Shown here: in pieces, positions 1-64,000 of the stretch | How the letters are laid out: every line of letters begins with the position of its first letter | Position numbering within the stretch: the first letter of the stretch is position 1 | Assembly: GCF_021729015.1 (NCBI RefSeq) | Contig: NZ_JAJQQZ010000001.1 | Coordinates: 620,001 to 684,000, forward strand | Source: Halobacterium rubrum | Lineage (GTDB): Archaea; Halobacteriota; Halobacteria; Halobacteriales; Halobacteriaceae | Reading direction: 5' to 3' | Length of the DNA: 64,000 nt | Notes under the pieces: model-generated | Database searches by the model: none | What the model was told of the DNA's origin: nothing | What the model saw: only the letters and a program-made list of their open reading frames with translations | Program-made: the position numbers and the translations under genes

Positions 1-116
1 AGCATCGCTTCCGCGAACTCGCGGCGCTCCCGCTCGTCGTCTCCGCCGTCACCGTCGAAAACCGCAGCGAGGCGAGAGTTCGGATTCCGCGGGTCGAACG
101 GCACGACCGTCCGCAT
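1..116 (-). CDS. cofC: CofC, 2-phospho-L-lactate guanylyltransferase (N-terminal part only)
   Basis: Only the first 38 codons are in the window; the gene runs off the left edge. Reading from the ATG at 116 gives MRTVVPFDPRNPNSRLAAVF and, later, an acidic stretch followed by RREFAEAML. That is the usual start of haloarchaeal CofC (MR-x-V-V-PF, then a TRL-like motif, then an ERR-x-FA-x-AML segment). CofC activates 2-phospholactate (or a related acid) with GTP in coenzyme F420 synthesis. The start lies two bases after the stop codon of the upstream membrane-protein gene, so the two are probably cotranscribed. An acidic insert (DGDGGDDERE) sits where relatives have a short loop. The identification rests on the N-terminus only. 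Confidence 0.75.
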   Translation of the reverse strand, partial: MRTVVPFDPRNPNSRLAAVFDGDGGDDERERREFAEAM

Positions 117-118
117 CG

Positions 119-913
119 TCAGCCCAGCTTGTCGTACGTGTCCCGCTGCTGGAGGTACCAGTAGCCGATTCCGGCCACCACCAGCACCAGCACCAGCGCG
201 ACGCCCCCGTACAGGAGCAACTGGGTCTGCTGGGCCGAACTCGCCGCGTTGTTCGCAGCGGACTCGGCCTCCTCCGCGTTATTGGCCGCCTCCTCGAAGT
301 TCCCCGTATTGTAGAACTCGATGGCGTCCTCGAGGTCGCCCTCGGCGCCGCTGACGCTCGCGCCGCCGGACTGTGCGCTCTCGATAGCGGTCTGGGCGTC
401 ACTGATCGCCGTCCGCGCCTCCTGGCTGGCGGAGGTGTACGGTCGCGTGTCGAACGTCGACAGCACCGTACTCGACCCGCCCTCCTGGGTCTGCTCGAAG
501 GACGCGTACGTGATCGTCTGCTCGGGGTCGTAGCTCCACTCGAAGGCCGACGCTTGCGGCACCGTGCCCTCGATGCTGACCTCGACGCGCGTCACGCCCG
601 ACGACGCCTGGAGCTGGTAGGTCATCTCCTGACCCGTCAGCGTCTCCTCGCTCACCTGGTTGCCCGCGTTGTCGAACGTCTGGACCTGCCACGTGACGTC
701 CGTCAGCTGCGTCTCCGCCCGAAGTGTCCACTGCTCGTAGTCGCTGAACGGGTCGGTCACTTCGAACGTTGTCGACTGCTGTTCCCCGACCTGCGCCGTG
801 CCCGGCGCGTCCCCGTCGACCGACACCGCGGCTACCGGCACCGCGGCCACTGCGAGTAGCGTCACGACGGCGAGGACGGCCCCGAGCTCAGAATAACGGC
901 TCGAGTTCATCAT
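119..913 (-). CDS. Secreted, membrane-anchored surface protein of unknown function
   Basis: 264 residues. Residues 1-30 form a signal peptide (hydrophobic core LAVVTLLAVAAVPVAAV). Next is a beta-rich extracellular part (about 35-150), then an Ala/Ser/Glu-rich helical segment (about 160-228) that looks like a coiled coil. A single membrane span follows (about 233-252, LLLYGGVALVLVLVVAGIGY) and then a short basic cytoplasmic tail. The protein should be anchored by its C-terminus with its bulk outside the cell. The start codons (two consecutive ATGs) overlap the end of cetZ by 26 bases, which implies translational coupling. Whether it works with CetZ in cell shape is an inference from this overlap only. 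Confidence 0.7.
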   Translation of the reverse strand: MMNSSRYSELGAVLAVVTLLAVAAVPVAAVSVDGDAPGTAQVGEQQSTTFEVTDPFSDYEQWTLRAETQLTDVTWQVQTFDNAGNQVSEETLTGQEMTYQLQASSGVTRVEVSIEGTVPQASAFEWSYDPEQTITYASFEQTQEGGSSTVLSTFDTRPYTSASQEARTAISDAQTAIESAQSGGASVSGAEGDLEDAIEFYNTGNFEEAANNAEEAESAANNAASSAQQTQLLLYGGVALVLVLVVAGIGYWYLQQRDTYDKLG

Positions 914-2069
914 CGTCGTCTTCGACTAACTCCTCCAAGTTGTCTTCGCTTTCCTCCCGAATCTCGTCGATGTTGTCCTGCGCTTCGATGGCGACTTCCT
1001 GCAGCTCCTTGATGCGCGGGACGTTGTTCACGCCGGACAGAATCACGACGGACGCGACCTGCTGGGAGTCCGGCACCGGGTAGTCGCCACCCCGGACCTC
1101 CATCGAGCCGGTCTGCTCCTCGAGCCACTTGCGGCCGCGCTCGATGCCTTTCCGGTTCAGGTACTTCGGCGGCCCCGCGGTCACGAGCAGCGCGCGCTCC
1201 GCGCCCTCGATCTCGCAGGGGAGCGTCAGCCGACCGAGCGCCGCCTTCCGCACGAGACTCGTGATGCGGTTCGTCGTCGACGCCGAGTCCTCGACCGGGT
1301 CGTCGTCACCCTTGAACCGCGACAGTAGCCCGCTTCCGCTGCCGCCGTCGTTGTCGACGGTCTCGGAGGCGTACCCGATGGTGGAGACGCCGCCTCCCGC
1401 GAGCGTGTTGATGATCTCGCTGGAGTCCACGACGGACTCGGCGACGTCGCCGCCCTGCTCGACCTCCCCCGCGCCGAAGAGGATGCCGAAGCGTGTGACG
1501 ATCTCCTCGTTGATCTCGTCGTAGCCGCCCTGGACGGACTCACCCGACTTCCGCCAGGCGTCGTTGTCGAACACGAGGAGGTTGTCGACCTCCCGGACGA
1601 ACGTCTGGAAGGACCGCGCGGCGTTCAGCGTGTAGATGCCGCCCTCGTCGCTCCCGGGGAGCACGCCGAGGCCGTAGACGGGTTCGGTGTAGATGCGCTT
1701 GAGGTGTTTCGCGATGACGGGCGAACCACCGGAGCCGGTGCCACCACCGAGCCCAGAGATGACGAGGAACGCGTCGACCTCGTGGACAGGAATCGAGTCG
1801 ATGGCCCCCTGTACCTCGTCGATGTCCTCCTCGGCGATCTCCGCGCCGAGCTCGTTGTCCGCGCCCACCCCGTGTCCCTTGACGCGGGACTGCCCGATGA
1901 GGACGCGGTTCTCTTGCGGCACGTGCTCCAGACCCATTAGGTCGGCCTTGGCGGTGTTGACGGCGACAGCGGCGCGCACGATGTCCGAACCGTGGCGCTT
2001 GTCGTACTCGATGAACTTATCGAGTATTTTCCCGCCCGCCTGACCGAACCCGATCATTGCGAGTTTCAT
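888..2069 (-). CDS. cetZ: CetZ, FtsZ/tubulin-family cell-shape protein
   Basis: 393 residues starting MKLAMIGFGQAGGK; an in-frame codon 30 bases upstream gives an unlikely extension. The tubulin signature is intact (SGLGGGTGSGGSP, near residue 106), as are the N-terminal GFGQAGGK nucleotide loop and the DNDAWRKSGES segment. The N-terminus and the long conserved block around VLIGQSRVKGHGVGADN resemble the CetZ1 type. CetZ proteins bind GTP, polymerise, and control cell shape and motility in haloarchaea rather than dividing the cell as FtsZ does. The C-terminal tail is very acidic (EDNLEELVEDDDDELEPLF). A TATA-like sequence (CTTATAC on the minus strand near 2107) precedes it. A second paralogue lies at 57099-58280. 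Confidence 0.93.
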   Translation of the reverse strand: MKLAMIGFGQAGGKILDKFIEYDKRHGSDIVRAAVAVNTAKADLMGLEHVPQENRVLIGQSRVKGHGVGADNELGAEIAEEDIDEVQGAIDSIPVHEVDAFLVISGLGGGTGSGGSPVIAKHLKRIYTEPVYGLGVLPGSDEGGIYTLNAARSFQTFVREVDNLLVFDNDAWRKSGESVQGGYDEINEEIVTRFGILFGAGEVEQGGDVAESVVDSSEIINTLAGGGVSTIGYASETVDNDGGSGSGLLSRFKGDDDPVEDSASTTNRITSLVRKAALGRLTLPCEIEGAERALLVTAGPPKYLNRKGIERGRKWLEEQTGSMEVRGGDYPVPDSQQVASVVILSGVNNVPRIKELQEVAIEAQDNIDEIREESEDNLEELVEDDDDELEPLF

Positions 2070-2284
2070 ACGGAACCCTTTGCCAAGGTAAAGCGCCAAC
2101 GGCTGTATAAGCCTTTTGCAGACGAGTGTCCGACGGTAGCCACGTGTTACTCGTTTTGTGGAGGTAGGGGGCGTAAGACGAACGAACTCGAGTCGACGAG
2201 CGAACCGCCTCCTCCCCTTCCTTTAACTTTAATGGCCAGCTACCGGCAGTTCAGTGCCCCGTGTCGACGTTTAAGAGCACCCTA

Positions 2285-2323
2285 CCGTCCGCGACCGGAC
2301 GGCACGGCGCACTCCGGAGCGCC
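2285..2323 (-). terminator. Two hairpins after the NDUFA9-like gene
   Basis: Just past the stop codon of the minus-strand gene ending at 2325 there are two inverted repeats. The first is GGCGC/GCGCC (2306-2310 with 2319-2323). The second is a perfect 7-bp stem CCGTCCG/CGGACGG with a 4-base loop (2285-2302). Their position fits a transcript end, but no long T-run follows, so this is only a candidate. Confidence 0.3.
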
Positions 2324-2324
2324 G

Positions 2325-3212
2325 TCAATGGACGGCCAGATAGTCCTCGAGTGACGTCAGCTCCCCGGCGTCGACCCCGAACGCGCCAACGTCGTTGCTG
2401 TCGGTCGTGTTGTCGAGTTTCAGCGACCGGTACTGGTCGGAGCCCATCGGCACGAACGGCAGCGGGTCCGCGAGCGTCAGCCCGATTGCCGCCAGCGGCA
2501 TCGGCACCGGGAGCACCCGGACGGACTTCCCCTCGGCGCGGTACACCAGCCGCGCGACGTCGGCCAGCGTCAGCGACTCCGGCCCGCCGATCTCGTACGT
2601 CTCGCCCCAGTGGGACTCGTCCTCGACGGCGTCCGCCAGCATCGGCACGAGGTCCTGCACCCAGATGGGCTGGAACTTCGACTTCCCGCCGCCCGGCAGG
2701 CCGGTCACGTACGGCGTCGTGAGCTTCTTCGTGAACCCCACGAACTCGCCACCGTCGCCGAACACCACCGACGGCCGGAAGATGGTGTACTCGAGGTCCG
2801 ACGACCGCACGACCTCCTCGGCGCGCCCCTTCGCTCGCAGGTACGCCGTCGACCCGTCAGGGTCGGCGTCCAGCGCAGACATCTGGAGGACGTACTCCAC
2901 GCCCGCCTCCTCGGCCGCGGTGACCACGTTCTCGGTCCCGCCGAGGTGGACCTCGAGGTGGCGGCGGTCGCCCTGCTTGGGCTTGAACAGCGGCGACAGC
3001 GCGACGAGGTTAACCACCGCGTCGTGCCCCTCGACGGCCTCGGCGACCGTGTCGTACGCCGTGACGTCCCCGACGGCCCGTTCGACGCTCGCGGGCAGGT
3101 CGGCGCCGTCCGGGTTCCGCGCGAACGCCGTCACGTCGTGTCCACGGTCGTCCAGCTCCCGGCACACGTGCGTCCCGATAAATCCCGTACCGCCAGTAAC
3201 CAACACGTCCAT
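2325..3212 (-). CDS. NAD(P)-binding epimerase-like protein of the NDUFA9 type
   Basis: 295 residues. The Rossmann fold is plain at the start: [20 protein letters not shown], with the GxxGxxG motif. An atypical short-chain dehydrogenase/NmrA-like core follows ([36 protein letters not shown]). This arrangement matches the complex I NDUFA9-like family common in haloarchaea, which binds NAD(P)H. The family is also seen as a quinone- or carotenoid-linked oxidoreductase, so the substrate is not known here. The ATG at 3212 is chosen because the upstream in-frame extension is low-complexity and precedes the glycine motif. The gene is divergent from tmk. Confidence 0.8.
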
Positions 3213-3318
3213 GGCCCCACTCAGGAGCGCTGCCTCCCTAAAAGTATGCCACGGGGCGGGCGCCCCCGCTGTCGGCGAACCCGAAGCCGTTTGTACGTCG
3301 CTGTCCGTGCCACAATGT

Positions 3319-3927
3319 ATGCTCGTCACGCTGGAGGGCATCGACGGCAGCGGGAAGACGACAGTCTGGGAGGCGCTCCGGGACGCCCGCAGCGGCGACG
3401 ACGACGACGGCTTCACGTTCACGGCCGAACCGACGGACTCGTGGTACGGCGAGGCCGTCCGGCGCTCGGAAGTCGCCGACGACGCCGACCCGCTCGCGGA
3501 ACTGTTCCTGTTCACCGCGGACCACGCCGACCACCTCTCCCGCGTGGTCGAACCGGCGCTCGAACGCGGCGACGTCGTCGTCTCCGACCGCTACTCCGAC
3601 TCCCGGTACGCCTACCAGGGGGCGGCCCTGGACGGCGAGATCAACCGCGCGATGGAGTACGTCCGCGGCATCCACCAGCCGTGGACACGCCCGCCGGACC
3701 TGACGCTGTACTTCGACGTCGACCCCGAGACCGGCGCGGCTCGGTCGGGCGCGACGAACAAGTTCGAGCAGGCGGAGTTCCTCGCCGACGTCCGCCAGAA
3801 CTACGAACAGCTCGTCGACTACGACCCCGAGCGGTTCGTGCGCATCGACGCCACGCAGTCGCCGGAAGCCGTCATCGAGGACGCCGAGGACGTGCTCGGG
3901 CGTGTGCTCCACGCCGACGATGGCTGA
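3319..3927 (+). CDS. tmk: Thymidylate kinase
   Basis: 202 residues. The P-loop is at the start ([11 protein letters not shown], residues 4-14). The DRY-type motif is [17 protein letters not shown], where the Arg contacts dTMP, and the lid region is near [13 protein letters not shown]. The enzyme phosphorylates dTMP to dTDP. The ATG at 3319 is used because it sits directly before the conserved [11 protein letters not shown]; an ATG four bases earlier is in another frame. The stop codon overlaps the next gene (ATGGCTGA arrangement), so tmk and the downstream membrane protein are probably one transcript. Confidence 0.93.
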
Positions 3928-4381
3928 CGACCGGCGCGACGGCTCCGACACGGACGCCGCCGCCGGCGACGACGAACACGCTGGCGGCCGCGACGGCACT
4001 ACTGGTGCCGGCGACGACGCCAGTGGCGACTTCTCGTTCTCGCTGCCGCCGATTCGACTGCCGCCGCTGTTCCCCGAGCGCTTCCGCGTGCTGTGGCCCG
4101 GCGGTGGCAGCGGTCCCTCGACCCGGCCGTCCCGCCCGGCGGCGATAGCGGGGCTGGTCGCGTTCGACCTCGCGGACGCCGCGCTCGCCGTCTGGGCCAC
4201 CGACGCAGCGGTGGTCGCTGGCGCTCGCGTGCTGGCCGGGTCGCTCGTCGCCGGTGTGGCGTTCGGCCTGCCCGGCGCGCTGTACGCGCTCGAAGCCGCC
4301 GCGGTGCTCGGCGGCGCCGGCCTGCTGACGGTCTTCCCGACGCTGTCGGCGCTCCTACTGGTCGTCCGGGTGGTCCGGTAG
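3920..4381 (+). CDS. Small membrane protein with an acidic N-terminal tail, unknown function
   Basis: 153 residues from the ATG that overlaps the tmk stop. The first 45 residues are Asp/Gly-rich and probably disordered. A proline-rich segment ([14 protein letters not shown]) follows, then about three hydrophobic spans between residue 70 and the end (for example [20 protein letters not shown]). I do not recognise the family. The coupling with tmk suggests only cotranscription. Its 3' end overlaps the 3' end of the convergent gene at 4355-4684 by 27 bases. Confidence 0.6.
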
Positions 4382-4684
4382 ATCCTCCAGTTCCTCGGGG
4401 GCCGGCAGCCAGAACAGGTCGATCGACCACCCGAGGAAGAACGGGAACGCCCACGTCACGACGATGAGCTCGCCAGTGTCTGCGAACGCACCGGCGCCAA
4501 GCCCCAGAGACCCGAGGACAATGGTTGTCAGCACGTAGACCAGCGGAATCAGGACGAAGGTGTAGACGAGCGACCCCCACCGGGTGCTCAGCGTGACGCG
4601 GAAGAACCGAGCGCCGAACGCCGCGATAGCGGTGTGCAGCAACACGATGAAGCCGACGCCGGCGGCGGTAGCGGCCGAAACCAT
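4355..4684 (-). CDS. Small haloarchaeal membrane protein, unknown function
   Basis: 109 residues with about three membrane spans: VGFIVLLHTAIAAFGARFF, then SLVYTFVLIPLVYVLTTIVLGS, then VVTWAFPFFLGWSIDLFWL. It ends in an acidic, proline-containing tail ([16 protein letters not shown]). The pattern resembles conserved haloarchaeal membrane proteins without assigned function. It is convergent with the tmk operon and overlaps it tail to tail. A much longer open frame on this strand runs through the E1 alpha gene but is only the antisense shadow of that gene. Confidence 0.7.
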   Translation of the reverse strand: MVSAATAAGVGFIVLLHTAIAAFGARFFRVTLSTRWGSLVYTFVLIPLVYVLTTIVLGSLGLGAGAFADTGELIVVTWAFPFFLGWSIDLFWLPAPEELEDLPDHPDDQ

Positions 4685-4750
4685 GTCCGGCCGTAGTCGC
4701 TCGTGGGGCTTTTCGCTATCGGTAAGTAGCTGCCCGCAGTCCGGCCCGAC

Positions 4751-5800
4751 ATGCACCGCGTCATCGGGGAGCGCGACCTCCAGACCGTCGACGTGAGCGA
4801 GTCGGAGGCGCGCGCCGTCCTCCGAGACATGGTTCGAGCACGGCACTTCGACGAGCGCGCGCTGGCGCTTCAGCGCCGCGGCTGGATGCCGGGCTACCCG
4901 CCGTTCAAGGGACAGGAGGGCTCGCAGGTCGGCGCCGCCCACGCGATGGGGGACGACGACTGGCTGTTCCCTACCTACCGGTCGAACGCCATGCAGCTGG
5001 CGCGCGACGTCCCGGCCAGCGACATCCTCCTCTTCCGGCGGGGCCACGCCGAGTTCCACTCCGACCACGACGTCCAGAACTTCCCGCAGGCGGTCCCCAT
5101 CGCCAGCCAGATTCCCCACGCCGTCGGCGCCGGAATGGCGATGGACTACGCCGGCGACGACGACCGGGCCGCAGTCGCGTACTTCGGTGACGGCGCGACC
5201 AGCGAGGGCGACTTCCACGAGGCGATGAACTTCGCCGGCGTCTTCGACGCCCCCGTGGTGTTCTTCTGCGAGAACAACAACTGGGCCATCTCGCTGCCCC
5301 GCGAGCGCCAGACCGCCAGCGACTCCATCGCGGTCAAAGCCGAGGCGTACGGCTTCGAGGGCGTTCAGGTCGACGGAAACGACCCGCTGGCCGTCCACGA
5401 GACGGTCGCCGAGGCGCTCGACGACGCGAAGGCCGGCGAGCCGGTGCTCGTGGAGAGCCTGACCTACCGGCAGGGCGCCCACACCACGAGCGACGACCCG
5501 GACCGGTACCGCCCCGAGGAGGAGGACCTCCCGGACTGGCGGACTGCCGACCCCCTCGACCGGTACGCCGACTTCCTCCACGAGCAGGGCGTCGTCGAGG
5601 ACGGGTTCGTCGAGGAGTGCTTCGACGAAGCGGAAGCCGAGATCGACGACGCCGTCGACGCCGCCGAGGCGGTCGGCGAGCCGGACGTCGACGAACTCTT
5701 CGACCACGTGTACGCCGAGCGCACGCCCCGCATCGACGACCAGAAGGCGTGGCTCGACGGCTGGCTCGAGGACCACGACCCACAGGAGATGGAGTTCTGA
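4751..5800 (+). CDS. Thiamine-diphosphate-dependent 2-oxoacid dehydrogenase E1 alpha subunit (orphan)
   Basis: 349 residues. The ThDP motif is clear: GDGATSEGDFHEAMNFAG followed by FFCENNNWAIS (GDG...NN, residues about 138-178). The conserved regulatory-loop region YRQGAHTTSDDP is present, and the N-terminus has the usual ARHFDERALALQRRGWM. The family makes the decarboxylating half of pyruvate or branched-chain 2-oxoacid dehydrogenase complexes and works with an E1 beta subunit. No beta subunit is adjacent; a full alpha/beta pair lies at 51998-54045. The substrate cannot be read from sequence alone. Confidence 0.88.
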   Translation: MHRVIGERDLQTVDVSESEARAVLRDMVRARHFDERALALQRRGWMPGYPPFKGQEGSQVGAAHAMGDDDWLFPTYRSNAMQLARDVPASDILLFRRGHAEFHSDHDVQNFPQAVPIASQIPHAVGAGMAMDYAGDDDRAAVAYFGDGATSEGDFHEAMNFAGVFDAPVVFFCENNNWAISLPRERQTASDSIAVKAEAYGFEGVQVDGNDPLAVHETVAEALDDAKAGEPVLVESLTYRQGAHTTSDDPDRYRPEEEDLPDWRTADPLDRYADFLHEQGVVEDGFVEECFDEAEAEIDDAVDAAEAVGEPDVDELFDHVYAERTPRIDDQKAWLDGWLEDHDPQEMEF

Positions 5801-5864
5801 AGGCACACCTCCTCGCGTGCAGTCGGCCGGAAGCATTTTCACGGCGCGCGGTGACGCCCCGGGT

Positions 5865-6299
5865 ATGCGCCGCCGTCGGTTCCTCGCCTGCGCCGCCCTC
5901 TCCACCGGAGTACCGGCCGCCTCGGCCGGCTGTCTCGGCGACGACTTGGGTCCGACGACCACTGCCGTAGACAGACTCCGGTTCGTGAACCACGCCGACG
6001 ACGGCTGCGACGTCTCGGTGACCGTCACCAACCCCATCGGGGAGGGATTTGTCGCCTACGAGTCGTCGTTCCGGCTCGGGCCCGCTTCGTCGGACGAGGA
6101 CCCCGCCGGGAACGTCACTCGCGACCCAGACCTGAAGGACTTCGGCGCGTACGTCGTCGAGACGACGGTCGGTAGCGAGTCGCTGACGGTCGATACGACC
6201 GAGCACGTGGACGAGAGCGCCGACTGCGTCCGCCTGAAGTTCGAACGCTCGCCGGACGGACGTGTCGAACTGGTCTCGACCAGTTACGACATCTGTTGA
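5865..6299 (+). CDS. Tat-exported lipoprotein, unknown function
   Basis: 144 residues. MRRRRFLACAALSTG is a twin-arginine signal, and a lipobox (SAGC, Cys near residue 26) follows, so the mature protein should be lipid-anchored outside the cell. The mature part has an immunoglobulin-like beta pattern (DRLRFVNHADDGCDVSVTV) with two or three further cysteines. The start at 5865 is preferred because it places the Arg pair at the N-terminus; the in-frame start 48 bases upstream would bury it. No enzymatic motif is visible. Confidence 0.7.
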   Translation: MRRRRFLACAALSTGVPAASAGCLGDDLGPTTTAVDRLRFVNHADDGCDVSVTVTNPIGEGFVAYESSFRLGPASSDEDPAGNVTRDPDLKDFGAYVVETTVGSESLTVDTTEHVDESADCVRLKFERSPDGRVELVSTSYDIC

Positions 6300-6308
6300 C
6301 CGCCCCGC

Positions 6309-6545
6309 TCAGGCCGCCGCCAGCGAGATGTACGTCTTCGTGTCGGTCACGCCGGCGACGGCGCCGACGTCCTTCGAGACGGTCTGGAGGATGCTCCCGA
6401 CCTCGTCGCCGCCCACTTCCACGATAACGTCGTACCGGCCGGCGACCACGTTGGCGTCTCTGACCCCGTCCATGTCCGCGATCTGCTCGCAGACGTCTGT
6501 CGCCGCGCCCGCGCCGGCACTCACCATGATGAACGCGTGAACCAT
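6309..6545 (-). CDS. Stand-alone Lrp/AsnC-type RAM domain protein
   Basis: 78 residues, a single ligand-binding RAM domain with no helix-turn-helix. MVHAFIMVSAGAG, then a VAGRYDVIVEVGG segment, then VAGVTDTKTYISL. It resembles the protein at 7316-7543, and the two flank trkA. Such domains bind amino acids or other small molecules and oligomerise. The start is the ATG at 6545; a TATA-like ATGCTTTTGC on the minus strand is about 27 bases upstream, consistent with a leaderless message. Confidence 0.8.
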   Translation of the reverse strand: MVHAFIMVSAGAGAATDVCEQIADMDGVRDANVVAGRYDVIVEVGGDEVGSILQTVSKDVGAVAGVTDTKTYISLAAA

Positions 6546-6567
6546 GCTCACCCGTAGGACGCCAGCC

Positions 6568-6610
6568 AGCAAAAGCATTGGTGCATGCCAACACCCTACA
6601 AACCTATTTG
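6568..6610. promoter_or_regulatory. Divergent promoter pair with an inverted repeat between the boxes
   Basis: Between the RAM gene (minus) and trkA (plus) there are two A/T-rich boxes. One at 6568-6576 is about 27 bases from the RAM start; the other at 6601-6610 (AACCTATTTG) is about 29 bases from the trkA start. Both fit leaderless haloarchaeal promoters. Between them is TTGG-N6-CCAA (6578-6591), placed where one bound regulator could affect both genes. The identity of the regulator is not known. Confidence 0.45.
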
Positions 6611-6634
6611 TCGTGTCACGTCATACAGGGGGCT

Positions 6635-7315
6635 ATGGACATCGTCATCATCGGCGCCGGACGCGTCGGCTCCCGCACCGCGCGCGTCGTCGCCAACGAA
6701 GGCCACACCGTCACACTCGTCGAACGAGACTACGACAGAGCCGAACGCGCCCGAAACGAAGGCTTCGACGTCATCGAAGGCGACGGCTCCAGCGAAGACG
6801 TCCTCATGGAGGCCGGCCTCGACGCCGCCGACGCCGTCGGCGCGCTCACCAGCGACCTCAACACCAACTTCGTCGCCTGCATGGTCGCCAACCACCACGG
6901 CTGCCGCACCGTCCTCCGCATCGACGAGGACTACCGCGAGAACATCTACCGCAAGTACGCCGACGAAGTCGACGAGATCGTCTACCCCGAACGCCTCGGC
7001 GCCATCGGCGCCAAGAACGCCCTGCTGGGCGGCAACGTCACCGCCATCGCCGACCTCGCCGAACACCTCCAGATCGTCCAGCTCACGGTCACTCAGGACG
7101 CCCCCATGCGCGGCTACACCCTCAGCGAACTCGAACTTCCCGCCGGCGCCCGCATCCTCGCCTTCGGCAAAGAAGACGGCTCCCTCGCACTCCCGCTCCC
7201 AGACGAAACCCTCGAAGTCGGCGACCGCATCGCCGTCCTCGCCGAATTCGACGCCCTCGACAACGTCCGCCAGATACTCGTCGGGCAGCACGCCAGCGCC
7301 ACGGAGGGGATGTAG
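6635..7315 (+). CDS. trkA: TrkA-family potassium uptake regulatory protein
   Basis: 226 residues. Residues 1-125 form a TrkA-N Rossmann domain (MDIVIIGAGRVGSRTARVVA, then an acidic residue after strand 2 in LVERDY, which selects NAD over NADP). Residues 140-215 form a TrkA-C domain (MRGYTLSELELPAGARILAF). The protein gates Trk/Ktr potassium channels from the cytoplasmic side in response to nucleotide. The channel subunit is not in the window. The stop codon is directly followed by the ATG of a RAM-domain gene, so the two are translationally coupled. Confidence 0.9.
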   Translation: MDIVIIGAGRVGSRTARVVANEGHTVTLVERDYDRAERARNEGFDVIEGDGSSEDVLMEAGLDAADAVGALTSDLNTNFVACMVANHHGCRTVLRIDEDYRENIYRKYADEVDEIVYPERLGAIGAKNALLGGNVTAIADLAEHLQIVQLTVTQDAPMRGYTLSELELPAGARILAFGKEDGSLALPLPDETLEVGDRIAVLAEFDALDNVRQILVGQHASATEGM

Positions 7316-7543
7316 ATGGTCACCGCCTACGTCATGGTGAAAGCCAACACCGGCGAAGCGGACCGGCTGCTGCACGAAATCGCGGACGTCGACGGCATCG
7401 TCGACGCCCACATCGTCGCCGGCGACGTCGACATCATCGCCAAACTCGACGTCGACTCCCCCGCCGACGTCAAAGAGATTGCCGCCACCACCATCCAGAA
7501 CACCGACGGCGTCGAAGACACCGAGACGTACATCTCCATGTAG
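7316..7543 (+). CDS. Stand-alone Lrp/AsnC-type RAM domain protein coupled to trkA
   Basis: 75 residues: MVTAYVMVKANTGEADRLL, then IVAGDVDIIAKLDVDSPAD, then VEDTETYISM. This is a complete RAM fold without a DNA-binding part. It starts at the base after the trkA stop codon, so the two proteins are made together, and a role in sensing for the TrkA switch is a fair inference. Repeat element A begins on the last base of its stop codon. Confidence 0.82.
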   Translation: MVTAYVMVKANTGEADRLLHEIADVDGIVDAHIVAGDVDIIAKLDVDSPADVKEIAATTIQNTDGVEDTETYISM

Positions 7544-7836
7544 TACCTTTTGCTGCGCTCCTTCGTCTGCTCACGGGCGCGTAGCGCCCGTTCGCACGGC
7601 CAGCAGGACCAAAGTGTCCCGCTCGGCTGGCAAACGCTACGCTGAAAGCCGTCGTCACCCCCTTCGGGGGTTCCTCGGCCGCCGCTCGTTCGCGGTGCTC
7701 ACGGCTACGCCGTTCGCACAAACAGAGGCGTTCGCTTCGCTCACGCCTCACACCGCTCACTCGCGCCGTGAACCGCGACCCTCGACCTCTTCGAGGTGCT
7801 CGGGTCGCGGATGCTTGCTGTCGGTTGGAGGGGCTG
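7543..7836 (+). repeat. Hairpin-rich dispersed element, copy A
   Basis: The element fills the whole gap between the convergent RAM and DUF5813 genes. It begins GTACCTTTTGCTGCG on the last base of the upstream stop codon. Hairpins include an 8-bp stem with GTA loop (7573-7591) and a 7-bp GAGGCGT/ACGCCTC stem enclosing an 11-base loop that reads GAGCGAAGCGA on the minus strand (7725-7749). There is also a C-rich/G-rich stem with TTCG (near 7655-7671), and a CCGCGACCC/GGGTCGCGG stem near the end. Runs of 39 bases (7566-7604) and 43 bases (7645-7687) are identical, in inverse orientation, to copy B. Open frames cross it but share no conserved start or frame with the other copies. Confidence 0.85.
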
Positions 7837-8340
7837 CTACAGCGGCGTGCCGTCGGTTCCCTGTGCGTTCTGGGCGGCCTGCTCGCGCATCGCCTGGACC
7901 TTCTCGACGTAGTCGTAGCCGGGCACGACGCCCTGGAACCACGTGCCCTCCACGTAGTTCACGAGGGCGAGCGTGTCGTCGGCCGCCTTCCCGGAACGCG
8001 GAACCACCGTGAGTTCGACGGTGATGTCGCCGCCGACCCGCGAGACGTTCGTCACGTCCACGTCGTCGGCGTGCGTCACGCTGTCGGCGTCCCGGACCCG
8101 GCGCTCGAACGTGTCGTACCAGCCGTCCTCGACCACGTCGGCGACCTCGTCGTTCGTCGCGGCGTCCAGCGTCGGCACCACGACCTCCGCAGTGACCGTT
8201 CCGTCCGACGAGACGGCGACGGTGGCGTCCCAGTCGTTCGTTGTCGGCACGAACACTGTCCCGCCGTCGTCGCCACCACTGCCGCTCGTGCGCTCGAAGC
8301 GACCGTGCGCCTCGAACTCGCCAGCCACGTCACCACTCAT
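7837..8340 (-). CDS. Haloarchaeal conserved protein, DUF5813-like
   Basis: 167 residues, acidic, no signal peptide or membrane span. The pattern (GRFERTSGSGG, then WDATVAVSSDGTVTAEVVVPTLDAAT, then WYDTFERRVRDA, and VNYVEGTWFQGVVPGYDYVEKV) fits the haloarchaeal DUF5813 family as I remember it. The ATG at 8340 is chosen because upstream codons give an atypical basic extension. No catalytic motif is evident. Its stop codon abuts repeat element A. Confidence 0.65.
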   Translation of the reverse strand: MSGDVAGEFEAHGRFERTSGSGGDDGGTVFVPTTNDWDATVAVSSDGTVTAEVVVPTLDAATNDEVADVVEDGWYDTFERRVRDADSVTHADDVDVTNVSRVGGDITVELTVVPRSGKAADDTLALVNYVEGTWFQGVVPGYDYVEKVQAMREQAAQNAQGTDGTPL

Positions 8341-8419
8341 TGCACGGACACACGGCGTCGCGCCGCTTGGGCGTTGCGTTCCGCTGGGTATACGTGCCGA
8401 GGCCGCCCACGGCGACACG

Positions 8420-8803
8420 ATGCCACCGACCCGCCGGCGCGCACTCCGCGCACTCCTGCTCGTCGCCGCCGGTGGGTTCGCGGGCGCGACACTCCGGTAC
8501 TTCGTCTCGCTGCTGGCAGCCGGCCCGGCCGGGACCCTCGCCGTGAACGCCGCGGGGAGTCTCGCGCTCGGCGCGCTCGTCTACGAGGCCGTCGGCACCA
8601 GCGCGCTCGCCGACGAGGCCCGGACGCTGCTCGGCACCGGCTTCCTCTCCTCGCTGACCACGTACAGCACGTTCGCCGTCGAAACTGCGGTGCTCGCACC
8701 GCTGTGGCTGGTCGCGAACGTCGCGGCGAACTACGCGCTCGGGTTCACCGGTGTCCTCGTCGGCCGCGCGCTCGCGCTCCGGTACGGAGGCGAGGCAGCG
8801 TGA
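8420..8803 (+). CDS. crcB1: CrcB/Fluc fluoride channel subunit 1
   Basis: 127 residues with four membrane spans. The family signatures are GGFAGATLRYFVSLL (Arg after the first glycines), VNAAGSLALGAL and a GTGFLSSLTTYSTFAVE segment that contains the polar track and central sodium site. Fluc channels export fluoride as dual-topology or paired dimers. The next gene is a second crcB whose GTG start overlaps this stop codon, so the pair probably forms a heterodimer with opposite orientations. Confidence 0.9.
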   Translation: MPPTRRRALRALLLVAAGGFAGATLRYFVSLLAAGPAGTLAVNAAGSLALGALVYEAVGTSALADEARTLLGTGFLSSLTTYSTFAVETAVLAPLWLVANVAANYALGFTGVLVGRALALRYGGEAA

Positions 8804-9159
8804 CCAGCGTCCCAGTTCCGCCGTCGGTGCTCGTCGGCGTCGGCGGCGCGCTCGGGGCGGTCCTCCGGTGGGGCGTCGGCGAGGCCGTCCGGATGGAGCG
8901 CTACCCGGCGAGCACGCTCGTCGTGAACGTCCTCGGGACGTTCGCGCTCGCCGCACTCACGTTCGCCGGTGCCAGCGAGGACGCCGCACTGCTGTTCGGC
9001 ACTGGTGCCTGCGGCGCGTTCACGACGTTCTCCTCGTTCAGCGTCGACGTCGTCGGCCTCGTCGAGGACGCGCGCTTCGGCGCGGCAGCGTTCCACGCGG
9101 TCGGGAATCTCGCCGGCGCCGCCCTCGCCATCGCGCTCGCGTGGCTGCTCGTCCCCTGA
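8800..9159 (+). CDS. crcB2: CrcB/Fluc fluoride channel subunit 2
   Basis: 119 residues, four membrane spans. It starts with GTG at 8800, overlapping the TGA of crcB1 (GTGA). Motifs: GGALGAVLRWGVGEAVR, VVNVLGTFALAAL and GTGACGAFTTFSSFSVDVV, each equivalent to those of crcB1. A tandem pair of diverged copies is the usual layout for heterodimeric fluoride channels. Confidence 0.9.
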   Translation: MTSVPVPPSVLVGVGGALGAVLRWGVGEAVRMERYPASTLVVNVLGTFALAALTFAGASEDAALLFGTGACGAFTTFSSFSVDVVGLVEDARFGAAAFHAVGNLAGAALAIALAWLLVP

Positions 9160-9210
9160 CCGTACCGGGCTTCGGTGGACTGAAGGCCCACCTCCGGCAA
9201 TCCCGCCGTA

Positions 9211-9972
9211 ATGACGACTGACTGGCGCGCAGCCAGCCACATCACGAAGGTCGACCCGGCCGACCCGCTGCCCGGGAACCTGTCCGTGCTCGGGCACACC
9301 GACCTCGTGATCGTCGGCGGGTCCGACGACGTCACGGAAGCGAACACGCTGGCGACGATCGAACGCATCACGGCCGAGTTCCCGCAGCTCCCGGTCTGGC
9401 AGGAGCCCTACAGCGGCAGCCACGTCTCCTCGGACACCGTCGACGCCGCCGACCGCCTCTCCGTCCCCGCCGTCTACAACGGTGACAGTGCGAACTTCGT
9501 CGACAAGCACGTCGACTTCTTCACCGAGGTCGGCCAGAAGCCCGCGGAGCTCACCGGCGCCAGCCTCCCCGTCGTCGGCGACCTCGTGCAGTCGAAGGGC
9601 CGCGACGCCGTCACCGCGCTCTCCGAGAAGGTCCTCGCTGAGGGCTACGTCGTCCAGAACCTCGACTCCAAGGCCGCCGCCGAGTCCGGCGTCGACACCC
9701 TCTACACCCCCGAGCAGGTCGCCGGCGCCGCGCTCGCCACTGAATCGTTCTTCGACTTCCCGGTGTTCTACGTCGAGTACTCCGGCACCTACGGCGGCCC
9801 CGAGGACGTCGAAGCCGCCGCCCAGTACCTCGACGACACCGCGCTGTTCTACGGCGGCGGCATCCAGCGCGCCGAACAGACCGAAGAGATTCTGGACGCC
9901 GGCGCCGACGCCGTCGTCGTCGGCGACATCTTCCACGAGGACCCCGACCGCTACCTCGACACCATCCCCTGA
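9211..9972 (+). CDS. Geranylgeranylglyceryl phosphate synthase family (PcrB-like)
   Basis: 253 residues, a TIM-barrel prenyltransferase. Signatures: FYVEYSGTYGGPEDV, ALFYGGGIQRAEQ and GADAVVVGDIFHE (the phosphate-binding loops), with an N-terminal TKVDPADP. The enzyme joins geranylgeranyl diphosphate to sn-glycerol-1-phosphate, the first committed step of archaeal ether-lipid synthesis. The compact form resembles the group that includes bacterial PcrB. The product chain length cannot be assigned from sequence by eye. The gene stands alone downstream of the crcB pair. Confidence 0.87.
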   Translation: MTTDWRAASHITKVDPADPLPGNLSVLGHTDLVIVGGSDDVTEANTLATIERITAEFPQLPVWQEPYSGSHVSSDTVDAADRLSVPAVYNGDSANFVDKHVDFFTEVGQKPAELTGASLPVVGDLVQSKGRDAVTALSEKVLAEGYVVQNLDSKAAAESGVDTLYTPEQVAGAALATESFFDFPVFYVEYSGTYGGPEDVEAAAQYLDDTALFYGGGIQRAEQTEEILDAGADAVVVGDIFHEDPDRYLDTIP

Positions 9973-9975
9973 CTG

Positions 9976-10320
9976 CTACTCGTGGGCGAGCCAGAGGCCC
10001 ACGATTTCGCCGTCCACGATCCGGTAGACGCCGACCGCCTCCATCTCCTCGCCGCCCTGCTCGACGCGCTCGTGGTCCACGACGTACTCGCCGAGCGCGA
10101 TGCGCGACAGGACCTCCGCCTCGGGCGAGACGGCTTCGAACTGCTGGCCGTACAGCTCCCGAATCTCGCGCTCGCCGACCGCCATCGGCTCCTCGTCGTC
10201 GAACCCCGTGACGACAGCGTCCGCCGAGAACTCCGCGACGAACGCGTCCACGTCGCCGTCGTTGTACGCGACTAGCTGGCGGTCGACGACTGTCTCCGGT
10301 GAGTCGGAGTTCTCGCTCAC
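9976..10320 (-). CDS. SnoaL/NTF2-like small protein
   Basis: 114 residues starting with GTG at 10320 (reads VSENSDSPETVVDRQLVAYN). The pattern is typical of the NTF2/SnoaL fold: helix, then ND-GDVDAFVAEFSADAVV, G-x-REIRELYGQQF, and YRIVDGEIVGLWLAHE at the end. The family covers isomerases and polar-pocket binding proteins, so the role is unknown. Longer upstream frames run into repeat element B and are rejected. Confidence 0.72.
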   Translation of the reverse strand: MSENSDSPETVVDRQLVAYNDGDVDAFVAEFSADAVVTGFDDEEPMAVGEREIRELYGQQFEAVSPEAEVLSRIALGEYVVDHERVEQGGEEMEAVGVYRIVDGEIVGLWLAHE

Positions 10321-10365
10321 AGTGGCTTCTGGCTCGTTCCCGACAGTTGAAGACACGGATTTGTA

Positions 10366-10609
10366 CAGCGGACTCCACGACCGACGGCAAGCATCCGCGA
10401 CCCGAGCGGTCCGAAGGACCCGGATGGGTCGCGGTTCACGCCGCGACCGCAGGGAGCGGCGGCCGAGGAACCCCCGAAGGGGGTGACGACGGCTTTTAGC
10501 GTAGCTTTTGCCAGCCGAGCGGGACCAGAGGTCCCGCTGGCCGTGCGAACGGGCGCTACGCGCCCGTGAGCAGAGAGCGAGCGAAGCGAGCGACCGCAGC
10601 AAAAGGTAC
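10366..10609 (-). repeat. Hairpin-rich dispersed element, copy B
   Basis: Read on the minus strand it begins GTACCTTTTGCTGCG at 10609, one base past the 3' end of tRNA-Leu, and ends near 10366 just upstream of the SnoaL-like gene. It shares exact runs with copy A at 10536-10574 (39 bases) and 10454-10496 (43 bases), and a 24-base run with copy C at 10492-10515. Hairpins: ACGGGCGC/GCGCCCGT with a GTA loop (10549-10567), a C-rich/G-rich UUCG-type stem (near 10470-10486), and a GCGACCC/GGGTCGC stem with an inner GGTCC/GGACC (near 10395-10435). The 11-mer GAGCGAAGCGA occurs at 10579-10589. Confidence 0.85.
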
Positions 10610-10610
10610 G

Positions 10611-10693
10611 TGCGAGGGGTGGGATTCGAACCCACGAACCCCTACGGGAGCGGGTCTTAAGCCCGCCGCCTTTGGCCGCTCGGCCACCCTCGC
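10611..10693 (-). tRNA. tRNA-Leu (anticodon UAA)
   Basis: An 83-base cloverleaf on the minus strand. Acceptor GCGAGGG pairs with CCCTCGC plus discriminator A. The D arm begins TGGCCGAGCGG, the anticodon stem-loop is GCGGGCTTAAGACCCGC with UAA, a long variable arm (class II) follows, and the T arm holds GGTTCGAATCC. No CCA is encoded and no intron is seen. It is followed one base later by repeat element B. Confidence 0.95.
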
Positions 10694-10732
10694 ATCTTCG
10701 TGGTGGGGTGCGCGGGGAGAAGTCGGTTACGG

Positions 10733-10912
10733 TCAAGCGCCGCGGCGGCGGCGACGACGGATGGCGACCGAGGTGCCCCAGCCGACGCTCGCGCCGATGA
10801 TGGCGAAACGGTGGCTGATGGTCCAGTCGACACCGAACGCGAGGGTGGTGACGCCCGAGATGGCGACGAGAACGACGGTCGTCCAGAGTGCGCCGAACGA
10901 GGCCGGCCGCAC
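10733..10912 (-). CDS. Small membrane protein, 59 residues, GTG start
   Basis: Starting at GTG 10912, four bases after the ferredoxin stop, the reading is VRPASFGALWTTVVLVAISG, then TTLAFGVDWTISHRFAII, then SVGWGTSVAIRRRRRRGA. This gives two hydrophobic spans and a strongly basic end, as expected for a small inner-membrane protein with the tail in the cytoplasm. The tight spacing to ferredoxin suggests cotranscription. Function unknown. Confidence 0.55.
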   Translation of the reverse strand: MRPASFGALWTTVVLVAISGVTTLAFGVDWTISHRFAIIGASVGWGTSVAIRRRRRRGA

Positions 10913-10916
10913 GCTA

Positions 10917-11261
10917 CTACCAGTCGACGGAGAGCGTGCCGTCGCCGCTGGGGTCGGGCGCGATCTCCTCGTCGGTGCGGCGGTCGACGACGTGGATGAC
11001 GCCGTCGCCCTTCTTCGCGGGGCAGGCGTCGGCCGCGTCGACGTTGTGCTGGAGGTCGTCCTCGTCGAAGAAGTACGCGACGGGGTCTGCGAGGCCGGTG
11101 GAGATGTCCATCTCCCAGTTGGCGGAGACGGCGGCGCACTTGCCCGCGCCGAAGCACTTGTTCGCCTCGAAGATTATCTTGTACGGCGCTTCGTCGACGG
11201 GCGGGGCGTCGGCTTCGCCGATGTCGCTGGGGTCCAGCGCGGCGGAGTCGGCGTCGCTCAT
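10917..11261 (-). CDS. Ferredoxin, single iron-sulfur cluster type
   Basis: 114 residues. The cluster-binding motif is NKCFGAGKCAA (Cys near 36 and 42) with a third Cys-Pro late in the protein (ADACPAKKGDGVI). Three cysteines in C-x5-C...CP spacing point to a 3Fe-4S or an incomplete 4Fe-4S ferredoxin. This is not the [2Fe-2S] plant-type ferredoxin that is the main electron carrier of haloarchaea. Both termini are acidic extensions (ADSAALDPSDIGEADAPPVDE). Its redox partner is not apparent from the neighbours. Confidence 0.85.
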   Translation of the reverse strand: MSDADSAALDPSDIGEADAPPVDEAPYKIIFEANKCFGAGKCAAVSANWEMDISTGLADPVAYFFDEDDLQHNVDAADACPAKKGDGVIHVVDRRTDEEIAPDPSGDGTLSVDW

Positions 11262-11347
11262 GGCACTGGGTTGGGAGCGACCGGTCTTTCGGCTTTCGGT
11301 CGGCCGGTCAAGGAGACGCGACTGCAGGAAAGACGTCCGCTACGGCG

Positions 11348-11890
11348 TCAGTCGTGGATCTCGATGCGGTCGATGGTGATCTCGGTGGTCGGCTTGTCGT
11401 TGGCGTCGGTCTCGACGTTGCCGATGGCTTCGACGACGTCCATGCCGTCAGTGACCTCCCCGAAGACGGCGTGGCGGCCGTCGAGGTGCGGCTGGGCGTC
11501 GAGGGTGACGAAGAACTGGCTGCCGTTCGTGTCGGGGCCGGAGTTCGCCATCGAGAGCACGCCGGGGCCGTCGTGGCCGAGGTCGTCGTGGAACTCGTCG
11601 GCGAACTCGTAGCCGGGGCCGCCGCGGCCGGTGCCGGTCGGGTCGCCGCCCTGGATCATGAAGTCCTCGATGATTCGGTGGAACGTGGCGCCCGCGTACA
11701 GCGAGTCGCCGCGAATCTCGCCGCTCTCGGGGTCCTCCCACGTGACGGTGTCCGGAGCGGGGTCGGCGTCAGCGGCGGGCTCGTGGCGCGCGAGGTTCAG
11801 GAAGTTCTCGACGGTGCGGGGCGCCCGGTCGTCGTACAGTTCGACGTCGAACGCGCCCTCGCTGGTGTGGATGGTGGCTTCGACTGTCAT
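11348..11890 (-). CDS. Cyclophilin-type peptidyl-prolyl isomerase
   Basis: 180 residues covering one cyclophilin domain from end to end. Active-site motifs: ATFHRIIEDFMIQGGDPTGTG (catalytic Arg in FHR), GVLSMANSGPDTNGSQFFVTL and LDGRHAVFGEVTDGMDVV. No signal peptide, so it works in the cytoplasm as a folding helper. A loop after residue 40 (HEPAADADPAPDTVTWED) is longer and more acidic than in bacterial relatives, as is common in halophiles. Confidence 0.93.
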   Translation of the reverse strand: MTVEATIHTSEGAFDVELYDDRAPRTVENFLNLARHEPAADADPAPDTVTWEDPESGEIRGDSLYAGATFHRIIEDFMIQGGDPTGTGRGGPGYEFADEFHDDLGHDGPGVLSMANSGPDTNGSQFFVTLDAQPHLDGRHAVFGEVTDGMDVVEAIGNVETDANDKPTTEITIDRIEIHD

Positions 11891-11946
11891 CGTGTCAGGA
11901 CAGTCGGCGCGCCGCCGGAAAAACCCTCCCGACTCGCCGGGGGTAG

Positions 11947-12387
11947 TCAGCGGTGGTACACCATGTGGATGAGGTCTTCCTCTCGGCCGTCGTGTTTGAC
12001 GCTCTCCCGGCTCTGCTCGAACCCGCAGCCGGCGTAGAACTCCGTCAGGCCCTCCCGGCAGGCAGCGTTCAGTCGGGGGACGTCGCCGAGCGCGTCGTGG
12101 TCGACGACCGCCGCGAGCAGTTCGTTGCCGAGCCCCTCGCCCCGGCGGGCTTCGGCGACGACGACGTCGTAGACGCTGGCGTAGTAGGCGCCGTCGGTGA
12201 CGACTCTGGCGGCGGCGACGAGTTGGTCAGTCGCCGCCTCGCGGAGGCCGACGGCGACGTCCGAGCCGTCGATGGCGGCAGCTACCCGGTCCGTGTCGCG
12301 GCCCGCCCAGACGTGGTAGTCGTCGTAGAGCGCGGCGAGGTCGGCGGCGTCCTCGGGCGTGAGTTCGACGACGGAGACAGCGGTCAC
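11947..12387 (-). CDS. GNAT-family N-acetyltransferase
   Basis: 146 residues. The acetyl-CoA-binding motif A is VYDVVVAEARRGEGLGNELLAAVV (R-R-x-G-x-G). The later LTEFYAGCGFEQSRES segment is the usual GNAT beta-6/7 region with the YxxxGF turn. The substrate is unknown. The gene is followed on the same strand by unrelated genes and is 26 bases from the end of the HTH gene. Confidence 0.85.
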   Translation of the reverse strand: MTAVSVVELTPEDAADLAALYDDYHVWAGRDTDRVAAAIDGSDVAVGLREAATDQLVAAARVVTDGAYYASVYDVVVAEARRGEGLGNELLAAVVDHDALGDVPRLNAACREGLTEFYAGCGFEQSRESVKHDGREEDLIHMVYHR

Positions 12388-12412
12388 GTCGGCGGCGACA
12401 CTCGGCGGCGAC

Positions 12413-13261
12413 TTACCCGTTACGGCCCGGGCCGTCCACGACGTCGCCCGTGCCGTCGAGGCGGAACTCGCAGCCGCCGTCCGGGCCGGCCGCGACGTCG
12501 ACTCGTGGCGGGTCCGCCGACACCAGCGTCCCCGCTCCCGGCAGACAGCAGTCGATGGCCCACACCGGCTGCTCCCGGACGTCGACGCCGGCGTCGTGGT
12601 ACGCCGCCACGACTGCCGGGTGGTCGAACACGAACAGCCCCGGGTTCAGTGTGAGCTGGCGGCCACACGACTGACACACCGCCACGTAGGCCGCCTCCAT
12701 CGGGACGTCGGTGGGGATGTGGGTCTCGAAGCGCCAGTCGACGCCGCCGAGACAGGCCGGGCAGGTGTCGCGGCGGGCGGCCGAGAGGTCGGTGCGCAGC
12801 GTCGCGTCGAGGACGCGCGTCGCCTCTCGCAGGCTGGCGTCTGCCAGTACGCCCGGTGGGACTGCCTCCCCGAACGCCCGGTCGTCCCCGCAGCCGACTC
12901 TGAGGACCCCGTCCTCGTAGACCGCTTCGAGGGGGTCGCCGCACCGCCCGCAGGTCTCGTCTAGCTCGACCGGACCGCGGTCTGGCGGGTCGCTGTACGC
13001 GCCGGCGAGAATCGAGCTGGCGGCCTGCTGGCCGACCGGGGAGAGCCTGTAGCCGTCGTCAGTCTCCACGACGAGGTGGCCCGTGAGCTCGCCGAGGTGG
13101 TAGTTGAACCGTCCCGAGTCGGCAACGCCGACGCGGTCCCTGAGCGTGGAGAACGGCACTGCCGAGTCACGGGGCGACTCGCGGCGGGCAGTCGCGAGCT
13201 CCCGCAGGATGCTGGCTCGCGTCTCGTCCGCGAGGAGGTCGAAGCCGTCGCCGTCTGTCAT
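12413..13261 (-). CDS. ArsR-like HTH protein with zinc-ribbon C-terminal domain
   Basis: 282 residues. Residues 1-75 form a winged helix (FDLLADETRASILRELA, then FNYHLGELTGHLVVETDDGYRL). The rest has paired cysteines: CGRCGDPLEAV, then GCGDD, then CPACLGG and CQSCGRQ, so one or two zinc ribbons. It ends in a beta-rich sensor-like region with a CC pair (WAIDCCLPGAG). Haloarchaeal proteins of this layout (DUF7351-like) are taken to be transcription factors. The target is unknown; the trpD-like gene lies 59 bases upstream on the same strand. Confidence 0.75.
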   Translation of the reverse strand: MTDGDGFDLLADETRASILRELATARRESPRDSAVPFSTLRDRVGVADSGRFNYHLGELTGHLVVETDDGYRLSPVGQQAASSILAGAYSDPPDRGPVELDETCGRCGDPLEAVYEDGVLRVGCGDDRAFGEAVPPGVLADASLREATRVLDATLRTDLSAARRDTCPACLGGVDWRFETHIPTDVPMEAAYVAVCQSCGRQLTLNPGLFVFDHPAVVAAYHDAGVDVREQPVWAIDCCLPGAGTLVSADPPRVDVAAGPDGGCEFRLDGTGDVVDGPGRNG

Positions 13262-13320
13262 ACGTTCCCGTCGATGCGACCCCACAAATCGGTTCCGCTC
13301 GGGAGCCTGCTGTCCGCCCC

Positions 13321-14379
13321 TCAGAACGCACAGAGATCCGCGAGGAGGTGTTCGGCGCTGCCGTCGGAGATGACGCGCTCGGCCTCGTCGATGCCGTCGT
13401 CGAGGGTGGCGACGTCGCCGCGGGCGTACATGCGCAGCGCGGCGTTCACCAGCACGGCGTCCCGGAACTGGTCGCGGCGCTCGCCGGAGAGCACGTCCAG
13501 CGTGATTTCGGCGGAGTCGGCGGCGACGTCGTCGACGTGGAGGTCCTCGGACTCGAAGTCCATCCCGTACTCGGGGGTCTCGATGGTGAAGTCCTCGAGG
13601 GCAGCGCCCTCGTCCCACTCGGCGACCGTCGTCGAGCCGGGGCGGACGTCGTCGTAGCCCTCCATCCCCTGGAACATGAGCACGCGCTCGAAGCCGGCGT
13701 GCTCGCTCTCGCGGACGGTCTCGACCATCTTCTCGGCGAACGCGAGGTGGTAGAACGACCCGAGGTGCACGTCGGCGTTCGCGGGGTTCGCGAGCGTCTC
13801 GACCGTGTTCACGAACGTCCGGACGCCCATGTTGTCCCGGCGGTCCCAGAGCGCGTCCACGACGGGGTTGAAGTTCGGCTGGTAGTAGAAGCCGAAGCCG
13901 TGCTCGTCGACCATCGCCGCTGAGTCCTCGGGTTCGAGTTCCGTTCGCACGCCGAGCTCGTCGAGGACGTGCTTGTACGAAACGTCCTTCTGGGACGGGA
14001 CGCGGTCGCCGGAGTGGACGACGACCGGGGTGCCGGCGGCCGCGGCGACGAGGCCGGCGGCGACACCGAGCAGCGCGCTGCGGGCCTTCCCGTCGTAGTT
14101 CGCGCCGCAGTCCACGGGGTCGGCGTCGGGTTCGGCGGGGACGACGCTCTCCTCGTGCATGACGTCTACGAACCCCGCGAGCTCCTCGGGGTTGTTCTTC
14201 TTCCAGCGGTTCGCCAGCCAGAACGCGCCGAGGGTGGTCGGGTCCGGATGCAAGTCGAGGATTCGCTGGAACGCCTCCCGGGCCTGCCCGCGGTCCATGT
14301 CCCCGGCGGACTTCGGCCCGGACGCCACGACCTCGGTGTTCAGGCGCTTCAGCGGCCACTCGCCGTACTCGTCTGCCAT
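13321..14379 (-). CDS. Anthranilate phosphoribosyltransferase-like protein (TrpD2 type)
   Basis: 352 residues with the overall layout of the TrpD fold: N-terminal helices (LKRLNTEVVASGPKSAGDM), a central block VVVHSGDRVPSQKDVSYKHVLDELG, and VRTFVNTVETLANPANADVHLG in place of the FNxLGPLxNP motif. The canonical GTGGD PRPP loop is not visible; the equivalent place reads VDCGANYDGKARS. It is therefore more likely a TrpD-related protein of other function than the tryptophan enzyme, and no other trp genes are near. The ATG at 14379 has a TATA-like TTTACC about 28 bases upstream. Confidence 0.75.
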   Translation of the reverse strand: MADEYGEWPLKRLNTEVVASGPKSAGDMDRGQAREAFQRILDLHPDPTTLGAFWLANRWKKNNPEELAGFVDVMHEESVVPAEPDADPVDCGANYDGKARSALLGVAAGLVAAAAGTPVVVHSGDRVPSQKDVSYKHVLDELGVRTELEPEDSAAMVDEHGFGFYYQPNFNPVVDALWDRRDNMGVRTFVNTVETLANPANADVHLGSFYHLAFAEKMVETVRESEHAGFERVLMFQGMEGYDDVRPGSTTVAEWDEGAALEDFTIETPEYGMDFESEDLHVDDVAADSAEITLDVLSGERRDQFRDAVLVNAALRMYARGDVATLDDGIDEAERVISDGSAEHLLADLCAF

Positions 14380-14421
14380 GGACGGTCGTTGGGATTACAC
14401 CGGGGTAAATCCACCCACTCG

Positions 14422-14457
14422 GTCCCGAAAACCGGTAGCCGTCCCGGAAACCGGTAG
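14422..14457. promoter_or_regulatory. Tandem 17-base repeats upstream of ahbAB
   Basis: GTCCCGAAAACCGGTAG (14422-14438) and GTCCCGGAAACCGGTAG (14441-14457) differ at one base and are 19 bases apart start to start, close to two helical turns. They sit just upstream of a possible promoter box (about 14458-14466) for ahbAB at 14490. This is a plausible paired operator or activator site; the binding protein is unknown. Confidence 0.5.
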
Positions 14458-14489
14458 ACAGTAACCCGGGGAGCCCCTATCGGCCGTCG

Positions 14490-15521
14490 ATGGTCGCGGG
14501 TGACTGGCGCGAACGCATCGACGACACCGACGCACGCCTCATCGACGAGTACCAGAGCGGGTTCCCCGTCCGTGAACGGCCCTTCGAGGTCGTCGCCGAC
14601 GACCTCGGGACGACGCCCCGAGACGTCCTCGAGCGCGTCGAGCGGCTGCGCGAGGAGGGCGTCTTCCGGCGGTTCGGCGCCGTCCTGAACCCGCCCGTCA
14701 TCGGGTCCTCGACGCTCGCCGCCGTCGCGGCGCCCGAGGACCGCTTCGACGAGGTCGCCGACGTCATCAACGGCTACCGTCAGGTGAACCACAACTACGA
14801 GCGCGCCCACGACTACAACCAGTGGTTCGTCGTGACGGCGGGCAGCCGCGAGAAGCGCGACGAGATTCTCGCCGACATCGAGGACCGAACGGGCTGCGAG
14901 GTGCTGAACCTCCCGATGCTCACGGACTACTACATCGACCTCGAGTTCCCCGTCGTGAACTCCGACCGCTTCGCCCGCGAGAGTCTGGACAGCACGGCCG
15001 TGGACGCGACGAACATCAGCGAGAACGCCACCGGCGACCTCTCCGCGCTCGACGCCGACCTCCTGCTCGCGATTCAGGATGGCTTCCCGCTGTCCGCCAC
15101 CCCCTACCAGGACGTCGCCGACGACATTGGCGCGGACGTGAGTGACGTGCTGGCCGCCGTCGAGCGCCTGCTCGCGGCCGGCTGCATCAAGCGCGTCGGC
15201 TGCATCGTCAACCACGTCGTCACCGGGTTCGACGCCAACTGCATGGTCGTCTGGGACGTCCCAGACGACGAACTCGACGACCGCGGCGTCGCCGTCGGCC
15301 AGCTGCCGTACGTCACGCTGTGCTACCACCGGCCGCGGCGGCCCGACCAGGACTGGCAGTACAACCTCTTCACGATGATTCACGGCCGGGAGAGCGACGC
15401 CGTCGACGAGAAGATAGACGAACTCGCCGCCGACCACCTGCCGTTCGACCACGAGCGGCTGTACAGCCAGCGCACCCTCAAACAGACCGGCGCACGCTAC
15501 GACGACCTCGTCGGCGAGTAA
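14490..15521 (+). CDS. ahbAB: Siroheme decarboxylase, AhbA and AhbB fused in one chain
   Basis: 343 residues made of two Lrp/AsnC-like halves. The N-terminal half (about 1-165) has a winged helix (VRERPFEVVADDLGTTPRDV) and a core with HDYNQWFVV. The C-terminal half (about 180-340) repeats the plan (LSATPYQDVADDIGADVSDV) and carries CYHRPRRPDQDWQYNLFTMIHGR. The two proteins normally form the AhbA/AhbB complex that removes two acetate side chains from siroheme to give didecarboxysiroheme, in the alternative heme pathway used by archaea. The fusion would fix the 1:1 ratio. The gene is divergent from the trpD-like gene. Confidence 0.87.
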   Translation: MVAGDWRERIDDTDARLIDEYQSGFPVRERPFEVVADDLGTTPRDVLERVERLREEGVFRRFGAVLNPPVIGSSTLAAVAAPEDRFDEVADVINGYRQVNHNYERAHDYNQWFVVTAGSREKRDEILADIEDRTGCEVLNLPMLTDYYIDLEFPVVNSDRFARESLDSTAVDATNISENATGDLSALDADLLLAIQDGFPLSATPYQDVADDIGADVSDVLAAVERLLAAGCIKRVGCIVNHVVTGFDANCMVVWDVPDDELDDRGVAVGQLPYVTLCYHRPRRPDQDWQYNLFTMIHGRESDAVDEKIDELAADHLPFDHERLYSQRTLKQTGARYDDLVGE

Positions 15522-15569
15522 CTCCGCCGCCGCCGGCAGTGCCGCCGGCCTCGACGACTCCTGCTACCG

Positions 15570-15836
15570 TTACTCCTCGGCCGTGACGAACAGAATCGGC
15601 GCGACGACGACCAGCGCGATGCCGAGGAACCGGAACGTGAACGGCGAACTGCCGAGCATCGAGCCCGGGGTCATCAGGAACAGCAGGCCGAACAGGATGG
15701 AGTTGATGGAGACGACTTTCCGGCTGCCCAGCGGGAGCGTGCCGAGCACCGACCCGACGAACAGCAACGCGAGCACGTGACCGATGTGGTAGTTCGAGAT
15801 GAAGTCGTCGATGATGGGCAGGGGAGTGGACAGCAT
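15570..15836 (-). CDS. Small conserved haloarchaeal membrane protein
   Basis: 88 residues. Three hydrophobic segments: IGHVLALLFVGSVLGTLPLG, then SINSILFGLLFLMTPGSMLG, then FTFRFLGIALVVVAPILFV. It ends with TAEE. No motif of known function. It is convergent with ahbAB and has a C/T-rich stretch before its start. Confidence 0.65.
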   Translation of the reverse strand: MLSTPLPIIDDFISNYHIGHVLALLFVGSVLGTLPLGSRKVVSINSILFGLLFLMTPGSMLGSSPFTFRFLGIALVVVAPILFVTAEE

Positions 15837-15866
15837 CCTTTGACGAATCTCGCCGCGAAATCCCCT

Positions 15867-16073
15867 TTAAGGTTCCGTTCCGCCGCTCGAACCGGACAGG
15901 TCCAGGGGCCGCAGCCACGTGTACCACACCACCACGACCATCGTCGCGTACCCGCCGTACCACACCACCCGGTTCGCCAGATCGAACCCGGCCTGCCCCA
16001 GCAGGTAGCTCGCGACACCGGGGAGAATCACGCCCGCCGCGAGCACCGCGCCGAGTTTCACGCGCTCGTCCAT
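15867..16073 (-). CDS. Small two-span membrane protein
   Basis: 68 residues: KLGAVLAAGVILPGVASYLL and NRVVWYGGYATMVVVVWYTW are clear membrane spans, and the C-terminus is soluble (LDLSGSSGGTEP). It is on the same strand as, and 30 bases upstream of, the gene at 15570-15836, so both may be in one transcript. The 290 bases further upstream (16074-16366) hold no gene that I can support. Confidence 0.6.
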   Translation of the reverse strand: MDERVKLGAVLAAGVILPGVASYLLGQAGFDLANRVVWYGGYATMVVVVWYTWLRPLDLSGSSGGTEP

Positions 16074-16366
16074 ACACTCGGTTCGGACTCTGGACGCCTG
16101 AATGTCTCGGTCCCGGCGGCCGCCGGCGTCGGGGTGTCGCCGTGGCGCCGCCGCTGGACAGCTGGCGTCGTTTCCTTCTCGAAACAGGGGTGCGCCGGGG
16201 CGGGGCGTGACAGGGGGTTCGGGTTGGGCGGGCCGAGCACCCCGGCGCTGTCAGAGACACGGGCTCCGAACGGAACCCACGCCGACCTACCCACCGCCCG
16301 ATAGTCAAACCAGTCCCGGAGTTGCAGGGTCTGCGAACGCCCGCCGCGAACCCACTGCTCGGACCC

Positions 16367-16693
16367 TCACAGCCCGAGCTGGCGCGCCATCCACTCCTCG
16401 CCCGCCTGCCCCAGCATCTCCTCGAAGTCCCCGAACGCCGTCCGGTCCGCCACGTACTCGTCGAACTCACCCTCCGGAATCGCCGCGAACTCCGCCCGCG
16501 ACGACACCGACCACTCGCTCTCCTCCACGAACGCCTCGAAACTCTCCACGTCCGTGTGCCGCTCCATGAACGACGGCGGGAACACCACCCCCAGCGCGTC
16601 GGCGCCCTCCTCGCTCAGCGCCGTCGCCCGCTCGTGGAGCTCGTCCACGACCGCGCTCACGTCCCCGTACTCCGCGTCCTCCACCGAGGTCAT
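16367..16693 (-). CDS. Conserved acidic haloarchaeal protein, unknown function
   Basis: 108 residues, soluble and acidic, helical throughout (VDELHERATALSEEGADALG, then FGDFEEMLGQAGEEWMARQL). No cysteine and no recognised motif. The start ATG at 16693 follows a typical upstream region. It stands between a gene-poor stretch and tRNA-Ile. Confidence 0.6.
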   Translation of the reverse strand: MTSVEDAEYGDVSAVVDELHERATALSEEGADALGVVFPPSFMERHTDVESFEAFVEESEWSVSSRAEFAAIPEGEFDEYVADRTAFGDFEEMLGQAGEEWMARQLGL

Positions 16694-16798
16694 GGTCTAG
16701 CTCTCGCACCCAGGGGTCAAAACCGTTCGCGTAGTGTCTGACGAGAGGCTGACGCTACAGACGGAGACGGCGCTTCTCGACGTGGGTTCGGGAGAAAG

Positions 16799-16872
16799 TG
16801 GGTCAGTGCGGATTTGAACCGCAAGCCTCCACCTTATCAGAGTGGCGCTCTACCTAGTTGAGCTACTGACCC
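16799..16872 (-). tRNA. tRNA-Ile (anticodon GAU)
   Basis: A 74-base cloverleaf on the minus strand. Acceptor GGGTCAG pairs with CTGACCC plus discriminator A. The D arm is TAGCTCAACTAGGTAGAGC, the anticodon loop CTGATAA carries GAU, and the T arm holds GGTTCAAATCC. No intron and no encoded CCA. Confidence 0.95.
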
Positions 16873-16939
16873 GCGCACTTTGGCGTAGTCCGGTGGTACA
16901 ATTAAGGGTTTCCTTTCGACAGCACGACGCCGGCTTGCG

Positions 16940-17563
16940 TTACTGGCGGCCGTCGTCGCCGTCGCGGTCCTCGAATTCGACGTCGTAGGCGTCGTCGTCG
17001 AGGTCGACGGTGTCCTCGTCGTCGTCGGGAGCGCCGGCGGCGCCCCCGCTGGGGCTGAACGGGCCGCCACCGCTACCCGGACCGCTGCCACCGGGACCGA
17101 ACGGTCCGCCCGTGGCGTCGTCGTCACCGTCTCCGCCGTTCCCGGGGAAGCCGAACGTGTAGACGTTCCCGGTGGCGAATCCACCGGTCTTCGCGTCGAC
17201 CTTCGGCGTGACGTAGCGCTTGACCGCCCACCGGAACCCCGCTCGCGTGACGGGGAACACGAGCAGGAAGCCGAGCGCGTCGGTCACCAGCCCCGGCGTC
17301 AGGAGGAACGCGCCGGCCGCGATGAGCAGGCCGCCGTCGACGAGCTCGTCGGTCGGCGGCTGGCCGCGCGCCAGTGACTGCTGGAGCTTCGCGAGGGTCG
17401 CCCGGCCCTCGGCGCGCACGAACAGCGTCCCGAGCAGCGCGGTCAACACGACGAGCGCGACGGTGACCTGCCAGCCCAGCTCGCCCGCGACGAACACCAG
17501 GAAGATGGCGTCCGTCAGCGGCACCAGCAGGAGGGCGAGGAACACCCACCGGAAGCGAGGCAT
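16940..17563 (-). CDS. fxsA: FxsA-family membrane protein
   Basis: 207 residues. The N-terminal 130 residues have the FxsA plan: FLALLLVPLTDAIFLVFVAG, then VALVVLTALLGTLFVRAEGRATL, then the amphipathic LVDGGLLIAAGAFLLTPGLVTDALGFLL split by a short turn. FxsA proteins are cytoplasmic-membrane proteins linked in bacteria to phage exclusion. The last 75 residues are a Gly/Pro/Asp-rich disordered tail absent from bacterial relatives. Molecular function unknown. Confidence 0.85.
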   Translation of the reverse strand: MPRFRWVFLALLLVPLTDAIFLVFVAGELGWQVTVALVVLTALLGTLFVRAEGRATLAKLQQSLARGQPPTDELVDGGLLIAAGAFLLTPGLVTDALGFLLVFPVTRAGFRWAVKRYVTPKVDAKTGGFATGNVYTFGFPGNGGDGDDDATGGPFGPGGSGPGSGGGPFSPSGGAAGAPDDDEDTVDLDDDAYDVEFEDRDGDDGRQ

Positions 17564-17682
17564 GCGCGGTGGTTGCCGGGCGCGCCTGATAGCCTTTCTG
17601 TTGGACGGTCTCGGACGGCTGCAGTCCCCGCTCGACTCGCCCGGTTCGAAACGGTTTCCCGGAGCGGTCGCCGAGAGGACGT

Positions 17683-19269
17683 ATGAGCGAGTGCGACGGC
17701 GAGGACGGGGCGGCGACGCGCGTGGAGTGGCGCGAGTGGGGGCCGGAGGCGTTCGCGGAGGCCCGCGAGCGCGGCGTCCCGGTGCTGGTGTCGGTGGTGG
17801 CCGAGTGGAGCGAGTCCTGCCGGGCGATGGACGAGCGGACGTACGGCGAGCCGCGCATCGCGGCGAACGTCAACGACGACTTCGTGCCTGTGCGCGTTGA
17901 CGCCGACCAGCGACCCCGGGTACGGGAGCGCTACAACATGGGTGGGTTCCCGTCGACGGTGTTCGTGACGCCCGGGGGCGAGCACATCGCGGGCGCGACG
18001 TTCCTCGAGCCGGAGGGGTTCCGGCAGGTGCTACAGCGCGTCCGGGAGACGTGGGACGAGAAGGGCGAGGACGCGGGGAGCGTGCCGCGCGCGCTGGCGG
18101 GCGGAGAGCCGCCGGCGGCGCCGCTGTCCGGCGACGTCGAGCGGCTGGTCGCGGGCCAGCTCGCCGACCAGTACGACGAGGAGCACGCCGGCTGGGGGAC
18201 GAGCGAGAAGTTCCCGCTGCCGGAGACGGTGTCGTTCGCGCTGAAGCGCGACCGGGACCGTGCGCTCCGAACGCTGGACGCGATTCGCCGCCACCTCGCC
18301 GCCGACGACGGCGGCTTCTTCCGGTTCGCGCACGCCCGGGACTGGTCGGACCCGCAGGCGGAGAAGACGCTGTCCGTGAACGCGAGCCTGCTGTCGGCGT
18401 TCGCCCACGCCTACCTCCACACGGGAGCGGACGAGTACCTCGACGCCGCGACCGGCATCGTGGACTACCTGACGGGGACGCTGTGGACGGGCGAGGCGTT
18501 CGGCGCGAGCGAGACGCCGGCCGGCGACGTGGACGAGACGGCCTACGCCGACGGGAACGCGCTGGCCGCCGACGCCCTGCTCACGCTCGCCGCCTACACG
18601 GACGACGACCGCGCGAAGCGGTACGGCGAGCGCACGCTGGAGTACCTCGCCGACGAACTCGTCGCCGACGGCACCGTCCGGCACTACGCCGGCGAAGACG
18701 CACCGGTCGGCCTGCTCGCAGACCGGGCACAGGTGGTCGGTGCGTTCGCGACGGCCGCACAGGTCGTCCATCCCGCGTATCTGGAGACCGCCTGCGCGGT
18801 CGCCGACCGCGCCATCGACGACCTGCAGGACGCCACGGGCGCGTTCACCGACGGCCCCCAGACGGGGGCGGGGCTGCTCGACCAGCCGCTCCGGCCCGTC
18901 GACGACACGGCGACGATGGCGGACGCGCTCGTGGACCTCCACCACCTCGCGGGCGACGACCGCTACCTCGACGCCGCCCGGGACGCCGTGTCTGCGTTCG
19001 CTGGCGCCGCCGAACGGATGGGCGTGCAGGTCGCGGGCTACGCGACCGCTGCCGCCCGCGTGACCGACCAGCCGCTCGTGATTCGGGTGGCCGCCGACGC
19101 GGGCAGCGACCTCCACCGGGCCGCGCTCCGCATGGCCGACCACGAGAAGGTCGTCGCCGTCGATGCCGACGGCGAGCCGGGGACGGCGTGGCTCGACACC
19201 GGGGACGGCGTCACCGAGACTGTCGATTCGCCCGGTGCGCTCGCCGACCTGGTCGCGGAGACGCACTGA
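17683..19269 (+). CDS. Thioredoxin-domain protein of the YyaL/SPATA20 (DUF255) type, short form
   Basis: 528 residues. Residues 10-130 form a thioredoxin-like domain (VVAEWSESCRAMDERTYGEP, VPVRVDADQRPRVRERY, GGFPSTVFVTPGG). The usual C-x-x-C of the family is reduced to one Cys here (SESCRAM), so classical disulfide exchange is unlikely. Residues 150 to the end are an alpha/alpha barrel typical of the six-hairpin glycosidase fold (SVNASLLSAFAHAYLHTGAD, YADGNALAADALLTLAAYT). It is shorter than the roughly 700-residue bacterial members. Substrate unknown. Confidence 0.82.
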   Translation: MSECDGEDGAATRVEWREWGPEAFAEARERGVPVLVSVVAEWSESCRAMDERTYGEPRIAANVNDDFVPVRVDADQRPRVRERYNMGGFPSTVFVTPGGEHIAGATFLEPEGFRQVLQRVRETWDEKGEDAGSVPRALAGGEPPAAPLSGDVERLVAGQLADQYDEEHAGWGTSEKFPLPETVSFALKRDRDRALRTLDAIRRHLAADDGGFFRFAHARDWSDPQAEKTLSVNASLLSAFAHAYLHTGADEYLDAATGIVDYLTGTLWTGEAFGASETPAGDVDETAYADGNALAADALLTLAAYTDDDRAKRYGERTLEYLADELVADGTVRHYAGEDAPVGLLADRAQVVGAFATAAQVVHPAYLETACAVADRAIDDLQDATGAFTDGPQTGAGLLDQPLRPVDDTATMADALVDLHHLAGDDRYLDAARDAVSAFAGAAERMGVQVAGYATAAARVTDQPLVIRVAADAGSDLHRAALRMADHEKVVAVDADGEPGTAWLDTGDGVTETVDSPGALADLVAETH

Positions 19270-19301
19270 ACGCGCTGGCCGCCACCGCCGGCGCGACGGC
19301 C

Positions 19302-19318
19302 TTCCCAGCGTCTGGGAA
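19302..19318 (+). terminator. Perfect 7-bp hairpin upstream of the oxidase operon
   Basis: TTCCCAG, loop CGT, CTGGGAA. It lies 33 bases after the preceding plus-strand stop codon and 58 bases before the next start. It could end the upstream transcript or be an operator for the oxidase genes. Confidence 0.35.
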
Positions 19319-19375
19319 CACGGTCGAAAGCGTTCGGGAGTAGGTAGAGGGACCTGCTGTCGAGACCTTTACCGT

Positions 19376-19534
19376 ATGTCGGCAGAGGCAGCGACAGACA
19401 CAGGAGACGACGAACCGTGGCCCCAGCGCCTGCTGGACAACATCTGGTTGCTGGCGCTGGCCGCGATCATCTACTTCGTGGTGTCGTACATCGTGTGGGG
19501 AATGGTCGACCTGGCGACGATTCCCCCGGGGTGA
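19376..19534 (+). CDS. Small subunit of the heme-copper oxidoreductase (CbaD-like)
   Basis: 52 residues: an acidic start (MSAEAATDTGDDEPWPQ) and one membrane span (LLDNIWLLALAAIIYFVVSY). It is the first gene of the operon, seven bases before the CuA subunit. Small single-span subunits of this kind accompany the ba3-type terminal oxidases of haloarchaea and are called CbaD; the assignment rests on size, topology and position. A start at 19376 is the only one that gives a sensible N-terminus. Confidence 0.7.
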   Translation: MSAEAATDTGDDEPWPQRLLDNIWLLALAAIIYFVVSYIVWGMVDLATIPPG

Positions 19535-19541
19535 TTCAGTC

Positions 19542-20513
19542 ATGAGCTCGCCACTCGACGACCCCGACGGCAACTGGTGGGACAGGCAGGTCAACCGCCG
19601 TGAGACCATCTGGCTCGGGCTCTCGGCCGGCTGGGCGGTCAGCCTCTTTGGCTGGATGCTCGGCTGGACGGAGTTCGGCGACCAGAACAACATCGGGGAG
19701 ACCTACGAGATCAGTCCCGAGCGCTTCCAGGAGAAGGTCTCGACGTTCAAGGAAAACGCCGGCACGCTCACCGTAGACGACGAGGAGTACCTCGTCCCGG
19801 ACGGCGAGGACATCTACATCGGCGCGTTCCAGTGGGGCTTCGACGGCCTCCCCGTCGTGGTTCGGCCTAACAAGGAGTACAAGGTCCACCTCGGGACGTA
19901 CGACGTCCAGCACGGCTTCAGCGCGCGCAACGAGTCGAACCTCAGTCAGCAGATCTCTCTCCAGATGATCCCCGGCTACGAGTGGGTCTTGGAGATGTCC
20001 TGGGACGACACCGGCACCTACCAGGTGATCTGCAACGAGTTCTGCGGGAACGGTCACCGGTCGATGCACGGGAAGTACCTCGTGCGCGACCACGAGGAGG
20101 TCGAGACGGGCCCCGACGCCGGTGGCGGCCAGGAAGAATCCGGCCCGTACGGCGGCTGGCTCACGTCCGACAACAACGGTGGCACCGCCGACAACTTCGA
20201 CGATGTCGTCGACGAGACCGGCTCGTCGTCGGTCACAGTCGAGGTCGGCGCGGAGGGCAACGGCGGTCCGTTCGCCAACACGCCCGCCGCGGTCAAGGTC
20301 GAGCAGGGAACCACGGTCAGCTTCGAATGGGTCTCTAACGGCCACAACGTCGTGCTCGAGGACGCCCCCGACGGTAGCGACTGGAGCGGGGTCGAGGCCC
20401 TCAAGAACGAGGGGTACAGCCACGAACACACGTTCGAGACGACCGGCGTCTACAAGTACTACTGTGACCCCCACCTGCAGATGGGGATGAAGGGCGTCGT
20501 GGAGGTGGTCTAG
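19542..20513 (+). CDS. cbaB: Heme-copper oxidoreductase subunit II with CuA site, fused to a halocyanin-like blue-copper domain
   Basis: 323 residues. One membrane anchor (about 23-43). Residues 60-185 form a CuA domain: His124 (VQHGFS), then Cys164-N-Glu166-F-Cys168-x3-His172-x2-Met175, all six CuA ligands. After a Gly/Ser/Asp linker, residues 228-323 form a cupredoxin with type 1 copper ligands His268 (SNGHNVV), Cys308, His311 and Met316 (YYCDPHLQMGM). Halocyanins are the usual soluble electron donors of haloarchaea, so here the donor is tethered to its acceptor. CuA passes electrons to the catalytic subunit encoded next. Subunits of this family normally lack the second domain. Confidence 0.9.
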   Translation: MSSPLDDPDGNWWDRQVNRRETIWLGLSAGWAVSLFGWMLGWTEFGDQNNIGETYEISPERFQEKVSTFKENAGTLTVDDEEYLVPDGEDIYIGAFQWGFDGLPVVVRPNKEYKVHLGTYDVQHGFSARNESNLSQQISLQMIPGYEWVLEMSWDDTGTYQVICNEFCGNGHRSMHGKYLVRDHEEVETGPDAGGGQEESGPYGGWLTSDNNGGTADNFDDVVDETGSSSVTVEVGAEGNGGPFANTPAAVKVEQGTTVSFEWVSNGHNVVLEDAPDGSDWSGVEALKNEGYSHEHTFETTGVYKYYCDPHLQMGMKGVVEVV

Positions 20514-22241
20514 ATGTTCGGAATTAGTCCCTACGAGTACGACGACGACGGCTTCCGTGACTGTAGCGTTACCGGCCTCCGCATCCACAGATCCGCGGAG
20601 GACATGGTGAAACTGTACGGCCTGACGGCCATCGTCGCGCTCGTCGTCGGCGGCATCTTCGCCATCGCAGTGGCGATGACCCGCTGGGAGCTCGTCGGCA
20701 TGCTCGACCCCGGCCAGTTCTACACGTACCTGAGCATGCACGCCTGGAACCTCCTCATCTTCTGGATGGTGTTCATGGAGATCGCCATCCTCTACGTCGG
20801 CGGGCCGTTCGTGCTCGGGCGGCGGCTGTCGCTGCCGTCGCTGGCGAAGGTCGGCTACGGCCTGATGCTCGTCGGCGCCGTCGGCGTCAACGTCGCCATC
20901 TTCCTCACCAAGTCGCCGGACAACGCGCCGCTGCTCACGTCGTACGTGCCGCTGCCGTCGTCCTGGCAGTTCTACCTGTTCGCCATCGTGTTCCTGCTGG
21001 GTGCGGTCGTCGCAGCGCTCCCGTTCTTCGCGACCATCTGGTGGGAGCGCCAGGAGAACCCCGGGAAGACGCTGCCGCTGGTCGCGTTCGGCGCGTTCGT
21101 CACCTCCATCATCGCGCTGGAGGCACTGCTCGGCGGCCTCATCACGTACGTCCCGACGCTCGCCTGGCGGATTGGGGTCCTCGAGAGTCTCGACCCCGTC
21201 TGGTACCGCCAGATGTACTGGATCGTCGGCCACGGCACCCAGCAGATCAACCTCGTGGCGATGATCGTCATCTGGTACTTCCTCACGCACGTACTCGGAG
21301 GCGCGGAGGTCGCCTCCCAGAAGGTCTCGCGCATCGCGTTCGTGATGTACCTCTTCTTCATCAACCTCGGTGCAGCACACCACCTGATGTCCGACCCCGC
21401 AGTCTCCGCGGGCTGGCGGCTCTGGAACACCTCCTACTCCGCGTACGGTGCGGTTATCGCGTCGATGATCCACGCGTTCGCCATCCCCGCCGGCCTCGAA
21501 GCGGGCCGCCGCGCGAAGGGCAAGGGCGGCGGGCTCTTCGGCTGGCTGTGGTCGAGCCCGTGGCGTGACCCCGGGTACTCGGCGACAATCCTCTCTATCA
21601 TCCTGTTCGGGTTCCTCGGCGGCATCACGGGCGTCATGATGGGGCAGATGCAGCTCAACATGACCTGGCACAACACGCTCGCCACGGTCGGGCACTTCCA
21701 CGCGACGGTCGTCCTCGGGACGACGGTCGCCTTCATGGGACTCGCCTACTACGTGCTCCGCCTCGTGTTCGGTCGCGAGTGGGTCCTGAAGCCGCTGGCG
21801 AGGATACAGCCGTTCTTCTACAGCGGGACGATGGCGCTGGTCACGCTCATGATGATGTACCTCGGTCTGCTGTTCAGCGTGCCGCGACGTCACCCGTCGG
21901 TGATGGACATCCCCGGCACGGAGTTCAGCTTCGAGGCCGCGGCACCGTTCTTCGCGGTGTTCGGCATCGCCGCGTTGCTCGCTATCGTCGGCGGTGCGAT
22001 GTTCGTGGTCGTCGCCGTCGGTACCCTGCTGTTCGGTGACGAGTTCGACGCGGCCACTGCGAAGATTGGCGACGTCGGACGGCTCGCTGCCGCAGACGGC
22101 GGCGACGAAGACCACGAGCCGGTGCACGAGCAGAGCATGCGTGGCACGTTCGTGCTCACGCTCGTGTTCCTCGCGACGTTCGTCGTACTCACCGCGCTCA
22201 ACTGGTACCTGCTGTCGAACACCTGGCAGATCGGTCCCTGA
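20514..22241 (+). CDS. cbaA: Heme-copper oxidoreductase catalytic subunit I (ba3/B-type scaffold, Gln at the cross-link Tyr position)
   Basis: 575 residues, about 13-14 membrane spans. Ligands are in place: His76 (SMHAWNLLIFW, low-spin heme), His240 (WIVGHGTQQ, CuB), His289-His290 (GAAHHLMSDP, CuB), His394 (active-site heme) and His396 (low-spin heme) in VGHFHATVV. The scaffold resembles B-type (ba3) enzymes. At position 244, four residues after the CuB His, there is Gln instead of the Tyr that is covalently linked to that His in oxygen reductases. This raises nitric oxide reduction (eNOR-like enzymes) as an alternative to the usual annotation of terminal oxidase. The gene starts at the base after the subunit II stop codon. 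Confidence 0.88.
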   Translation: MFGISPYEYDDDGFRDCSVTGLRIHRSAEDMVKLYGLTAIVALVVGGIFAIAVAMTRWELVGMLDPGQFYTYLSMHAWNLLIFWMVFMEIAILYVGGPFVLGRRLSLPSLAKVGYGLMLVGAVGVNVAIFLTKSPDNAPLLTSYVPLPSSWQFYLFAIVFLLGAVVAALPFFATIWWERQENPGKTLPLVAFGAFVTSIIALEALLGGLITYVPTLAWRIGVLESLDPVWYRQMYWIVGHGTQQINLVAMIVIWYFLTHVLGGAEVASQKVSRIAFVMYLFFINLGAAHHLMSDPAVSAGWRLWNTSYSAYGAVIASMIHAFAIPAGLEAGRRAKGKGGGLFGWLWSSPWRDPGYSATILSIILFGFLGGITGVMMGQMQLNMTWHNTLATVGHFHATVVLGTTVAFMGLAYYVLRLVFGREWVLKPLARIQPFFYSGTMALVTLMMMYLGLLFSVPRRHPSVMDIPGTEFSFEAAAPFFAVFGIAALLAIVGGAMFVVVAVGTLLFGDEFDAATAKIGDVGRLAAADGGDEDHEPVHEQSMRGTFVLTLVFLATFVVLTALNWYLLSNTWQIGP

Positions 22242-22286
22242 CCGGGGCCGACGCCGACGCCACTACCACCACCAAACTCTCACGAC

Positions 22287-23336
22287 ATGTACTCCCAACT
22301 GCCCCGGCACCTCTGGTCGCTGGTCAAACCCCGCATCGTCGCGTTGCTGTGCGTGACGGGCGTGTTCGCCGTGTACGCTGCCGGCGGCGCGTCGGCCGCC
22401 ACCGTCGCGTCGTTCGTCGCGGCTGGCGCGCTCGTCGCGGCCGCGTCGGCGGCGTACAACTGCTGGTACGACCGCGAACTCGACCGCCACATGGACCGCA
22501 CCGCCGACCGCCCGCTGCCCAGCGGCGACCTCGACCACCGGGTGGCGTTCGCGTTCGCCACCGCGTTGCTCGTCGCGGGGACGGCAGTCGGGATCGCGTG
22601 GCTGCCGGTGGAGACGGTCGGCTACATGCTCGCGGGCGTCGCGTCGTACGTCCTCGTCTACACCGTCGGCCTGAAGCGCCGGCACTGGCTGGGCGTCGTG
22701 CTCGGCGGGTCCGCCGGGTCGTTCCCCGTGCTCGCCGGCTGGACGGCCGTCCGGCCGCTCTCGACGGAGGCGCTCGTGCTGGCTGCGGTCGTCTTCGTCT
22801 GGACGCCCGCTCACGCGTGGGCGCTGGCACACGTCTACCGCGAGGACTTCACCGCCGCCGGGATTCCGACGCTTCCCGTCGTCGCGTCGGCCCGCCGCGT
22901 CCGGCGCGCGGTCTGGTACTCGGCGGTCGGCACGCTCGTCGTCGCGGCCGCCGCGGTGCCGTTCGCGCCCGCACCCTACGCGACCGTACTCACCGTCGGC
23001 GGCGTCCTCTTCCTGGCTGGCTTCCGCCAGTACCACCGCGAGGGCACCGACGCCGCCGCTGTCCGGGCGTTCTTCACGTCGAACACGTTCCTCGCCATGC
23101 TGTTCGTCGCGTGGGGCGTCGGCGGCGCCACGGGCGGCGTCGGCCCGGTCGGCCAGCTCGCTGCCGCCGGGGGGACCGCCGCGATGTTCGCGTGGCTGTG
23201 GACGGCCCGGCCCGCACTCGACGGCGTCGAGAGCGCGCCCCCAGTGGAGTATCACTGGGTGACCGCTCGCGTCGGGCGGCTGGCGGAATACGTTCGGGAC
23301 AACGCACACTCCCCGCGACCGAGTAAGTCAGACTGA
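22287..23336 (+). CDS. ctaB: Heme O synthase (protoheme IX farnesyltransferase)
   Basis: 349 residues. A UbiA-type prenyltransferase with about nine membrane spans. The first Asp-rich motif reads NCWYDRELDRHMDRTADRPLPSG (N-x3-D-x3-D, near residues 58-80); the second region is near VFVWTPAHAWALAHVYREDF. It adds a farnesyl or geranylgeranyl group to heme B to give heme O, the precursor of the A-type hemes. It lies 45 bases after the catalytic subunit, in line with making the cofactor for it. The C-terminal 50 residues are a soluble extension. The stop codon overlaps the next start. Confidence 0.9.
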   Translation: MYSQLPRHLWSLVKPRIVALLCVTGVFAVYAAGGASAATVASFVAAGALVAAASAAYNCWYDRELDRHMDRTADRPLPSGDLDHRVAFAFATALLVAGTAVGIAWLPVETVGYMLAGVASYVLVYTVGLKRRHWLGVVLGGSAGSFPVLAGWTAVRPLSTEALVLAAVVFVWTPAHAWALAHVYREDFTAAGIPTLPVVASARRVRRAVWYSAVGTLVVAAAAVPFAPAPYATVLTVGGVLFLAGFRQYHREGTDAAAVRAFFTSNTFLAMLFVAWGVGGATGGVGPVGQLAAAGGTAAMFAWLWTARPALDGVESAPPVEYHWVTARVGRLAEYVRDNAHSPRPSKSD

Positions 23337-24091
23337 TGACCGACGAGTCCTCCGCAGGCGCACCGTCGGACGCGTCCGGCGGCAGCAGCGTCGCGTTCTC
23401 CCCTGTCGCCGTCGTCTCGAACGCGTGGTCGGGCCTGAAGACGGTCTACTGGGCGAACTCGCCGAGCTGGCGCGTGATGAAGTCGGGCGCGCTGCTGTTC
23501 CTCGGGTTCTTCCTGTGGGCGGGCTCGAACATCCTGCACTCGTACAACACCGGGATGGACCTGCTGTACTACCCGATGGCGTACGGCTTCCTCCTGATCG
23601 GGTACGGGCCGATACACCACCTCGTCGTCATTCCGCTGGCGGTGCGTTGGCGGCGCAGCGGCGACGGGACCAAGCGGACGCTGGGCCGCCGCGGGCCGAA
23701 CGCGATGCTCGCGGTGTTCCTCGTGGCGGTGCTCGTCCTCGGGGCGTTCCCGGCGGGCGCGATGACCGTCGACTTCGGGAGCGGCGGTGGCGACGGCCCC
23801 GCCGACATCGACCCCGAGCTGTCCTGCGTGAAGACCACCACCACGGGCGACCAGGTCAGCGTCGACTGCGAACTGGAGGCCGTCGACGGCGTCGGACGCA
23901 TCGTCGTCGAGAGTGGCGGCGAGACCATCAGGACGGTCGAAGACCCGCCCTACGAGTTCACCCTCCGGGACGACGACATCGGGTCCGTGATGGGCGAAGA
24001 GCAATTCACGGTCCGCCTCGAGGACGACGAGGGACACTTCGTCCGGCGGTACACGCGCCGCCTCGCCGTCGTTCCCGAGGCGGAGGAGTAA
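23336..24091 (+). CDS. Membrane protein of the oxidase cluster, unknown function
   Basis: 251 residues. The ATG overlaps the TGA of ctaB. A cytoplasmic N-terminus, two or three spans (SGALLFLGFFLWAGSNIL, LLYYPMAYGFLLIGYGP, NAMLAVFLVAVLVLGAFPAG) and an extracellular beta domain (about 150-250) with two cysteines (ELSCVKTTTT, VSVDCELEAV). The outer domain is probably a small immunoglobulin-like fold. Close coupling with ctaB suggests a role in assembly or function of the oxidoreductase, but I do not recognise the family. Confidence 0.65.
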   Translation: MTDESSAGAPSDASGGSSVAFSPVAVVSNAWSGLKTVYWANSPSWRVMKSGALLFLGFFLWAGSNILHSYNTGMDLLYYPMAYGFLLIGYGPIHHLVVIPLAVRWRRSGDGTKRTLGRRGPNAMLAVFLVAVLVLGAFPAGAMTVDFGSGGGDGPADIDPELSCVKTTTTGDQVSVDCELEAVDGVGRIVVESGGETIRTVEDPPYEFTLRDDDIGSVMGEEQFTVRLEDDEGHFVRRYTRRLAVVPEAEE

Positions 24092-24134
24092 ACTGTCGGA
24101 GCGTTTTTCACCGTGCGTGACGAACGGCGAGGAG

Positions 24135-24935
24135 ATGGCTGACCTGAGGGACATCGGGCTCTCGGAGTACGAAGCGAAAGCCTACCGCGCGCTGCTCCGG
24201 ACCGGCCCGGCAACCGCCAAGGAGTTGTCAGAGGAGAGCGGTGTGCCGATGGGTCGCGTCTACGACGTGCTCGGCAGCATCGAGTCACAGCACCTCGTCC
24301 GCAGTCAGGCCGCCAGCCGGCCGAAGAAGTACGTCGCCGTCGAACCCGAGACGGCCCTCGACCGGCTGCTGGAGGACCGCAAGCGTGAACTCCGCGAGAA
24401 AGCCGACCAGTACGAGACGGTCGTCGACGACCTCACGCGCGAACTCGACGAGCCGAAAGCCCCCGAGGACGGCTTCTGGACGGCCGCAGTCGGCCCCGAC
24501 GCCGCCCTCGACCTCCTGCTGGAGCGCATCGACGCCGCCAGCGACAGCGTCGTCCTCGTCTCCGGTACGCCCGCTTCCGGCTGGGAGCTGGACGACGTCA
24601 GCGGTCGCGTCTTCGGCCGCCTCGAGGCCGCCGTCGACCGAGGTGTCGACGTCTCCGTGCTGCTCTCCGAGGACCTCGCGCGGTCGATTCCCGACGAGGT
24701 CAACGAGCGGTACGCCGAAGTGCTCGCCGACGAACCCGACTACGAGGTGCGGGTCGGCGAGAGCATCGACGGCAACGTCACTATCGTCGACGGCGCCGAG
24801 GTGTGTCTGGAGGTCTCGAACCCCGTCCAGCCCGGCGAAGCGTTCGCCACCATCGACCTGCAGGACACCCAGTTCGCCACCGACGTCCACGCCGCCTTCG
24901 AGGAGAGCTGGACGGACGCTACGACGCTCGGGTAG
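24135..24935 (+). CDS. TrmB-family transcriptional regulator
   Basis: 266 residues. Residues 1-70 form the TrmB winged helix (GLSEYEAKAYRALLRTGPAT, then PMGRVYDVLGSIESQHLV). A short coiled coil (about 85-115) follows, then a phospholipase D-like sensor domain (SDSVVLVSGTPASGWELDD, VDRGVDVSVLLSEDLARSIP, VTIVDGAEVCLEVSNP). TrmB proteins in haloarchaea control sugar and central metabolism. I use the ATG at 24135; a GTG 18 bases upstream is also in frame. Its place after the oxidase cluster does not prove that it controls it. Confidence 0.88.
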   Translation: MADLRDIGLSEYEAKAYRALLRTGPATAKELSEESGVPMGRVYDVLGSIESQHLVRSQAASRPKKYVAVEPETALDRLLEDRKRELREKADQYETVVDDLTRELDEPKAPEDGFWTAAVGPDAALDLLLERIDAASDSVVLVSGTPASGWELDDVSGRVFGRLEAAVDRGVDVSVLLSEDLARSIPDEVNERYAEVLADEPDYEVRVGESIDGNVTIVDGAEVCLEVSNPVQPGEAFATIDLQDTQFATDVHAAFEESWTDATTLG

Positions 24936-25039
24936 CGGCCCGGCGAGCCGCGCGCTCCGCGGGCCGCAGTGCGCCGCCGGAAAAAACCGCTCCCAGTCGT
25001 GAACGAACATTCATACGTCGACGGTGTGGACGTTCCACC

Positions 25040-25906
25040 GTGCGTTCGAGTCGCTCCCTGTTCGTGGTCGCTGTCGTCACGCTGGTCTCGCTGGTCCTGG
25101 GCGTGATTGGTGGGCGCTGGCTGACCGACGTCGCCGCTGCGGGCCCGCTCGCGCTCTTCGGTTTCGCCCTCTTCGCCGTCCTGCAGACGCTCCTCGTGCC
25201 GGTGTTCTTCGCGGCGCTGTACGTGGACATCGGCGTCGTGCGCGCCAGCCCAGCGCCGTGGTCGCCGAACCGCTGGCTCTGGGTCGCTGGCGGCGCACTC
25301 GCGGCAGTGGCCGCCTACGCCACGGCGAGCAACACCGTCGTCGTTGTCGTCCCGGTCGGCCTCGCGTACCTCGGCCGGCGCTTCTCCGCCGCGACGGGCG
25401 CGGACACCACCCCGAAGCCGCCGGAGCCGTCGACCGACAACGACCACGCCGGCGGCCGCTCGGTCGCCGGCGTCCTGGTCCACGTGCTCGCACTCGCGGC
25501 CGCCGCCGCCGCGTTCGCGCTCACCAGCGACGTGAGTGTGACGCTACTGGCGTTCGGCGGCGTCGCAGCCGTCGTGCTCGTGGCCAGCGACGACTCGTTC
25601 ACGCGAGCGAACGCTCGGAACGCCGCGAACTGGTCGCTGTCGGTACTCGCGCTCGCGACGGTTTCGCTCGTCCCAACCGGCCTGTACGCCATGGACGGCC
25701 AGTTCTACGGGTACACTGTCACCGGGCCACTCCTCCCCCCGACTCTCGACACGCTCGTCAGGTCCGGAACCACTGCGCTCGTCGTCGTGACTCTGGTCGC
25801 GCTCGTCGCGACCGTTGCCTTCGCGGCGTTCGCCGCGTGGCAAGCGGCGATGGGAACGCCGTGGTCGTACCCGTTGGCGCCCTCGCTCGTCGAACGGTTC
25901 ACCTGA
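25040..25906 (+). CDS. Multi-span membrane protein with a DUF4870-like C-terminal part
   Basis: 288 residues from GTG 25040. Three spans in residues 5-110, a charged linker (TTPKPPEPSTDNDHAGG), then a second hydrophobic half. The second half includes SDDSFTRANARNAANWSLSV (a soluble helix followed by a span) and an ending with AAWQAAMGTPWSYPLAPSLV. The FxRxxARxAxN...YPL pattern resembles DUF4870 proteins. Function unknown. It is convergent with mptA. Confidence 0.6.
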   Translation: MRSSRSLFVVAVVTLVSLVLGVIGGRWLTDVAAAGPLALFGFALFAVLQTLLVPVFFAALYVDIGVVRASPAPWSPNRWLWVAGGALAAVAAYATASNTVVVVVPVGLAYLGRRFSAATGADTTPKPPEPSTDNDHAGGRSVAGVLVHVLALAAAAAAFALTSDVSVTLLAFGGVAAVVLVASDDSFTRANARNAANWSLSVLALATVSLVPTGLYAMDGQFYGYTVTGPLLPPTLDTLVRSGTTALVVVTLVALVATVAFAAFAAWQAAMGTPWSYPLAPSLVERFT

Positions 25907-25951
25907 CGGCCGCGGCGCAGCGGAACGCCGACTGCCAGCAGATTCGCGGCG

Positions 25952-26887
25952 TCACTCGCCGCCGTCGACTTCCTCGCGGAGCTGCCCGAACTCGGCGACG
26001 CGCTCGGCGTGAGCGTTGTGCTGGTGGATGGACTCGTCGTTGGACTGCTTCATCGTCACCACCGCGTCCTCGGGCAGGTGGTCGAACTCGTCGACGACGC
26101 CCCGGGCCATCGACCGCACGCAGTCCTCGACGAACTTCGCGTTCGCGTGCGACTGGTAGGTCATGTGGTCCTCGTCGGGGCGCTTGGCGGTGTTGTAGAT
26201 GCGCGCGCTCATCGAGTCCCGCGCGACGTCCACGAGGTCCATCAGGTCGACCTCCGGGTCGCCGGCGGCCTCGACGGTGAGCGTGGCGTGCCCCCGCTGG
26301 CTGTGCCCGGCCTGCGGGACGTCCTTGAGGAACTCCCGGACGGCGTTCTCGCCGACGCCGAGCTCGGCGAGCTTCTGGCGTGCGGTCTCGCTCATCATCT
26401 GCTGGCTGCACGGACACACCGTCATGCCGACGACGCGCGCGCCGATCTCCTCGCGGGTCGGCTCGTCGGCCCGGGCCGTCGCGGACGCGATGATGTCGAC
26501 GGTCGCCTGCGTCGGGAGGTCAGACGCCGGCGTCTCCTCTCGGACCATCAGCTCGGCCTCCATCTCGACGGTCGCCGTCGACGTGTAGTCGTGCTTCTCC
26601 AGGAGCCGCTCGGCGACCGTCCCGCACATCTCCTCGACGCGGTAGACGGGGTCGCTGACGGCGTCCTCGAGGGTCTCGTCGATGACCTGCATGTTCCGGC
26701 TCATGTCGATGCCCTTCCGGCCGCGGGGCAGGTCGACGTACACCTCGAACTCCGCCATCAACGCGATGGGGCGGTCGTCCTCGCGGGCGATTTTCACGAG
26801 CTTCTCGACGCCCGTCACGCCGACCTGACTCAGGCCGACCGAGACCTCGGGTTCGGAGGCCTGCACGTCCGGTAGCTGCTGGCTCAT
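25952..26887 (-). CDS. mptA: GTP cyclohydrolase MptA (FolE2 family)
   Basis: 311 residues. Signature parts: [20 protein letters not shown] (Cys ligand for the metal), [14 protein letters not shown] and [13 protein letters not shown]. The enzyme converts GTP to a 7,8-dihydro-D-neopterin 2',3'-cyclic phosphate, the first step of archaeal tetrahydrofolate/methanopterin-type pterin synthesis. The ATG at 26887 ([11 protein letters not shown]) is preferred to the start 48 bases upstream. nadK lies 48 bases upstream on the same strand. Confidence 0.93.
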
Positions 26888-26935
26888 TGCACCTTCCTTG
26901 GGGGGGAAGCTCAATACGACTTTCCGTTCCGGCAC

Positions 26936-27760
26936 TCACTCCAGTTTCCCGAGCGCCTGGAAGAAATCGGCGTCTGGGCCCGCGACTCGCCCGGGATCGT
27001 CGGCTCTCTCGACGGTCACGACCGACGGCGTCTCCACGCGCTCCGTCCGGCCGCCGTCGCTGGCCACGACCACCTCGTCGGGACCGTCCACGCGCACGGT
27101 CACCTCGCTGTCCAGACCGACCGCCAGCGGCGGCATCGCCTCCGACGCGCACATGCCCGTGACCACCAGCGCGTCCACGCCCGGGTGCACGAGCGGCCCG
27201 CCCTCGCTGAGGTTGTACGCCGTGCTGCCGGTCGGCGTCGCCACCAGCACGCCATCGGCGTGCGTCGCCCCGTACAGCGACCCGTCTACGCGGACCTCCA
27301 CGTCGACGCCGTGGCCGTGGCCGCGCTGGTCGCCCAGCACAGCCACCTCGTTGAGCGCGGGCGTCGCCGACCAGCCGTCGCCGGACGCCACCACGCGGGG
27401 TACCTCCCGGTACCGGACGTCGCCGGTCTCCCGGAACCGCTGGACCTCCCGGGAGACCACGTCGACGACGTCCTCGGGGGCGACCGCGTTCAGGAACCCG
27501 ACCTCGCCGAGGTTCACGCCGAGCACGGGTGTCGACCCGGCACCCCGCGCGGCGAACAGGAAGGTGCCGTCGCCACCGATAGACACCACGAGGTCGCAGG
27601 CCGAGAAGGCCGCGACGTCACGTCCCGCGACGTCCAGCTCTCCGGCAGTCGCCGCGTCCAGCCACACCTCGACGTCCATCTCCGTCAACTCCTCGCGGAC
27701 GTCCCCCGCGAGGTAGGCCGCGCGGGAGTTCCCGCGCTGCGCGACGATGCCGACTCGCAT
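26936..27760 (-). CDS. nadK: NAD kinase
   Basis: 274 residues. [15 protein letters not shown] is the GGDG catalytic motif. [14 protein letters not shown] and the [20 protein letters not shown] motif complete the signature. It makes NADP from NAD with ATP or polyphosphate. Together with nadABC further on, the window holds the route from aspartate to NADP except for the adenylylation and amidation steps. The start at 27760 gives [10 protein letters not shown]; an ATG three codons earlier is also possible. Confidence 0.92.
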
Positions 27761-27882
27761 ATCTCCCACTCGAACGCCGGCGCTTGAAAAACCCGCGGGC
27801 GGCGGAAACTACTTTTCGCTGCCCACCCTCGGCCGGGGTATGGAGCCGACGGCGCGTGTCGCCGCGGCCCGGGGGCGGCACC

Positions 27883-29307
27883 GTGGCTGACGACGACGGA
27901 GAGGGCGACGACGACTGGTTCGAGGCGGCGTTCGAGGACGAAGCTGACGCCGCCGACAGCGACTCGGCCGACGGCACGGACAGCGACTCGGCTGGCCGTC
28001 CAGCGGAAGCCGACGCAGACCCCGACGAGACGCCAGCAGAACCGGACGGAGAGCCGTCGAGCGAACCGTTCCCGGACGGGGAGACGGCCGAAAGGGGCCC
28101 AGGCTCGGACGGCGCTGCCGAGCCGGTCGGGAGCGCCAGCGCGGCCGAACTCGACGACGCTGCCGACTCACCAGCGGCGGAACCGACCGACGGCCCGCCG
28201 GCCGACGCCGACACCGACGCGGACGACTTCGCCGACGCGTTCGGTGCAGACGACGGCGACACTCCGGACTCGTCCGATGCGGGTGGCGGTGACACGCCGG
28301 CCCCTTCCGGCTCGGACGACGGGGACGGGAGCCCTGACGACTTCGCGGACGCGTTCGACGCCGGTGGCGACGACGGTGGCGGTGGTGGCGACGGCGACGA
28401 CGACGAACTGTTCGAGGACGACTTCGCCGACGCGTTCGCGGGCGCCAGCGGCGGCGGCAGTGGTGGCGGTGGCAGCGCGCCACAGATGCCGGGCGGTGGT
28501 GGCGGTGGTAGTGGTGGTGGCGGCGAGGGAACGTTCGGATTCGACCTCGAGGACGGCGCGGGCACCGGCGACGCCGGCGACGACTTCGAAGAGGAAGACT
28601 TCGAGTCGGACATCCCCCGCATCGACGTCGGCATCGAGGGCCTCGACGAGATGATTCAGGGCGGCGTCCCCGAGCGCTCCCTGATGGTCGCCGTCGGCGA
28701 AGCCGGCACCGGGAAGACCACCTTCGGCCTCCAGTTCCTCCACGAAGCCATCCAGAACGGCGAACGAGCGGTCTTCATCACACTCGAGGAGTCCCGCGAA
28801 CGCGTCGTCCAGAGCGCCGACGAGAAGGGCTGGAACTTCTCCGAGCACGCCGCCAACGGCGACCTCGCCGTCGTCGACATCGACCCCATCGAGATGGCGA
28901 ACTCGCTGACGAGCATCCGGAACGAGCTCCCGCGACTCGTCGAGGACTTCGGCGCCAGCCGGCTCGTCCTCGACTCCGTCTCGCTGCTGGAGATGATGTA
29001 CGACGACCAGTCGACGCGCCGCACTGAAATCTACGACTTCACCAAAGCGCTGAAGGAAGCCGGCGTCACCACGATGCTCACCAGCGAAGCCAGCGAGGAC
29101 AACGCCTTCGCCTCCCGATACGGCGTCATCGAGTACCTCACGGACGCCGTCGTCGTCCTCCGGTACATCCGCCCCGAGGACTTCCGGGAGACCCGGCTCG
29201 CCGTCGAGATTCAGAAGATACGCGACGCCAACCACTCCCGCGAGACCAAGCCCTACGAGATCACCCACGAGGGCATCAGCGTCTACCGGCAAGCGAACAT
29301 CTTCTAG
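27883..29307 (+). CDS. KaiC-like RecA-fold ATPase with long acidic repeat-bearing N-terminal arm
   Basis: 474 residues from GTG 27883. Residues 1-240 are disordered (Asp, Gly, Ser, Pro) and contain DDWFEAAF (10-17) and three copies of DDFADAF (114, 152, 179), followed by Gly-rich runs. Residues 245-474 form a single RecA/RAD55-like domain: Walker A GEAGTGKTT (272-280), LVLDSVSLLEMMYDD as Walker B, and LTSEASEDN. Relatives include ArlH, but the arm is unusual and no archaellum genes are adjacent. A 16-codon frame opens at ATG 27840, about 27 bases after a TATA-like box, and ends just past this GTG. Repeat element C follows the stop codon by two bases. Confidence 0.82.
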   Translation: MADDDGEGDDDWFEAAFEDEADAADSDSADGTDSDSAGRPAEADADPDETPAEPDGEPSSEPFPDGETAERGPGSDGAAEPVGSASAAELDDAADSPAAEPTDGPPADADTDADDFADAFGADDGDTPDSSDAGGGDTPAPSGSDDGDGSPDDFADAFDAGGDDGGGGGDGDDDELFEDDFADAFAGASGGGSGGGGSAPQMPGGGGGGSGGGGEGTFGFDLEDGAGTGDAGDDFEEEDFESDIPRIDVGIEGLDEMIQGGVPERSLMVAVGEAGTGKTTFGLQFLHEAIQNGERAVFITLEESRERVVQSADEKGWNFSEHAANGDLAVVDIDPIEMANSLTSIRNELPRLVEDFGASRLVLDSVSLLEMMYDDQSTRRTEIYDFTKALKEAGVTTMLTSEASEDNAFASRYGVIEYLTDAVVVLRYIRPEDFRETRLAVEIQKIRDANHSRETKPYEITHEGISVYRQANIF

Positions 29308-29309
29308 AC

Positions 29310-29480
29310 GTACCTTTTGCTGCGCTCACTCGGGTGCTGACGCACCCTCGCTCGCTGGCAAAAGCTACGCTAAAAGCGCCGTCGGACCCCGCTCCGGGGG
29401 TCCTCGGCGCCCGCGCTCCCTCCGGTCGCGCGGTGAACCACTTCGCTCGGGTTCTCCGAACCGCTCGCTCGCGGATGCTA
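29310..29480 (+). repeat. Hairpin-rich dispersed element, copy C
   Basis: It starts GTACCTTTTGCTGCG two bases after the KaiC-like stop codon. A 24-base run (29354-29377, containing GCAAAAGCTACGCTAAAAGC) is identical to copy B. Next come a GGACCC/GGGTCC hairpin (near 29385-29402), a GAACC/GGTTC stem around ACTTCGCTCG (29435-29454), and the shared ending GCGGATGCT. It is shorter than A and B; the first hairpin is replaced by GGGTGC/GCACCC. The 137 bases that follow, up to the uspA stop codon, hold no gene that I can support. Confidence 0.8.
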
Positions 29481-29617
29481 GTGCTACCGGCTCCCGAGGT
29501 TCAAGTGGGAGAGCGGAACCAACCCAGGTCGTGACCTGAGTGTCGGCGCGGGCGGACCGAGACGAGAGCGCGGCGCACCCGCCCGCGAGCAGCGCTGGCG
29601 CCGCCTGTCAGCCCTGT

Positions 29618-30043
29618 CTACCGGACGATGGTCACCGGCATCGGCGACCGCCGAACGACATTCTCCGCGACGCTGCCGAGCAGGATGCGCGTGACGCCGG
29701 ACCGCCCGTGGCTCCCCATCACGATGTGGTCGACGTCCTCGTCCTCGGCGTACGAGACGATGGTGCGGCTCGGCCGCCCGACCTCGGTCGCGGTCTGCAA
29801 CTCGACGTCGTACTCGTCGGCCGTCGCCTGCGCGTCCTCGAACAGCTCGTCGGCCGCGGTCTTCGACTGCTCGAACCACTCCTCGGAGTAGCCGGGTACC
29901 GTCGCCTGCGAGGTGTACCCGGCCTCGATGGGGTCGATGACGTTCAGGACGGTGATCTCCGCCGCCTCGAACTCCTCGAGGGCGTACTCGAGGGCGTTCT
30001 GTGCCTGCGGCGACCCGTCGATGGGAATCAGGACGTGTGTCAT
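29618..30043 (-). CDS. Universal stress protein A family
   Basis: 141 residues, one UspA domain. Starts MTHVLIPIDGSPQAQNALEY and has the nucleotide loop GSHGRSGVTRILLGSVAENVV (G-x2-G-x9-G-S/T), so it should bind ATP. Ends with MPVTIVR. The start at 30043 gives the classic N-terminus; an upstream in-frame GTG adds five residues. It is convergent with the KaiC-like gene. Confidence 0.93.
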   Translation of the reverse strand: MTHVLIPIDGSPQAQNALEYALEEFEAAEITVLNVIDPIEAGYTSQATVPGYSEEWFEQSKTAADELFEDAQATADEYDVELQTATEVGRPSRTIVSYAEDEDVDHIVMGSHGRSGVTRILLGSVAENVVRRSPMPVTIVR

Positions 30044-30091
30044 GTCTAGGGATTCCACGCCACCGAGGATAAAGGGGGCGGCCAGTTCCCG

Positions 30092-31909
30092 TCAGTCGCG
30101 ACCGTGCCGCGTCACGCACGTCGACAGTCCCTGAATCTCGACGGGCTCGGAGTTGTCCGGCGAGTAGACGACCATCTGGCCCTTCTCCATGTAGGGCACC
30201 TTCGACTGGAGCGACGACGGGATGTTCACGGCCTGAATCGCGTCCTCGTCGCCGAGGTTCAACACGACCGTCGTGTTCACCTGCTTGAACACGGGGTCCG
30301 CGATGTCTTGGGGGTCCTGCGTGATGAGGAACAGCCCGAGGCGCTCCTTGCGGCCCTGCTTGGCGGCCTCCGTGAACTTCCCGACGACCTTCCGGGCCTG
30401 CACGCTGTCGGCGTCCGAGAGGAAGTTGTGCGCCTCGTCCATCCCCACGAGCAGCGGCGTCTCCTTGATGGACTCGTAGCTGGGGTCGTTCGAGAGCTTC
30501 TGGTCGACCAGCAGGCTCGACACCGCGAGCACGACCGTCTCGGCCGCCCGCGAGTCGCTGACGTGGTACGTCGGCACGACTGACAGCCGACCGGGGCGCA
30601 CGAACTGCCGGTCCTCGACGAGGTCGGTGATGGCGCGCGCGTCCTGGTCGAAGAGACCGTTTGGCATCCCGTTGACCCGCCGCAGGACGGCCTCGTAGGT
30701 CGCCTCGTGGACGCGCCCGGACTCGTCGAGTTCCTCTTTCAGCGCGGGGTCGTCGAGGAACGAGCAGAACTCCCGGTACGTGCCGGACTCGCCGTACTGG
30801 CCGAAGAATCGGTCGAGCAGCAGGTGGAGTGCGCCGTACTGGTTGTCGTTGAGGTCGCTGGAGGCGACCAGCCAGGGGTTGTCCCGCACCATCGAGAACG
30901 GCACCGTGAACTCCACCTGTTCGGCGGCGTGGTGGTCGGCGGCGTACGACGCCGACCCGACCTTCGGGACGAACGCGACGGTGTCGTCGTGGCCGCCGTA
31001 CGCCAGCCCCTGGGTCTCCCACTGGCGCTCGTCGCCGGGTTCGGCGTCGGGGTTGTCGTCGTGCATCTGGGCGTACTCGTCCTGCGGGTCGAACTGGACG
31101 ACCGCCATCCGGCGTTCGGGGCCGCCGGAGTCGACGGGGTACCGACGGTCCTCGTGAAGGTACTGGCGGAGGACGTTCTTCGCGGCGTGGGTCTTCCCGG
31201 AGCCGGTGCCGCCGGCGACCAGCGTGTGCCGGAAGACCAGCGGGTCGCCGGCCTCGTAGTCGTCTTTGACGCGGTAGTCGATGGTCGGCGGTTCTGCCGC
31301 CGTCCGGACCTTCTCGCCGCCGACGGAGAGGTGCCCGAGGAACACGCCATCCTCGGGAATCTTCAGGCCGGTCTTGATCTCGGTGGCGTCGTCGGCCGCC
31401 CGCACCACGGTCTCCGGCTTCGGGACGCGGTCGGGCATCCGGCGTTTCAGGTCGCCGCTGCCGCCGTCGGTGTACAGCACGGCGACGGGGTCGAGCTCCG
31501 CGAGGAACTTGTAGTCCTGTTCGTCGACGCCGTCGGAGCGCATCGCGCGCCGGGCGTGAATCTCGGTGGCGTCGTCGCTCTCGAACGCCTGCACGTACTC
31601 CAGGCCCGTGATCTTGCAGAAGAGCTTCTCGCCGCCCGGGTAGGGCGCGACGAGGTAGGTGCCGAGCCGGACCGCCGACCGGTTGCCGGCGGTGACGTAC
31701 GCCTTCAGGGCGGTCTCGCGGCCGTCCTCGTGGATGCGGAGCCCCTCGGAGACGGCGAGCGCGCCGATGCCGTCGTCGCTCCCGACGTCCTCGAGTTCCG
31801 GGCGGTCGTAGTCGTCGCCCGACTCGGTGGGGCCCTCGACCCCACCAGTCTCGTCGTCGTCGTCGTCGTCGTCGCGGCCGTGGTCCGCGAAGTCCCCGAG
31901 GTCGCTCAT
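30092..31909 (-). CDS. herA: HerA-type DNA translocase/ATPase
   Basis: 605 residues. An acidic N-terminus (HGRDDDDDDDETGG), a beta-barrel HAS-like domain (about 45-145), then a FtsK/HerA ATPase: Walker A VAGGTGSGKTHAAKN (near 231-245), Walker B LLVGMDEAHNFL, and the arginine-finger region LGLFLITQDPQDI. HerA pumps on DNA ends together with the NurA nuclease and supports Mre11-Rad50 resection. nurA is 3.7 kb away on the same strand, separated by an ABC exporter and two plus-strand genes. HerA and NurA genes are usually adjacent in archaea. Confidence 0.88.
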   Translation of the reverse strand: MSDLGDFADHGRDDDDDDDETGGVEGPTESGDDYDRPELEDVGSDDGIGALAVSEGLRIHEDGRETALKAYVTAGNRSAVRLGTYLVAPYPGGEKLFCKITGLEYVQAFESDDATEIHARRAMRSDGVDEQDYKFLAELDPVAVLYTDGGSGDLKRRMPDRVPKPETVVRAADDATEIKTGLKIPEDGVFLGHLSVGGEKVRTAAEPPTIDYRVKDDYEAGDPLVFRHTLVAGGTGSGKTHAAKNVLRQYLHEDRRYPVDSGGPERRMAVVQFDPQDEYAQMHDDNPDAEPGDERQWETQGLAYGGHDDTVAFVPKVGSASYAADHHAAEQVEFTVPFSMVRDNPWLVASSDLNDNQYGALHLLLDRFFGQYGESGTYREFCSFLDDPALKEELDESGRVHEATYEAVLRRVNGMPNGLFDQDARAITDLVEDRQFVRPGRLSVVPTYHVSDSRAAETVVLAVSSLLVDQKLSNDPSYESIKETPLLVGMDEAHNFLSDADSVQARKVVGKFTEAAKQGRKERLGLFLITQDPQDIADPVFKQVNTTVVLNLGDEDAIQAVNIPSSLQSKVPYMEKGQMVVYSPDNSEPVEIQGLSTCVTRHGRD

Positions 31910-31991
31910 GGACGAGGGGTGGCAGCGCACGGACTAACCGCTTTCCCCTGAACCACAACCGTTTAGCCGGCAGACTGCCGGCGTGGAACTG

Positions 31992-32747
31992 ATGCCCTCC
32001 GACGTCGAGAACACGGCAGTGCGTGCGTGTCTGGCCGGCGGCCGCCACCTCCGGGAGCGGTTCGGCCGAGAGCCCGACGCCGAGTACAGCCGCCACGACG
32101 TGAAGGCGGAGGCGGACCGCGCGAGCGAACAGCGGATGCTGTCCGTGATCCGGGACAGCCACCCCGACCACGCGGTGTACGCCGAGGAGTCCGGCGACGT
32201 GTCGACGGGCGGCGACTACCGGTGGGTCGTCGACCCGCTCGACGGGACGAACAACTTCGTCGCCGGCCTGCCGTCGTTCGCGTCGGCGGCCGTGGTGCTG
32301 GACGACGACGGCCCGCTGGCCGGCTGCGTCTACGTGCCGGTGAGCGACGACTGCTACGTCGCCCGCCGGGGCGAGGGCGTGACCCACGACGGCACGCCGG
32401 TGGCCGCCGACAGCGACGCGACGACGGAGACGGCGACGGTCGGGTTCGTGATCGGCCACGACGTGAAACTGGACGGGCGGCTGGCGGAGGCCGACGCGAT
32501 GCAGGCAGCGCTCGGGGACGCGACCAAGCGCGTGGTGGAGAGCTGGTCGCCGTGCGTGCACTGGGGCGCGCTTGCCCGCGGTCGGCTGGACGGGATGGTG
32601 TGTTTCTATCCGGACGACGAGGAGCAACACGTCGGCGAACTGCTCGCCAGCGAGGCGGGCGCGGCCGTCGCCCGGCCGACCGACGGACTGTACGTTGCAG
32701 CCGTCAGCGAGGCGATTCGCGACGACCTCGTGGCGGCCGTCGTCTGA
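31992..32747 (+). CDS. suhB: Inositol monophosphatase family (SuhB/FBPase-like)
   Basis: 251 residues. Metal-binding motifs: AVYAEESGDV (Glu pair) and WVVDPLDGTNNFVAGLP (DPLDGT), with a late WGALARGRLDGMV that stands for the WDxAAG motif. It removes phosphate from inositol phosphate, fructose bisphosphate or related sugars; the archaeal enzymes often do both. ATG 31992 is chosen; a GTG nine bases upstream is in frame. The gene is divergent from herA. Confidence 0.88.
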   Translation: MPSDVENTAVRACLAGGRHLRERFGREPDAEYSRHDVKAEADRASEQRMLSVIRDSHPDHAVYAEESGDVSTGGDYRWVVDPLDGTNNFVAGLPSFASAAVVLDDDGPLAGCVYVPVSDDCYVARRGEGVTHDGTPVAADSDATTETATVGFVIGHDVKLDGRLAEADAMQAALGDATKRVVESWSPCVHWGALARGRLDGMVCFYPDDEEQHVGELLASEAGAAVARPTDGLYVAAVSEAIRDDLVAAVV

Positions 32748-32790
32748 CCGAGGTCCGCGGTCTTTTCCGTGTCGGTGCAGTAACTCCGGT

Positions 32791-33138
32791 ATGCTGCTGG
32801 TTCGTGGGTCGGCCGGTGGGACGGCCCTGACGGGGACGCTGTACGAGCGCGGCGAGACCGCGCCGTCGTTCAAGGGAGCGCCCGACGAGGCGGCGCCCTA
32901 CGTCTGGGTGTGCGACGAGTTCTACGCGGTGGACAGCGGCGGGCAGGTCCAGCACGTGGACGGGGAGGAGGTCAACGTCGCCTTCGAGTCGCCGATGCCG
33001 CGGGGGTTCGAGACGCGGGACGCGGCGCTGGAGGCGGCCCGCGAGCACGTGCGGACGCAGTTCGCGCGGATCGGCGTCGACCGCGAGGACGTCGACGTGG
33101 AGGTCGTGCGCGAGCACGAGACGGACGCCGATTTCTGA
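32791..33138 (+). CDS. Conserved haloarchaeal protein (DUF7113-like)
   Basis: 115 residues, soluble. Starts MLLVRGSAGGTALTGTLYER and contains YVWVCDEFYAVDSGG and a helical, charged C-terminus (ALEAAREHVRTQFARIGVD). It has no motif that I can assign. The family resembles a small haloarchaeal domain that I know only by DUF number. It lies 43 bases after suhB. Confidence 0.6.
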   Translation: MLLVRGSAGGTALTGTLYERGETAPSFKGAPDEAAPYVWVCDEFYAVDSGGQVQHVDGEEVNVAFESPMPRGFETRDAALEAAREHVRTQFARIGVDREDVDVEVVREHETDADF

Positions 33139-33145
33139 GGGCAGG

Positions 33146-34762
33146 TCAGCCGTCGGTTGTGTAGTCGTCGAAGGTCCGGACAGCGTTGCGGCCGGCGAGG
33201 ACGGCGGCGCCGCCGGCGACGAGCAGCCCGACGGCGAGTCCGGTGACGTAGACGACGGTCTCCGAGACACCGAGCAGGCCGCCGAGGGCACCGGCGACCG
33301 CGGGGGACTGGACGCCGGTGGCGACTCCCGCGGACAGCAGGAAGACGATGGTGTAGACGCCGAACGACCACAGCGAGGGGACGACGGCTTCGCGGCTGCG
33401 GGTGATGCTCGTGGCCTCGTACTTGGGGAAGGACGCGCCGACGCCGGCGGCGACCGTCGCGGCGAGTCCGGGGAGGACGACGGCGGCGACGACGAGGCAC
33501 GCGACAGCGACCGGTGGTAGCGGGCCGAAAACGCCGAGGGCGAGTGCGAGCGCGAGCGTGACCGGGGTGCCGAGGAGCGCACTGGCGGCGACGAGTCCGC
33601 CGACGAACTCGCGGCCGGAGACGCCCGAGGTGACGGTGACGGGGAGGACGGCGCCCTCGTCGCCGAGGGGGTTCAGGCTGAACAGCGCGCCGGTCGCCCA
33701 GGCGGCGTACAGCGTGACGGTGGCGGGGAGTGTGGCGGTGACATGGCCGGCGTCGACGCTGTTCTGGATGGGCGCGAACAGCACGAAGATGGGGTAGGTG
33801 ACGTAGACGAGCTTGACGGGGGCACGGCGCGCGCGCAGCCAGCTCTTGCGGGCCACCCACGCGGTCCGGCGGCCGAGCAGGTCGTCGAGCCGGCCGCCGC
33901 CCGCCGAGTCGGTCTGGCGCGGGGTAGCGTGAGCGGTGTCGTCGTACCAGCGGCGTTCTGAGACGCGGACGCTCGCGAGCACGCCGAGGGAAGCGACGAC
34001 GACGGAGCCGGCGAGGACGGCGCCGGCGCGGAGCGCGCTGGCTTCGGCGCCGGGGACAGTGAGCAGCGCGAGGTCGGCGTACCACGCGACCGGTGACGCC
34101 TGCGTCGCCTCGAGTGCGGGCGCGACGACCACGTCGAGCGTCTCCGTGAACAGCAACGCGAGGTAGGCGAGGAAGGCGGCGACCCCGAGCCCGGTCTTGT
34201 AGCGGTCGACGAACTCGGACTGCCCGAGGAGGTAGGCGACTGCGGCGCCGGCGGGGAAGCCGACGAGGTAGGCCGTTGTCGCGAGCGCGCCGAGCGCGAG
34301 GACGGCCAGCGGGAACGCGAGCGGCACGCCGGCGCCGGCGGCGAATCCGGCGCTGGCGACGACGAGCGGCGAGACGAACATGCCGACGACGCGGAGGTAG
34401 CCGGCGGCCAGCAGCCCGCCGACGACATCGCGGGCGGGCACGGTGGTGAGGTAGCCGTCGCGGACGTCGATGTCGCCGAGTTGGAGCGCGGTGAGGTAGG
34501 CGGTCATCGTGAGCGTGAACACGCCGATGCCGGCCGGGACGAGCCCGACGAGGTCGCCGGCAGCGCCGGGGTCGTCGACGAACGCCTGCCCACCGACGTA
34601 GGCGGCCCACGTGACGCCCGCAGTCATCCCGACCACGAGGACGGCGACGAGGCCGACGGCGATGTGCTGGGCGAGGCTCTTCTCGCGGAGCTTCCGCCAG
34701 CCGACGCGGAGCTCGTTGTACGCGATGCTGGCGGCGTGGCCGGTGTCCGGAACCCCGGGCAT
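33146..34762 (-). CDS. ABC exporter membrane subunit
   Basis: 538 residues with about 12 membrane spans, for example AVGLVAVLVVGMTAGVTWAA near the start and VAGALGGLLGVSETVVYVTG near the end. A soluble loop in the middle (ERRWYDDTAHATPRQTDSAG). The gene begins at the base next to the stop codon of the ATPase gene, so the pair forms one transporter of the ABC-2 group. The substrate is not predictable. Confidence 0.83.
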   Translation of the reverse strand: MPGVPDTGHAASIAYNELRVGWRKLREKSLAQHIAVGLVAVLVVGMTAGVTWAAYVGGQAFVDDPGAAGDLVGLVPAGIGVFTLTMTAYLTALQLGDIDVRDGYLTTVPARDVVGGLLAAGYLRVVGMFVSPLVVASAGFAAGAGVPLAFPLAVLALGALATTAYLVGFPAGAAVAYLLGQSEFVDRYKTGLGVAAFLAYLALLFTETLDVVVAPALEATQASPVAWYADLALLTVPGAEASALRAGAVLAGSVVVASLGVLASVRVSERRWYDDTAHATPRQTDSAGGGRLDDLLGRRTAWVARKSWLRARRAPVKLVYVTYPIFVLFAPIQNSVDAGHVTATLPATVTLYAAWATGALFSLNPLGDEGAVLPVTVTSGVSGREFVGGLVAASALLGTPVTLALALALGVFGPLPPVAVACLVVAAVVLPGLAATVAAGVGASFPKYEATSITRSREAVVPSLWSFGVYTIVFLLSAGVATGVQSPAVAGALGGLLGVSETVVYVTGLAVGLLVAGGAAVLAGRNAVRTFDDYTTDG

Positions 34763-35512
34763 CTACGCCTCCCCACCGATGCCGCCGGTGACCTCGAGGA
34801 AGACGTCTTCGAGGGTGCGTTCGTCGCCGGTCTCGGCGCGCTGCTTGAGGGCGTCCGGCGGGCCTTCGGTGACGAGGCTGCCGTCGTGGAGCACGCCGAC
34901 GGTGTCCGCGAGTTCGTCGACGACCGGGAGGATGTGCGTGGAGAGGAAGACGGTGGCGTCGCCGTCGGCGAGGTCGGCGATGGTATCCCGGACGGTGCGG
35001 GCGGCCCGTGGGTCAAGTCCAGACGTCGGTTCGTCGAGGAAGAGCACGTCGGGGTCGTGGAGCATCGCCTGGATGATGCCGGTCTTCTGTTTCATCCCCT
35101 TCGAGTACGCGGAGATGCGGCGGTCGGCGTCGTCGGCCAGCGAGAACCGCTCCAGCAGGTCGTCGATGCGTTCCTCGGCCCGGGATTCGGGGAGGTCTCG
35201 GAGGCCGGCGACGTACCGGAGCTGTTCGCGGGCCGTGAGTTCGGCGTGCAGCGGCGGCTCCTCGGGGAGGTAGCCGAGATTCGAGACGACGGCGTCCCGG
35301 TCGGTGATGTCGGCGCCGGCGACCGTCCCGGTGCCGTCGCTGGGCTTCGTGAGCGTGGCCAGCATCCGCATCGTCGTGGTCTTCCCGGCGCCGTTCGGAC
35401 CGAGGAAGCCGTACACCGACCCCTCGGGGATGGCGAGGTTCAGCCGTTCGACGGCCGTCGTGTCGCCGTACCGCTTCGTGAGGTTCCGGGTCTCGATGGC
35501 GCGGTTGGTCAT
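34763..35512 (-). CDS. ABC transporter ATP-binding protein
   Basis: 249 residues. Walker A GFLGPNGAGKTTT (near 38-50), signature YSKGMKQKTG (in place of LSGGQ), Walker B VLFLDEPTSGLD and switch His in FLSTHILP. The form is typical of exporters of the drug/natriuretic group. The ATG at 35512 is chosen over a start 27 bases upstream. It pairs with the membrane subunit that follows without a gap. Confidence 0.93.
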   Translation of the reverse strand: MTNRAIETRNLTKRYGDTTAVERLNLAIPEGSVYGFLGPNGAGKTTTMRMLATLTKPSDGTGTVAGADITDRDAVVSNLGYLPEEPPLHAELTAREQLRYVAGLRDLPESRAEERIDDLLERFSLADDADRRISAYSKGMKQKTGIIQAMLHDPDVLFLDEPTSGLDPRAARTVRDTIADLADGDATVFLSTHILPVVDELADTVGVLHDGSLVTEGPPDALKQRAETGDERTLEDVFLEVTGGIGGEA

Positions 35513-35578
35513 TACCCGTCGGTGCCACGTCCGGAGCAATAAAACCGGCCGAGCGTTCTCCGGCGATGTGGTCGTCCG

Positions 35579-36817
35579 TTACCAGCGGTGGTCGTCGTAG
35601 TTGCGGTCCTCGCGGCTGTCGAAGGACTGCTCGAGCTTGCGGACGAGCTCCTGTTTCTCGTCGCTGCCGATGCGCGCGAGCTCGTCGGCCTTCCCGACCG
35701 GCTCCGGCGGGCCGGCTTCGGCGGCGACCTGACTGGTGACGTAGCGCTCGACCGCCCGCCGGCAGTCGGGGTCGTCGGCGAACACGCGCGGGAGTTCGAC
35801 CTTGTGCACGAGGTCCGTCCGGGGGTCGTAGACGACGAAGAACGCGACCTCGTAGCAGGCGGCGTCGAGTTCGCGGTCGACGCCGAGTTCGTCGGCATCC
35901 GCGAACACGCCGTCAGCGCCGAGCGTGGACGTGAACCAGCACGTCCACGTGAGTTCGTCTGTGAGCCGTTCGTAGCCGTCGCCCTCGAACTCGCGGCGTT
36001 CGAGCACCTGTCCGAAGAACGCGGCGTCGGTCGCCCACGGGGTGGGGCGGCCGCGGTCGCGGAGCGCGCGCACGAGGGCCTGACTGGCGGGGCTCTTCAC
36101 GAAGCCCGCCAGCGGGACGCCGCGGTCGGCGAAGTCCTCGACGAGCCGGACGTAGTTCTCCAGCACTTCGCCGACGAGTTCGTTCTGCGTGACGAGGTCG
36201 GCGAGGCTGGCGTGGCGGTCCGCCCACTTCACGAGCTGTTTGGGGTAGACCGGGCCGTCGAGCAACAGCAGGTCGTCGACGCGCTCGGCGTGTTCGAGGG
36301 CGTGGTGGCTCTCGGCGAGGTACAGCGCGAGCCCGTGGACGACGCGCTCCTGGTCGCGGGCCAGCGGCGTGGTCTGGACGATTCGGCCGCGCCAGTAGCC
36401 GGCGTCGGCGCGCTGCCAGTCGGTGCCCATGTCGACGGTGGCGTCGTTGGAGTGGACGCTCGTGATGGTGGTGCGGGCGCGGTGGCAGTCCAGGTCGGAG
36501 GGCGTGGCGCTCATCGCGGCCTGCGCGAGGTCGAGGACGAGGCCGTTCGTGAACGTCCGGGGATTGATGGTGCCGGAGTCGAGGCCGTGGGCGGTCTCGA
36601 AGGGGTCGGGCTGGAGCGCGAGCTCCTCGACGGGCGCGGCGTGTCTCACGAGGTCGTCCAGCGGTTCGAGCACGGGGCCGTCGTCGCCGTACAGGGGGTC
36701 GAGGAACTCGCGCCACGTCTCGTCGGCGAGGTCGCGGTGTTCCTCGGCGTCCACCTCGTGTCTGATGCGGGCGGCGAGGTCCGCGATGCCGTCGAAGTGG
36801 ACGGGGTCGAGGGTCAT
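35579..36817 (-). CDS. nurA: NurA-domain 5'-3' nuclease
   Basis: 412 residues. NurA features: AHGLDSGTINPRTFTNGLVL (Asp80 is the likely first metal ligand), the LLLDGPVYPKQLVKW segment, GFVKSPASQALVRAL, and a C-terminal VHKVELPRVFADD block that carries the last acidic residue. NurA works with HerA in resection of broken DNA ends. The start ATG 36817 gives MTLDPVHFDGIADLAARI, the usual haloarchaeal N-terminus. Downstream comes the ABC exporter, not herA. Confidence 0.82.
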   Translation of the reverse strand: MTLDPVHFDGIADLAARIRHEVDAEEHRDLADETWREFLDPLYGDDGPVLEPLDDLVRHAAPVEELALQPDPFETAHGLDSGTINPRTFTNGLVLDLAQAAMSATPSDLDCHRARTTITSVHSNDATVDMGTDWQRADAGYWRGRIVQTTPLARDQERVVHGLALYLAESHHALEHAERVDDLLLLDGPVYPKQLVKWADRHASLADLVTQNELVGEVLENYVRLVEDFADRGVPLAGFVKSPASQALVRALRDRGRPTPWATDAAFFGQVLERREFEGDGYERLTDELTWTCWFTSTLGADGVFADADELGVDRELDAACYEVAFFVVYDPRTDLVHKVELPRVFADDPDCRRAVERYVTSQVAAEAGPPEPVGKADELARIGSDEKQELVRKLEQSFDSREDRNYDDHRW

Positions 36818-36895
36818 GGCGGGGAGTGGACGGGCGAGCCACAAGTAGCTCCCGACCGTCGTTTACTCGCGACCGAAGCAACTTTTGTCAGAAAT

Positions 36896-36903
36896 GTTAA
36901 ATT
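36896..36903 (+). promoter_or_regulatory. TATA-like box for the zinc-ribbon gene
   Basis: GTTAAATT, centred about 28 bases before the ATG at 36928. The spacing places transcription start at or next to the start codon, i.e. a leaderless message. Confidence 0.5.
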
Positions 36904-36927
36904 CGTCGGCGTAGTAGCCGGTCGTGG

Positions 36928-37164
36928 ATGCAGCAACACCGCACGAGCTCGGTGAACTGGCGGCGCACCGACAGCGGCGTCGAACTCTACGACGAGACCA
37001 ATCCCGACGCCTGGATTCACATCGACGTCGACCCCGGCGCCCCCGCAGACGAACGCCCCTTCAGCGTTTGCCCGGACTGCGGCGTCGTCGCCCCCCAGCG
37101 TACCGCCCCCACCGACCACATGGTCTGTGGCGAGTGCGGCGCCGAATTCGACAACGACGACTAG
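36928..37164 (+). CDS. Small zinc-ribbon protein
   Basis: 78 residues. A C-terminal zinc ribbon: SVCPDCGVVAPQ and MVCGECGAEFDNDD (two C-x2-C pairs). The N-terminal half (VNWRRTDSGVELYDETNPDA) is polar. Similar small proteins are common in haloarchaea, and some bind nucleic acid or act as adaptors; the role here is unknown. Repeat element D begins after the stop codon. Confidence 0.75.
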   Translation: MQQHRTSSVNWRRTDSGVELYDETNPDAWIHIDVDPGAPADERPFSVCPDCGVVAPQRTAPTDHMVCGECGAEFDNDD

Positions 37165-37737
37165 TTAGTGTAGGCTGCTTCTCTGACTGCTCTCGGGACT
37201 ACACGTCCTCAAAAGCCCCGAGACTGTGGACTCGGTGCGCTCTCACGGCTCACTCCGTTCGCCGTTCGAGTATATCGAGGTCTCCCAGTGGTCGAACTCG
37301 CACTCGCTGCGCCCTTCGCTCCTTCACTCCGTTCAGTCGCTGCAGTGCTTGCTTCGCCCGCCTTCGTCCACTGGGCGGTCGGCTCCGCCGACCGCCTCAT
37401 ACCGTGGCGGCTACGCCGCCACGCGAGCCTCGCCCCTTTCATTCCTGCCCGTGACCGGCTGGTCAGCCGGCAGGAATCAGGCTGGTTTCACAGCCGGTAG
37501 CAGGGGGTGGAAATCGAAAGGGGCGGCGGGGTCGGCGTCTCCGCGAGCGAAGCGAGCGGATGGCTCGAAAGACGAGCGAAGCGAGTCTTTCGGCGAAGCA
37601 CGGCGAAGTAAGCACCGTAGGAGCGACCGACGGGAGCGACGAGGCGCGCAGCGAGCCGCGCAAGTCGAGCCCTCCGGGGCTTTCGGAGAGTTAGTAACCC
37701 ACACCCCAGAACCAAACCCCGCTCCAGAGAGACGACA
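37165..37737. repeat. Hairpin-rich intergenic block, element D
   Basis: A 570-base gene-free block. On one strand the hairpins have GNA triloops. Examples: ACGGC/GCCGT around GAACGGAGTGA on the minus strand (37245-37265); a 10-bp stem with GGA loop on the minus strand (37374-37396); a 9-bp CGTGGCGGC/GCCGCCACG stem (37403-37423). Further on are TCCGC/GCGGA around GAGCGAAGCGA (37540-37560) and CGAAAGAC/GTCTTTCG around the same loop (37566-37592). Longer inverted pairs are CCCAGTGG/CCACTGGG (37284 and 37368) and GCCCCTTTC/GAAAGGGGC (37432 and 37517). Long open frames cross it but have no credible start or family. Confidence 0.8.
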
Positions 37738-37747
37738 CCTACATAGG
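37738..37747 (+). promoter_or_regulatory. TATA-like box for gpmI
   Basis: CCTACATAGG, centred 27 bases before the ATG at 37770, consistent with a leaderless transcript. Confidence 0.4.
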
Positions 37748-37769
37748 CCCAACTGCCGCATCCACGAGC

Positions 37770-39419
37770 ATGCAGGCCGCGCTCGTGATTCTGGACGGCT
37801 GGGGGCTCGGCGATCACGACTTCCGAGGCGGCGGAGCTGCCTCGACGTCCCGCTCACAGGGCTCGCGGGACCGACGCGACGCCGTCGATGCCGCCGACAC
37901 CCCGAACTTCGACGAGTACGCCGAGCGGGGGGCGTTCGGGACGCTGACGACGTCCGGTCGGGACGTCGGGCTGCCGGACGGCCAGATGGGGAACAGCGAG
38001 GTCGGCCACCTCACCATCGGCGCGGGCCGCGTCGTGAAGCAGGCGTACACGCGCATCGAGGACGCCATCGCCGCCGACGAGCTCTGCGGGAACGACGCCA
38101 TCGCGGGCGCACTCGACCACGTCGCGGAGACCGGCGGGACGCTGCACGTGATGGGACTCGTCTCGGACGGCGGCGTGCACTCCGACCAGGAGCACCTGCA
38201 CGCGCTCGTGGAGTGCGCCGCAGAGCGGGACGTCGAGGCGGCTGTCCACGCCTTCACCGACGGCCGGGACACGTCCCCGACCGGCGGCGAGGACTACCTC
38301 GCCGACCTCGAAGCCGTCACCGACGAGCACGGGACCGGCGAGGTGGCGACGGTCTCCGGACGGTACTACGCGATGGACCGCGACCAGAACTGGGAGCGCA
38401 CGAAATCGGCGTACGACGCCATCGTCACCCGGGAGGCCGACCACTCGGCCCGCTCGGCGGTCGACGCCGTCACCGACTCCTACGAGCGCGGCGACACCGA
38501 CGAGTTCGTCGAGCCGACCGTCGTCGAGGGCGGCGACGCGCTCACCGACGGCGACGCCGTCGTGTTCGCGAACTTCCGCGCCGACCGCGCCCGCCAGCTC
38601 ACCCGGCTGCTCGCGGACATCGCGCCCGCCGACTGGGAGGCCGATGGCGTCGAGACGAGTCCGCCGGACGTGCCGGTGGTGACGATGACCGAGTACGACG
38701 AGACGTTCGACCTCCCGGTGGCGTTCCCGGCCGAGGAGCCCGCGGACACGCTCGGCTCGGTGCTCTCCGCGGAGGGGCTCACCCAGTTCCGGGTGGCGGA
38801 GTCCGAGAAGTACGCCCACGTGACGTACTTCCTGAACGGCGGCCGCGAGGTCGAATTCGAGGGCGAGCGCCGCGAAATCGTGGAGAGCCCGGACGTGCCG
38901 ACGTACGACGAGCAGCCCGAGATGAGCGCGCCCGGGGTCACCGACACCGTGCTGGACGCGCTCGCGACCGACGACCCGGACGTGCTCGTGTTGAACTACG
39001 CCAACCCCGACATGGTCGGGCACACGGGCGACTTCGACGCCGCCGTCGAGGCCGTCGAGGCCGTCGACCGGGAACTCGGACGGCTGGTGCCGGCGCTCTC
39101 TGACGCGGGCGACGAGCGGAGCGAGTCGCCGAATGGGCGAGCGGGGAGCGAAGCGACCCGCGAGCAGGGCGCGCACATCTTCCTCACCGCCGACCACGGG
39201 AACGCCGACGACATGGGGACAGTCGAGGACCCCCACACTGCGCACACGTTCAACCCCGTGCCGTTCGTCTCGCTTGCCCCCGAAACCGGGGGAGACGACC
39301 GCTCGGGCGGCTTCGCCGTCCGGGACGGCGGCGCGCTCCGGGACGTCGCCCCGACGCTGCTGGAGGTGCTCGGCATCGACCGCCCGGCCGCGATGACGGG
39401 GTCGTCGCTGCTGGAGTAG
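37770..39419 (+). CDS. gpmI: 2,3-bisphosphoglycerate-independent phosphoglycerate mutase with two inserted segments
   Basis: 549 residues. Alkaline-phosphatase-superfamily enzyme of glycolysis and gluconeogenesis. MQAALVILDGWGLG (first metal Asp), QMGNSEVGHLTIGAGRVV (catalytic Ser), YAMDRDQNWERT, VLNYANPDMVGHTGDF and FLTADHGNADDM are all present. Two stretches are absent from the usual alignment: about residues 17-36 (FRGGGAASTSRSQGSRDR) and about 447-464 (DERSESPNGRAGSEATRE). Both are encoded by small DNA hairpins of the type found in the intergenic elements and keep the frame. Both lie in surface loops between conserved motifs, so the enzyme is probably active. Confidence 0.92.
   Translation: MQAALVILDGWGLGDHDFRGGGAASTSRSQGSRDRRDAVDAADTPNFDEYAERGAFGTLTTSGRDVGLPDGQMGNSEVGHLTIGAGRVVKQAYTRIEDAIAADELCGNDAIAGALDHVAETGGTLHVMGLVSDGGVHSDQEHLHALVECAAERDVEAAVHAFTDGRDTSPTGGEDYLADLEAVTDEHGTGEVATVSGRYYAMDRDQNWERTKSAYDAIVTREADHSARSAVDAVTDSYERGDTDEFVEPTVVEGGDALTDGDAVVFANFRADRARQLTRLLADIAPADWEADGVETSPPDVPVVTMTEYDETFDLPVAFPAEEPADTLGSVLSAEGLTQFRVAESEKYAHVTYFLNGGREVEFEGERREIVESPDVPTYDEQPEMSAPGVTDTVLDALATDDPDVLVLNYANPDMVGHTGDFDAAVEAVEAVDRELGRLVPALSDAGDERSESPNGRAGSEATREQGAHIFLTADHGNADDMGTVEDPHTAHTFNPVPFVSLAPETGGDDRSGGFAVRDGGALRDVAPTLLEVLGIDRPAAMTGSSLLE
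37824..37871 (+). repeat. In-frame hairpin insertion 1 in gpmI
   Basis: Two hairpins in 48 bases. The first is CGAGGCGGC, loop GGA, GCTGCCTCG (37824-37844, 9 bp with one G-T pair). The second is GTCCCGC, an 11-base loop, GCGGGAC (37847-37871), whose loop reads GAGCCCTGTGA on the minus strand. They encode the extra residues between DGWG and the conserved ADTPNF block. Confidence 0.65.
39108..39161 (+). repeat. In-frame hairpin insertion 2 in gpmI
   Basis: GGCGAC, loop GAGCGGAGCGA, GTCGCC (39108-39130), then ten bases, then GCGGG, loop GAGCGAAGCGA, CCCGC (39141-39161). They encode ERSESPNGRAGSEATR just before the conserved FLTADHGNADDM motif. The loops match those of elements A, D and E. Confidence 0.75.
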
Positions 39420-39425
39420 CGCGGT

Positions 39426-40253
39426 CTACGCGAACGCCTCGCCGCCGGTCGCCCGGAAGGAGTAGTCGAGGCTGGGCGCGGAGTGGGTCAGCGACCCCAT
39501 CGAGATGACGTCCACGCCCGTCGCCGCGTACGCGGGGACGTCGTCGACGGTGATGCCGCCGCTGGCCTCCGCGAGCGCCGCGCCGTCCAGCAGGTCGACC
39601 GCGCGCTCGGTCTCTGCCGGCGTCATGTTGTCCAGCAGGACGATGTCGGCTCCGGCGTCGGCTGCCCGTGGCGCATCCTCGGGCGTCTCCACCTCTACTT
39701 CCAGTTTCGTCGCGAAGCTCTTGGCCGCTCGGAAGCGCTCGACGGCGCCCTCGAGCCCCAGCTCGGCGACGTGGTTGTCCTTCACCATCACCATGTGCGA
39801 GAGGTCGAGGCGGTGGGTGTCGCCGCCGCCCGCGACCACCGCGCGCTTCTCGACGCCCCGGAGTCCAGGGGTGGTCTTCCGGGTCGCCGCGATTGCCACG
39901 TCGTCGCGCTTCTCGCGTGCGGCGTCGACGGCTCGCCGGGTCTTCGTGGCGATGCCGGAGGCGTGGCCGGCGACGTTCACGGCGACCCGCTCGGCGCGCA
40001 GCACGCTCTGTGCGTCGCCGTCGACGGCGAGCACGGCGTCCCCGGCGTCGATTCGGTCGCCGGTGTCGACGAGCGCGTCGGCCTCGCAGCCGAGGTACTC
40101 GAACACACGGACTGCGGCGTCGAGGCCGGCGGCGACACCCGTTTGCCTGGCGACGAGCCGGCCGGCCGTCTCCCCGGGCACGTCGTTGGTCACGTCGTGG
40201 TGGCCGAGGTCCTCGCGCAGCCACCGCTCGACGTCGGCGTCAGTGACCGGCAT
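39426..40253 (-). CDS. nadC: Nicotinate-nucleotide diphosphorylase (carboxylating)
   Basis: 275 residues. Motifs: TRKTTPGLRGVEKRAVVAGGG (quinolinate binding), HRLDLSHMVMVKDNHV, LEVEVETPEDA and IVLLDNMTP. It converts quinolinate and PRPP to nicotinate mononucleotide. It is the last gene of the nadA-nadB-nadC operon and its start overlaps nadB by 14 bases. Confidence 0.95.
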   Translation of the reverse strand: MPVTDADVERWLREDLGHHDVTNDVPGETAGRLVARQTGVAAGLDAAVRVFEYLGCEADALVDTGDRIDAGDAVLAVDGDAQSVLRAERVAVNVAGHASGIATKTRRAVDAAREKRDDVAIAATRKTTPGLRGVEKRAVVAGGGDTHRLDLSHMVMVKDNHVAELGLEGAVERFRAAKSFATKLEVEVETPEDAPRAADAGADIVLLDNMTPAETERAVDLLDGAALAEASGGITVDDVPAYAATGVDVISMGSLTHSAPSLDYSFRATGGEAFA

Positions 40254-41775
40254 CCGGTGCCTCCTCGACGGCAGCCTCGTCGGTGCGGTGGTGGCAGCCG
40301 GCGCTCTCCGGGTTCTCGCTGGCGGCCCGTGCGACCAGCAGCCCGACGACGGCGGCGTTCCGGAGCTGGTAGAGGTCCCGGCTCGTCCGGGTGCGGACGT
40401 AGGCGTCGACCTCGCCCTTCAGCCGGCGGAGCACGCCCTGTGCGCGCTCGAGGTCGGAGCCGGACCGGTGGAGGCCAACGTACTCGTCCATCACGCGCCG
40501 CAGCCGCCGGAACTTCTCGTCGGCGAAGCCCGACGGGAGGTCGGGGTCGCGGTCCCGGAGCTCGGGCGGCTCGCTCGGCTCCGCCTCCCGGCCGTCGCTG
40601 GCCGCCGTCTCGCCGGCCCGCAGCCCCCAGACGAGCCCCTCGAGCAGGCTCGTGGACGCGAGGCGGTTCGCACCGTGGACGCCCGTGCGGGCGCACTCGC
40701 CGACCGCGAACAGCCGGTCGAGGCTCGCTCGGCCCTCGGTGTCGACGGCGACGCCGCCACAGAGGAAGTGCTCGCAGGGCGCGACCGGGATGCCCGCCTC
40801 CCAGTCGACGCCACGGTCCTCGCAGGTCTCGGCCAGCCCCGGGAACTCCCCGGCGAAGTCCAGCGGGGAGACATCCAGCCGGACCTCGCCGGTGGCGTCG
40901 CGCTCGGCGGCGACGGCGCGCGCGACCACGTCGCGGGGCGCGAGTTCGGCGTCCTCGTGGTACTCGGGCATGAAGCGCTCGCCGTCGGCGTTCCGCAGAA
41001 CGGCGCCCTCGCCGCGGACGGCCTCGGAGACGAGAAACGGGTCCTCGTCGTCGTAGGCGGTCGGGTGGAACTGGACGTACTCGACGTCCTCGACGTCCGC
41101 GCCGGCGAGCGCGGCCATCGCCACGCCGTCGCCCGTCGAGCCGGCGGGGTTCGTCGACCGCCGGTAGAGGTCGCCGATGCCGCCCGTCGCGAGCACCGTC
41201 GACCCGGCGAACACCGGGGCGCCCGTCCCGGCCCGTTCGCCGGTCTCGGGGTCGCGGTCGAGCAGCGCCCCGGTCACGAGCCCTTCGTCGGTAATCAGGT
41301 CGAGTGCGGCGGCGTCCTCCAGAATCCGGACGTTCTCGTGGTCGTCGAGGAGTCGGAGGAACGGCCGGAGGATGTGGTGGCCCGTGGCGGCGTCCACGTG
41401 CAGGATGCGCGCCTCGGAGTGGGCGGCCTCCTGCGCGTAGTCGAAGCCCTCGCCGTCGCCGCCGTCGAAGGACACGTCCAGTGTGTCGACGAGCACGTCC
41501 TCGACGGCGTCGGCGGCGTCTTCGACCAGCACGTCGACTGTGTCGGGGTCGGCTTCGCCGTCGCCGGCAGCCAGCACGTCTCGTTTCAGGGACTCGGGGC
41601 TGTCTCGGGTGGTGGCGATGCCGCCCTGCGCCCAGTCCGTGCTGGCGTCGGCGGGGCGCTCGGCCTTCGTCGCGACGAGCACGTCTGCGCCCTCGCGGGC
41701 GGCGGCCAGCGCGGCCGCACAGCCCGCGATGCCCGAGCCCACGACGAGCACGTCGGTGGTAGCGTAGTCGGTCAT
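40240..41775 (-). CDS. nadB: L-aspartate oxidase
   Basis: 511 residues. FAD-binding GSGIAGCAAALAAAREGADV (near 12-31), the STDWAQGGIA motif, VQFHPTAYDDEDPFLVSEAVRGEG and the active-site region HGANRLASTSLLEGLVWG. It oxidises aspartate to iminoaspartate, the substrate of NadA. The gene lies two bases after nadA. Confidence 0.95.
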   Translation of the reverse strand: MTDYATTDVLVVGSGIAGCAAALAAAREGADVLVATKAERPADASTDWAQGGIATTRDSPESLKRDVLAAGDGEADPDTVDVLVEDAADAVEDVLVDTLDVSFDGGDGEGFDYAQEAAHSEARILHVDAATGHHILRPFLRLLDDHENVRILEDAAALDLITDEGLVTGALLDRDPETGERAGTGAPVFAGSTVLATGGIGDLYRRSTNPAGSTGDGVAMAALAGADVEDVEYVQFHPTAYDDEDPFLVSEAVRGEGAVLRNADGERFMPEYHEDAELAPRDVVARAVAAERDATGEVRLDVSPLDFAGEFPGLAETCEDRGVDWEAGIPVAPCEHFLCGGVAVDTEGRASLDRLFAVGECARTGVHGANRLASTSLLEGLVWGLRAGETAASDGREAEPSEPPELRDRDPDLPSGFADEKFRRLRRVMDEYVGLHRSGSDLERAQGVLRRLKGEVDAYVRTRTSRDLYQLRNAAVVGLLVARAASENPESAGCHHRTDEAAVEEAPDAGH

Positions 41776-41777
41776 GG

Positions 41778-42902
41778 TCAGATTTCGAGCATGCGGTCGA
41801 GCGCGACCTGCGCCAGTTCCTTCTCCTCGGCGGCGACCTCGACGACGTTGCGCTCGCGGCCCTCGACGAGCTCCTCGAGCACCCACGCGAGGTAGTTCGG
41901 GTCGATCTGGCGCATCGCGTTGCAGTCCATGCAGGCGTCCCCGCAGAGGGGGACGACGTTCACCTCGGGGTGCCAGCGCTGGAGGTGGTTCGCGAGGTGA
42001 ATCTCGGTGCCGATGGCCCACGTCTCGCCGGGGTCGGCGTCCTCGACGGTCTGCGTGATGGTCGACGTGGAGCCCACGACGTCCGCCGCCTCGACGACCT
42101 CCCGGCGGCACTCGGGGTGGACGACGACGTTCACGTCCTGGTGGTCCTCGCGGACCTCGGCGACGTGGTCGGCGGTGAAGCGCTCGTGGACCTGGCAGTA
42201 GCCGTCCCAGAGCACGATGTCGGCGTCGGCGACCGCCTCGGCGGTCTTCCCCTCGGCGTCCCAGGGGTCCCACTCGACGGTGGAATCTTCGAGGCCGAGC
42301 CGGTGGGCGGTGTTCTCGCCGAGGTGTTTGTCGGGGAGGAACAGCACCTTGTCGCCGCGCTCGAACGCCCACTCGAACGCTCGGTGGGCGTTCGACGACG
42401 TGCAGACCAGCCCGCCCTGCTCGGCGCAGAACGCCTTCAGGTCGGCGTAGCTGTTCATGTACGTGATGGGGATGATGTTCTCGTCCGGGGCGGCGTCGGT
42501 GATGTCCGCCCACGCGGCGTCGACCTGGAGGGCTTCGGCCATCCCCGCCATCGGACACGAGGCCTCCATCGAGGGCAGAATCACGGACTGGCTGTCGTCC
42601 GTGATGATGTCCGCGCTCTCGGCCATGAACGTCACGCCGCCGAAGACGACGTAGTCGGCGTCGGCGTTCGCGGCCTCCTTCGAGAGCTGGTAGGAGTCGC
42701 CGATGAAGTCGGCGTGCTCGACGATCTCGCGTCGCTGGTAGTTGTGGCCGAGGACCACGACGTCGTCGCCGAGTTCGGCACGCGCCGCCTCGATGCGTTC
42801 CGTACGCTCGTCTTCGGTCAGTTCGCGGTACTCCTCGGGAAGCGCTTCGAGGTCGTCGTACTTGAAGAGACTCAGGTCGGTCTCGAACGACGACGTGTCC
42901 AT
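41778..42902 (-). CDS. nadA: Quinolinate synthase
   Basis: 374 residues. The three cluster cysteines lie in GLVCTSSNAHRAF, VVVHPECRREVVE and LCGDACMDCNAM. LGHNYQRREIVEHADFIGDS is the N-terminal signature. It condenses iminoaspartate with dihydroxyacetone phosphate using a [4Fe-4S] cluster. ATG 42902 is used; a GTG nine bases upstream is in frame. An A/T-rich tract (42951-42966) upstream is a likely promoter, giving a leader of a few tens of bases, which leaves room for regulation. Confidence 0.94.
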   Translation of the reverse strand: MDTSSFETDLSLFKYDDLEALPEEYRELTEDERTERIEAARAELGDDVVVLGHNYQRREIVEHADFIGDSYQLSKEAANADADYVVFGGVTFMAESADIITDDSQSVILPSMEASCPMAGMAEALQVDAAWADITDAAPDENIIPITYMNSYADLKAFCAEQGGLVCTSSNAHRAFEWAFERGDKVLFLPDKHLGENTAHRLGLEDSTVEWDPWDAEGKTAEAVADADIVLWDGYCQVHERFTADHVAEVREDHQDVNVVVHPECRREVVEAADVVGSTSTITQTVEDADPGETWAIGTEIHLANHLQRWHPEVNVVPLCGDACMDCNAMRQIDPNYLAWVLEELVEGRERNVVEVAAEEKELAQVALDRMLEI

Positions 42903-43037
42903 CTCTGCCACGTTCAGGTCACCCGTGTACTCTCACCTTCGGAACTCCACTATGAAAAGATTATTTCTTCAATCTCGGCTGTCGGAGAGACGAGCCACTA
43001 CTCGAGGAGAACGAGAGAGCGAGAATCGAGTGGTCGG

Positions 43038-43193
43038 CTACTCGTCCTGCTCGCGGGACACCTGTTCGTGGGCCTCCTCCCGGGTCATCCGGGTCGTGTC
43101 TTCGGCCTCCCGGCGCACGAGCAGGTACAGGAGAAGTGCGCCGCCGACGCCGACGACGAGGAACAGACCGAACGCGACGCCTGCTGTTGCCAT
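43038..43193 (-). CDS. Small single-span membrane protein
   Basis: 51 residues from ATG 43193: one span (GVAFGLFLVVGVGGALLLYLL) followed by a charged helix (VRREAEDTTRMTREEAHEQV). The longer open frame upstream is Arg-rich and not credible. Same strand as the amidohydrolase that precedes it by 38 bases. Function unknown. Confidence 0.6.
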   Translation of the reverse strand: MATAGVAFGLFLVVGVGGALLLYLLVRREAEDTTRMTREEAHEQVSREQDE

Positions 43194-43231
43194 ACCCGGC
43201 GGTTCTCCCGGCTCGATGTTAGGTCTGGGGG

Positions 43232-44767
43232 CTACGTCCCGTCGTACACCACGTCGCCGTCCACGACGGTCATCGCCACGTCGACGTCGTCCGCGATTGC
43301 GTCCGCGTGCTCCCACGGCGACGCGTCCAGCACAGTGAAGTCAGCCAGCGCGCCCTCCTGAATCGCGCCCTGCTCGTCCTCGCGGAAGCCGGCGTACGCG
43401 CCGCCGCTCGTGTACGCCCGCAGCGCCTCCGTCACCGACAGCCGCTGGGCGTCCGCCGGAGCGTTCACGGCGTGGTGGACGCCCAGCAGCGGGTCCAGCG
43501 GCATGCAGTCGCTGCCGAACGCCACGTCCACGCCAGCCTCCAGCATGTCGGCGAACCGGTTGCTGGCCTCGCGGCGCTCGGTGCCCAGTCGGTCCTCGTA
43601 GAGGCCCTCGGTGCCCGCCCACTTCAGGAAGTTCGGCTGCGGGGACGCCACCACGCCGAGGTCGGCCATCCGCTCGATGGCGTCGTCGGACGCGAGCTCG
43701 GCGTGCTCGATGCGGTGGCGGCGCTGGCCCGCGTCCCCGGCGGCTGCGTCCTCGTAGGCGTCGAGGACGGCGTCGACGGCCGCATCGCCGATGGCGTGCG
43801 CAGTCACCTGCAGGCCCGCGCCGTCGGCGCGCTCGACGATGCCCGCTAGCTCCTCGGGGTCGACGACCCACGTCCCGGTCTCGTCGGGCGCGTCGGCGTA
43901 CGGCTCGTGGAGCTTCGCCGTGTGGCCGCCGAGGCTGCCGTCGGTGTACGTCTTGACAGCGCCCATCTCGACCATGTCGCTGCCGTGGTTCGTCACCAGC
44001 CCCGTCTCGAGGACGGCGTCGAGGTGGTCGGCCCAGTAGTTCAGCCGCACCCTGACGGAGAGCTCGCCCGCCGCCTCCAGCTCCCGGTAGGCACGGGGCG
44101 CGTGGGAGTGCCGCACCATGTCGTGGACGGCGGTCACGCCCTTCGCGTTGGCTTCGCGCTGCGCCGCCCGGACCAGCGCCTCCGTCTCCGCCGGGTCGGG
44201 GTCGGTCGCGTCGTAGACGACTTCGACGGCGTCCTCCACGATGCGACCGTCCTCACCCACGTCCTCGTCGGGCATCTCGTCGCCGTACTCGGCCAGTGCG
44301 ACGCCGTTCACCGTCGCGGTGTGCATGTCCTCCCGAATCGCCGCGACCGGCTGCGCCTCGCTCGCGGCGTCGAGGTCGGCCTGCGAGAGGTCCGCGTCGC
44401 CCGGCCACTGGCTCTCGTCGTACCCGAACCCGAGCACCCACTCGTCCTCGCTCAGGTCGCTGGCGCGCTCGGCCAGCCGCTCGGTGACTTCCTCCGGACC
44501 ACTGGCTCCCCGGAGGTCGGCGTGCACGCCGTGCTGCCCCACGACCTCCATGTGCGTGTGGGCGTCGACGAACCCCGGAATCACCACCCGGCCCCCGAGG
44601 TCGACGGTCTCCGTCCCGGTCCCTCCGAGGAAACCGGCGTCGTAGTCGTTGGCCAGCCCGACGACGCGGTCGTCCCGCACCGCCACCGCCTCGTACACCT
44701 CGTCACCGTCTGGGCCGAGTGTGTGGATCTCGCCACCGTGGAGAATCAGGTCGGCAGCCGCTGTCAT
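43232..44767 (-). CDS. Amidohydrolase family protein (YtcJ-like)
   Basis: 511 residues. Metal-binding start VVIPGFVDAHTHMEV (H-x-H), then VTAVHDMVRHSHAP, the VTAHAIGDAAVDAVLDAYED motif, RRHRIEHAELASDD, and VAFGSDCMPLDPLLGVHHAV (the distal Asp). The layout fits the amidohydro_3/YtcJ group of zinc hydrolases of unknown substrate. The start at 44767 gives MTAAADLILHGGEIHTLGPD. Confidence 0.88.
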   Translation of the reverse strand: MTAAADLILHGGEIHTLGPDGDEVYEAVAVRDDRVVGLANDYDAGFLGGTGTETVDLGGRVVIPGFVDAHTHMEVVGQHGVHADLRGASGPEEVTERLAERASDLSEDEWVLGFGYDESQWPGDADLSQADLDAASEAQPVAAIREDMHTATVNGVALAEYGDEMPDEDVGEDGRIVEDAVEVVYDATDPDPAETEALVRAAQREANAKGVTAVHDMVRHSHAPRAYRELEAAGELSVRVRLNYWADHLDAVLETGLVTNHGSDMVEMGAVKTYTDGSLGGHTAKLHEPYADAPDETGTWVVDPEELAGIVERADGAGLQVTAHAIGDAAVDAVLDAYEDAAAGDAGQRRHRIEHAELASDDAIERMADLGVVASPQPNFLKWAGTEGLYEDRLGTERREASNRFADMLEAGVDVAFGSDCMPLDPLLGVHHAVNAPADAQRLSVTEALRAYTSGGAYAGFREDEQGAIQEGALADFTVLDASPWEHADAIADDVDVAMTVVDGDVVYDGT

Positions 44768-44866
44768 ACCTCTACGCCGGACGGCTGCGCGCAAAGAGCT
44801 TCGGGAAGACGAACAGCGAGTGGAGGGCCGAAGGGGGACCGGACGACACCAGCGTCGGGCGCAGGG

Positions 44867-46021
44867 CTACTGACTGGCGATTCGCTGGGCGACGGCCTCG
44901 CGCCAGTCGTCGGCGTTCTCGCGGAGGGTGTCGTAGCCGTACTGGAGCTTCTCGTCGGGGACGTGGACGTACTGCTGGAGGTCCTCGGGGAGGCTGGCGT
45001 CCGAGACGGTCGGGATGCCGACGTTCTTCTCGGCGACGTTGCGCTGCGTGTCGGCCGCCAGCATGAACGACGCGAAGTCGTCGACGAGGCCGCCGCGCTC
45101 GGTGCCGTCGAACTTCGCGGTGCCGGAGACGTACGCGTACCCCTGGTCGTTCGGGAACCCGATCTGGTGGCGGCTCATGTCGGTGTCCTCGGCCTGACTG
45201 GCGTACACCTGGTCGGTGCTGTACGACATCACCATCGGCGCCTCCTCGCCGGAGTACGCGCTGTACGCGGCGTTCCACGACCCGGTCGTCTGGAGGCCGT
45301 TGTCGACGAGGCGGTTCCAGTAGTCGAGGTAGCCGTCCTCGCCGAACTCGTGGACGGTCCACAGCAGGAAGCTCAGCCCGGTGACGGTGTTCTGGGGGTT
45401 CGGGAGCAGCAAGCCGTCGCTGAACTCCTCGGTCGTGAGGTCCTCGAGGGTCTCCGGCTCGGGGACCTCGTTCTCGTCGTAGACGATGCAGACGTAGGAG
45501 GCGCCGGTCGGCAGGACGCGGCGCTGCGGGTCGAACCAGTACGCATCGACCACGTCGCCGGTGTTGTCGACGCCGCCGGTGTCGAAGCCCGCGAACAGGG
45601 ACTCGTCGAGTTCGCGGTCGGCGCGCACGAGTGCGGTCGGCGTGACGCCGACGTAGCCGTCAGCACCGAGGTCGACGCCCTGCTGTTTCCGGCGGATGAA
45701 GTCGTTGAGCTCGTTGTCGCGGACGACCCAGTCGAACTCCACCTTGTGTTCGGACTCGAAGGCCTCCTCGACCCAGCCGCCGGCGCTCGTCGACACCGCG
45801 CCGACGTACGCCTCGCTGGTCCCCATCCGGAGCTGCGGCGGTTCGCCGCTCTCGCTGGCGGTCGTGCCGCCCGTCGTCGTCGTCGTACCCGCTTCGGTGG
45901 TGGTCTCGGTCGCGGTCGTGGTCGTGTCCTCGCTCGTGTCCGTCGTCTCGACACAGCCGGCGAGCCCGAGCGCGGCGGCGCTGCCGATGGTCGTGACGAA
46001 CTTGCGTCGGGAGGACGTCAT
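44867..46021 (-). CDS. Thiamine-type ABC transporter substrate-binding lipoprotein
   Basis: 384 residues. Tat signal MTSSRRKFVTTIGSAAALGL with lipobox LAGC, a long Thr-rich linker (about 30-58), then a two-lobed binding protein (TSEAYVGAVSTSAGGWVEEA, SWNAAYSAYSGEEAPMVMSY, GTAKFDGTERGGLVDDF). It resembles ThiB/TbpA proteins. The ATG overlaps the stop of the MTH1187-type thiamine-binding gene, which supports thiamine as ligand. No permease or ATPase for it is adjacent, so these must be elsewhere. Confidence 0.85.
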   Translation of the reverse strand: MTSSRRKFVTTIGSAAALGLAGCVETTDTSEDTTTTATETTTEAGTTTTTGGTTASESGEPPQLRMGTSEAYVGAVSTSAGGWVEEAFESEHKVEFDWVVRDNELNDFIRRKQQGVDLGADGYVGVTPTALVRADRELDESLFAGFDTGGVDNTGDVVDAYWFDPQRRVLPTGASYVCIVYDENEVPEPETLEDLTTEEFSDGLLLPNPQNTVTGLSFLLWTVHEFGEDGYLDYWNRLVDNGLQTTGSWNAAYSAYSGEEAPMVMSYSTDQVYASQAEDTDMSRHQIGFPNDQGYAYVSGTAKFDGTERGGLVDDFASFMLAADTQRNVAEKNVGIPTVSDASLPEDLQQYVHVPDEKLQYGYDTLRENADDWREAVAQRIASQ

Positions 46022-46335
46022 CGGTCGCTCGCTGCCTCCCGACCGAGGTGGTCCTCCACGCGGTCGACTTTCTCCTCGACGGCGAGGTCGTCCTCGCGGT
46101 AGTGGTCGATTTTCACCGTCGTCCCCACGCGCGGGGCGTCGACGGCCTCGTGAGCGGCCTTGACGGCCGCCAGCAGCTCGTCTATACCGTCGGCCTCGAT
46201 GGTGGTCTCCATCGGGTTGGTCTGGTAGCGGACGTCGAAGTCCTCGAGCGCGTCGATGGCGCTGGCTATCTCGGCGTCGAAGTCGACGCCGGGGCTGTCC
46301 ACCGGCGCGACCGAGAGCATCGCAGTGACTGTCAC
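46018..46335 (-). CDS. MTH1187-family thiamine-binding protein
   Basis: 105 residues from GTG 46335 (VTVTAMLSVAPVDSPGVDFD), a ferredoxin-like fold. The family's VRYQTNPMETTIEADGIDEL and VGTTVKIDHYRED segments are present. Members form tetramers that bind thiamine or its pyrimidine in the cytoplasm. Four-base overlap with the substrate-binding lipoprotein gene. A TATA-like TTATATTA is 26 bases upstream, so the message is probably leaderless. Confidence 0.87.
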   Translation of the reverse strand: MTVTAMLSVAPVDSPGVDFDAEIASAIDALEDFDVRYQTNPMETTIEADGIDELLAAVKAAHEAVDAPRVGTTVKIDHYREDDLAVEEKVDRVEDHLGREAASDR

Positions 46336-46354
46336 ACCCGCCCTAGCGACCACC

Positions 46355-46368
46355 GAGTAATATAACTC
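46355..46368 (-). promoter_or_regulatory. TATA box inside a short palindrome before the thiamine-binding gene
   Basis: GAGTAATATAACTC (plus strand) is a 14-base near-palindrome. Its centre, read on the minus strand as TTATATTA (46358-46365), is 26 bases from the GTG start. It overlaps the promoter and lies two bases from the end of the upstream ABC gene. Confidence 0.5.
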
Positions 46369-46369
46369 A

Positions 46370-47098
46370 CTATTCTCGAACGGCGTGTCGAACCGCGACG
46401 CCGGCGAACCCCGCCGCGACTGCGAGCCAGGCCGCGCCGACGCCGAGCGCGCTCCAGTTCGGGTCGCCGCCGATGGCGGCCTCCATCGCCGCGGTTCCGG
46501 CCCACCGCCCCGGCAGCAGGTCGGCCCACGCCGGGGCGTCCGTCGCCAGCGGCGAGTGGAACAGGAACAGGTCGACCGTCGGCGCGAACAGCATCGCGTA
46601 CACGCCACCGAGGCGGTTCAGGAACACCCCAGCGACGGCACCGACGAGCCCGTAGGTCGCCGCCAGCAGCACCGTCGCAACCAGGAACACACCCACGCGC
46701 TCGGGGGACGCGTGCACGAGCAGGACGGCCGTCGCGGCCACCGACCCGACCGCGGCCACCGCCAGCAGGACGCCCGCGCGAGCCGCGAACAGCGACCGCG
46801 CCGGCAGCCCGGACAGCGACAGCCAGCCGTCGGCGTCCAGCGTGTTCACGGTGAGGAACAGCCCGCCGACGCCAGCGACTACCACGGCCGCGAGCACGGC
46901 CAGCATCGGCAACACCCCCTCGACCATCGTCGCCCGTGTGGTCACGGTCGCAGTCTCCACGCGGACGGTGGTCTCGGGGAGAACCGCTCCCAGGACGCCG
47001 ACGAAGTACGCCGGCAGCACCACCAGCAGCGCCAGCAGCACTGGCGTGCGCGCGAACTGCTTGACGGTCGCGGCGAGCGCGGTTCGCGTCCGGCTCAC
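46370..47098 (-). CDS. ABC exporter membrane subunit 2
   Basis: 242 residues, six membrane spans (for example VLLALLVVLPAYFVGVLGAV, LPMLAVLAAVVVAGVGGLFL). Start GTG 47098 overlaps the stop of subunit 1 (GTGA). The ABC-2 permease pattern is clear, with an extracellular loop after the first span. Subunits 1 and 2 with the ATPase make one transporter. Confidence 0.8.
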   Translation of the reverse strand: MSRTRTALAATVKQFARTPVLLALLVVLPAYFVGVLGAVLPETTVRVETATVTTRATMVEGVLPMLAVLAAVVVAGVGGLFLTVNTLDADGWLSLSGLPARSLFAARAGVLLAVAAVGSVAATAVLLVHASPERVGVFLVATVLLAATYGLVGAVAGVFLNRLGGVYAMLFAPTVDLFLFHSPLATDAPAWADLLPGRWAGTAAMEAAIGGDPNWSALGVGAAWLAVAAGFAGVAVRHAVRE

Positions 47099-47823
47099 AG
47101 CGACCACCCCCGGCCAGTCGCCGCCGCGTACGCGACGCCCGCCGCAACTGCCAGCACCGCGAGGTACGCCAGTGCCGGCGCGACGTTCCCGGTGCCCACC
47201 GTTCCGTCCAGCACCGCCGACTCGAACATCGCGTGCGGGTAGTGCAGCGGCAGCAGCGTCACGAGGTCAGTGTCCACCGACAGCACGTCACCGGAGAGAA
47301 AGGAGTCCGCGTCCGCGAGGAACACCAGCACGAGCGACCCCTCGAGGTCGCGTGGCACGAGCGCGCCGACGACCACGCCGAGCAGCCCGTACAGCGTCCC
47401 CGCCAGCACGAGGACGAGGTAGGCGGGCGCGACGGCCGCGACGTCCGTCCCGAACGCGAGCAGCGACAACAGCGAGACCGCTGCGGCGACCAGCGCGACG
47501 CCCGTCGTGACGAGCACGCGCGTCCCGAACAGCACGCCCGAACTGAACCCCGAGAACGCGAGGTAGCGGTCGGCCGTCGCCGCGCTCACGGTGCCGAACA
47601 GGCCGACCAGTCCCGTGAGGAACGCGGTCGCGAACAGCGCGCCGCCGATGCGGCCGTACGTCGACGCCGACCCGTCGACGAAGCCGACGTCCGGGAACGC
47701 GCCCATCGCAGCGCCGTAGACGTACGTCACGAACGGTGGCAGCGCGACGAGCATCGCGAGCGTCGTCGGCTGGCGGAGGACGCTCCTGCTGTGTGCGCTC
47801 GTACCGGTAGCCACCTCACCCAT
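47095..47823 (-). CDS. ABC exporter membrane subunit 1
   Basis: 242 residues, six membrane spans (SVLRQPTTLAMLVALPPFVT, GGALFATAFLTGLVGLFGTV, ALAYLAVLAVAAGVAYAAAT). It begins at ATG 47823, inside the end of the ATPase gene. It is similar in plan and length to subunit 2, which points to a gene duplication. The substrate is unknown. Confidence 0.8.
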   Translation of the reverse strand: MGEVATGTSAHSRSVLRQPTTLAMLVALPPFVTYVYGAAMGAFPDVGFVDGSASTYGRIGGALFATAFLTGLVGLFGTVSAATADRYLAFSGFSSGVLFGTRVLVTTGVALVAAAVSLLSLLAFGTDVAAVAPAYLVLVLAGTLYGLLGVVVGALVPRDLEGSLVLVFLADADSFLSGDVLSVDTDLVTLLPLHYPHAMFESAVLDGTVGTGNVAPALAYLAVLAVAAGVAYAAATGRGWSL

Positions 47824-48541
47824 CGGCGCTCGCCTCCAGTTGCTCGTGGTCACCGGACGCCCCCGACTGCGTTCCGCTGCGCGCCAGTCGGCCGTCTCGG
47901 AGTTCGAGGATGCGGTCGAACCGGTCGCGTTCGCTCACGAGGTGCGAGATGACCGCGATGGCCGTCCCGTCGGCCGCGAGGTCCGCTGCGAGCTCCCAGA
48001 ACGAGAGGTAGGTCTCCCAGTCGAAGCCGGTGTACGGCTCGTCCAGCAGGAGGACGCCGGGGTCGTGCATCAGCGAGACGGCGAGCGTGAGCTTCCGGCG
48101 GTTGCCGCCCGAGAGCCGGTCGACTCGCCGGTCCCGGAACCGCTCGAAGTCGAGGCGGTCGGTGAGCCGGTCGGCGGCGTCCCGGATGGCGTCGTCCGTC
48201 ATCCCGTGCGCTTCGCCGAACAGCCGGAACGTCTCGTCGACCGTGAGCCGGTCGTAGAGCCGGTCGTCCTGCGGACACCAGCCGACGCCGTCTGGCCGCG
48301 AGACAGTGCCGGCGTCCGGCTCGATGGCCCCGACCAGACACTGCATCAGCGTCGACTTCCCGGAGCCGTTCTCGCCGACGATGCCGACGACCTCGCCGGC
48401 GCGGAGTTCGAGGCTCGCGCCGGTCAGCACTTCGACGTCCGGCTCCCAGGGGAGCCACGAGCTGTACGTCTTCTCGACGCCGTCGGCGGCGAGGACGACT
48501 TCACGCCCGTCCTCGCCCGACTGATTCGGTATATTCGGCAT
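47816..48541 (-). CDS. ABC transporter ATP-binding protein under GbsR-type control
   Basis: 241 residues from ATG 48541. Walker A GIVGENGSGKSTL, signature RLSGGNRRKLTLA, Walker B GVLLLDEPYTGFD and switch His (VISHLV). The first residues (MPNIPNQSG) are encoded by the right-hand part of the inverted repeat that precedes the gene, so the operator overlaps the start. An in-frame start 57 bases upstream would lie outside the predicted transcript and is rejected. It forms a transporter with the two following permease genes. Confidence 0.9.
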   Translation of the reverse strand: MPNIPNQSGEDGREVVLAADGVEKTYSSWLPWEPDVEVLTGASLELRAGEVVGIVGENGSGKSTLMQCLVGAIEPDAGTVSRPDGVGWCPQDDRLYDRLTVDETFRLFGEAHGMTDDAIRDAADRLTDRLDFERFRDRRVDRLSGGNRRKLTLAVSLMHDPGVLLLDEPYTGFDWETYLSFWELAADLAADGTAIAVISHLVSERDRFDRILELRDGRLARSGTQSGASGDHEQLEASADG

Positions 48542-48559
48542 ATACCGAATATTCCGAAT
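48524..48559. promoter_or_regulatory. Operator: 15-base inverted repeat over the ABC gene start
   Basis: Left arm ATTCGGTATATTCGG (48524-48538), spacer CATATA, right arm CCGAATATTCCGAAT (48545-48559): 14 of 15 positions pair. Each arm itself holds two ATTCGG/CCGAAT half-sites. The ABC start codon is at its centre. A repressor bound here would block both the transcription start and the first codons. The GbsR-type protein encoded divergently is the obvious candidate. Confidence 0.8.
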
Positions 48560-48565
48560 GGACTG

Positions 48566-48574
48566 ATTTATAGG
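48566..48574. promoter_or_regulatory. Shared bidirectional TATA-like element
   Basis: TTTATAGG on the plus strand reads CCTATAAA on the minus strand. Its centre is about 29 bases from the ABC start (48541) and 27 bases from the regulator start (48597). Those are the right spacings for leaderless transcripts in both directions from one site. Confidence 0.6.
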
Positions 48575-48596
48575 TTGGGGATGCGAAGGTTCGGGC

Positions 48597-49139
48597 ATGA
48601 CCAGCGACCAGGTCGAGGACGCCCGGGAGCGCGTCGTCGACGCCTTCGAGCGGTCGGCCGAGATATACGGCCTGAACAGGAGCTACGGTCGCCTCTACGG
48701 CGTCCTGTACTTCGCGCGCGAACCGCTGTCTCTCGACGAGCTCGCCGAGGAGACCGGGTTCGCGAAGTCCACAGTCAGTACCGCGATGAAGGAACTCGAG
48801 CGGTTCCACATGGTCCACCGGCGGTCCATCGAGGGCGAGGGCAAACGCGCGTTCTTCGAGCCCGAACGGGACTTCTGGCACATCGTCAAGCAGTTCCTCG
48901 ACCGCGAGATGCGCCGCGAGATCGACACGATGGCCCGCGCGCTCGACGACGCCGAGACCGCCCTCGAAGCCGCCGTCGACGCCGGCGAGGACGAGCGCGC
49001 CGCCCGCGACCTCGAACGCGTACGAGACCTCCAGCAGGTCTACGACCGGTCCGAGGCCTTCGTGAACCTCGTGACGCGCGCGCCCAGCGACCGGCTGCGG
49101 TCGGCGTTCGAGGACTTCGCCGACCTCGTCCGGCGCTGA
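48597..49139 (+). CDS. GbsR/MarR-family transcriptional regulator
   Basis: 180 residues. Residues 1-100 form a winged helix of the GbsR type: RVVDAFERSAEIYGLNRSYG, LYGVLYFAREPLSLDELAEE, then GFAKSTVSTAMKELERFHMVHRR. The rest (about 105-180) is a helical dimerisation arm (LDDAETALEAAVDAGEDERA). GbsR proteins repress osmolyte or export genes and respond to a small molecule. It is divergent from the ABC genes across the operator at 48524-48559 and probably controls them and itself. Confidence 0.88.
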   Translation: MTSDQVEDARERVVDAFERSAEIYGLNRSYGRLYGVLYFAREPLSLDELAEETGFAKSTVSTAMKELERFHMVHRRSIEGEGKRAFFEPERDFWHIVKQFLDREMRREIDTMARALDDAETALEAAVDAGEDERAARDLERVRDLQQVYDRSEAFVNLVTRAPSDRLRSAFEDFADLVRR

Positions 49140-49178
49140 AGGGCAACCTTCAGGGCGGCGGGCCGCCGACTCCCGGGC

Positions 49179-50396
49179 ATGACAGACGACGCCAGCGACC
49201 TCGCGGACCGAGTGCAGGCCGGCGACCTCCGGCTGTACGAACTCGAGGACCACGCCGACGCCGAGACCGCGGCGGCCGCGCGCCGCGACCTCCTCGAGCG
49301 CGAGACCGGCGCCGACACGGACGCCCTCGGCTCGTTCTCCTTCGACGCCGAGCAGGCTTCCGAGACCGCCGTCGAGAACCTCGCGGGCGGCGCACAGCTC
49401 CCGCTGGGGGTCGCGGGTCCCGTCGCCGTCAACGGTGGCGCCGCCGACGACGAGTTCTACCTCCCGATGGCGACCACCGAGGGCGCGCTCGTCGCGTCCG
49501 TGAACCGAGGCTGCTCGGCCATCACGGCGGCCGGCGGCGCGAACGCCCGCGTCACGAAAACCGGGATGACGCGCGCTCCCGTCTTCCGCGTCGAGGACGT
49601 GACCGAGGGCGCGGAGGTCGCAGAGTGGGCGAAAGAGAACCACGACGTGCTGAAGGCGGCCGCCGAGGGGACGACGAGCCACGGCGAGCTCACGGACGTG
49701 ACGCCGTACGTCGTCGGTGACAGCGTCTATCTGCGGTTCCGGTACGACACGAAAGACGCGATGGGAATGAACATGGCGACCATCGCGACCGAGGCCGCAA
49801 GCGAGGTCGTCGAGCGCGAGACGCCCGCCGAACTCGTCGCGCTCTCCGGGAACCTCTGCACGGACAAGAAGCCGGCCGCCATCAACGCCGTCGAGGGTCG
49901 CGGACGGACGGTCACGGCCGACGTGACCATCCCCCGCGACGTCGTCGAGGAGCGCTTCGACACGACGCCCGAAGCGATCGAGGAGGCGAACACGCGGAAG
50001 AACCTCGTCGGCTCCGCGAAGGCCGGGAGCCTCGGTTTCAACGCCCACGCCGCGAACGTCGTCGCCGCCGTCTTCCTCGCGACCGGGCAGGACGCCGCGC
50101 AGGTCGTCGAGGGCTCGAACGCCATCACGACCGTCGAGGCGCGCGAGGACGCGCTGTACGCGTCGGTGAACCTCGCGAGCCTCGAAGTCGGCACCGTGGG
50201 CGGCGGGACGAAGCTCCCGACCCAGCGCGAGGCGCTGGACGTCCTCGGCGTGCGCGGTAGCGGTGACCCCGCCGGCGCGAACGCGGACGCGCTCGCCGAA
50301 ATCATCGCTGCGGGCTCGCTCGCCGGCGAACTCAGTCTGCTCGCCGCGCTCGCTTCCCGCCACCTGTCGTCGGCGCACGCGGAACTCGGGCGCTGA
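49179..50396 (+). CDS. hmgA: 3-hydroxy-3-methylglutaryl-CoA reductase
   Basis: 405 residues, class I enzyme without the eukaryotic membrane part. Motifs: LPMATTEGALVASVNRGCSA (catalytic Glu), DAMGMNMATIA (NADP/substrate), LCTDKKPAAIN and GTVGGGTKLPTQREAL. It makes mevalonate for isoprenoid lipids. The gene is the target of statins such as mevinolin in haloarchaea. The start ATG 49179 gives MTDDASDLADRVQAGDL. Confidence 0.96.
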   Translation: MTDDASDLADRVQAGDLRLYELEDHADAETAAAARRDLLERETGADTDALGSFSFDAEQASETAVENLAGGAQLPLGVAGPVAVNGGAADDEFYLPMATTEGALVASVNRGCSAITAAGGANARVTKTGMTRAPVFRVEDVTEGAEVAEWAKENHDVLKAAAEGTTSHGELTDVTPYVVGDSVYLRFRYDTKDAMGMNMATIATEAASEVVERETPAELVALSGNLCTDKKPAAINAVEGRGRTVTADVTIPRDVVEERFDTTPEAIEEANTRKNLVGSAKAGSLGFNAHAANVVAAVFLATGQDAAQVVEGSNAITTVEAREDALYASVNLASLEVGTVGGGTKLPTQREALDVLGVRGSGDPAGANADALAEIIAAGSLAGELSLLAALASRHLSSAHAELGR

Positions 50397-50435
50397 TACG
50401 GGCTGCAGACGAAACAAAATTTTACCACGTGCTCA

Positions 50436-50781
50436 GTGAAAAATAAGGCTGTCACCGAAGTCGGCCTCCGGGCGGCGGTCCAGTACTGGGGTTCTGCCGG
50501 CGTGGCGTGTGCCGTCCTCGCCGTCGCAACGGCCGTCGCGACGTCGTTCCCGTTGCTCCTGCGGGATGGTGCTGTTCGGCGTGCCGCTGGTCGTCGTCCC
50601 GCTAGTCGTCGGCGTGACCGACACCCGCCTCGACACGGCGGCCAGCGCGACCCGTCTCGGATTCGACGCCGGCGACCCCGGCCAGTACGACCCGGGGCGC
50701 GTGCTGCCGATTCCGAACCCGCTGGACCTCCTCTGCTGGCTGTGCTGCGTCGGCCTCGTCACGATGGCCGTCGCCGCCTGA
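50436..50781 (+). pseudogene. Small membrane protein gene broken by a frameshift
   Basis: The frame starting with GTG 50436 encodes KNKAVTEVGLRAAVQYWGSA and a membrane span ending in ATSFPLLL. It then turns into an Arg-rich sequence. At that point another frame continues with GMVLFGVPLVVVPLVVGVTD and GRVLPIPNPLDLLCWLCCVG up to the stop at 50781. Removing one base near 50563-50565 would join both halves into a two- or three-span protein of about 114 residues. This looks like a single-base insertion in the genome or a sequencing error. No family is recognised. Confidence 0.55.
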
Positions 50782-50844
50782 CCAGTTTCACTTTCACCGG
50801 GCGGCAGACACAGGATTATTTTCCTGCATTGCGTCGTTCGATTT

Positions 50845-50988
50845 ATGCGTGCTCGCGGAGACGTCGCCGACGACGCCGACCCTCCCGCCGCTCGTGCGGA
50901 GCGCGCGCTCCGCCTGCTGAAGCTCCTGCTGACGGTGCTCGTGCTGGCGCTCACGCTCGCTCGCGGCCTCGCCGGCGGGCCGCTATAG
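50845..50988 (+). CDS. Small membrane protein, 47 residues
   Basis: MRARGDVADDADPPAARAER followed by one span (LLKLLLTVLVLALTLARGLA). A TATA-like GATTATTTT at 50814-50822 is 27 bases before the ATG, the spacing of a leaderless haloarchaeal gene. The last six bases (CTATAG) are shared with the stop codon of the convergent gene. Function unknown. Confidence 0.55.
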   Translation: MRARGDVADDADPPAARAERALRLLKLLLTVLVLALTLARGLAGGPL

Positions 50989-51507
50989 CAGCCGGTAGCC
51001 GCCGCCGTCCTCGACGACCTCGCCCGCCCGCTGGAACTTCGCCAGTGCGTCCTCGACGTACTCGCCGCTCGCGCCGTGCTCGGCTGCGAACGCCTTCACC
51101 TCGCGCTTCGTCGGGGCGTCCAGCTCCCGGAGCGCCGTCCTGACGGCGTCGCGCTTCGAGAGACTGCGCCCCGAAGACTCGGCGCGCTCGGCGGCCGCCG
51201 CCACCTCGTCTGTGTCGACGCCCGACTCTGCGAGGTACTCGTCGTCGCTCATCCCCGCGTCCTCGACGTAGTCGTCGAGGGTGGCGAAGTCCTCTACTTC
51301 GGCGAAGGCGTCGCCCTGCCCGGCCTTGTTCGCGAGAATCGACGCCCGGACCTCGCGGGCGTGGTCCTCGTCGTCGGTGGTGACGAACTGCTTGAGCGTG
51401 CCGAACTGGTGGCGCTTCTCGCAGCGCGGACAGCCGGTGGTCTCCGGCCGCCCCTCGACGACCCACAGCGCGTTGCACTCCGAGCAGCCGACGACGGCGT
51501 ACGTCAT
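50983..51507 (-). CDS. Zinc-ribbon protein with winged-helix-like C-terminus (DUF5817-like)
   Basis: 174 residues. An N-terminal ribbon VVGCSECNALWVV and TTGCPRCEKRH, a helical middle part (REVRASILANKAGQGDAFAE), and a C-terminal domain that looks like a winged helix (LDAPTKREVKAFAAEHGASG, then KFQRAGEVVEDGGGYRLL). The combination matches a conserved haloarchaeal family that I know as DUF5817. A role in nucleic-acid binding is likely but unproven. Confidence 0.72.
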   Translation of the reverse strand: MTYAVVGCSECNALWVVEGRPETTGCPRCEKRHQFGTLKQFVTTDDEDHAREVRASILANKAGQGDAFAEVEDFATLDDYVEDAGMSDDEYLAESGVDTDEVAAAAERAESSGRSLSKRDAVRTALRELDAPTKREVKAFAAEHGASGEYVEDALAKFQRAGEVVEDGGGYRLL

Positions 51508-51606
51508 CCACCCGGGAGTCCGGCGCGGTCCGGTATAAACTCGTGGGTGGCGGGCAGTTCCCGCGCCGGGGTCGGATTTTTGCCGGTCCGCGCCGTCGAC
51601 CCCAAC

Positions 51607-51945
51607 ATGGACATCGAGCGCCTGACCGACACGGAGACCGTCGAAGCCGTCGACGGCGTCCACCTCGGACAGCTTGCCGTCGGCGAGGAGACGAGCGTCC
51701 AGCACTTCGAAATCGAGCCGGCTGCGGTGGTGCCCGAACACGACCACCACCACGAGCAGGCCGGATTCGTCTACCAGGGCGAACTCACGTTCCACGTGGG
51801 CGGCGAGGAGCTCGTTGTCGGCCCCGGTGACTCTTACACCATCCCCGGCGGCGAGCCACACGCCGCCGTCAACGAGGGCAGCGAGCCCGTCCGCGGCATC
51901 GACGTGTTCTCGCCGCCGCGCGCGAACCCCGACTGGCTAGAGTAG
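51607..51945 (+). CDS. Cupin-domain protein
   Basis: 112 residues, a single small cupin. The metal motif is EHDHHHEQAGFVYQGELTFHV (H-x-H-x4-5-E region) with a second HAAVNEGSEPV His. It should bind a divalent metal. The substrate is unknown. The gene lies just upstream of the E1 operon (52 bases) on the same strand, and a separate promoter between them is possible. Confidence 0.85.
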   Translation: MDIERLTDTETVEAVDGVHLGQLAVGEETSVQHFEIEPAAVVPEHDHHHEQAGFVYQGELTFHVGGEELVVGPGDSYTIPGGEPHAAVNEGSEPVRGIDVFSPPRANPDWLE

Positions 51946-51997
51946 CGCTCCTATCCGCTAGCTAACCTTTATCGTCGCGGCCGACGCAGTTCGTCGT

Positions 51998-53011
51998 ATG
52001 GTGGGAGTCAACACACTCCGAGAGATGTACGAGCAGATGGTGACAGCCCGGCGCTACGAACAGCGTCTCCAGGAGGAGTACCTCGAGGGCAAACAGCCAG
52101 CCTTCGACATCTCCGCCGGTCCCATCCCGGGTGAACTCCACCTCGCAGCCGGCCACGAGGCCGCCGCAGTCGGCGTCTGCGCGCACCTCGACGACGAAGA
52201 CACGGTGACCGCGCCCCACCGTCCGCACCACGTCGCCATCGCGAAGGGCGTCGACCTCGACAGGATGACTGCCGAAATCTTCGGCCGCGAGACGGGTCTC
52301 TGCAAGGGCAAGGGCGGGCACATGCACCTCTTCGACCCCGACGTGAACTTCGCCTGCTCGGGCATCATCGCGCAGGGCTGCCCGCCCGCAGTCGGCGCCG
52401 CGATGGCCGCCGACAAGCGCAACGAGGACAGCGTCGCCGTCGCCTACCTGGGCGAGGGCGCGGTCGACCAGGGCGCGTTCCTCGAATCCCTGAACCTTGC
52501 CGCCGTCCGGGAGCTCCCGGTGGTGTTCGTGGTCGAGGACAACGACTGGGCCATCAGCATGCCCCAGGACCGCATCACCGACGTCGACACCATCGCCGAG
52601 CGCGCCGACGGCTTCGACATGCCGGGCGTCCGCGTCGACCACGACGACGCGATTGCCGTCTACGAGGCCGCCCGGGACGCCGTGGGGCGCGCCCGGAACG
52701 GCAACGGCCCGACGCTGCTGGACGTGCAGGTCCACCGCCGGATGGGGCACTTCATGGGCGACGCCGAGGGCTACCGGCCCGACGAGGACAGCGAGCGCGC
52801 CCAGCGCCTCGACGCCATCGAACGCCTCGCCGACGACCTCCGGGACCGCGGCGTCGACGACGCCGAACTCCAGGAGCTCCGCGAACTCGCCGAAGACCGC
52901 GTCGAGGACGCCATCGAGTGGGCGAAAGCCCAGCCGGAACCGGACCCCGCGGACGCCCACGAGGACGTGTTCGTGGACGACCCGGCCGCCGCCAGCGGGG
53001 GTGACGACTGA
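51998..53011 (+). CDS. Thiamine-diphosphate E1 alpha subunit (acetoin/pyruvate dehydrogenase type)
   Basis: 337 residues. GEGAVDQGAFLESLNLAAVREL and VEDNDWAISMPQ form the ThDP site (residues about 147-190). RETGLCKGKGGHMHLFDP is the typical KxGGSMH-like motif near 100-118. VQVHRRMGHFMGDAEGYRPD lies in the regulatory loop. The KGGHMHLFD segment is most like acetoin dehydrogenase and bacterial pyruvate E1 alpha chains. It overlaps the E1 beta start (TGATG). Confidence 0.9.
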   Translation: MVGVNTLREMYEQMVTARRYEQRLQEEYLEGKQPAFDISAGPIPGELHLAAGHEAAAVGVCAHLDDEDTVTAPHRPHHVAIAKGVDLDRMTAEIFGRETGLCKGKGGHMHLFDPDVNFACSGIIAQGCPPAVGAAMAADKRNEDSVAVAYLGEGAVDQGAFLESLNLAAVRELPVVFVVEDNDWAISMPQDRITDVDTIAERADGFDMPGVRVDHDDAIAVYEAARDAVGRARNGNGPTLLDVQVHRRMGHFMGDAEGYRPDEDSERAQRLDAIERLADDLRDRGVDDAELQELRELAEDRVEDAIEWAKAQPEPDPADAHEDVFVDDPAAASGGDD

Positions 53012-54045
53012 TGTCGAAACCGGCCTCTGACCCCGGGACGGGCGGCGTGGACCGCGAACTCACGATGAGTCGCGCGATGGTCGACGCCATCGCCTCGGAG
53101 ATGCGGGCCGACGACGAGGTGTTCTACATGGGCGAGGACGTCCAGGACTACGGCGGCATCTTCGACTCTACGGAGGGCCTGCTGGAGGAGTTCGACCGCG
53201 ACCGCGTGATGGACGTCCCCATCAGCGAGACGGCGTACGTCGGCGCCGCAGTCGGCGCCGCACAGGCCGGGATGCGGCCAATCGCGGAGATCATGTTCGC
53301 GGACTTCGTCGGCGTCTGCCTCGACCAGGTGTACAACCAGATGGCGAAGAACACGTACATGAGCGGGAGCGCGGTCAACGTCCCGATGGTGCTGACGACG
53401 GCCGTCGGCGGCGAGTACAACGACGCCGCCCAGCATTCCCAGACGCTGTACGGCCTGTTCTCGCACCTCCCGGGGATGCAGGTCGTCGTGCCGTCGACGG
53501 CCTACGACGCGAAGGGCCTGATGCACGCCGCCGTCCGGAGCGACGACCCGGTCGTCTACATGTTCCACAAGCGCCTGATGGGCATCGGCTGGATGCCCGC
53601 CCCCGAAGGGCCGAAGACGCCCGTTCCGGAGGACGACTACACGGTCCCCATCGGCGAGGCCGACGTGAAACGCGAGGGCGGCGACGTCACCGTCGCCACG
53701 CTCGGTCTGCACGTCCACCGCGCGCTCGACGCCGCCGACCAGCTCGCCGACGACGGCGTCGACGTCGAAGTGATCGACCTCCGGAGCCTCGTCCCGTTCG
53801 ACACCGAGACCGTCCTCGATTCGGTCGAGAAGACCGGGCGACTCGTCGTCGTCGACGAGGACTACCAGTCGTTCGGCGTCACCGGCGAAGTCGTCGCCCG
53901 GGTCGCCGAACGCAGCCCGGACGCCCTCGAGGCCGTCGAGCGCGTCGCGATTCCCGACGTCCCGATTCCGTACTCGCGGCCGCTGGAGACGGAAGTGAAC
54001 CCGCAAGTCGAGGACATCGTCGCCGCCGTCGAATCGGTCGAATGA
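53011..54045 (+). CDS. Thiamine-diphosphate E1 beta subunit
   Basis: 344 residues. MSRAMVDAIASEMRADDEVF, GEDVQDYGGIFDSTEGLLEE, PISETAYVGAAVGAAQAGMR (active-site Glu), EIMFADFVGVCLDQVYNQ, and a C-terminal transketolase domain with IDLRSLVPFDTETVLDSVEK. Forms the E1 heterotetramer with the alpha subunit. Its last four bases overlap the start of the lipoyl protein. Confidence 0.92.
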   Translation: MSKPASDPGTGGVDRELTMSRAMVDAIASEMRADDEVFYMGEDVQDYGGIFDSTEGLLEEFDRDRVMDVPISETAYVGAAVGAAQAGMRPIAEIMFADFVGVCLDQVYNQMAKNTYMSGSAVNVPMVLTTAVGGEYNDAAQHSQTLYGLFSHLPGMQVVVPSTAYDAKGLMHAAVRSDDPVVYMFHKRLMGIGWMPAPEGPKTPVPEDDYTVPIGEADVKREGGDVTVATLGLHVHRALDAADQLADDGVDVEVIDLRSLVPFDTETVLDSVEKTGRLVVVDEDYQSFGVTGEVVARVAERSPDALEAVERVAIPDVPIPYSRPLETEVNPQVEDIVAAVESVE

Positions 54046-54293
54046 GCACCGACGTCGACTCCGAGTCGGTCTGGCCGGCGGACGCCGACGACGTCGACGA
54101 GGCAGTCGTCGCCAACTGGTTCGTCCGGGAGGGCGGCGCCGTCGACGCTGGCGACACGCTCTGCGAGATCCAGATCGAGAAAGTCAGCGTCGACGTCCCC
54201 GCCCCCGAGAGCGGGACACTCGCCGAGCGCACCGTCCCCGAGAACGGCGAGTTCCGGCGCGGTGACGTGCTCGGCCGCATCGAGACCGGCTGA
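54042..54293 (+). CDS. Stand-alone lipoyl-domain carrier protein
   Basis: 83 residues: only one biotinyl/lipoyl domain. The modified lysine is in EIQIEKVSVDVPAPESGTLA (consensus EsDKA). No peripheral-subunit binding domain or E2 catalytic core follows. It overlaps the E1 beta stop codon by four bases. It may swing acyl groups between this E1 and an E2 or E3 made elsewhere. Confidence 0.85.
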   Translation: MSTDVDSESVWPADADDVDEAVVANWFVREGGAVDAGDTLCEIQIEKVSVDVPAPESGTLAERTVPENGEFRRGDVLGRIETG

Positions 54294-54301
54294 CGGCTCG
54301 G

Positions 54302-54721
54302 TCAGCGCACGACGGTGACCGGCACCGGCGACCGCCGGAACACCTTCTCGGCGACGTTGCCGACGACGAGGCGCTCGGCCAGTGTCCCGCCGTGGCTCCC
54401 GACGACGACCACGTCGAAGTCTTTGGCCGTGTTCACGATGGCTTTCGCCGGCGACCCGAGCGCGAACCGCGTCGACACCTCGGCGTCGTGCTCGGCCGCA
54501 ATCTCTCTCGCCCGTTCGAAGACGTCCTCGGCGTGGGCCTCGGCCGCGTGCTCGAGGCCGTCCTCGAGCACGAGGCTCATCGCCTGCCCCATCATCGGGG
54601 ACGGCTCCCCGACGACGTGCAGCACCGTGATCTCGGCGTCCGGGTACGCCTCCAGCGCGTGCTCGAGCGCGCGCTCGCTCATCTCCGAGTCCTCCATCGG
54701 CACGAGCACCGTCGATATCAT
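54302..54721 (-). CDS. Universal stress protein A family
   Basis: 139 residues. MISTVLVPMEDSEMSERALE, and the nucleotide loop VVGSHGGTLAERLVVGNVAEKV. A TATA-like GTTTATCC on the minus strand is about 27 bases upstream. The first motif has MEDS instead of the more usual VDGS. Second Usp of the window, distinct from that at 29618-30043. Confidence 0.92.
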   Translation of the reverse strand: MISTVLVPMEDSEMSERALEHALEAYPDAEITVLHVVGEPSPMMGQAMSLVLEDGLEHAAEAHAEDVFERAREIAAEHDAEVSTRFALGSPAKAIVNTAKDFDVVVVGSHGGTLAERLVVGNVAEKVFRRSPVPVTVVR

Positions 54722-54794
54722 ACGTGACCTACGACGCACTCCCGGATAAACGTCCCTCGCGGTCGGTCGGCTCGCTGTGGGACGGCAGCACGGC

Positions 54795-54801
54795 AAAAAA
54801 A
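54795..54801 (-). terminator. T7 run, probable end of the icd transcript
   Basis: On the minus strand TTTTTTT follows the repeated 3' region of icd. T-runs of this length end transcription in archaea. It lies between the icd end repeats and the uspA promoter. Confidence 0.5.
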
Positions 54802-54829
54802 CCGGGTTCTAGATGGTGTCGGCGCGATT

Positions 54830-54953
54830 GAGGGTCCGGGGAGCGAGTTACGCGAGGTCCTCGATGTCGTCGGCGGAAGCCGACTGCCCGAAGAACTCGG
54901 CTCAGGCGAGTTCTTCGATGTCCTCGGCGCGAGCCGAGGGTCCGAGAAGCGAG

Positions 54954-54971
<18 letters not shown>
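54830..54971 (-). repeat. Repeated 3' end of icd
   Basis: A 36-base unit that covers the last codons of icd (54936-54971) occurs again at 54830-54865 with two mismatches, 106 bases downstream. A more diverged copy is at 54906-54929. On the minus strand the three give ...IEDLA-stop, ...AEDIEELA-stop and ...ADDIEDLA-stop in succession. Between them lies a 10-bp hairpin (CGAAGAACTC/GAGTTCTTCG, 54889-54917). Confidence 0.8.
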
Positions 54972-56213
<1,242 letters not shown>

Positions 56214-56302
56214 GTCGTTTGCACCTCACGCGAGGCGCCTAAAAGGACTGCTGTTTGCGCCGGCCGCGTCAAAGCTTGCCGCGTCCGGTTTCCGGCGATG
56301 CG

Positions 56303-57076
56303 TCACTCGTCGTCGACCGGCTCCGCGGGTCGCACGAGGTCCGCGAGCGTCACGAACAGCCCGAGCAGCCAGCCGACGACCGTCGCCAGCCCCGTCCACA
56401 TGCCGACGTAGCCGAGTCCCGCGAGCCGGAAGTTCTCGCGGAGAAACGACGCGACGCCGGCGACCGAGAGGGGGTTGTCCAGCAGCCAGATAGCGAGCGC
56501 GTAACTGTTCGGGAACACGCTGTCGGCCAGCGGCGGCCAGTAGAACGCCGCGACCACGGGGGGCAGGAGCAGCGCCGTGACGCCGAGGGGGTACGCGAAC
56601 ACCACGGTCGAAAGCCGGCCGCCGCGCCGCGCGATGGTCGTCGAGAGCACTGCCGACGCCACGGCGACGCCGCCCCCGGCCGCGACCGCACGGACGCCCT
56701 CGGATGGCACGTCGAGCAGCCAGACGCCGGCCGTGAACACGCTCCACGCGACCGTGGTGCCGACCGCGACGCCCAGCCAGCCCAGTGACACCGCCGTCCG
56801 GAACAGCCGCCGGGTGTAGAACCGCACGGCGAACCCGACGAGCGCGAGTGGGTAGACGGCGGCGACCACCGGGACGCCGAGCGCCGCCCACAGCCAGAAC
56901 GCCGCCTGACCGACCGTCGTCGACGGCGACCACTCGCCGAGCGCCGGGTGGTGGTCGCGCCGTCCGGGGAATCCAAGCGTTAGCCAGCCGTCGTGGAGGA
57001 CAGACAGGTCGGTCCGGACGCGCGACCGCAGTGACGGCGTCCGCTGGCGGCGCCCCTGGCCTCGTGCTCGCGTCAC
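56303..57076 (-). CDS. Multi-span membrane protein, unknown function
   Basis: 257 residues. A basic N-terminus (TRARGQGRRQRTPSLRSRVR), then about six membrane spans (ALGVPVVAAVYPLALVGFAV, LGWLGVAVGTTVAWSVFTAG, YVGMWTGLATVVGWLLGLFV). No recognised motif. It lies 22 bases after cetZ on the same strand (cetZ is transcribed toward it), so coexpression is likely. Confidence 0.6.
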   Translation of the reverse strand: MTRARGQGRRQRTPSLRSRVRTDLSVLHDGWLTLGFPGRRDHHPALGEWSPSTTVGQAAFWLWAALGVPVVAAVYPLALVGFAVRFYTRRLFRTAVSLGWLGVAVGTTVAWSVFTAGVWLLDVPSEGVRAVAAGGGVAVASAVLSTTIARRGGRLSTVVFAYPLGVTALLLPPVVAAFYWPPLADSVFPNSYALAIWLLDNPLSVAGVASFLRENFRLAGLGYVGMWTGLATVVGWLLGLFVTLADLVRPAEPVDDE

Positions 57077-57098
57077 GGCTCGTTTGCCCCCGGGCGGC

Positions 57099-58280
57099 TC
57101 ATATCGGGTCGAGCTCGTCGTCGGGGTCGGTGACGAGCTCCGAGATGGCGGTCTCGCGCTCGGCGGCCTGCGCTTCGATGTTCTCGCGGGCGTCGACGGC
57201 CTGCGTCTGCAGGGCGTCGATGCGGGGGACGTCCGTGGCGTTCGCCAGCAGGACGGTCGCCCGCAGGCGGTCGGCCGCCGGCCGCGGGTCGTCGCCCGCC
57301 AGCACTTCTACGCTGTCGATCTGGGATTCGAGCCACTTTCGCGCCCGGACGAGCCCTTTTTGAGAGAGTTCGGACGGTGGCCCCGAGACGACGACGACCG
57401 CGCGTTCCGCGGACGCGATGTCCGCCGGGCAGGTCAGCCGGCTGCGGGCCGCTCGGCGAACGAGGCCGTGGACCTTCGTTGCAGCGCCCTCGCGTTCTCG
57501 GCCGGGGTCCTCGTCGTTCCGGAGTCGCCCGAGCAGGCCGCGCTGTCGCTGGGTCTCGGATTCGAGGCTGGCTTCGGCGTACGCGACCGTGGCGACGCCA
57601 CCGACGGACAGCGTTCGCTTCACGTCGCTTGAGTCCATCGCGTTCTCCGAGACCGGGGAGCCGTCGTACTCGCCGGGCGCCAGCAGCGCGACGACGCGCT
57701 TGGCGATCTCGAGGTTCGTCTGCTCGTAGCCGGACTCGATGGACTGCGTGCCCTCCCGCCAGGCGTCGTTGTCGAACGCGATGGTGGCGTCGGTCGCGTC
57801 GACGAACGACCGGATAGAGCGCGCGGCGTTCAGCGACGCCCGCCCGCCCTCGTCACTGGACGGTAGTACGCCGAGGCCGTACACCGGTTCGCCGTATCGC
57901 TCCCCGAGCGCCTCGGCGAACACAGGTCCGCCGCCGGAGCCCGTGCCGCCCCCGAGTCCAGCGATGACGAGGAACGCGTCCACGTCGTGTAACGGGACGT
58001 TGTCGAGGATGCGCTGGACCTCCGAGAGGTCCTGGCGTGTCAGCTCCGCTCCGAGGTCGGGGTCGGCGCCGGCCCCGTGTCCCTTCGAGCGTTCGTCCGT
58101 CTGCCCGACCAGCACCTGGTGGCGCTGTGGGACGTACGAGAGCTTCTGGAGGTCGATGCGCGCGGAGTTCACGACGGCGGTGAACTGGCACAGCGACCGC
58201 TCCGTCTTCGTCTCGTACTCGACGATGCGGTCCGCGATTTTCCCGCCCGCGTTCCCGAACCCGACGACTGCGAGCTTCAT
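57099..58280 (-). CDS. CetZ-family tubulin-like protein, second paralogue
   Basis: 393 residues. GFGNAGGKIADRIVEYETKT at the start, VIAGLGGGTGSGGGPVFAEA as the tubulin signature, and SSDEGGRASLNAARSIRS. It differs from the copy at 888-2069 in much of the surface (QRHQVLVGQTDERSKGHGAG in place of ENRVLIGQSRVKGHGVG) and has a less acidic tail (ELVTDPDDELDPI). Haloarchaea often have several CetZ types, and non-CetZ1 paralogues have partly unknown roles. The downstream membrane protein may be cotranscribed. Confidence 0.9.
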   Translation of the reverse strand: MKLAVVGFGNAGGKIADRIVEYETKTERSLCQFTAVVNSARIDLQKLSYVPQRHQVLVGQTDERSKGHGAGADPDLGAELTRQDLSEVQRILDNVPLHDVDAFLVIAGLGGGTGSGGGPVFAEALGERYGEPVYGLGVLPSSDEGGRASLNAARSIRSFVDATDATIAFDNDAWREGTQSIESGYEQTNLEIAKRVVALLAPGEYDGSPVSENAMDSSDVKRTLSVGGVATVAYAEASLESETQRQRGLLGRLRNDEDPGREREGAATKVHGLVRRAARSRLTCPADIASAERAVVVVSGPPSELSQKGLVRARKWLESQIDSVEVLAGDDPRPAADRLRATVLLANATDVPRIDALQTQAVDARENIEAQAAERETAISELVTDPDDELDPI

Positions 58281-58383
58281 GGGTCCCACCGGACCGGGAA
58301 CGCGCTTTGGTATACAGTGACTACCACTGTCCCCGGGGGCCGAATCCACACGCACTAAGCCCCCGGGCGCGCCACGTGCAGGC

Positions 58384-59313
58384 ATGCGAGTCATCGTACA
58401 CGGCGGCGCCGGCACCAGCCCCGACGAGCCAGAACCGCGGCAGGCGACCCTCGACGAGGCGGCCGACGCGGGCGCCACCGAGGACGACCCCGTCGACGCC
58501 GTCGAGGCCGCGATTCGCGTGCTGGAAGCCGACACCCGGTTCAACGCCGGGACCGGCGGCGCGGTCCAGTCCGACGGCGTGATTCGGACCGACGCCGGCG
58601 TGATGACCAGCGGGCGGGAGGTAGGTGCGGCAGCGTCGATGCCGGGCGTCGAGGCCGCCGTCTCGGTCGCGCGCGCCGTCATGGAGGAGACGCCACACGT
58701 CCAGATGGCCGGCGTCCACGCCGTCGACTTCGCCGCCGACGTCGGCGTCGACGTCGAGTGCGACCTCTGGAGCGACGACACCCGCGAGCGCTGGGCCGAC
58801 CTCGACGACCACCCCGAGGGCTCCCCGACCGACCACCTCGACTGGATCCGGGACAAGTTCGGCCAGACCGACCCCGGCGGTCAGCAGCGAGACGGGGCGG
58901 AGAGCGAGGACGGGGACGCTGCCGGCACCAGGAAGGACCACGACACCGTCGGCGCCGTCGCGTTCGACGGCGACCAGTTCGCGACCGCGACGTCCACGGG
59001 CGGCCGCTGGCTCGCGCTCGCCGGACGGGTCGGCGACGTCCCGCAGGTAGGCTCCGGCTTCTACGCCGCGCCGGCGGGCGCCGCGTCGGCGACGGGCGCC
59101 GGCGAGGACATCGCGAAGACCACGCTCACGCGGCGCGCGGTCCGCCACCTCGAGAACGGTCTCGGCGCGCAGGCCGCCGCCGACCGCGCTATCGAGGAGT
59201 TCGGCGAACTGACGGGGTCGTCGGCCGGCGTCATCGTGCTGGACAGCGACGGAGAGTCCGGGGAGGCGTTCAACTCCGAAGCGATGCAGACAGCGAGAGT
59301 CCGAACGGAGTGA
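58384..59313 (+). CDS. Isoaspartyl peptidase/L-asparaginase family (Ntn hydrolase) with a hairpin-derived end
   Basis: 309 residues. The autocleavage site is HDTVGAVAFDGDQFATATST: Thr after the HD becomes the N-terminal nucleophile of the beta chain. The alpha chain has HGGAGTSPDEPEPR and NAGTGGAVQSDGVIRTDAG. Between them is a polar linker (QQRDGAESEDGDAAGTRKD). The last residues (ARVRTE) and the stop codon are encoded by a 9-bp hairpin of element E, which replaces the expected C-terminal end. Confidence 0.88.
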   Translation: MRVIVHGGAGTSPDEPEPRQATLDEAADAGATEDDPVDAVEAAIRVLEADTRFNAGTGGAVQSDGVIRTDAGVMTSGREVGAAASMPGVEAAVSVARAVMEETPHVQMAGVHAVDFAADVGVDVECDLWSDDTRERWADLDDHPEGSPTDHLDWIRDKFGQTDPGGQQRDGAESEDGDAAGTRKDHDTVGAVAFDGDQFATATSTGGRWLALAGRVGDVPQVGSGFYAAPAGAASATGAGEDIAKTTLTRRAVRHLENGLGAQAAADRAIEEFGELTGSSAGVIVLDSDGESGEAFNSEAMQTARVRTE

Positions 59314-59470
59314 GGACTCTCGGTATTGCGAACGCGGAGCGAAGCGACGCGTGAGCCGCGCGGTTCTGAGCGCAGCGAAGAACCTCGAAACTTCGAGCGG
59401 CGAGCGCGTGGTCGACCGGAGCGAGGCCACGCGGAGAGTGAACGGCGACCGAAGGGAGCCGTGAACACGA
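59294..59470 (+). repeat. Hairpin-rich element E with five hairpins, each with an 11-base loop
   Basis: All on the plus strand: CGAGAGTCC/GGACTCTCG around GAACGGAGTGA (59294-59322); ACGCG/CGCGT around GAGCGAAGCGA (59332-59352); GGTTCT/AGAACC around GAGCGCAGCGA (59362-59384); a 9-bp stem (one G-T pair) around GACCGGAGCGA (59405-59433); ACGGC/GCCGT around GACCGAAGGGA (59442-59462). Stems differ, while loops begin and end with GA and centre on GNA. The first hairpin lies inside the coding end of the asparaginase-like gene. The region 59463-59619 has further partial copies and no gene that I can support. Confidence 0.85.
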
Positions 59471-59619
59471 GCGACCCGCGAGCCGCACGGAAGCGAGCGC
59501 AGCGAACATCTCGGCGCTGCGCCAGGCGCGACGGCCGGCCATCGACTGGCCGCCCGATAGTCACGTCGTCGTTTGAGTCCCCGGTGGGTTCTTTGTGGGC
59601 GCTCGTGGAGTCGTTACTG

Positions 59620-59892
59620 ATGACATCTCGGTTGTTCTTCGACGGCGACGAACTGGATTCGGGGGCGGTGTGGCGGGAAGTCGTGCCGCTCGTGCGACTC
59701 GTCGCGGTGGTCGGCGCGGTCGCACTCGTGCCCGTGGTTCTGCAGTGGCTGGTCGTGGAGACGCTCGGGCTCGTGCCGGTGTTCGCCGTCCTGTTCTCGG
59801 TCGCGACCCAGTTCGTGCTGGCGGTGGGGACGGCCGTCGTTCTGTTGTACGTCGTGACGCGGGCGAACCGGCTCGCTGGCGACCCGGCGTAG
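59620..59892 (+). CDS. Small two-span membrane protein
   Basis: 90 residues: MTSRLFFDGDELDSGAVWRE, then spans LVRLVAVVGAVALVPVVLQW and FSVATQFVLAVGTAVVLLYV, ending VTRANRLAGDPA. It comes just after element E. The ATG at 59620 is chosen because longer frames run into the element. Function unknown. Confidence 0.65.
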   Translation: MTSRLFFDGDELDSGAVWREVVPLVRLVAVVGAVALVPVVLQWLVVETLGLVPVFAVLFSVATQFVLAVGTAVVLLYVVTRANRLAGDPA

Positions 59893-59949
59893 CCCGCTGG
59901 CTGGCCGCGACCCGCAACCTCTTTGCCGCGTTCGGGCGAAACCCGAGGC

Positions 59950-60840
59950 ATGACAGACAGCGTCGAGGTCGGTTCGGAGGCCTACGAGAAGTACGTCGAG
60001 GCCGGCGAGATTCTGACCACCGTGATGGCGGAAGCGGCGGAGCGCGTCGAGGTCGGCGCGACCCACCTCGAGGTCGCGGACTACGCCGAGGACCGTATCC
60101 GAGAACTCGGCGGCGAGCCGGCGTTCCCGGTAAACATCAGCATCGACGAGGAGGCCAGCCACGCCGCCCCGGGCGCCGACGACGACACCGAGTTCGGCGA
60201 GGACATGGTGTGTCTGGACGTCGGCGTGCACGTCGACGGCCACATCGCCGACGCCGCGACGACCGTCGACCTCTCGGGCAACCCCGAACTCGTCGAGGCC
60301 GCCGAGGAGGCGCTCGACGCCGCCGTCGACGCCGTCGAGCCGGGCGTCCACACGGGCGAGATCGGCGCCGAGATCCAGGACGTCATCGAGGCGTACGGCT
60401 ACAACCCCGTCGTGAACCTCACGGGCCACGGGATGGACGTCTACGACGCCCACACCGGGCCGAACGTGCCGAACCGTGCGCTCGACTCGGGCGTGGAACT
60501 GCAGGCCGGCGACGTGCTCGCTATCGAGCCGTTCGCCACCACGGGCACCGGGAAGGTCGGCGAGGGCACGGCCACCGAGATCTACGAGGTCGTCGGGTCG
60601 GGGAACGTCCGCGACCGGCGCGCCCGCCAGCTCCTCGAGGACCTCGAGCGCTTCGACGGGCTGCCGTTCGCGGCGCGCTGGCTCGAGGGGTCGCGCGCCG
60701 AGATGAGCCTGAAGCGCCTGGTTCGCGCGGACATCGTGCGGTCGTACCCCGTGCTGAAAGAGGACGACGGCGAACTCGTCAGCCAGGACGAGCACACGCT
60801 GGTCGTCACCGAGGACGGCTGCGACGTCGTGACGAATTGA
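59950..60840 (+). CDS. map: Methionine aminopeptidase, type II
   Basis: 296 residues. Metal ligands in CLDVGVHVDGHIADAATTVD (Asp, Asp), NLTGHGMDVYDAH (His), LAIEPFATTGTG (Glu) and EDGCDVVTN region, with the insert domain of type II enzymes (RDRRARQLLEDLERFDGLPF). Removes the first Met from new proteins. The ATG at 59950 (MTDSVEVGSEAYEKYVEAGE) is preferred; the upstream in-frame start adds nine residues. Confidence 0.94.
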   Translation: MTDSVEVGSEAYEKYVEAGEILTTVMAEAAERVEVGATHLEVADYAEDRIRELGGEPAFPVNISIDEEASHAAPGADDDTEFGEDMVCLDVGVHVDGHIADAATTVDLSGNPELVEAAEEALDAAVDAVEPGVHTGEIGAEIQDVIEAYGYNPVVNLTGHGMDVYDAHTGPNVPNRALDSGVELQAGDVLAIEPFATTGTGKVGEGTATEIYEVVGSGNVRDRRARQLLEDLERFDGLPFAARWLEGSRAEMSLKRLVRADIVRSYPVLKEDDGELVSQDEHTLVVTEDGCDVVTN

Positions 60841-60884
60841 GCGGCCGGCGGGAAAGATGAGGGTGGTGGGTTCCGACCGACTGG

Positions 60885-61097
60885 TCACGCGTCGTTCATG
60901 CGCTGGCTCGTCTCCTCGCCGCAGGCCCGGCACGTGGCGACGCGGTAGGGCTCGCGGGAGAACGCGGCGTTCTCCCCGCCCTCGTTCTCAGTCCGGAGTT
61001 CGACGGACACCCGGTGGGTCGTCTGGCTGCTGCAGTTCTCGCAGCGCTCCGTCAGGCCGTCCGTCTGTGGGGTCTTGCTCGCCACTGGAACCACCAC
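60885..61097 (-). CDS. Small zinc-ribbon protein
   Basis: 70 residues from GTG 61097. Two C-x2-C pairs: TERCENCSSQTTHRVS and VATCRACGEETSQ, with the pattern of haloarchaeal DUF7835-like zinc proteins. A TATA-like GTTTATTT on the minus strand (61121-61128) is about 27 bases before this GTG, which supports the start. A later GTG at 61085 is the alternative. It is convergent with map. Confidence 0.7.
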   Translation of the reverse strand: MVVPVASKTPQTDGLTERCENCSSQTTHRVSVELRTENEGGENAAFSREPYRVATCRACGEETSQRMNDA

Positions 61098-61215
61098 TTG
61101 TGTTCACGCGGCCTCGGTACAAATAAACTCGGGTGGCACCGGGCGCTGTTCGTCTCCGGGCGGGCGTGGGAGCGGCACCGAAAGGCTACTGCCGGGGGCC
61201 GCCCACGCCTCGGGC

Positions 61216-61758
61216 ATGGACCAGGTGTTCGCGCCGTGGCGCATCGAGTGGGTGGAACGCGACGACAAGAACGAGGGCGTCGACTGCGTGTTCTGCGAGT
61301 TCCCCGACCGCGAGGACGCCCGCGAGCACCTCGTCGTCGCGCGCTCCGAGCACGCCGCGGTGATGCTGAACAACTACCCGTACAACCCCGGCCACTGCAT
61401 GGTGATTCCGGACGTCCACACGGGCGACTACACCGACCTCGGCGACGACGTCCTGCTCGACCACGCCCGCCTCAAGCAGGCGACCTTCGACGCGGTCGAC
61501 GCCGCACTGGGGCCGGACGGCTTCAACGCCGGCCTGAACCTCGGCGGCGGCGCCGCCGGCGGCAGCATCGACGACCACCTCCACACGCACGTCGTGCCGC
61601 GCTGGAGCGGCGACACGAACTTCATGGCCGTCGTCAGCGACACGAAAGTCATCGTCGAGGCGCTCGACGACACCTACGACCGGCTGCACGAGGCGTTCGG
61701 CGCCCACCCGGCCGCCGTCGACAGCGAGGCGGGCGCCGTCGAACTGGTGTTCGACTGA
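61216..61758 (+). CDS. HIT-family hydrolase
   Basis: 180 residues. HIT motif DDHLHTHVVPRWSGDTNF (H-x-H-x-H, catalytic His in the middle) near residues 118-135, and CVFCEFPDREDA at the N-terminus, a zinc-like Cys pair seen in the branch close to AP4A phosphorylases and GalT. It acts on nucleoside phosphate or dinucleotide substrates. The ATG at 61216 gives MDQVFAPWRIEWVERDDKN. Confidence 0.93.
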   Translation: MDQVFAPWRIEWVERDDKNEGVDCVFCEFPDREDAREHLVVARSEHAAVMLNNYPYNPGHCMVIPDVHTGDYTDLGDDVLLDHARLKQATFDAVDAALGPDGFNAGLNLGGGAAGGSIDDHLHTHVVPRWSGDTNFMAVVSDTKVIVEALDDTYDRLHEAFGAHPAAVDSEAGAVELVFD

Positions 61759-61828
61759 CGTCGCTGAGACTACAGCGGTCCCTTGAGCCTCGGTAACGGT
61801 TTTGTCGACCCGAACCGACACCCGGCGT

Positions 61829-62290
61829 ATGCCCCTCCAGCCGACCAGACGACGTGTTCTGACCACCAGTACCGCCGCCCTCGCTGCCACCGTCGCCGGC
61901 TGCTCGGCGGTCCCCGGCTACGGCCCGGAGTCCGACGAAACCGGCCCGGACAGCGGCACGGACTCCTACGGCGTCGTCGTCCGCAACGACACGGACGAGA
62001 CATACCCGGTCACGGTCACCGCCGGTCCCCGCGGCGAGGAACCGTCCTTCGAGGAGACTGTCGAGAGCACGCCCGAGGACCCCATCGAGTGGGACGGCGT
62101 ACTCACCGGCGAGGGCCTGTTCGTCGTTGCGGCCGACGTGGACGCCGAGAGCTTCCACGAGGAGCAGAGCCAGACGATGCGCACCGTCACCGTCGGCAGT
62201 GAGAACGGCCCCGAGGTCGAGGACGTCCTGGTGCACCTCCGCAGCGAAGCCCACGGCGTGGTCGTCGACGTCGACATGGACTGGGGGTGA
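61829..62290 (+). CDS. Tat-exported lipoprotein, unknown function
   Basis: 153 residues. MPLQPTRRRVLTTSTAALAA is a twin-arginine signal, lipobox VAGC. The mature part has a beta-sandwich pattern (YGVVVRNDTDETYPVTVTAG, DVLVHLRSEAHGVVVDVDMD). A TATA-like box (61794-61803) is about 29 bases before the ATG. The plan (Tat lipoprotein with a small beta domain) matches the gene at 5865-6299. Confidence 0.72.
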   Translation: MPLQPTRRRVLTTSTAALAATVAGCSAVPGYGPESDETGPDSGTDSYGVVVRNDTDETYPVTVTAGPRGEEPSFEETVESTPEDPIEWDGVLTGEGLFVVAADVDAESFHEEQSQTMRTVTVGSENGPEVEDVLVHLRSEAHGVVVDVDMDWG

Positions 62291-62339
62291 ACGGCTGGAA
62301 CCGAAAGGACGAACCCCCCGGCCGAGATAGCTCGGCGTG

Positions 62340-63248
62340 ATGGAGCGCAAGCGGGCGGTCCGCCGGGTCGGCGTGCTCGTGCTCGCCGCGAACCTCGCTC
62401 TGGTCGCGGCGAAGGGCGCCGCCTGGTGGGCGACCGGCAGCCTCGCGGTCGGCTCCGAGGCGGTCAACAGCCTCGCCGACGTGGCGTACTCCGTGGTCGT
62501 CCTCGGCGGCCTCTACCTCACCACGCAGCCGCCGGACTTCGAGCACCCGCACGGCCACGAGCGCATCGAGCCGTTCGTCTCGCTGGTGGTCGCGCTCGGC
62601 GTGCTCGCCGCCGGTGCCGCCGTCCTCTGGCAGGCGACGACGTCCGTGATCGCGGGCGACGTCGGCCGGAGCGCCGGCATCACGGGCGTCGCCGTCCTCG
62701 CCGGGACGGCCATCGCGAAGTACGCTCTCTACCGGTACGTGCTCGACGTCGCCGAGGACCACCACTCGCCGGCGCTGCGCGCGACCGCCCTCGACAACCG
62801 CAACGACATCCTCACCGCCGGCGCCGCGCTCGCCGGCGTGCTCGGGTCCGCCGCCGGTTACCCGATTCTGGACCCGCTGGCGGCGTTCGTCGTCGCCGCC
62901 GGTATCCTCCACACCGGCTACGAGATCGTCCGGGACAACGTCAACTACCTCGTCGGCGCCGCGCCGCCCGACGACCTGCGGGACGAGATTCTGTCGCGTG
63001 CACTCGACCACCCGGATGTCGAGGGCGCCCACGACGTCGTCGCGCACTACGTCGGCCCCGAAATCGACGTCAGCCTCCACGTCGAGGTCGAGGGCGAGAT
63101 GACGCTGTACGAGGCCCACGACATCGAGACGGAGCTCATCCTCGACCTCGAGTCCATCCCGGAGGTCGACGACGTGTTCGTCCACGTCGACCCGAAAGAG
63201 CTCGGCGAGTGGAAACAAGAAGAGCGAGCAGCGGACGCGCCCGAGTAG
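62340..63248 (+). CDS. Cation diffusion facilitator (CDF) transporter
   Basis: 302 residues. Five or six spans (VLVLAANLALVAAKGAAWW, ITGVAVLAGTAIAKYALYRY), the transport-site motif SEAVNSLADV in span 2, a DHHSPALRATALDNRNDILT motif in span 5 (H-x-x-x-D-like), and a cytoplasmic ferredoxin-like domain (about 205-300) with DIETELILDLESIPEVDDVF and VHVD. Exports a divalent metal (Zn, Mn or Fe) against protons. ATG 62340 chosen; a GTG three bases before is possible. Confidence 0.9.
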   Translation: MERKRAVRRVGVLVLAANLALVAAKGAAWWATGSLAVGSEAVNSLADVAYSVVVLGGLYLTTQPPDFEHPHGHERIEPFVSLVVALGVLAAGAAVLWQATTSVIAGDVGRSAGITGVAVLAGTAIAKYALYRYVLDVAEDHHSPALRATALDNRNDILTAGAALAGVLGSAAGYPILDPLAAFVVAAGILHTGYEIVRDNVNYLVGAAPPDDLRDEILSRALDHPDVEGAHDVVAHYVGPEIDVSLHVEVEGEMTLYEAHDIETELILDLESIPEVDDVFVHVDPKELGEWKQEERAADAPE

Positions 63249-63269
63249 TCGACTGCCGCCCCGCGCCAG

Positions 63270-64000
63270 TCAGTCGGCGGTCGTGCTCGCGCGGTCGTCG
63301 TCCTCGGCCGCCAGCGACGCCACGGGCTCCGCGAACGCGTACACGGTCTGGTGGCCGGTGACCTCGACGGTGGCGAAGTCACCGGGTTCGAGACCGTGGT
63401 CGGTCGCGTTCTGGACGATGACCTGCCGGTAGGACCCGTCGTAGCACTTCACCGAGTCGCCGGTTCCCTCCTCGACGACGAGCACGTCACGCCGGGTGCC
63501 GACCATCGACTCGTAGGCCGCCGCGACCACGTCCATCTTCAGGTCCGTCATCGCCTTCGAGCGGTCCTTCTTCGTCTGGCCGCCCAGCCCCTTCATGTCG
63601 GCGGCGTCCGTACCGGGGCGCTTCGAGAACCGCGTGACGTTGATCTTCTCCGGCCGGGTCTCCCGGAGGAGGTCCATCGACTGCTCGTGGTCCTCGTCGT
63701 CCTCGGTCGGGAAGCCGACGATGAAGTCGGTCGACAGCGTCCACTCGTCGAGGTAGTCGTCGAACGTCTCCACGATGTCGAGGTACTGGCTGACCTCGTG
63801 CTGGCGGCGCATGTCCTCGAGGACGTCGTCGCTGCCGGACTGCACGGGCGCGTGCAGGAAGTTGTAAATCTCGTCGTGCTCGGCGAACACGGCAGCGAGC
63901 TCCTCGCGGATGCCGTGGACGCCGCCGGGGTTGGCCATCCCCACGCGGACCCGGAAGTCGCCCTCGATGTCGGTGGCGATGCGCTCCAGCAGCTCCGGGA
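63270..64000 (-). CDS. tRNA threonylcarbamoyladenosine methylthiotransferase (MtaB/MiaB-like), C-terminal part
   Basis: The gene runs off the right edge; about 243 codons are in the window. Reading into the edge gives ELLERIATDIEGDFRVRVGM, then YNFLHAPVQSGSDDVLEDMR and TDFIVGFPTEDDEDHEQSM, typical of the radical-SAM barrel end of this family. ADMKGLGGQTKKDRSKAMTD is the linker, followed by a TRAM domain (VGTRRDVLVVEEGTGDSVKC, VIVQNATDHGLEPGDFATVE). The enzyme adds a methylthio group to t6A37 of tRNA. The radical SAM CxxxCxxC motif lies outside the window. Confidence 0.87.
   Translation of the reverse strand, partial: PELLERIATDIEGDFRVRVGMANPGGVHGIREELAAVFAEHDEIYNFLHAPVQSGSDDVLEDMRRQHEVSQYLDIVETFDDYLDEWTLSTDFIVGFPTEDDEDHEQSMDLLRETRPEKINVTRFSKRPGTDAADMKGLGGQTKKDRSKAMTDLKMDVVAAAYESMVGTRRDVLVVEEGTGDSVKCYDGSYRQVIVQNATDHGLEPGDFATVEVTGHQTVYAFAEPVASLAAEDDDRASTTAD

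Follow-up and report, generated by a model that had tools for sequence, protein, structure and literature searches.

A haloarchaeal heme-copper operon with glutamine in place of the cross-linked tyrosine very probably encodes an eNOR-type nitric oxide reductase

A 64,000-nucleotide stretch of Halobacterium rubrum DNA (the window) carries an operon whose catalytic subunit has the six histidine ligands of a heme-copper enzyme and a glutamine at the position of the cross-linked tyrosine. Judging from its sequence and genomic context, we are highly confident that this operon encodes an eNOR-type nitric oxide reductase, which would act in the denitrification or NO detoxification chain of its host. 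Since an eNOR active site is combined with a denitrification operator in front of the operon, the enzyme would most likely produce N2O, a greenhouse gas. The eNOR family itself is already known (Hemp & Gennis 2008; PMC8756737; PMC11388526; PMC12569097) and is listed among four NOR families with biochemical characterization (PMC11388526); members, frequently annotated in error as cytochrome c oxidase, have been reported in Natronomonas and across other Halobacteria (PMC8756737). The present result is a well-supported reannotation, not a new kind of enzyme.

RESULTS

Subunit I carries Gln244 on a B-type scaffold

The reading frame at positions 20514 to 22241 (+ strand) encodes a 575-amino-acid B-type heme-copper subunit I, assigned as the catalytic, eNOR-type subunit with Gln244 for the cross-linked tyrosine on the basis of sequence, alignment, tree, and fold. 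The active-site motif H240-G-T-Q-Q244 lies at 21231 to 21245 (+ strand; codons CAC GGC ACC CAG CAG), where codon 240, CAC, occupies 21231 to 21233; in the translated frame, the motif stands where oxygen reductases have H-P-x-V-Y. All six histidine ligands (residues 76, 240, 289, 290, 394, and 396) were found in the translation and in the alignment. The best PDB sequence match was the Thermus ba3 oxidase (E value of about 1e-35), and a structural model based on the window sequence and 42 relatives (pLDDT 79, pTM 0.83) again gave ba3 as its best fold match; no solved eNOR structure was among the PDB and fold matches listed for subunit I. An earlier sequence-only reading had claimed this histidine set, the H240-G-T-Q-Q244 motif, and a B-type (ba3) scaffold, and results confirmed all three.

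In the literature, eNOR is recognized by the replacement of the cross-linked tyrosine by glutamine (PMC8756737). Here Gln244 occupies that position, with subunit II encoded immediately upstream of subunit I, as expected of an eNOR. B-type oxygen reductases have tyrosine at +4 from the CuB histidine, where this protein has Gln244. The bNOR (CuANOR) enzymes pair a CuA subunit with asparagine at the tyrosine position (PMC8756737, Table A4); a CuA subunit is present here, but the residue is glutamine. In qNOR and cNOR, electrons enter through a single fused chain or through a heme c subunit; this operon has a CuA/halocyanin subunit II instead.

The glutamine is invariant in a separate clade

Across 72 distinct aligned relatives (59 to 100% identity), Q243, Q244, I245, N246, and L247 were invariant, and four distant bacterial relatives (Thermus, Thermomicrobium, and Defluviimonas; 40 to 43% identity) kept Q243, Q244, and N246. 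In the clade motif, GHG[ST]QQINL, the proline at +1 and the valine at +3 are replaced as well, and E89, Y308, and H320 are further clade-specific invariant residues of subunit I. Tyrosine at +4 was present in nine of nine sampled haloarchaeal ba3 enzymes (about 30% identity), in Thermus ba3, and in the A-type enzyme of this genome. Because the glutamine is invariant in all 76 sequences of the clade, chance and sequencing error were rejected as its source; a decayed oxidase was likewise rejected, as all ligands, the open reading frame, and the operon are conserved, and a frameshift-like copy appeared only in locus L085. A single retained proton channel is predicted for eNOR. In the alignments, Y255 and S317 of a K-type path are conserved together with E21 of subunit II, while the threonine of this path is changed to H320 and its second tyrosine to isoleucine or valine (I251 here).

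A maximum likelihood tree, obtained by a quick search with long branches flagged, separated the 76 Gln sequences from the Tyr-type B enzymes across a long branch (SH-aLRT 100). The Gln clade takes in relatives from Rhodothermus, Thermus, and Thermomicrobium, with Rhodothermus represented only by homologues from Rhodothermus sp. MAG. The sequence from G066, a genome of the host's genus, grouped with that of Halobacterium sp. KA-4, as would be expected for a Halobacterium. An eNOR was reportedly purified from Rhodothermus marinus by Murali et al., in work said to have appeared in PNAS in 2024. The sequence-only reading had proposed such a phylogeny as a check and had named placement inside proven O2 reductases, with a tyrosine supplied from another helix, as an outcome that would refute its eNOR reading; as to placement, the tree gave the opposite result, with the Gln clade apart from the Tyr-bearing B-type oxidases and in the company of Rhodothermus-group relatives.

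Several members of the clade showed peculiarities of their own. Two relatives on Thermus thermophilus plasmids (L095, 6983 to 8662; L096, 6983 to 8665) carry GHFK at the point where HFH stands in all others examined; the lysine replaces the second histidine (396), a ligand of the low-spin heme b, and may give a His/Lys-ligated heme. Annotation and context suggest that these genes are cbcBA, which had already been suspected of NO use (PMC7694296). The Thermus plasmid cbcBA resembles the window's operon in its Gln motif (GHGAQQVNL), CuA subunit, and NO-related neighbors, but it is only 42 to 43% identical and has the lysine at 396; genes adjacent to the Thermus relatives encode a multicopper oxidase, an Rrf2 regulator, and a DUF542 protein. 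Subunit I of the Halobacterium sp. CBA1126 eNOR (L085, 8001 to 9706) matched in two pieces, as from a frameshift, which may reflect disruption of the gene or an error in sequencing. Two eNOR copies were found in one haloarchaeon of family f3 (G207; C1:1664162 and 2570085) and on one Bacteroidota MAG contig (L044/L045).

The operon encodes a CuA-halocyanin subunit and two further membrane proteins

A candidate small subunit, a 52-amino-acid single-helix membrane protein, is encoded at 19376 to 19534 (+ strand; ATG at 19376), and a homologue lies directly 5' of subunit II in nearly all eNOR loci, those of Rhodothermus and Bacteroidota included. Subunit II (19542 to 20513, + strand) consists of a membrane anchor, a CuA domain, and a C-terminal halocyanin (blue copper) domain. 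Its CuA ligands, H124, C164, E166, C168, H172, and M175, are conserved in about 90 homologues, the halocyanin domain scored above the TIGR03102 cutoff, and the best PDB match of the subunit was the CuA domain of Thermus ba3. Fusion of CuA and halocyanin was restricted to one haloarchaeal subclade, that of the window. The gene for heme o synthase (CtaB; 22287 to 23336, + strand; above the TIGR01473 cutoff) lies directly 3' of subunit I, ahead of the last gene of the operon, in many relatives of the window; elsewhere it is upstream or absent.

The last gene (23336 to 24091, + strand) encodes a 251-amino-acid membrane protein, which its conserved neighborhood marks as a candidate fourth subunit or assembly factor. 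The core order of small membrane protein, CuA subunit, subunit I, and 251-amino-acid protein was kept in almost every haloarchaeal, Bacteroidota, or Rhodothermus locus; the neighborhood search did not find the 251-amino-acid gene in locus L083. The protein was modeled with about three transmembrane helices and an Ig/SoxZ-like sandwich (pLDDT 88), and W31, W45, W61, H95, and a cysteine pair, C164 and C178, are invariant. No Pfam family passed for the window protein, although some homologues weakly match a bacterial Ig domain, and PDB and fold searches returned a generic Ig/SoxZ-like match to the outer sandwich domain only. Both this protein and the CuA-halocyanin subunit II belong to the locus, and as a companion of eNOR from haloarchaea to Rhodothermus, the former is a candidate for a new subunit or assembly factor. 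On the 3' side of the operon, at 24117 to 24935, a TrmB-type regulator with a DUF7436 domain is encoded; G126, the nearest relative, retains it as well, and it could act as a local regulator.

A denitrification operator precedes the operon

An exact match to the palindromic operator CGAA-N4-TTCG (CGAAAGCGTTCG) lies at 19325 to 19336, 51 bp 5' of the operon's first ATG. The palindrome recurs at -50/-51 throughout the window's subclade, and many other haloarchaeal eNOR members carry CGAACATGT[GA]CG at about -40 to -62. Among 66 eNOR promoter loci, which include kin and hence are not independent, and whose ancestry was corrected only in part, the palindrome was present between -110 and -13 exactly in 20 and with at most one mismatch in 43, against background rates of 1.1% and 9.8%, respectively, for intervals of the same size. 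The palindrome has the form of a motif, CGAAYATDKTYG, that the denitrification genes of H. mediterranei have in common and whose positions range from -66 to -79 in front of nirK, nor, and nosZ; mutation of the motif lowers nor and nosZ promoter activity, and a similar motif occurs in 83 promoters of that organism (PMC10062603).

Within the genome of the window, the palindrome is also located 5' of nirK and of qNOR. A 14-kb segment surrounding this genome's Tyr-type ba3 contains no exact copy, and no operator was found upstream of its nosZ within the 14 kb examined. The count for the whole 3.07-Mb genome was 122. The surroundings of nirK (L089, G000:C1:1224000-1240000) hold 10 palindromes in 16 kb. 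This segment, with about 8% of all sites but 0.5% of the genome's length, looks like a denitrification regulon island.

eNOR co-occurs with NirK

A survey of 292 Halobacteria genomes (52 eNOR positive, 240 others), which are related and for which ancestry was corrected only in part, revealed NirK in 49 of the 52 eNOR genomes versus 106 of the 240 others (P = 2.6e-12). When only qNOR-negative genomes were considered, NirK was present in 16 of 17 with eNOR and in 19 of 109 without it (P = 8e-10), and shuffling within genera gave 23.9 expected co-occurrences compared to 37 observed (P at most 5e-5). eNOR was thus the sole NOR detected, with no qNOR, in 16 NirK genomes. Physical linkage was also seen: NirK lay within 12 kb of eNOR in at least 16 of 41 genomes, while for Tyr-type ba3 the corresponding figure was at least 1 of 49. 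In 17 named loci from six genera, NirK was found no more than 8 kb from eNOR. NirK linkage of eNOR has likewise been reported for Ardenticatena. Mutual exclusion of eNOR and qNOR was unsupported, with qNOR found in 35 of 52 eNOR genomes versus 131 of 240 others (P = 0.12). Neither eNOR nor qNOR was detected in 19 NirK genomes (e.g., G049, G109, and G198), which may hold another NO sink.

The host itself encodes four heme-copper subunits I, namely an A-type (HPEVY), a B-type (HPVVY, C1:346543), the eNOR, and a qNOR-like enzyme (C3:111402), together with NirK and NosZ. Its NirK is not adjacent to eNOR, the two being located on the same contig at 1,231 kb and 640 kb, respectively. As a qNOR is also present, eNOR is not the only NO route of this host. 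These two points weigh against the eNOR assignment, as does the abundance of the palindrome (122 copies in the genome) and of the similar motif in H. mediterranei (83 promoters).

DISCUSSION

Retention of the B-type scaffold, CuA, and all six histidines could be taken to mean that the enzyme is a true O2 reductase still, in which the tyrosine is dispensable or comes from another helix, as from helix VII in cbb3 enzymes. Y308 and Y311 (helix VIII) and Y279 (helix VII) are indeed invariant in the core clade, and Y308 and Y279 also occur in four of four distant bacterial relatives. However, the cbb3 tyrosine lies six residues before the HH pair, and that position is I283 here; the host already keeps Tyr-bearing A- and B-type oxidases, and O2 reduction would leave the NirK linkage and the denitrification operator unexplained. 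We therefore regard an O2 reductase as highly improbable. A dual-function or NO-detoxifying enzyme, reducing NO and O2 under microoxic conditions and serving NO removal more than respiration, would refine the eNOR assignment and not oppose it. Some O2 chemistry could plausibly persist in an enzyme of B-type descent, eNOR has been noted in one paper to reduce NO under microoxic conditions, and the host's additional qNOR fits such a role, but apart from the ancestral scaffold nothing specific to O2 was found and the tyrosine is consistently lost in the clade; this refinement is somewhat unlikely, with an appreciable chance of being right. Some other nitrogen-oxide reaction, such as the dismutation of NO to N2 and O2 for which divergent heme-copper enzymes have been proposed in the literature, seems extremely unlikely, as the proposed dismutases are qNOR-like, whereas here the electron input by CuA and halocyanin is intact.

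For an eNOR, a menaquinol-cupredoxin pathway would feed electrons into the fused halocyanin domain of subunit II, from which they would pass through CuA and the low-spin heme b to the heme/CuB center of subunit I, where 2 NO would be converted to N2O. The redox tyrosine is the source of the fourth electron in O2 reductases, needed for O-O cleavage and not for N-N bond formation. Its loss from this protein would remove the electron source for O-O cleavage and leave N-N formation possible, and its place may be taken by Gln244 with the clade-specific polar residues Gln243, Asn246, Glu89, and His320. Protons would probably be drawn from the cytoplasm by a remodeled K-type path, which retains Tyr255 and Ser317, has His320 in place of Thr, and lacks the second Tyr. 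Transcription of eNOR is probably induced together with that of nirK and the qNOR gene through their common CGAA-N4-TTCG operator. We also entertain, with slightly less than even confidence, a fuller picture for the haloarchaeal subclade: a four-subunit NO reductase in which the 251-amino-acid protein is a true subunit and the halocyanin donor is covalently built in, under an operator common with nirK and qNOR, and acting as the sole recognized NOR of NirK-bearing species in 16 of the 292 genomes.

The operon and its relatives share with the eNOR family the replacement of Tyr by Gln, the B-type scaffold, a cupredoxin/CuA subunit directly 5', linkage to NirK, annotation as an oxidase, and occurrence in Halobacteria and Rhodothermus-group bacteria. 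The window's subclade is unlike the family at large in its halocyanin-CuA fusion and the heme o synthase gene in the operon. Further differences from the described eNOR are the haloarchaeal denitrification operator and the co-encoded 52- and 251-amino-acid membrane proteins, for which we found no description in connection with eNOR. Compared with ba3 of Thermus thermophilus and the haloarchaeal ba3 encoded by cbaA, the fold, the six histidine ligands, and the CuA subunit are alike, but identity is about 25 to 30%, the Tyr, Pro, and Val of HPxVY are replaced, and the clades are separate. The qNOR (NorZ; C3:111402 in this genome) has the proposed reaction and the operator in common with eNOR, yet it is a single chain without CuA that takes electrons from quinol and has no close sequence relation. 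The active site of qNOR is of the Glu type.

The eNOR assignment that the sequence-only reading had suggested was upheld by the Gln marker, the single Gln clade, the complete CuA subunit upstream, the NirK context, and the operator. Its accompanying remark, that such haloarchaeal operons may be misannotated as ba3 oxidases, applies to the clade of this gene and fails as a general statement, as the common ba3 enzymes, that at C1:346543 included, keep the tyrosine; blanket misannotation was rejected because all sampled ones do so. The ba3 purified from N. pharaonis is encoded by cbaA, a gene distinct from coxA3 (PMC8305020), and the widespread Tyr-type ba3 is therefore not to be renamed. As far as the sequences indicate, it is only the Gln clade that needs renaming. 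In public records, its bacterial relatives bear the name "cbb3-type cytochrome c oxidase subunit I" and are assigned to aerobic respiration.

In haloarchaeal denitrification, qNOR has been stated to be the only NO reductase (PMC8400030). By our survey, eNOR would be present in roughly one in six of the Halobacteria sampled, in most cases alongside NirK. Where eNOR is read as an oxidase, both the N2O potential of these organisms and the number of genomes with NirK and no NOR would be misjudged. The common operator makes the claim directly testable in culturable haloarchaea.
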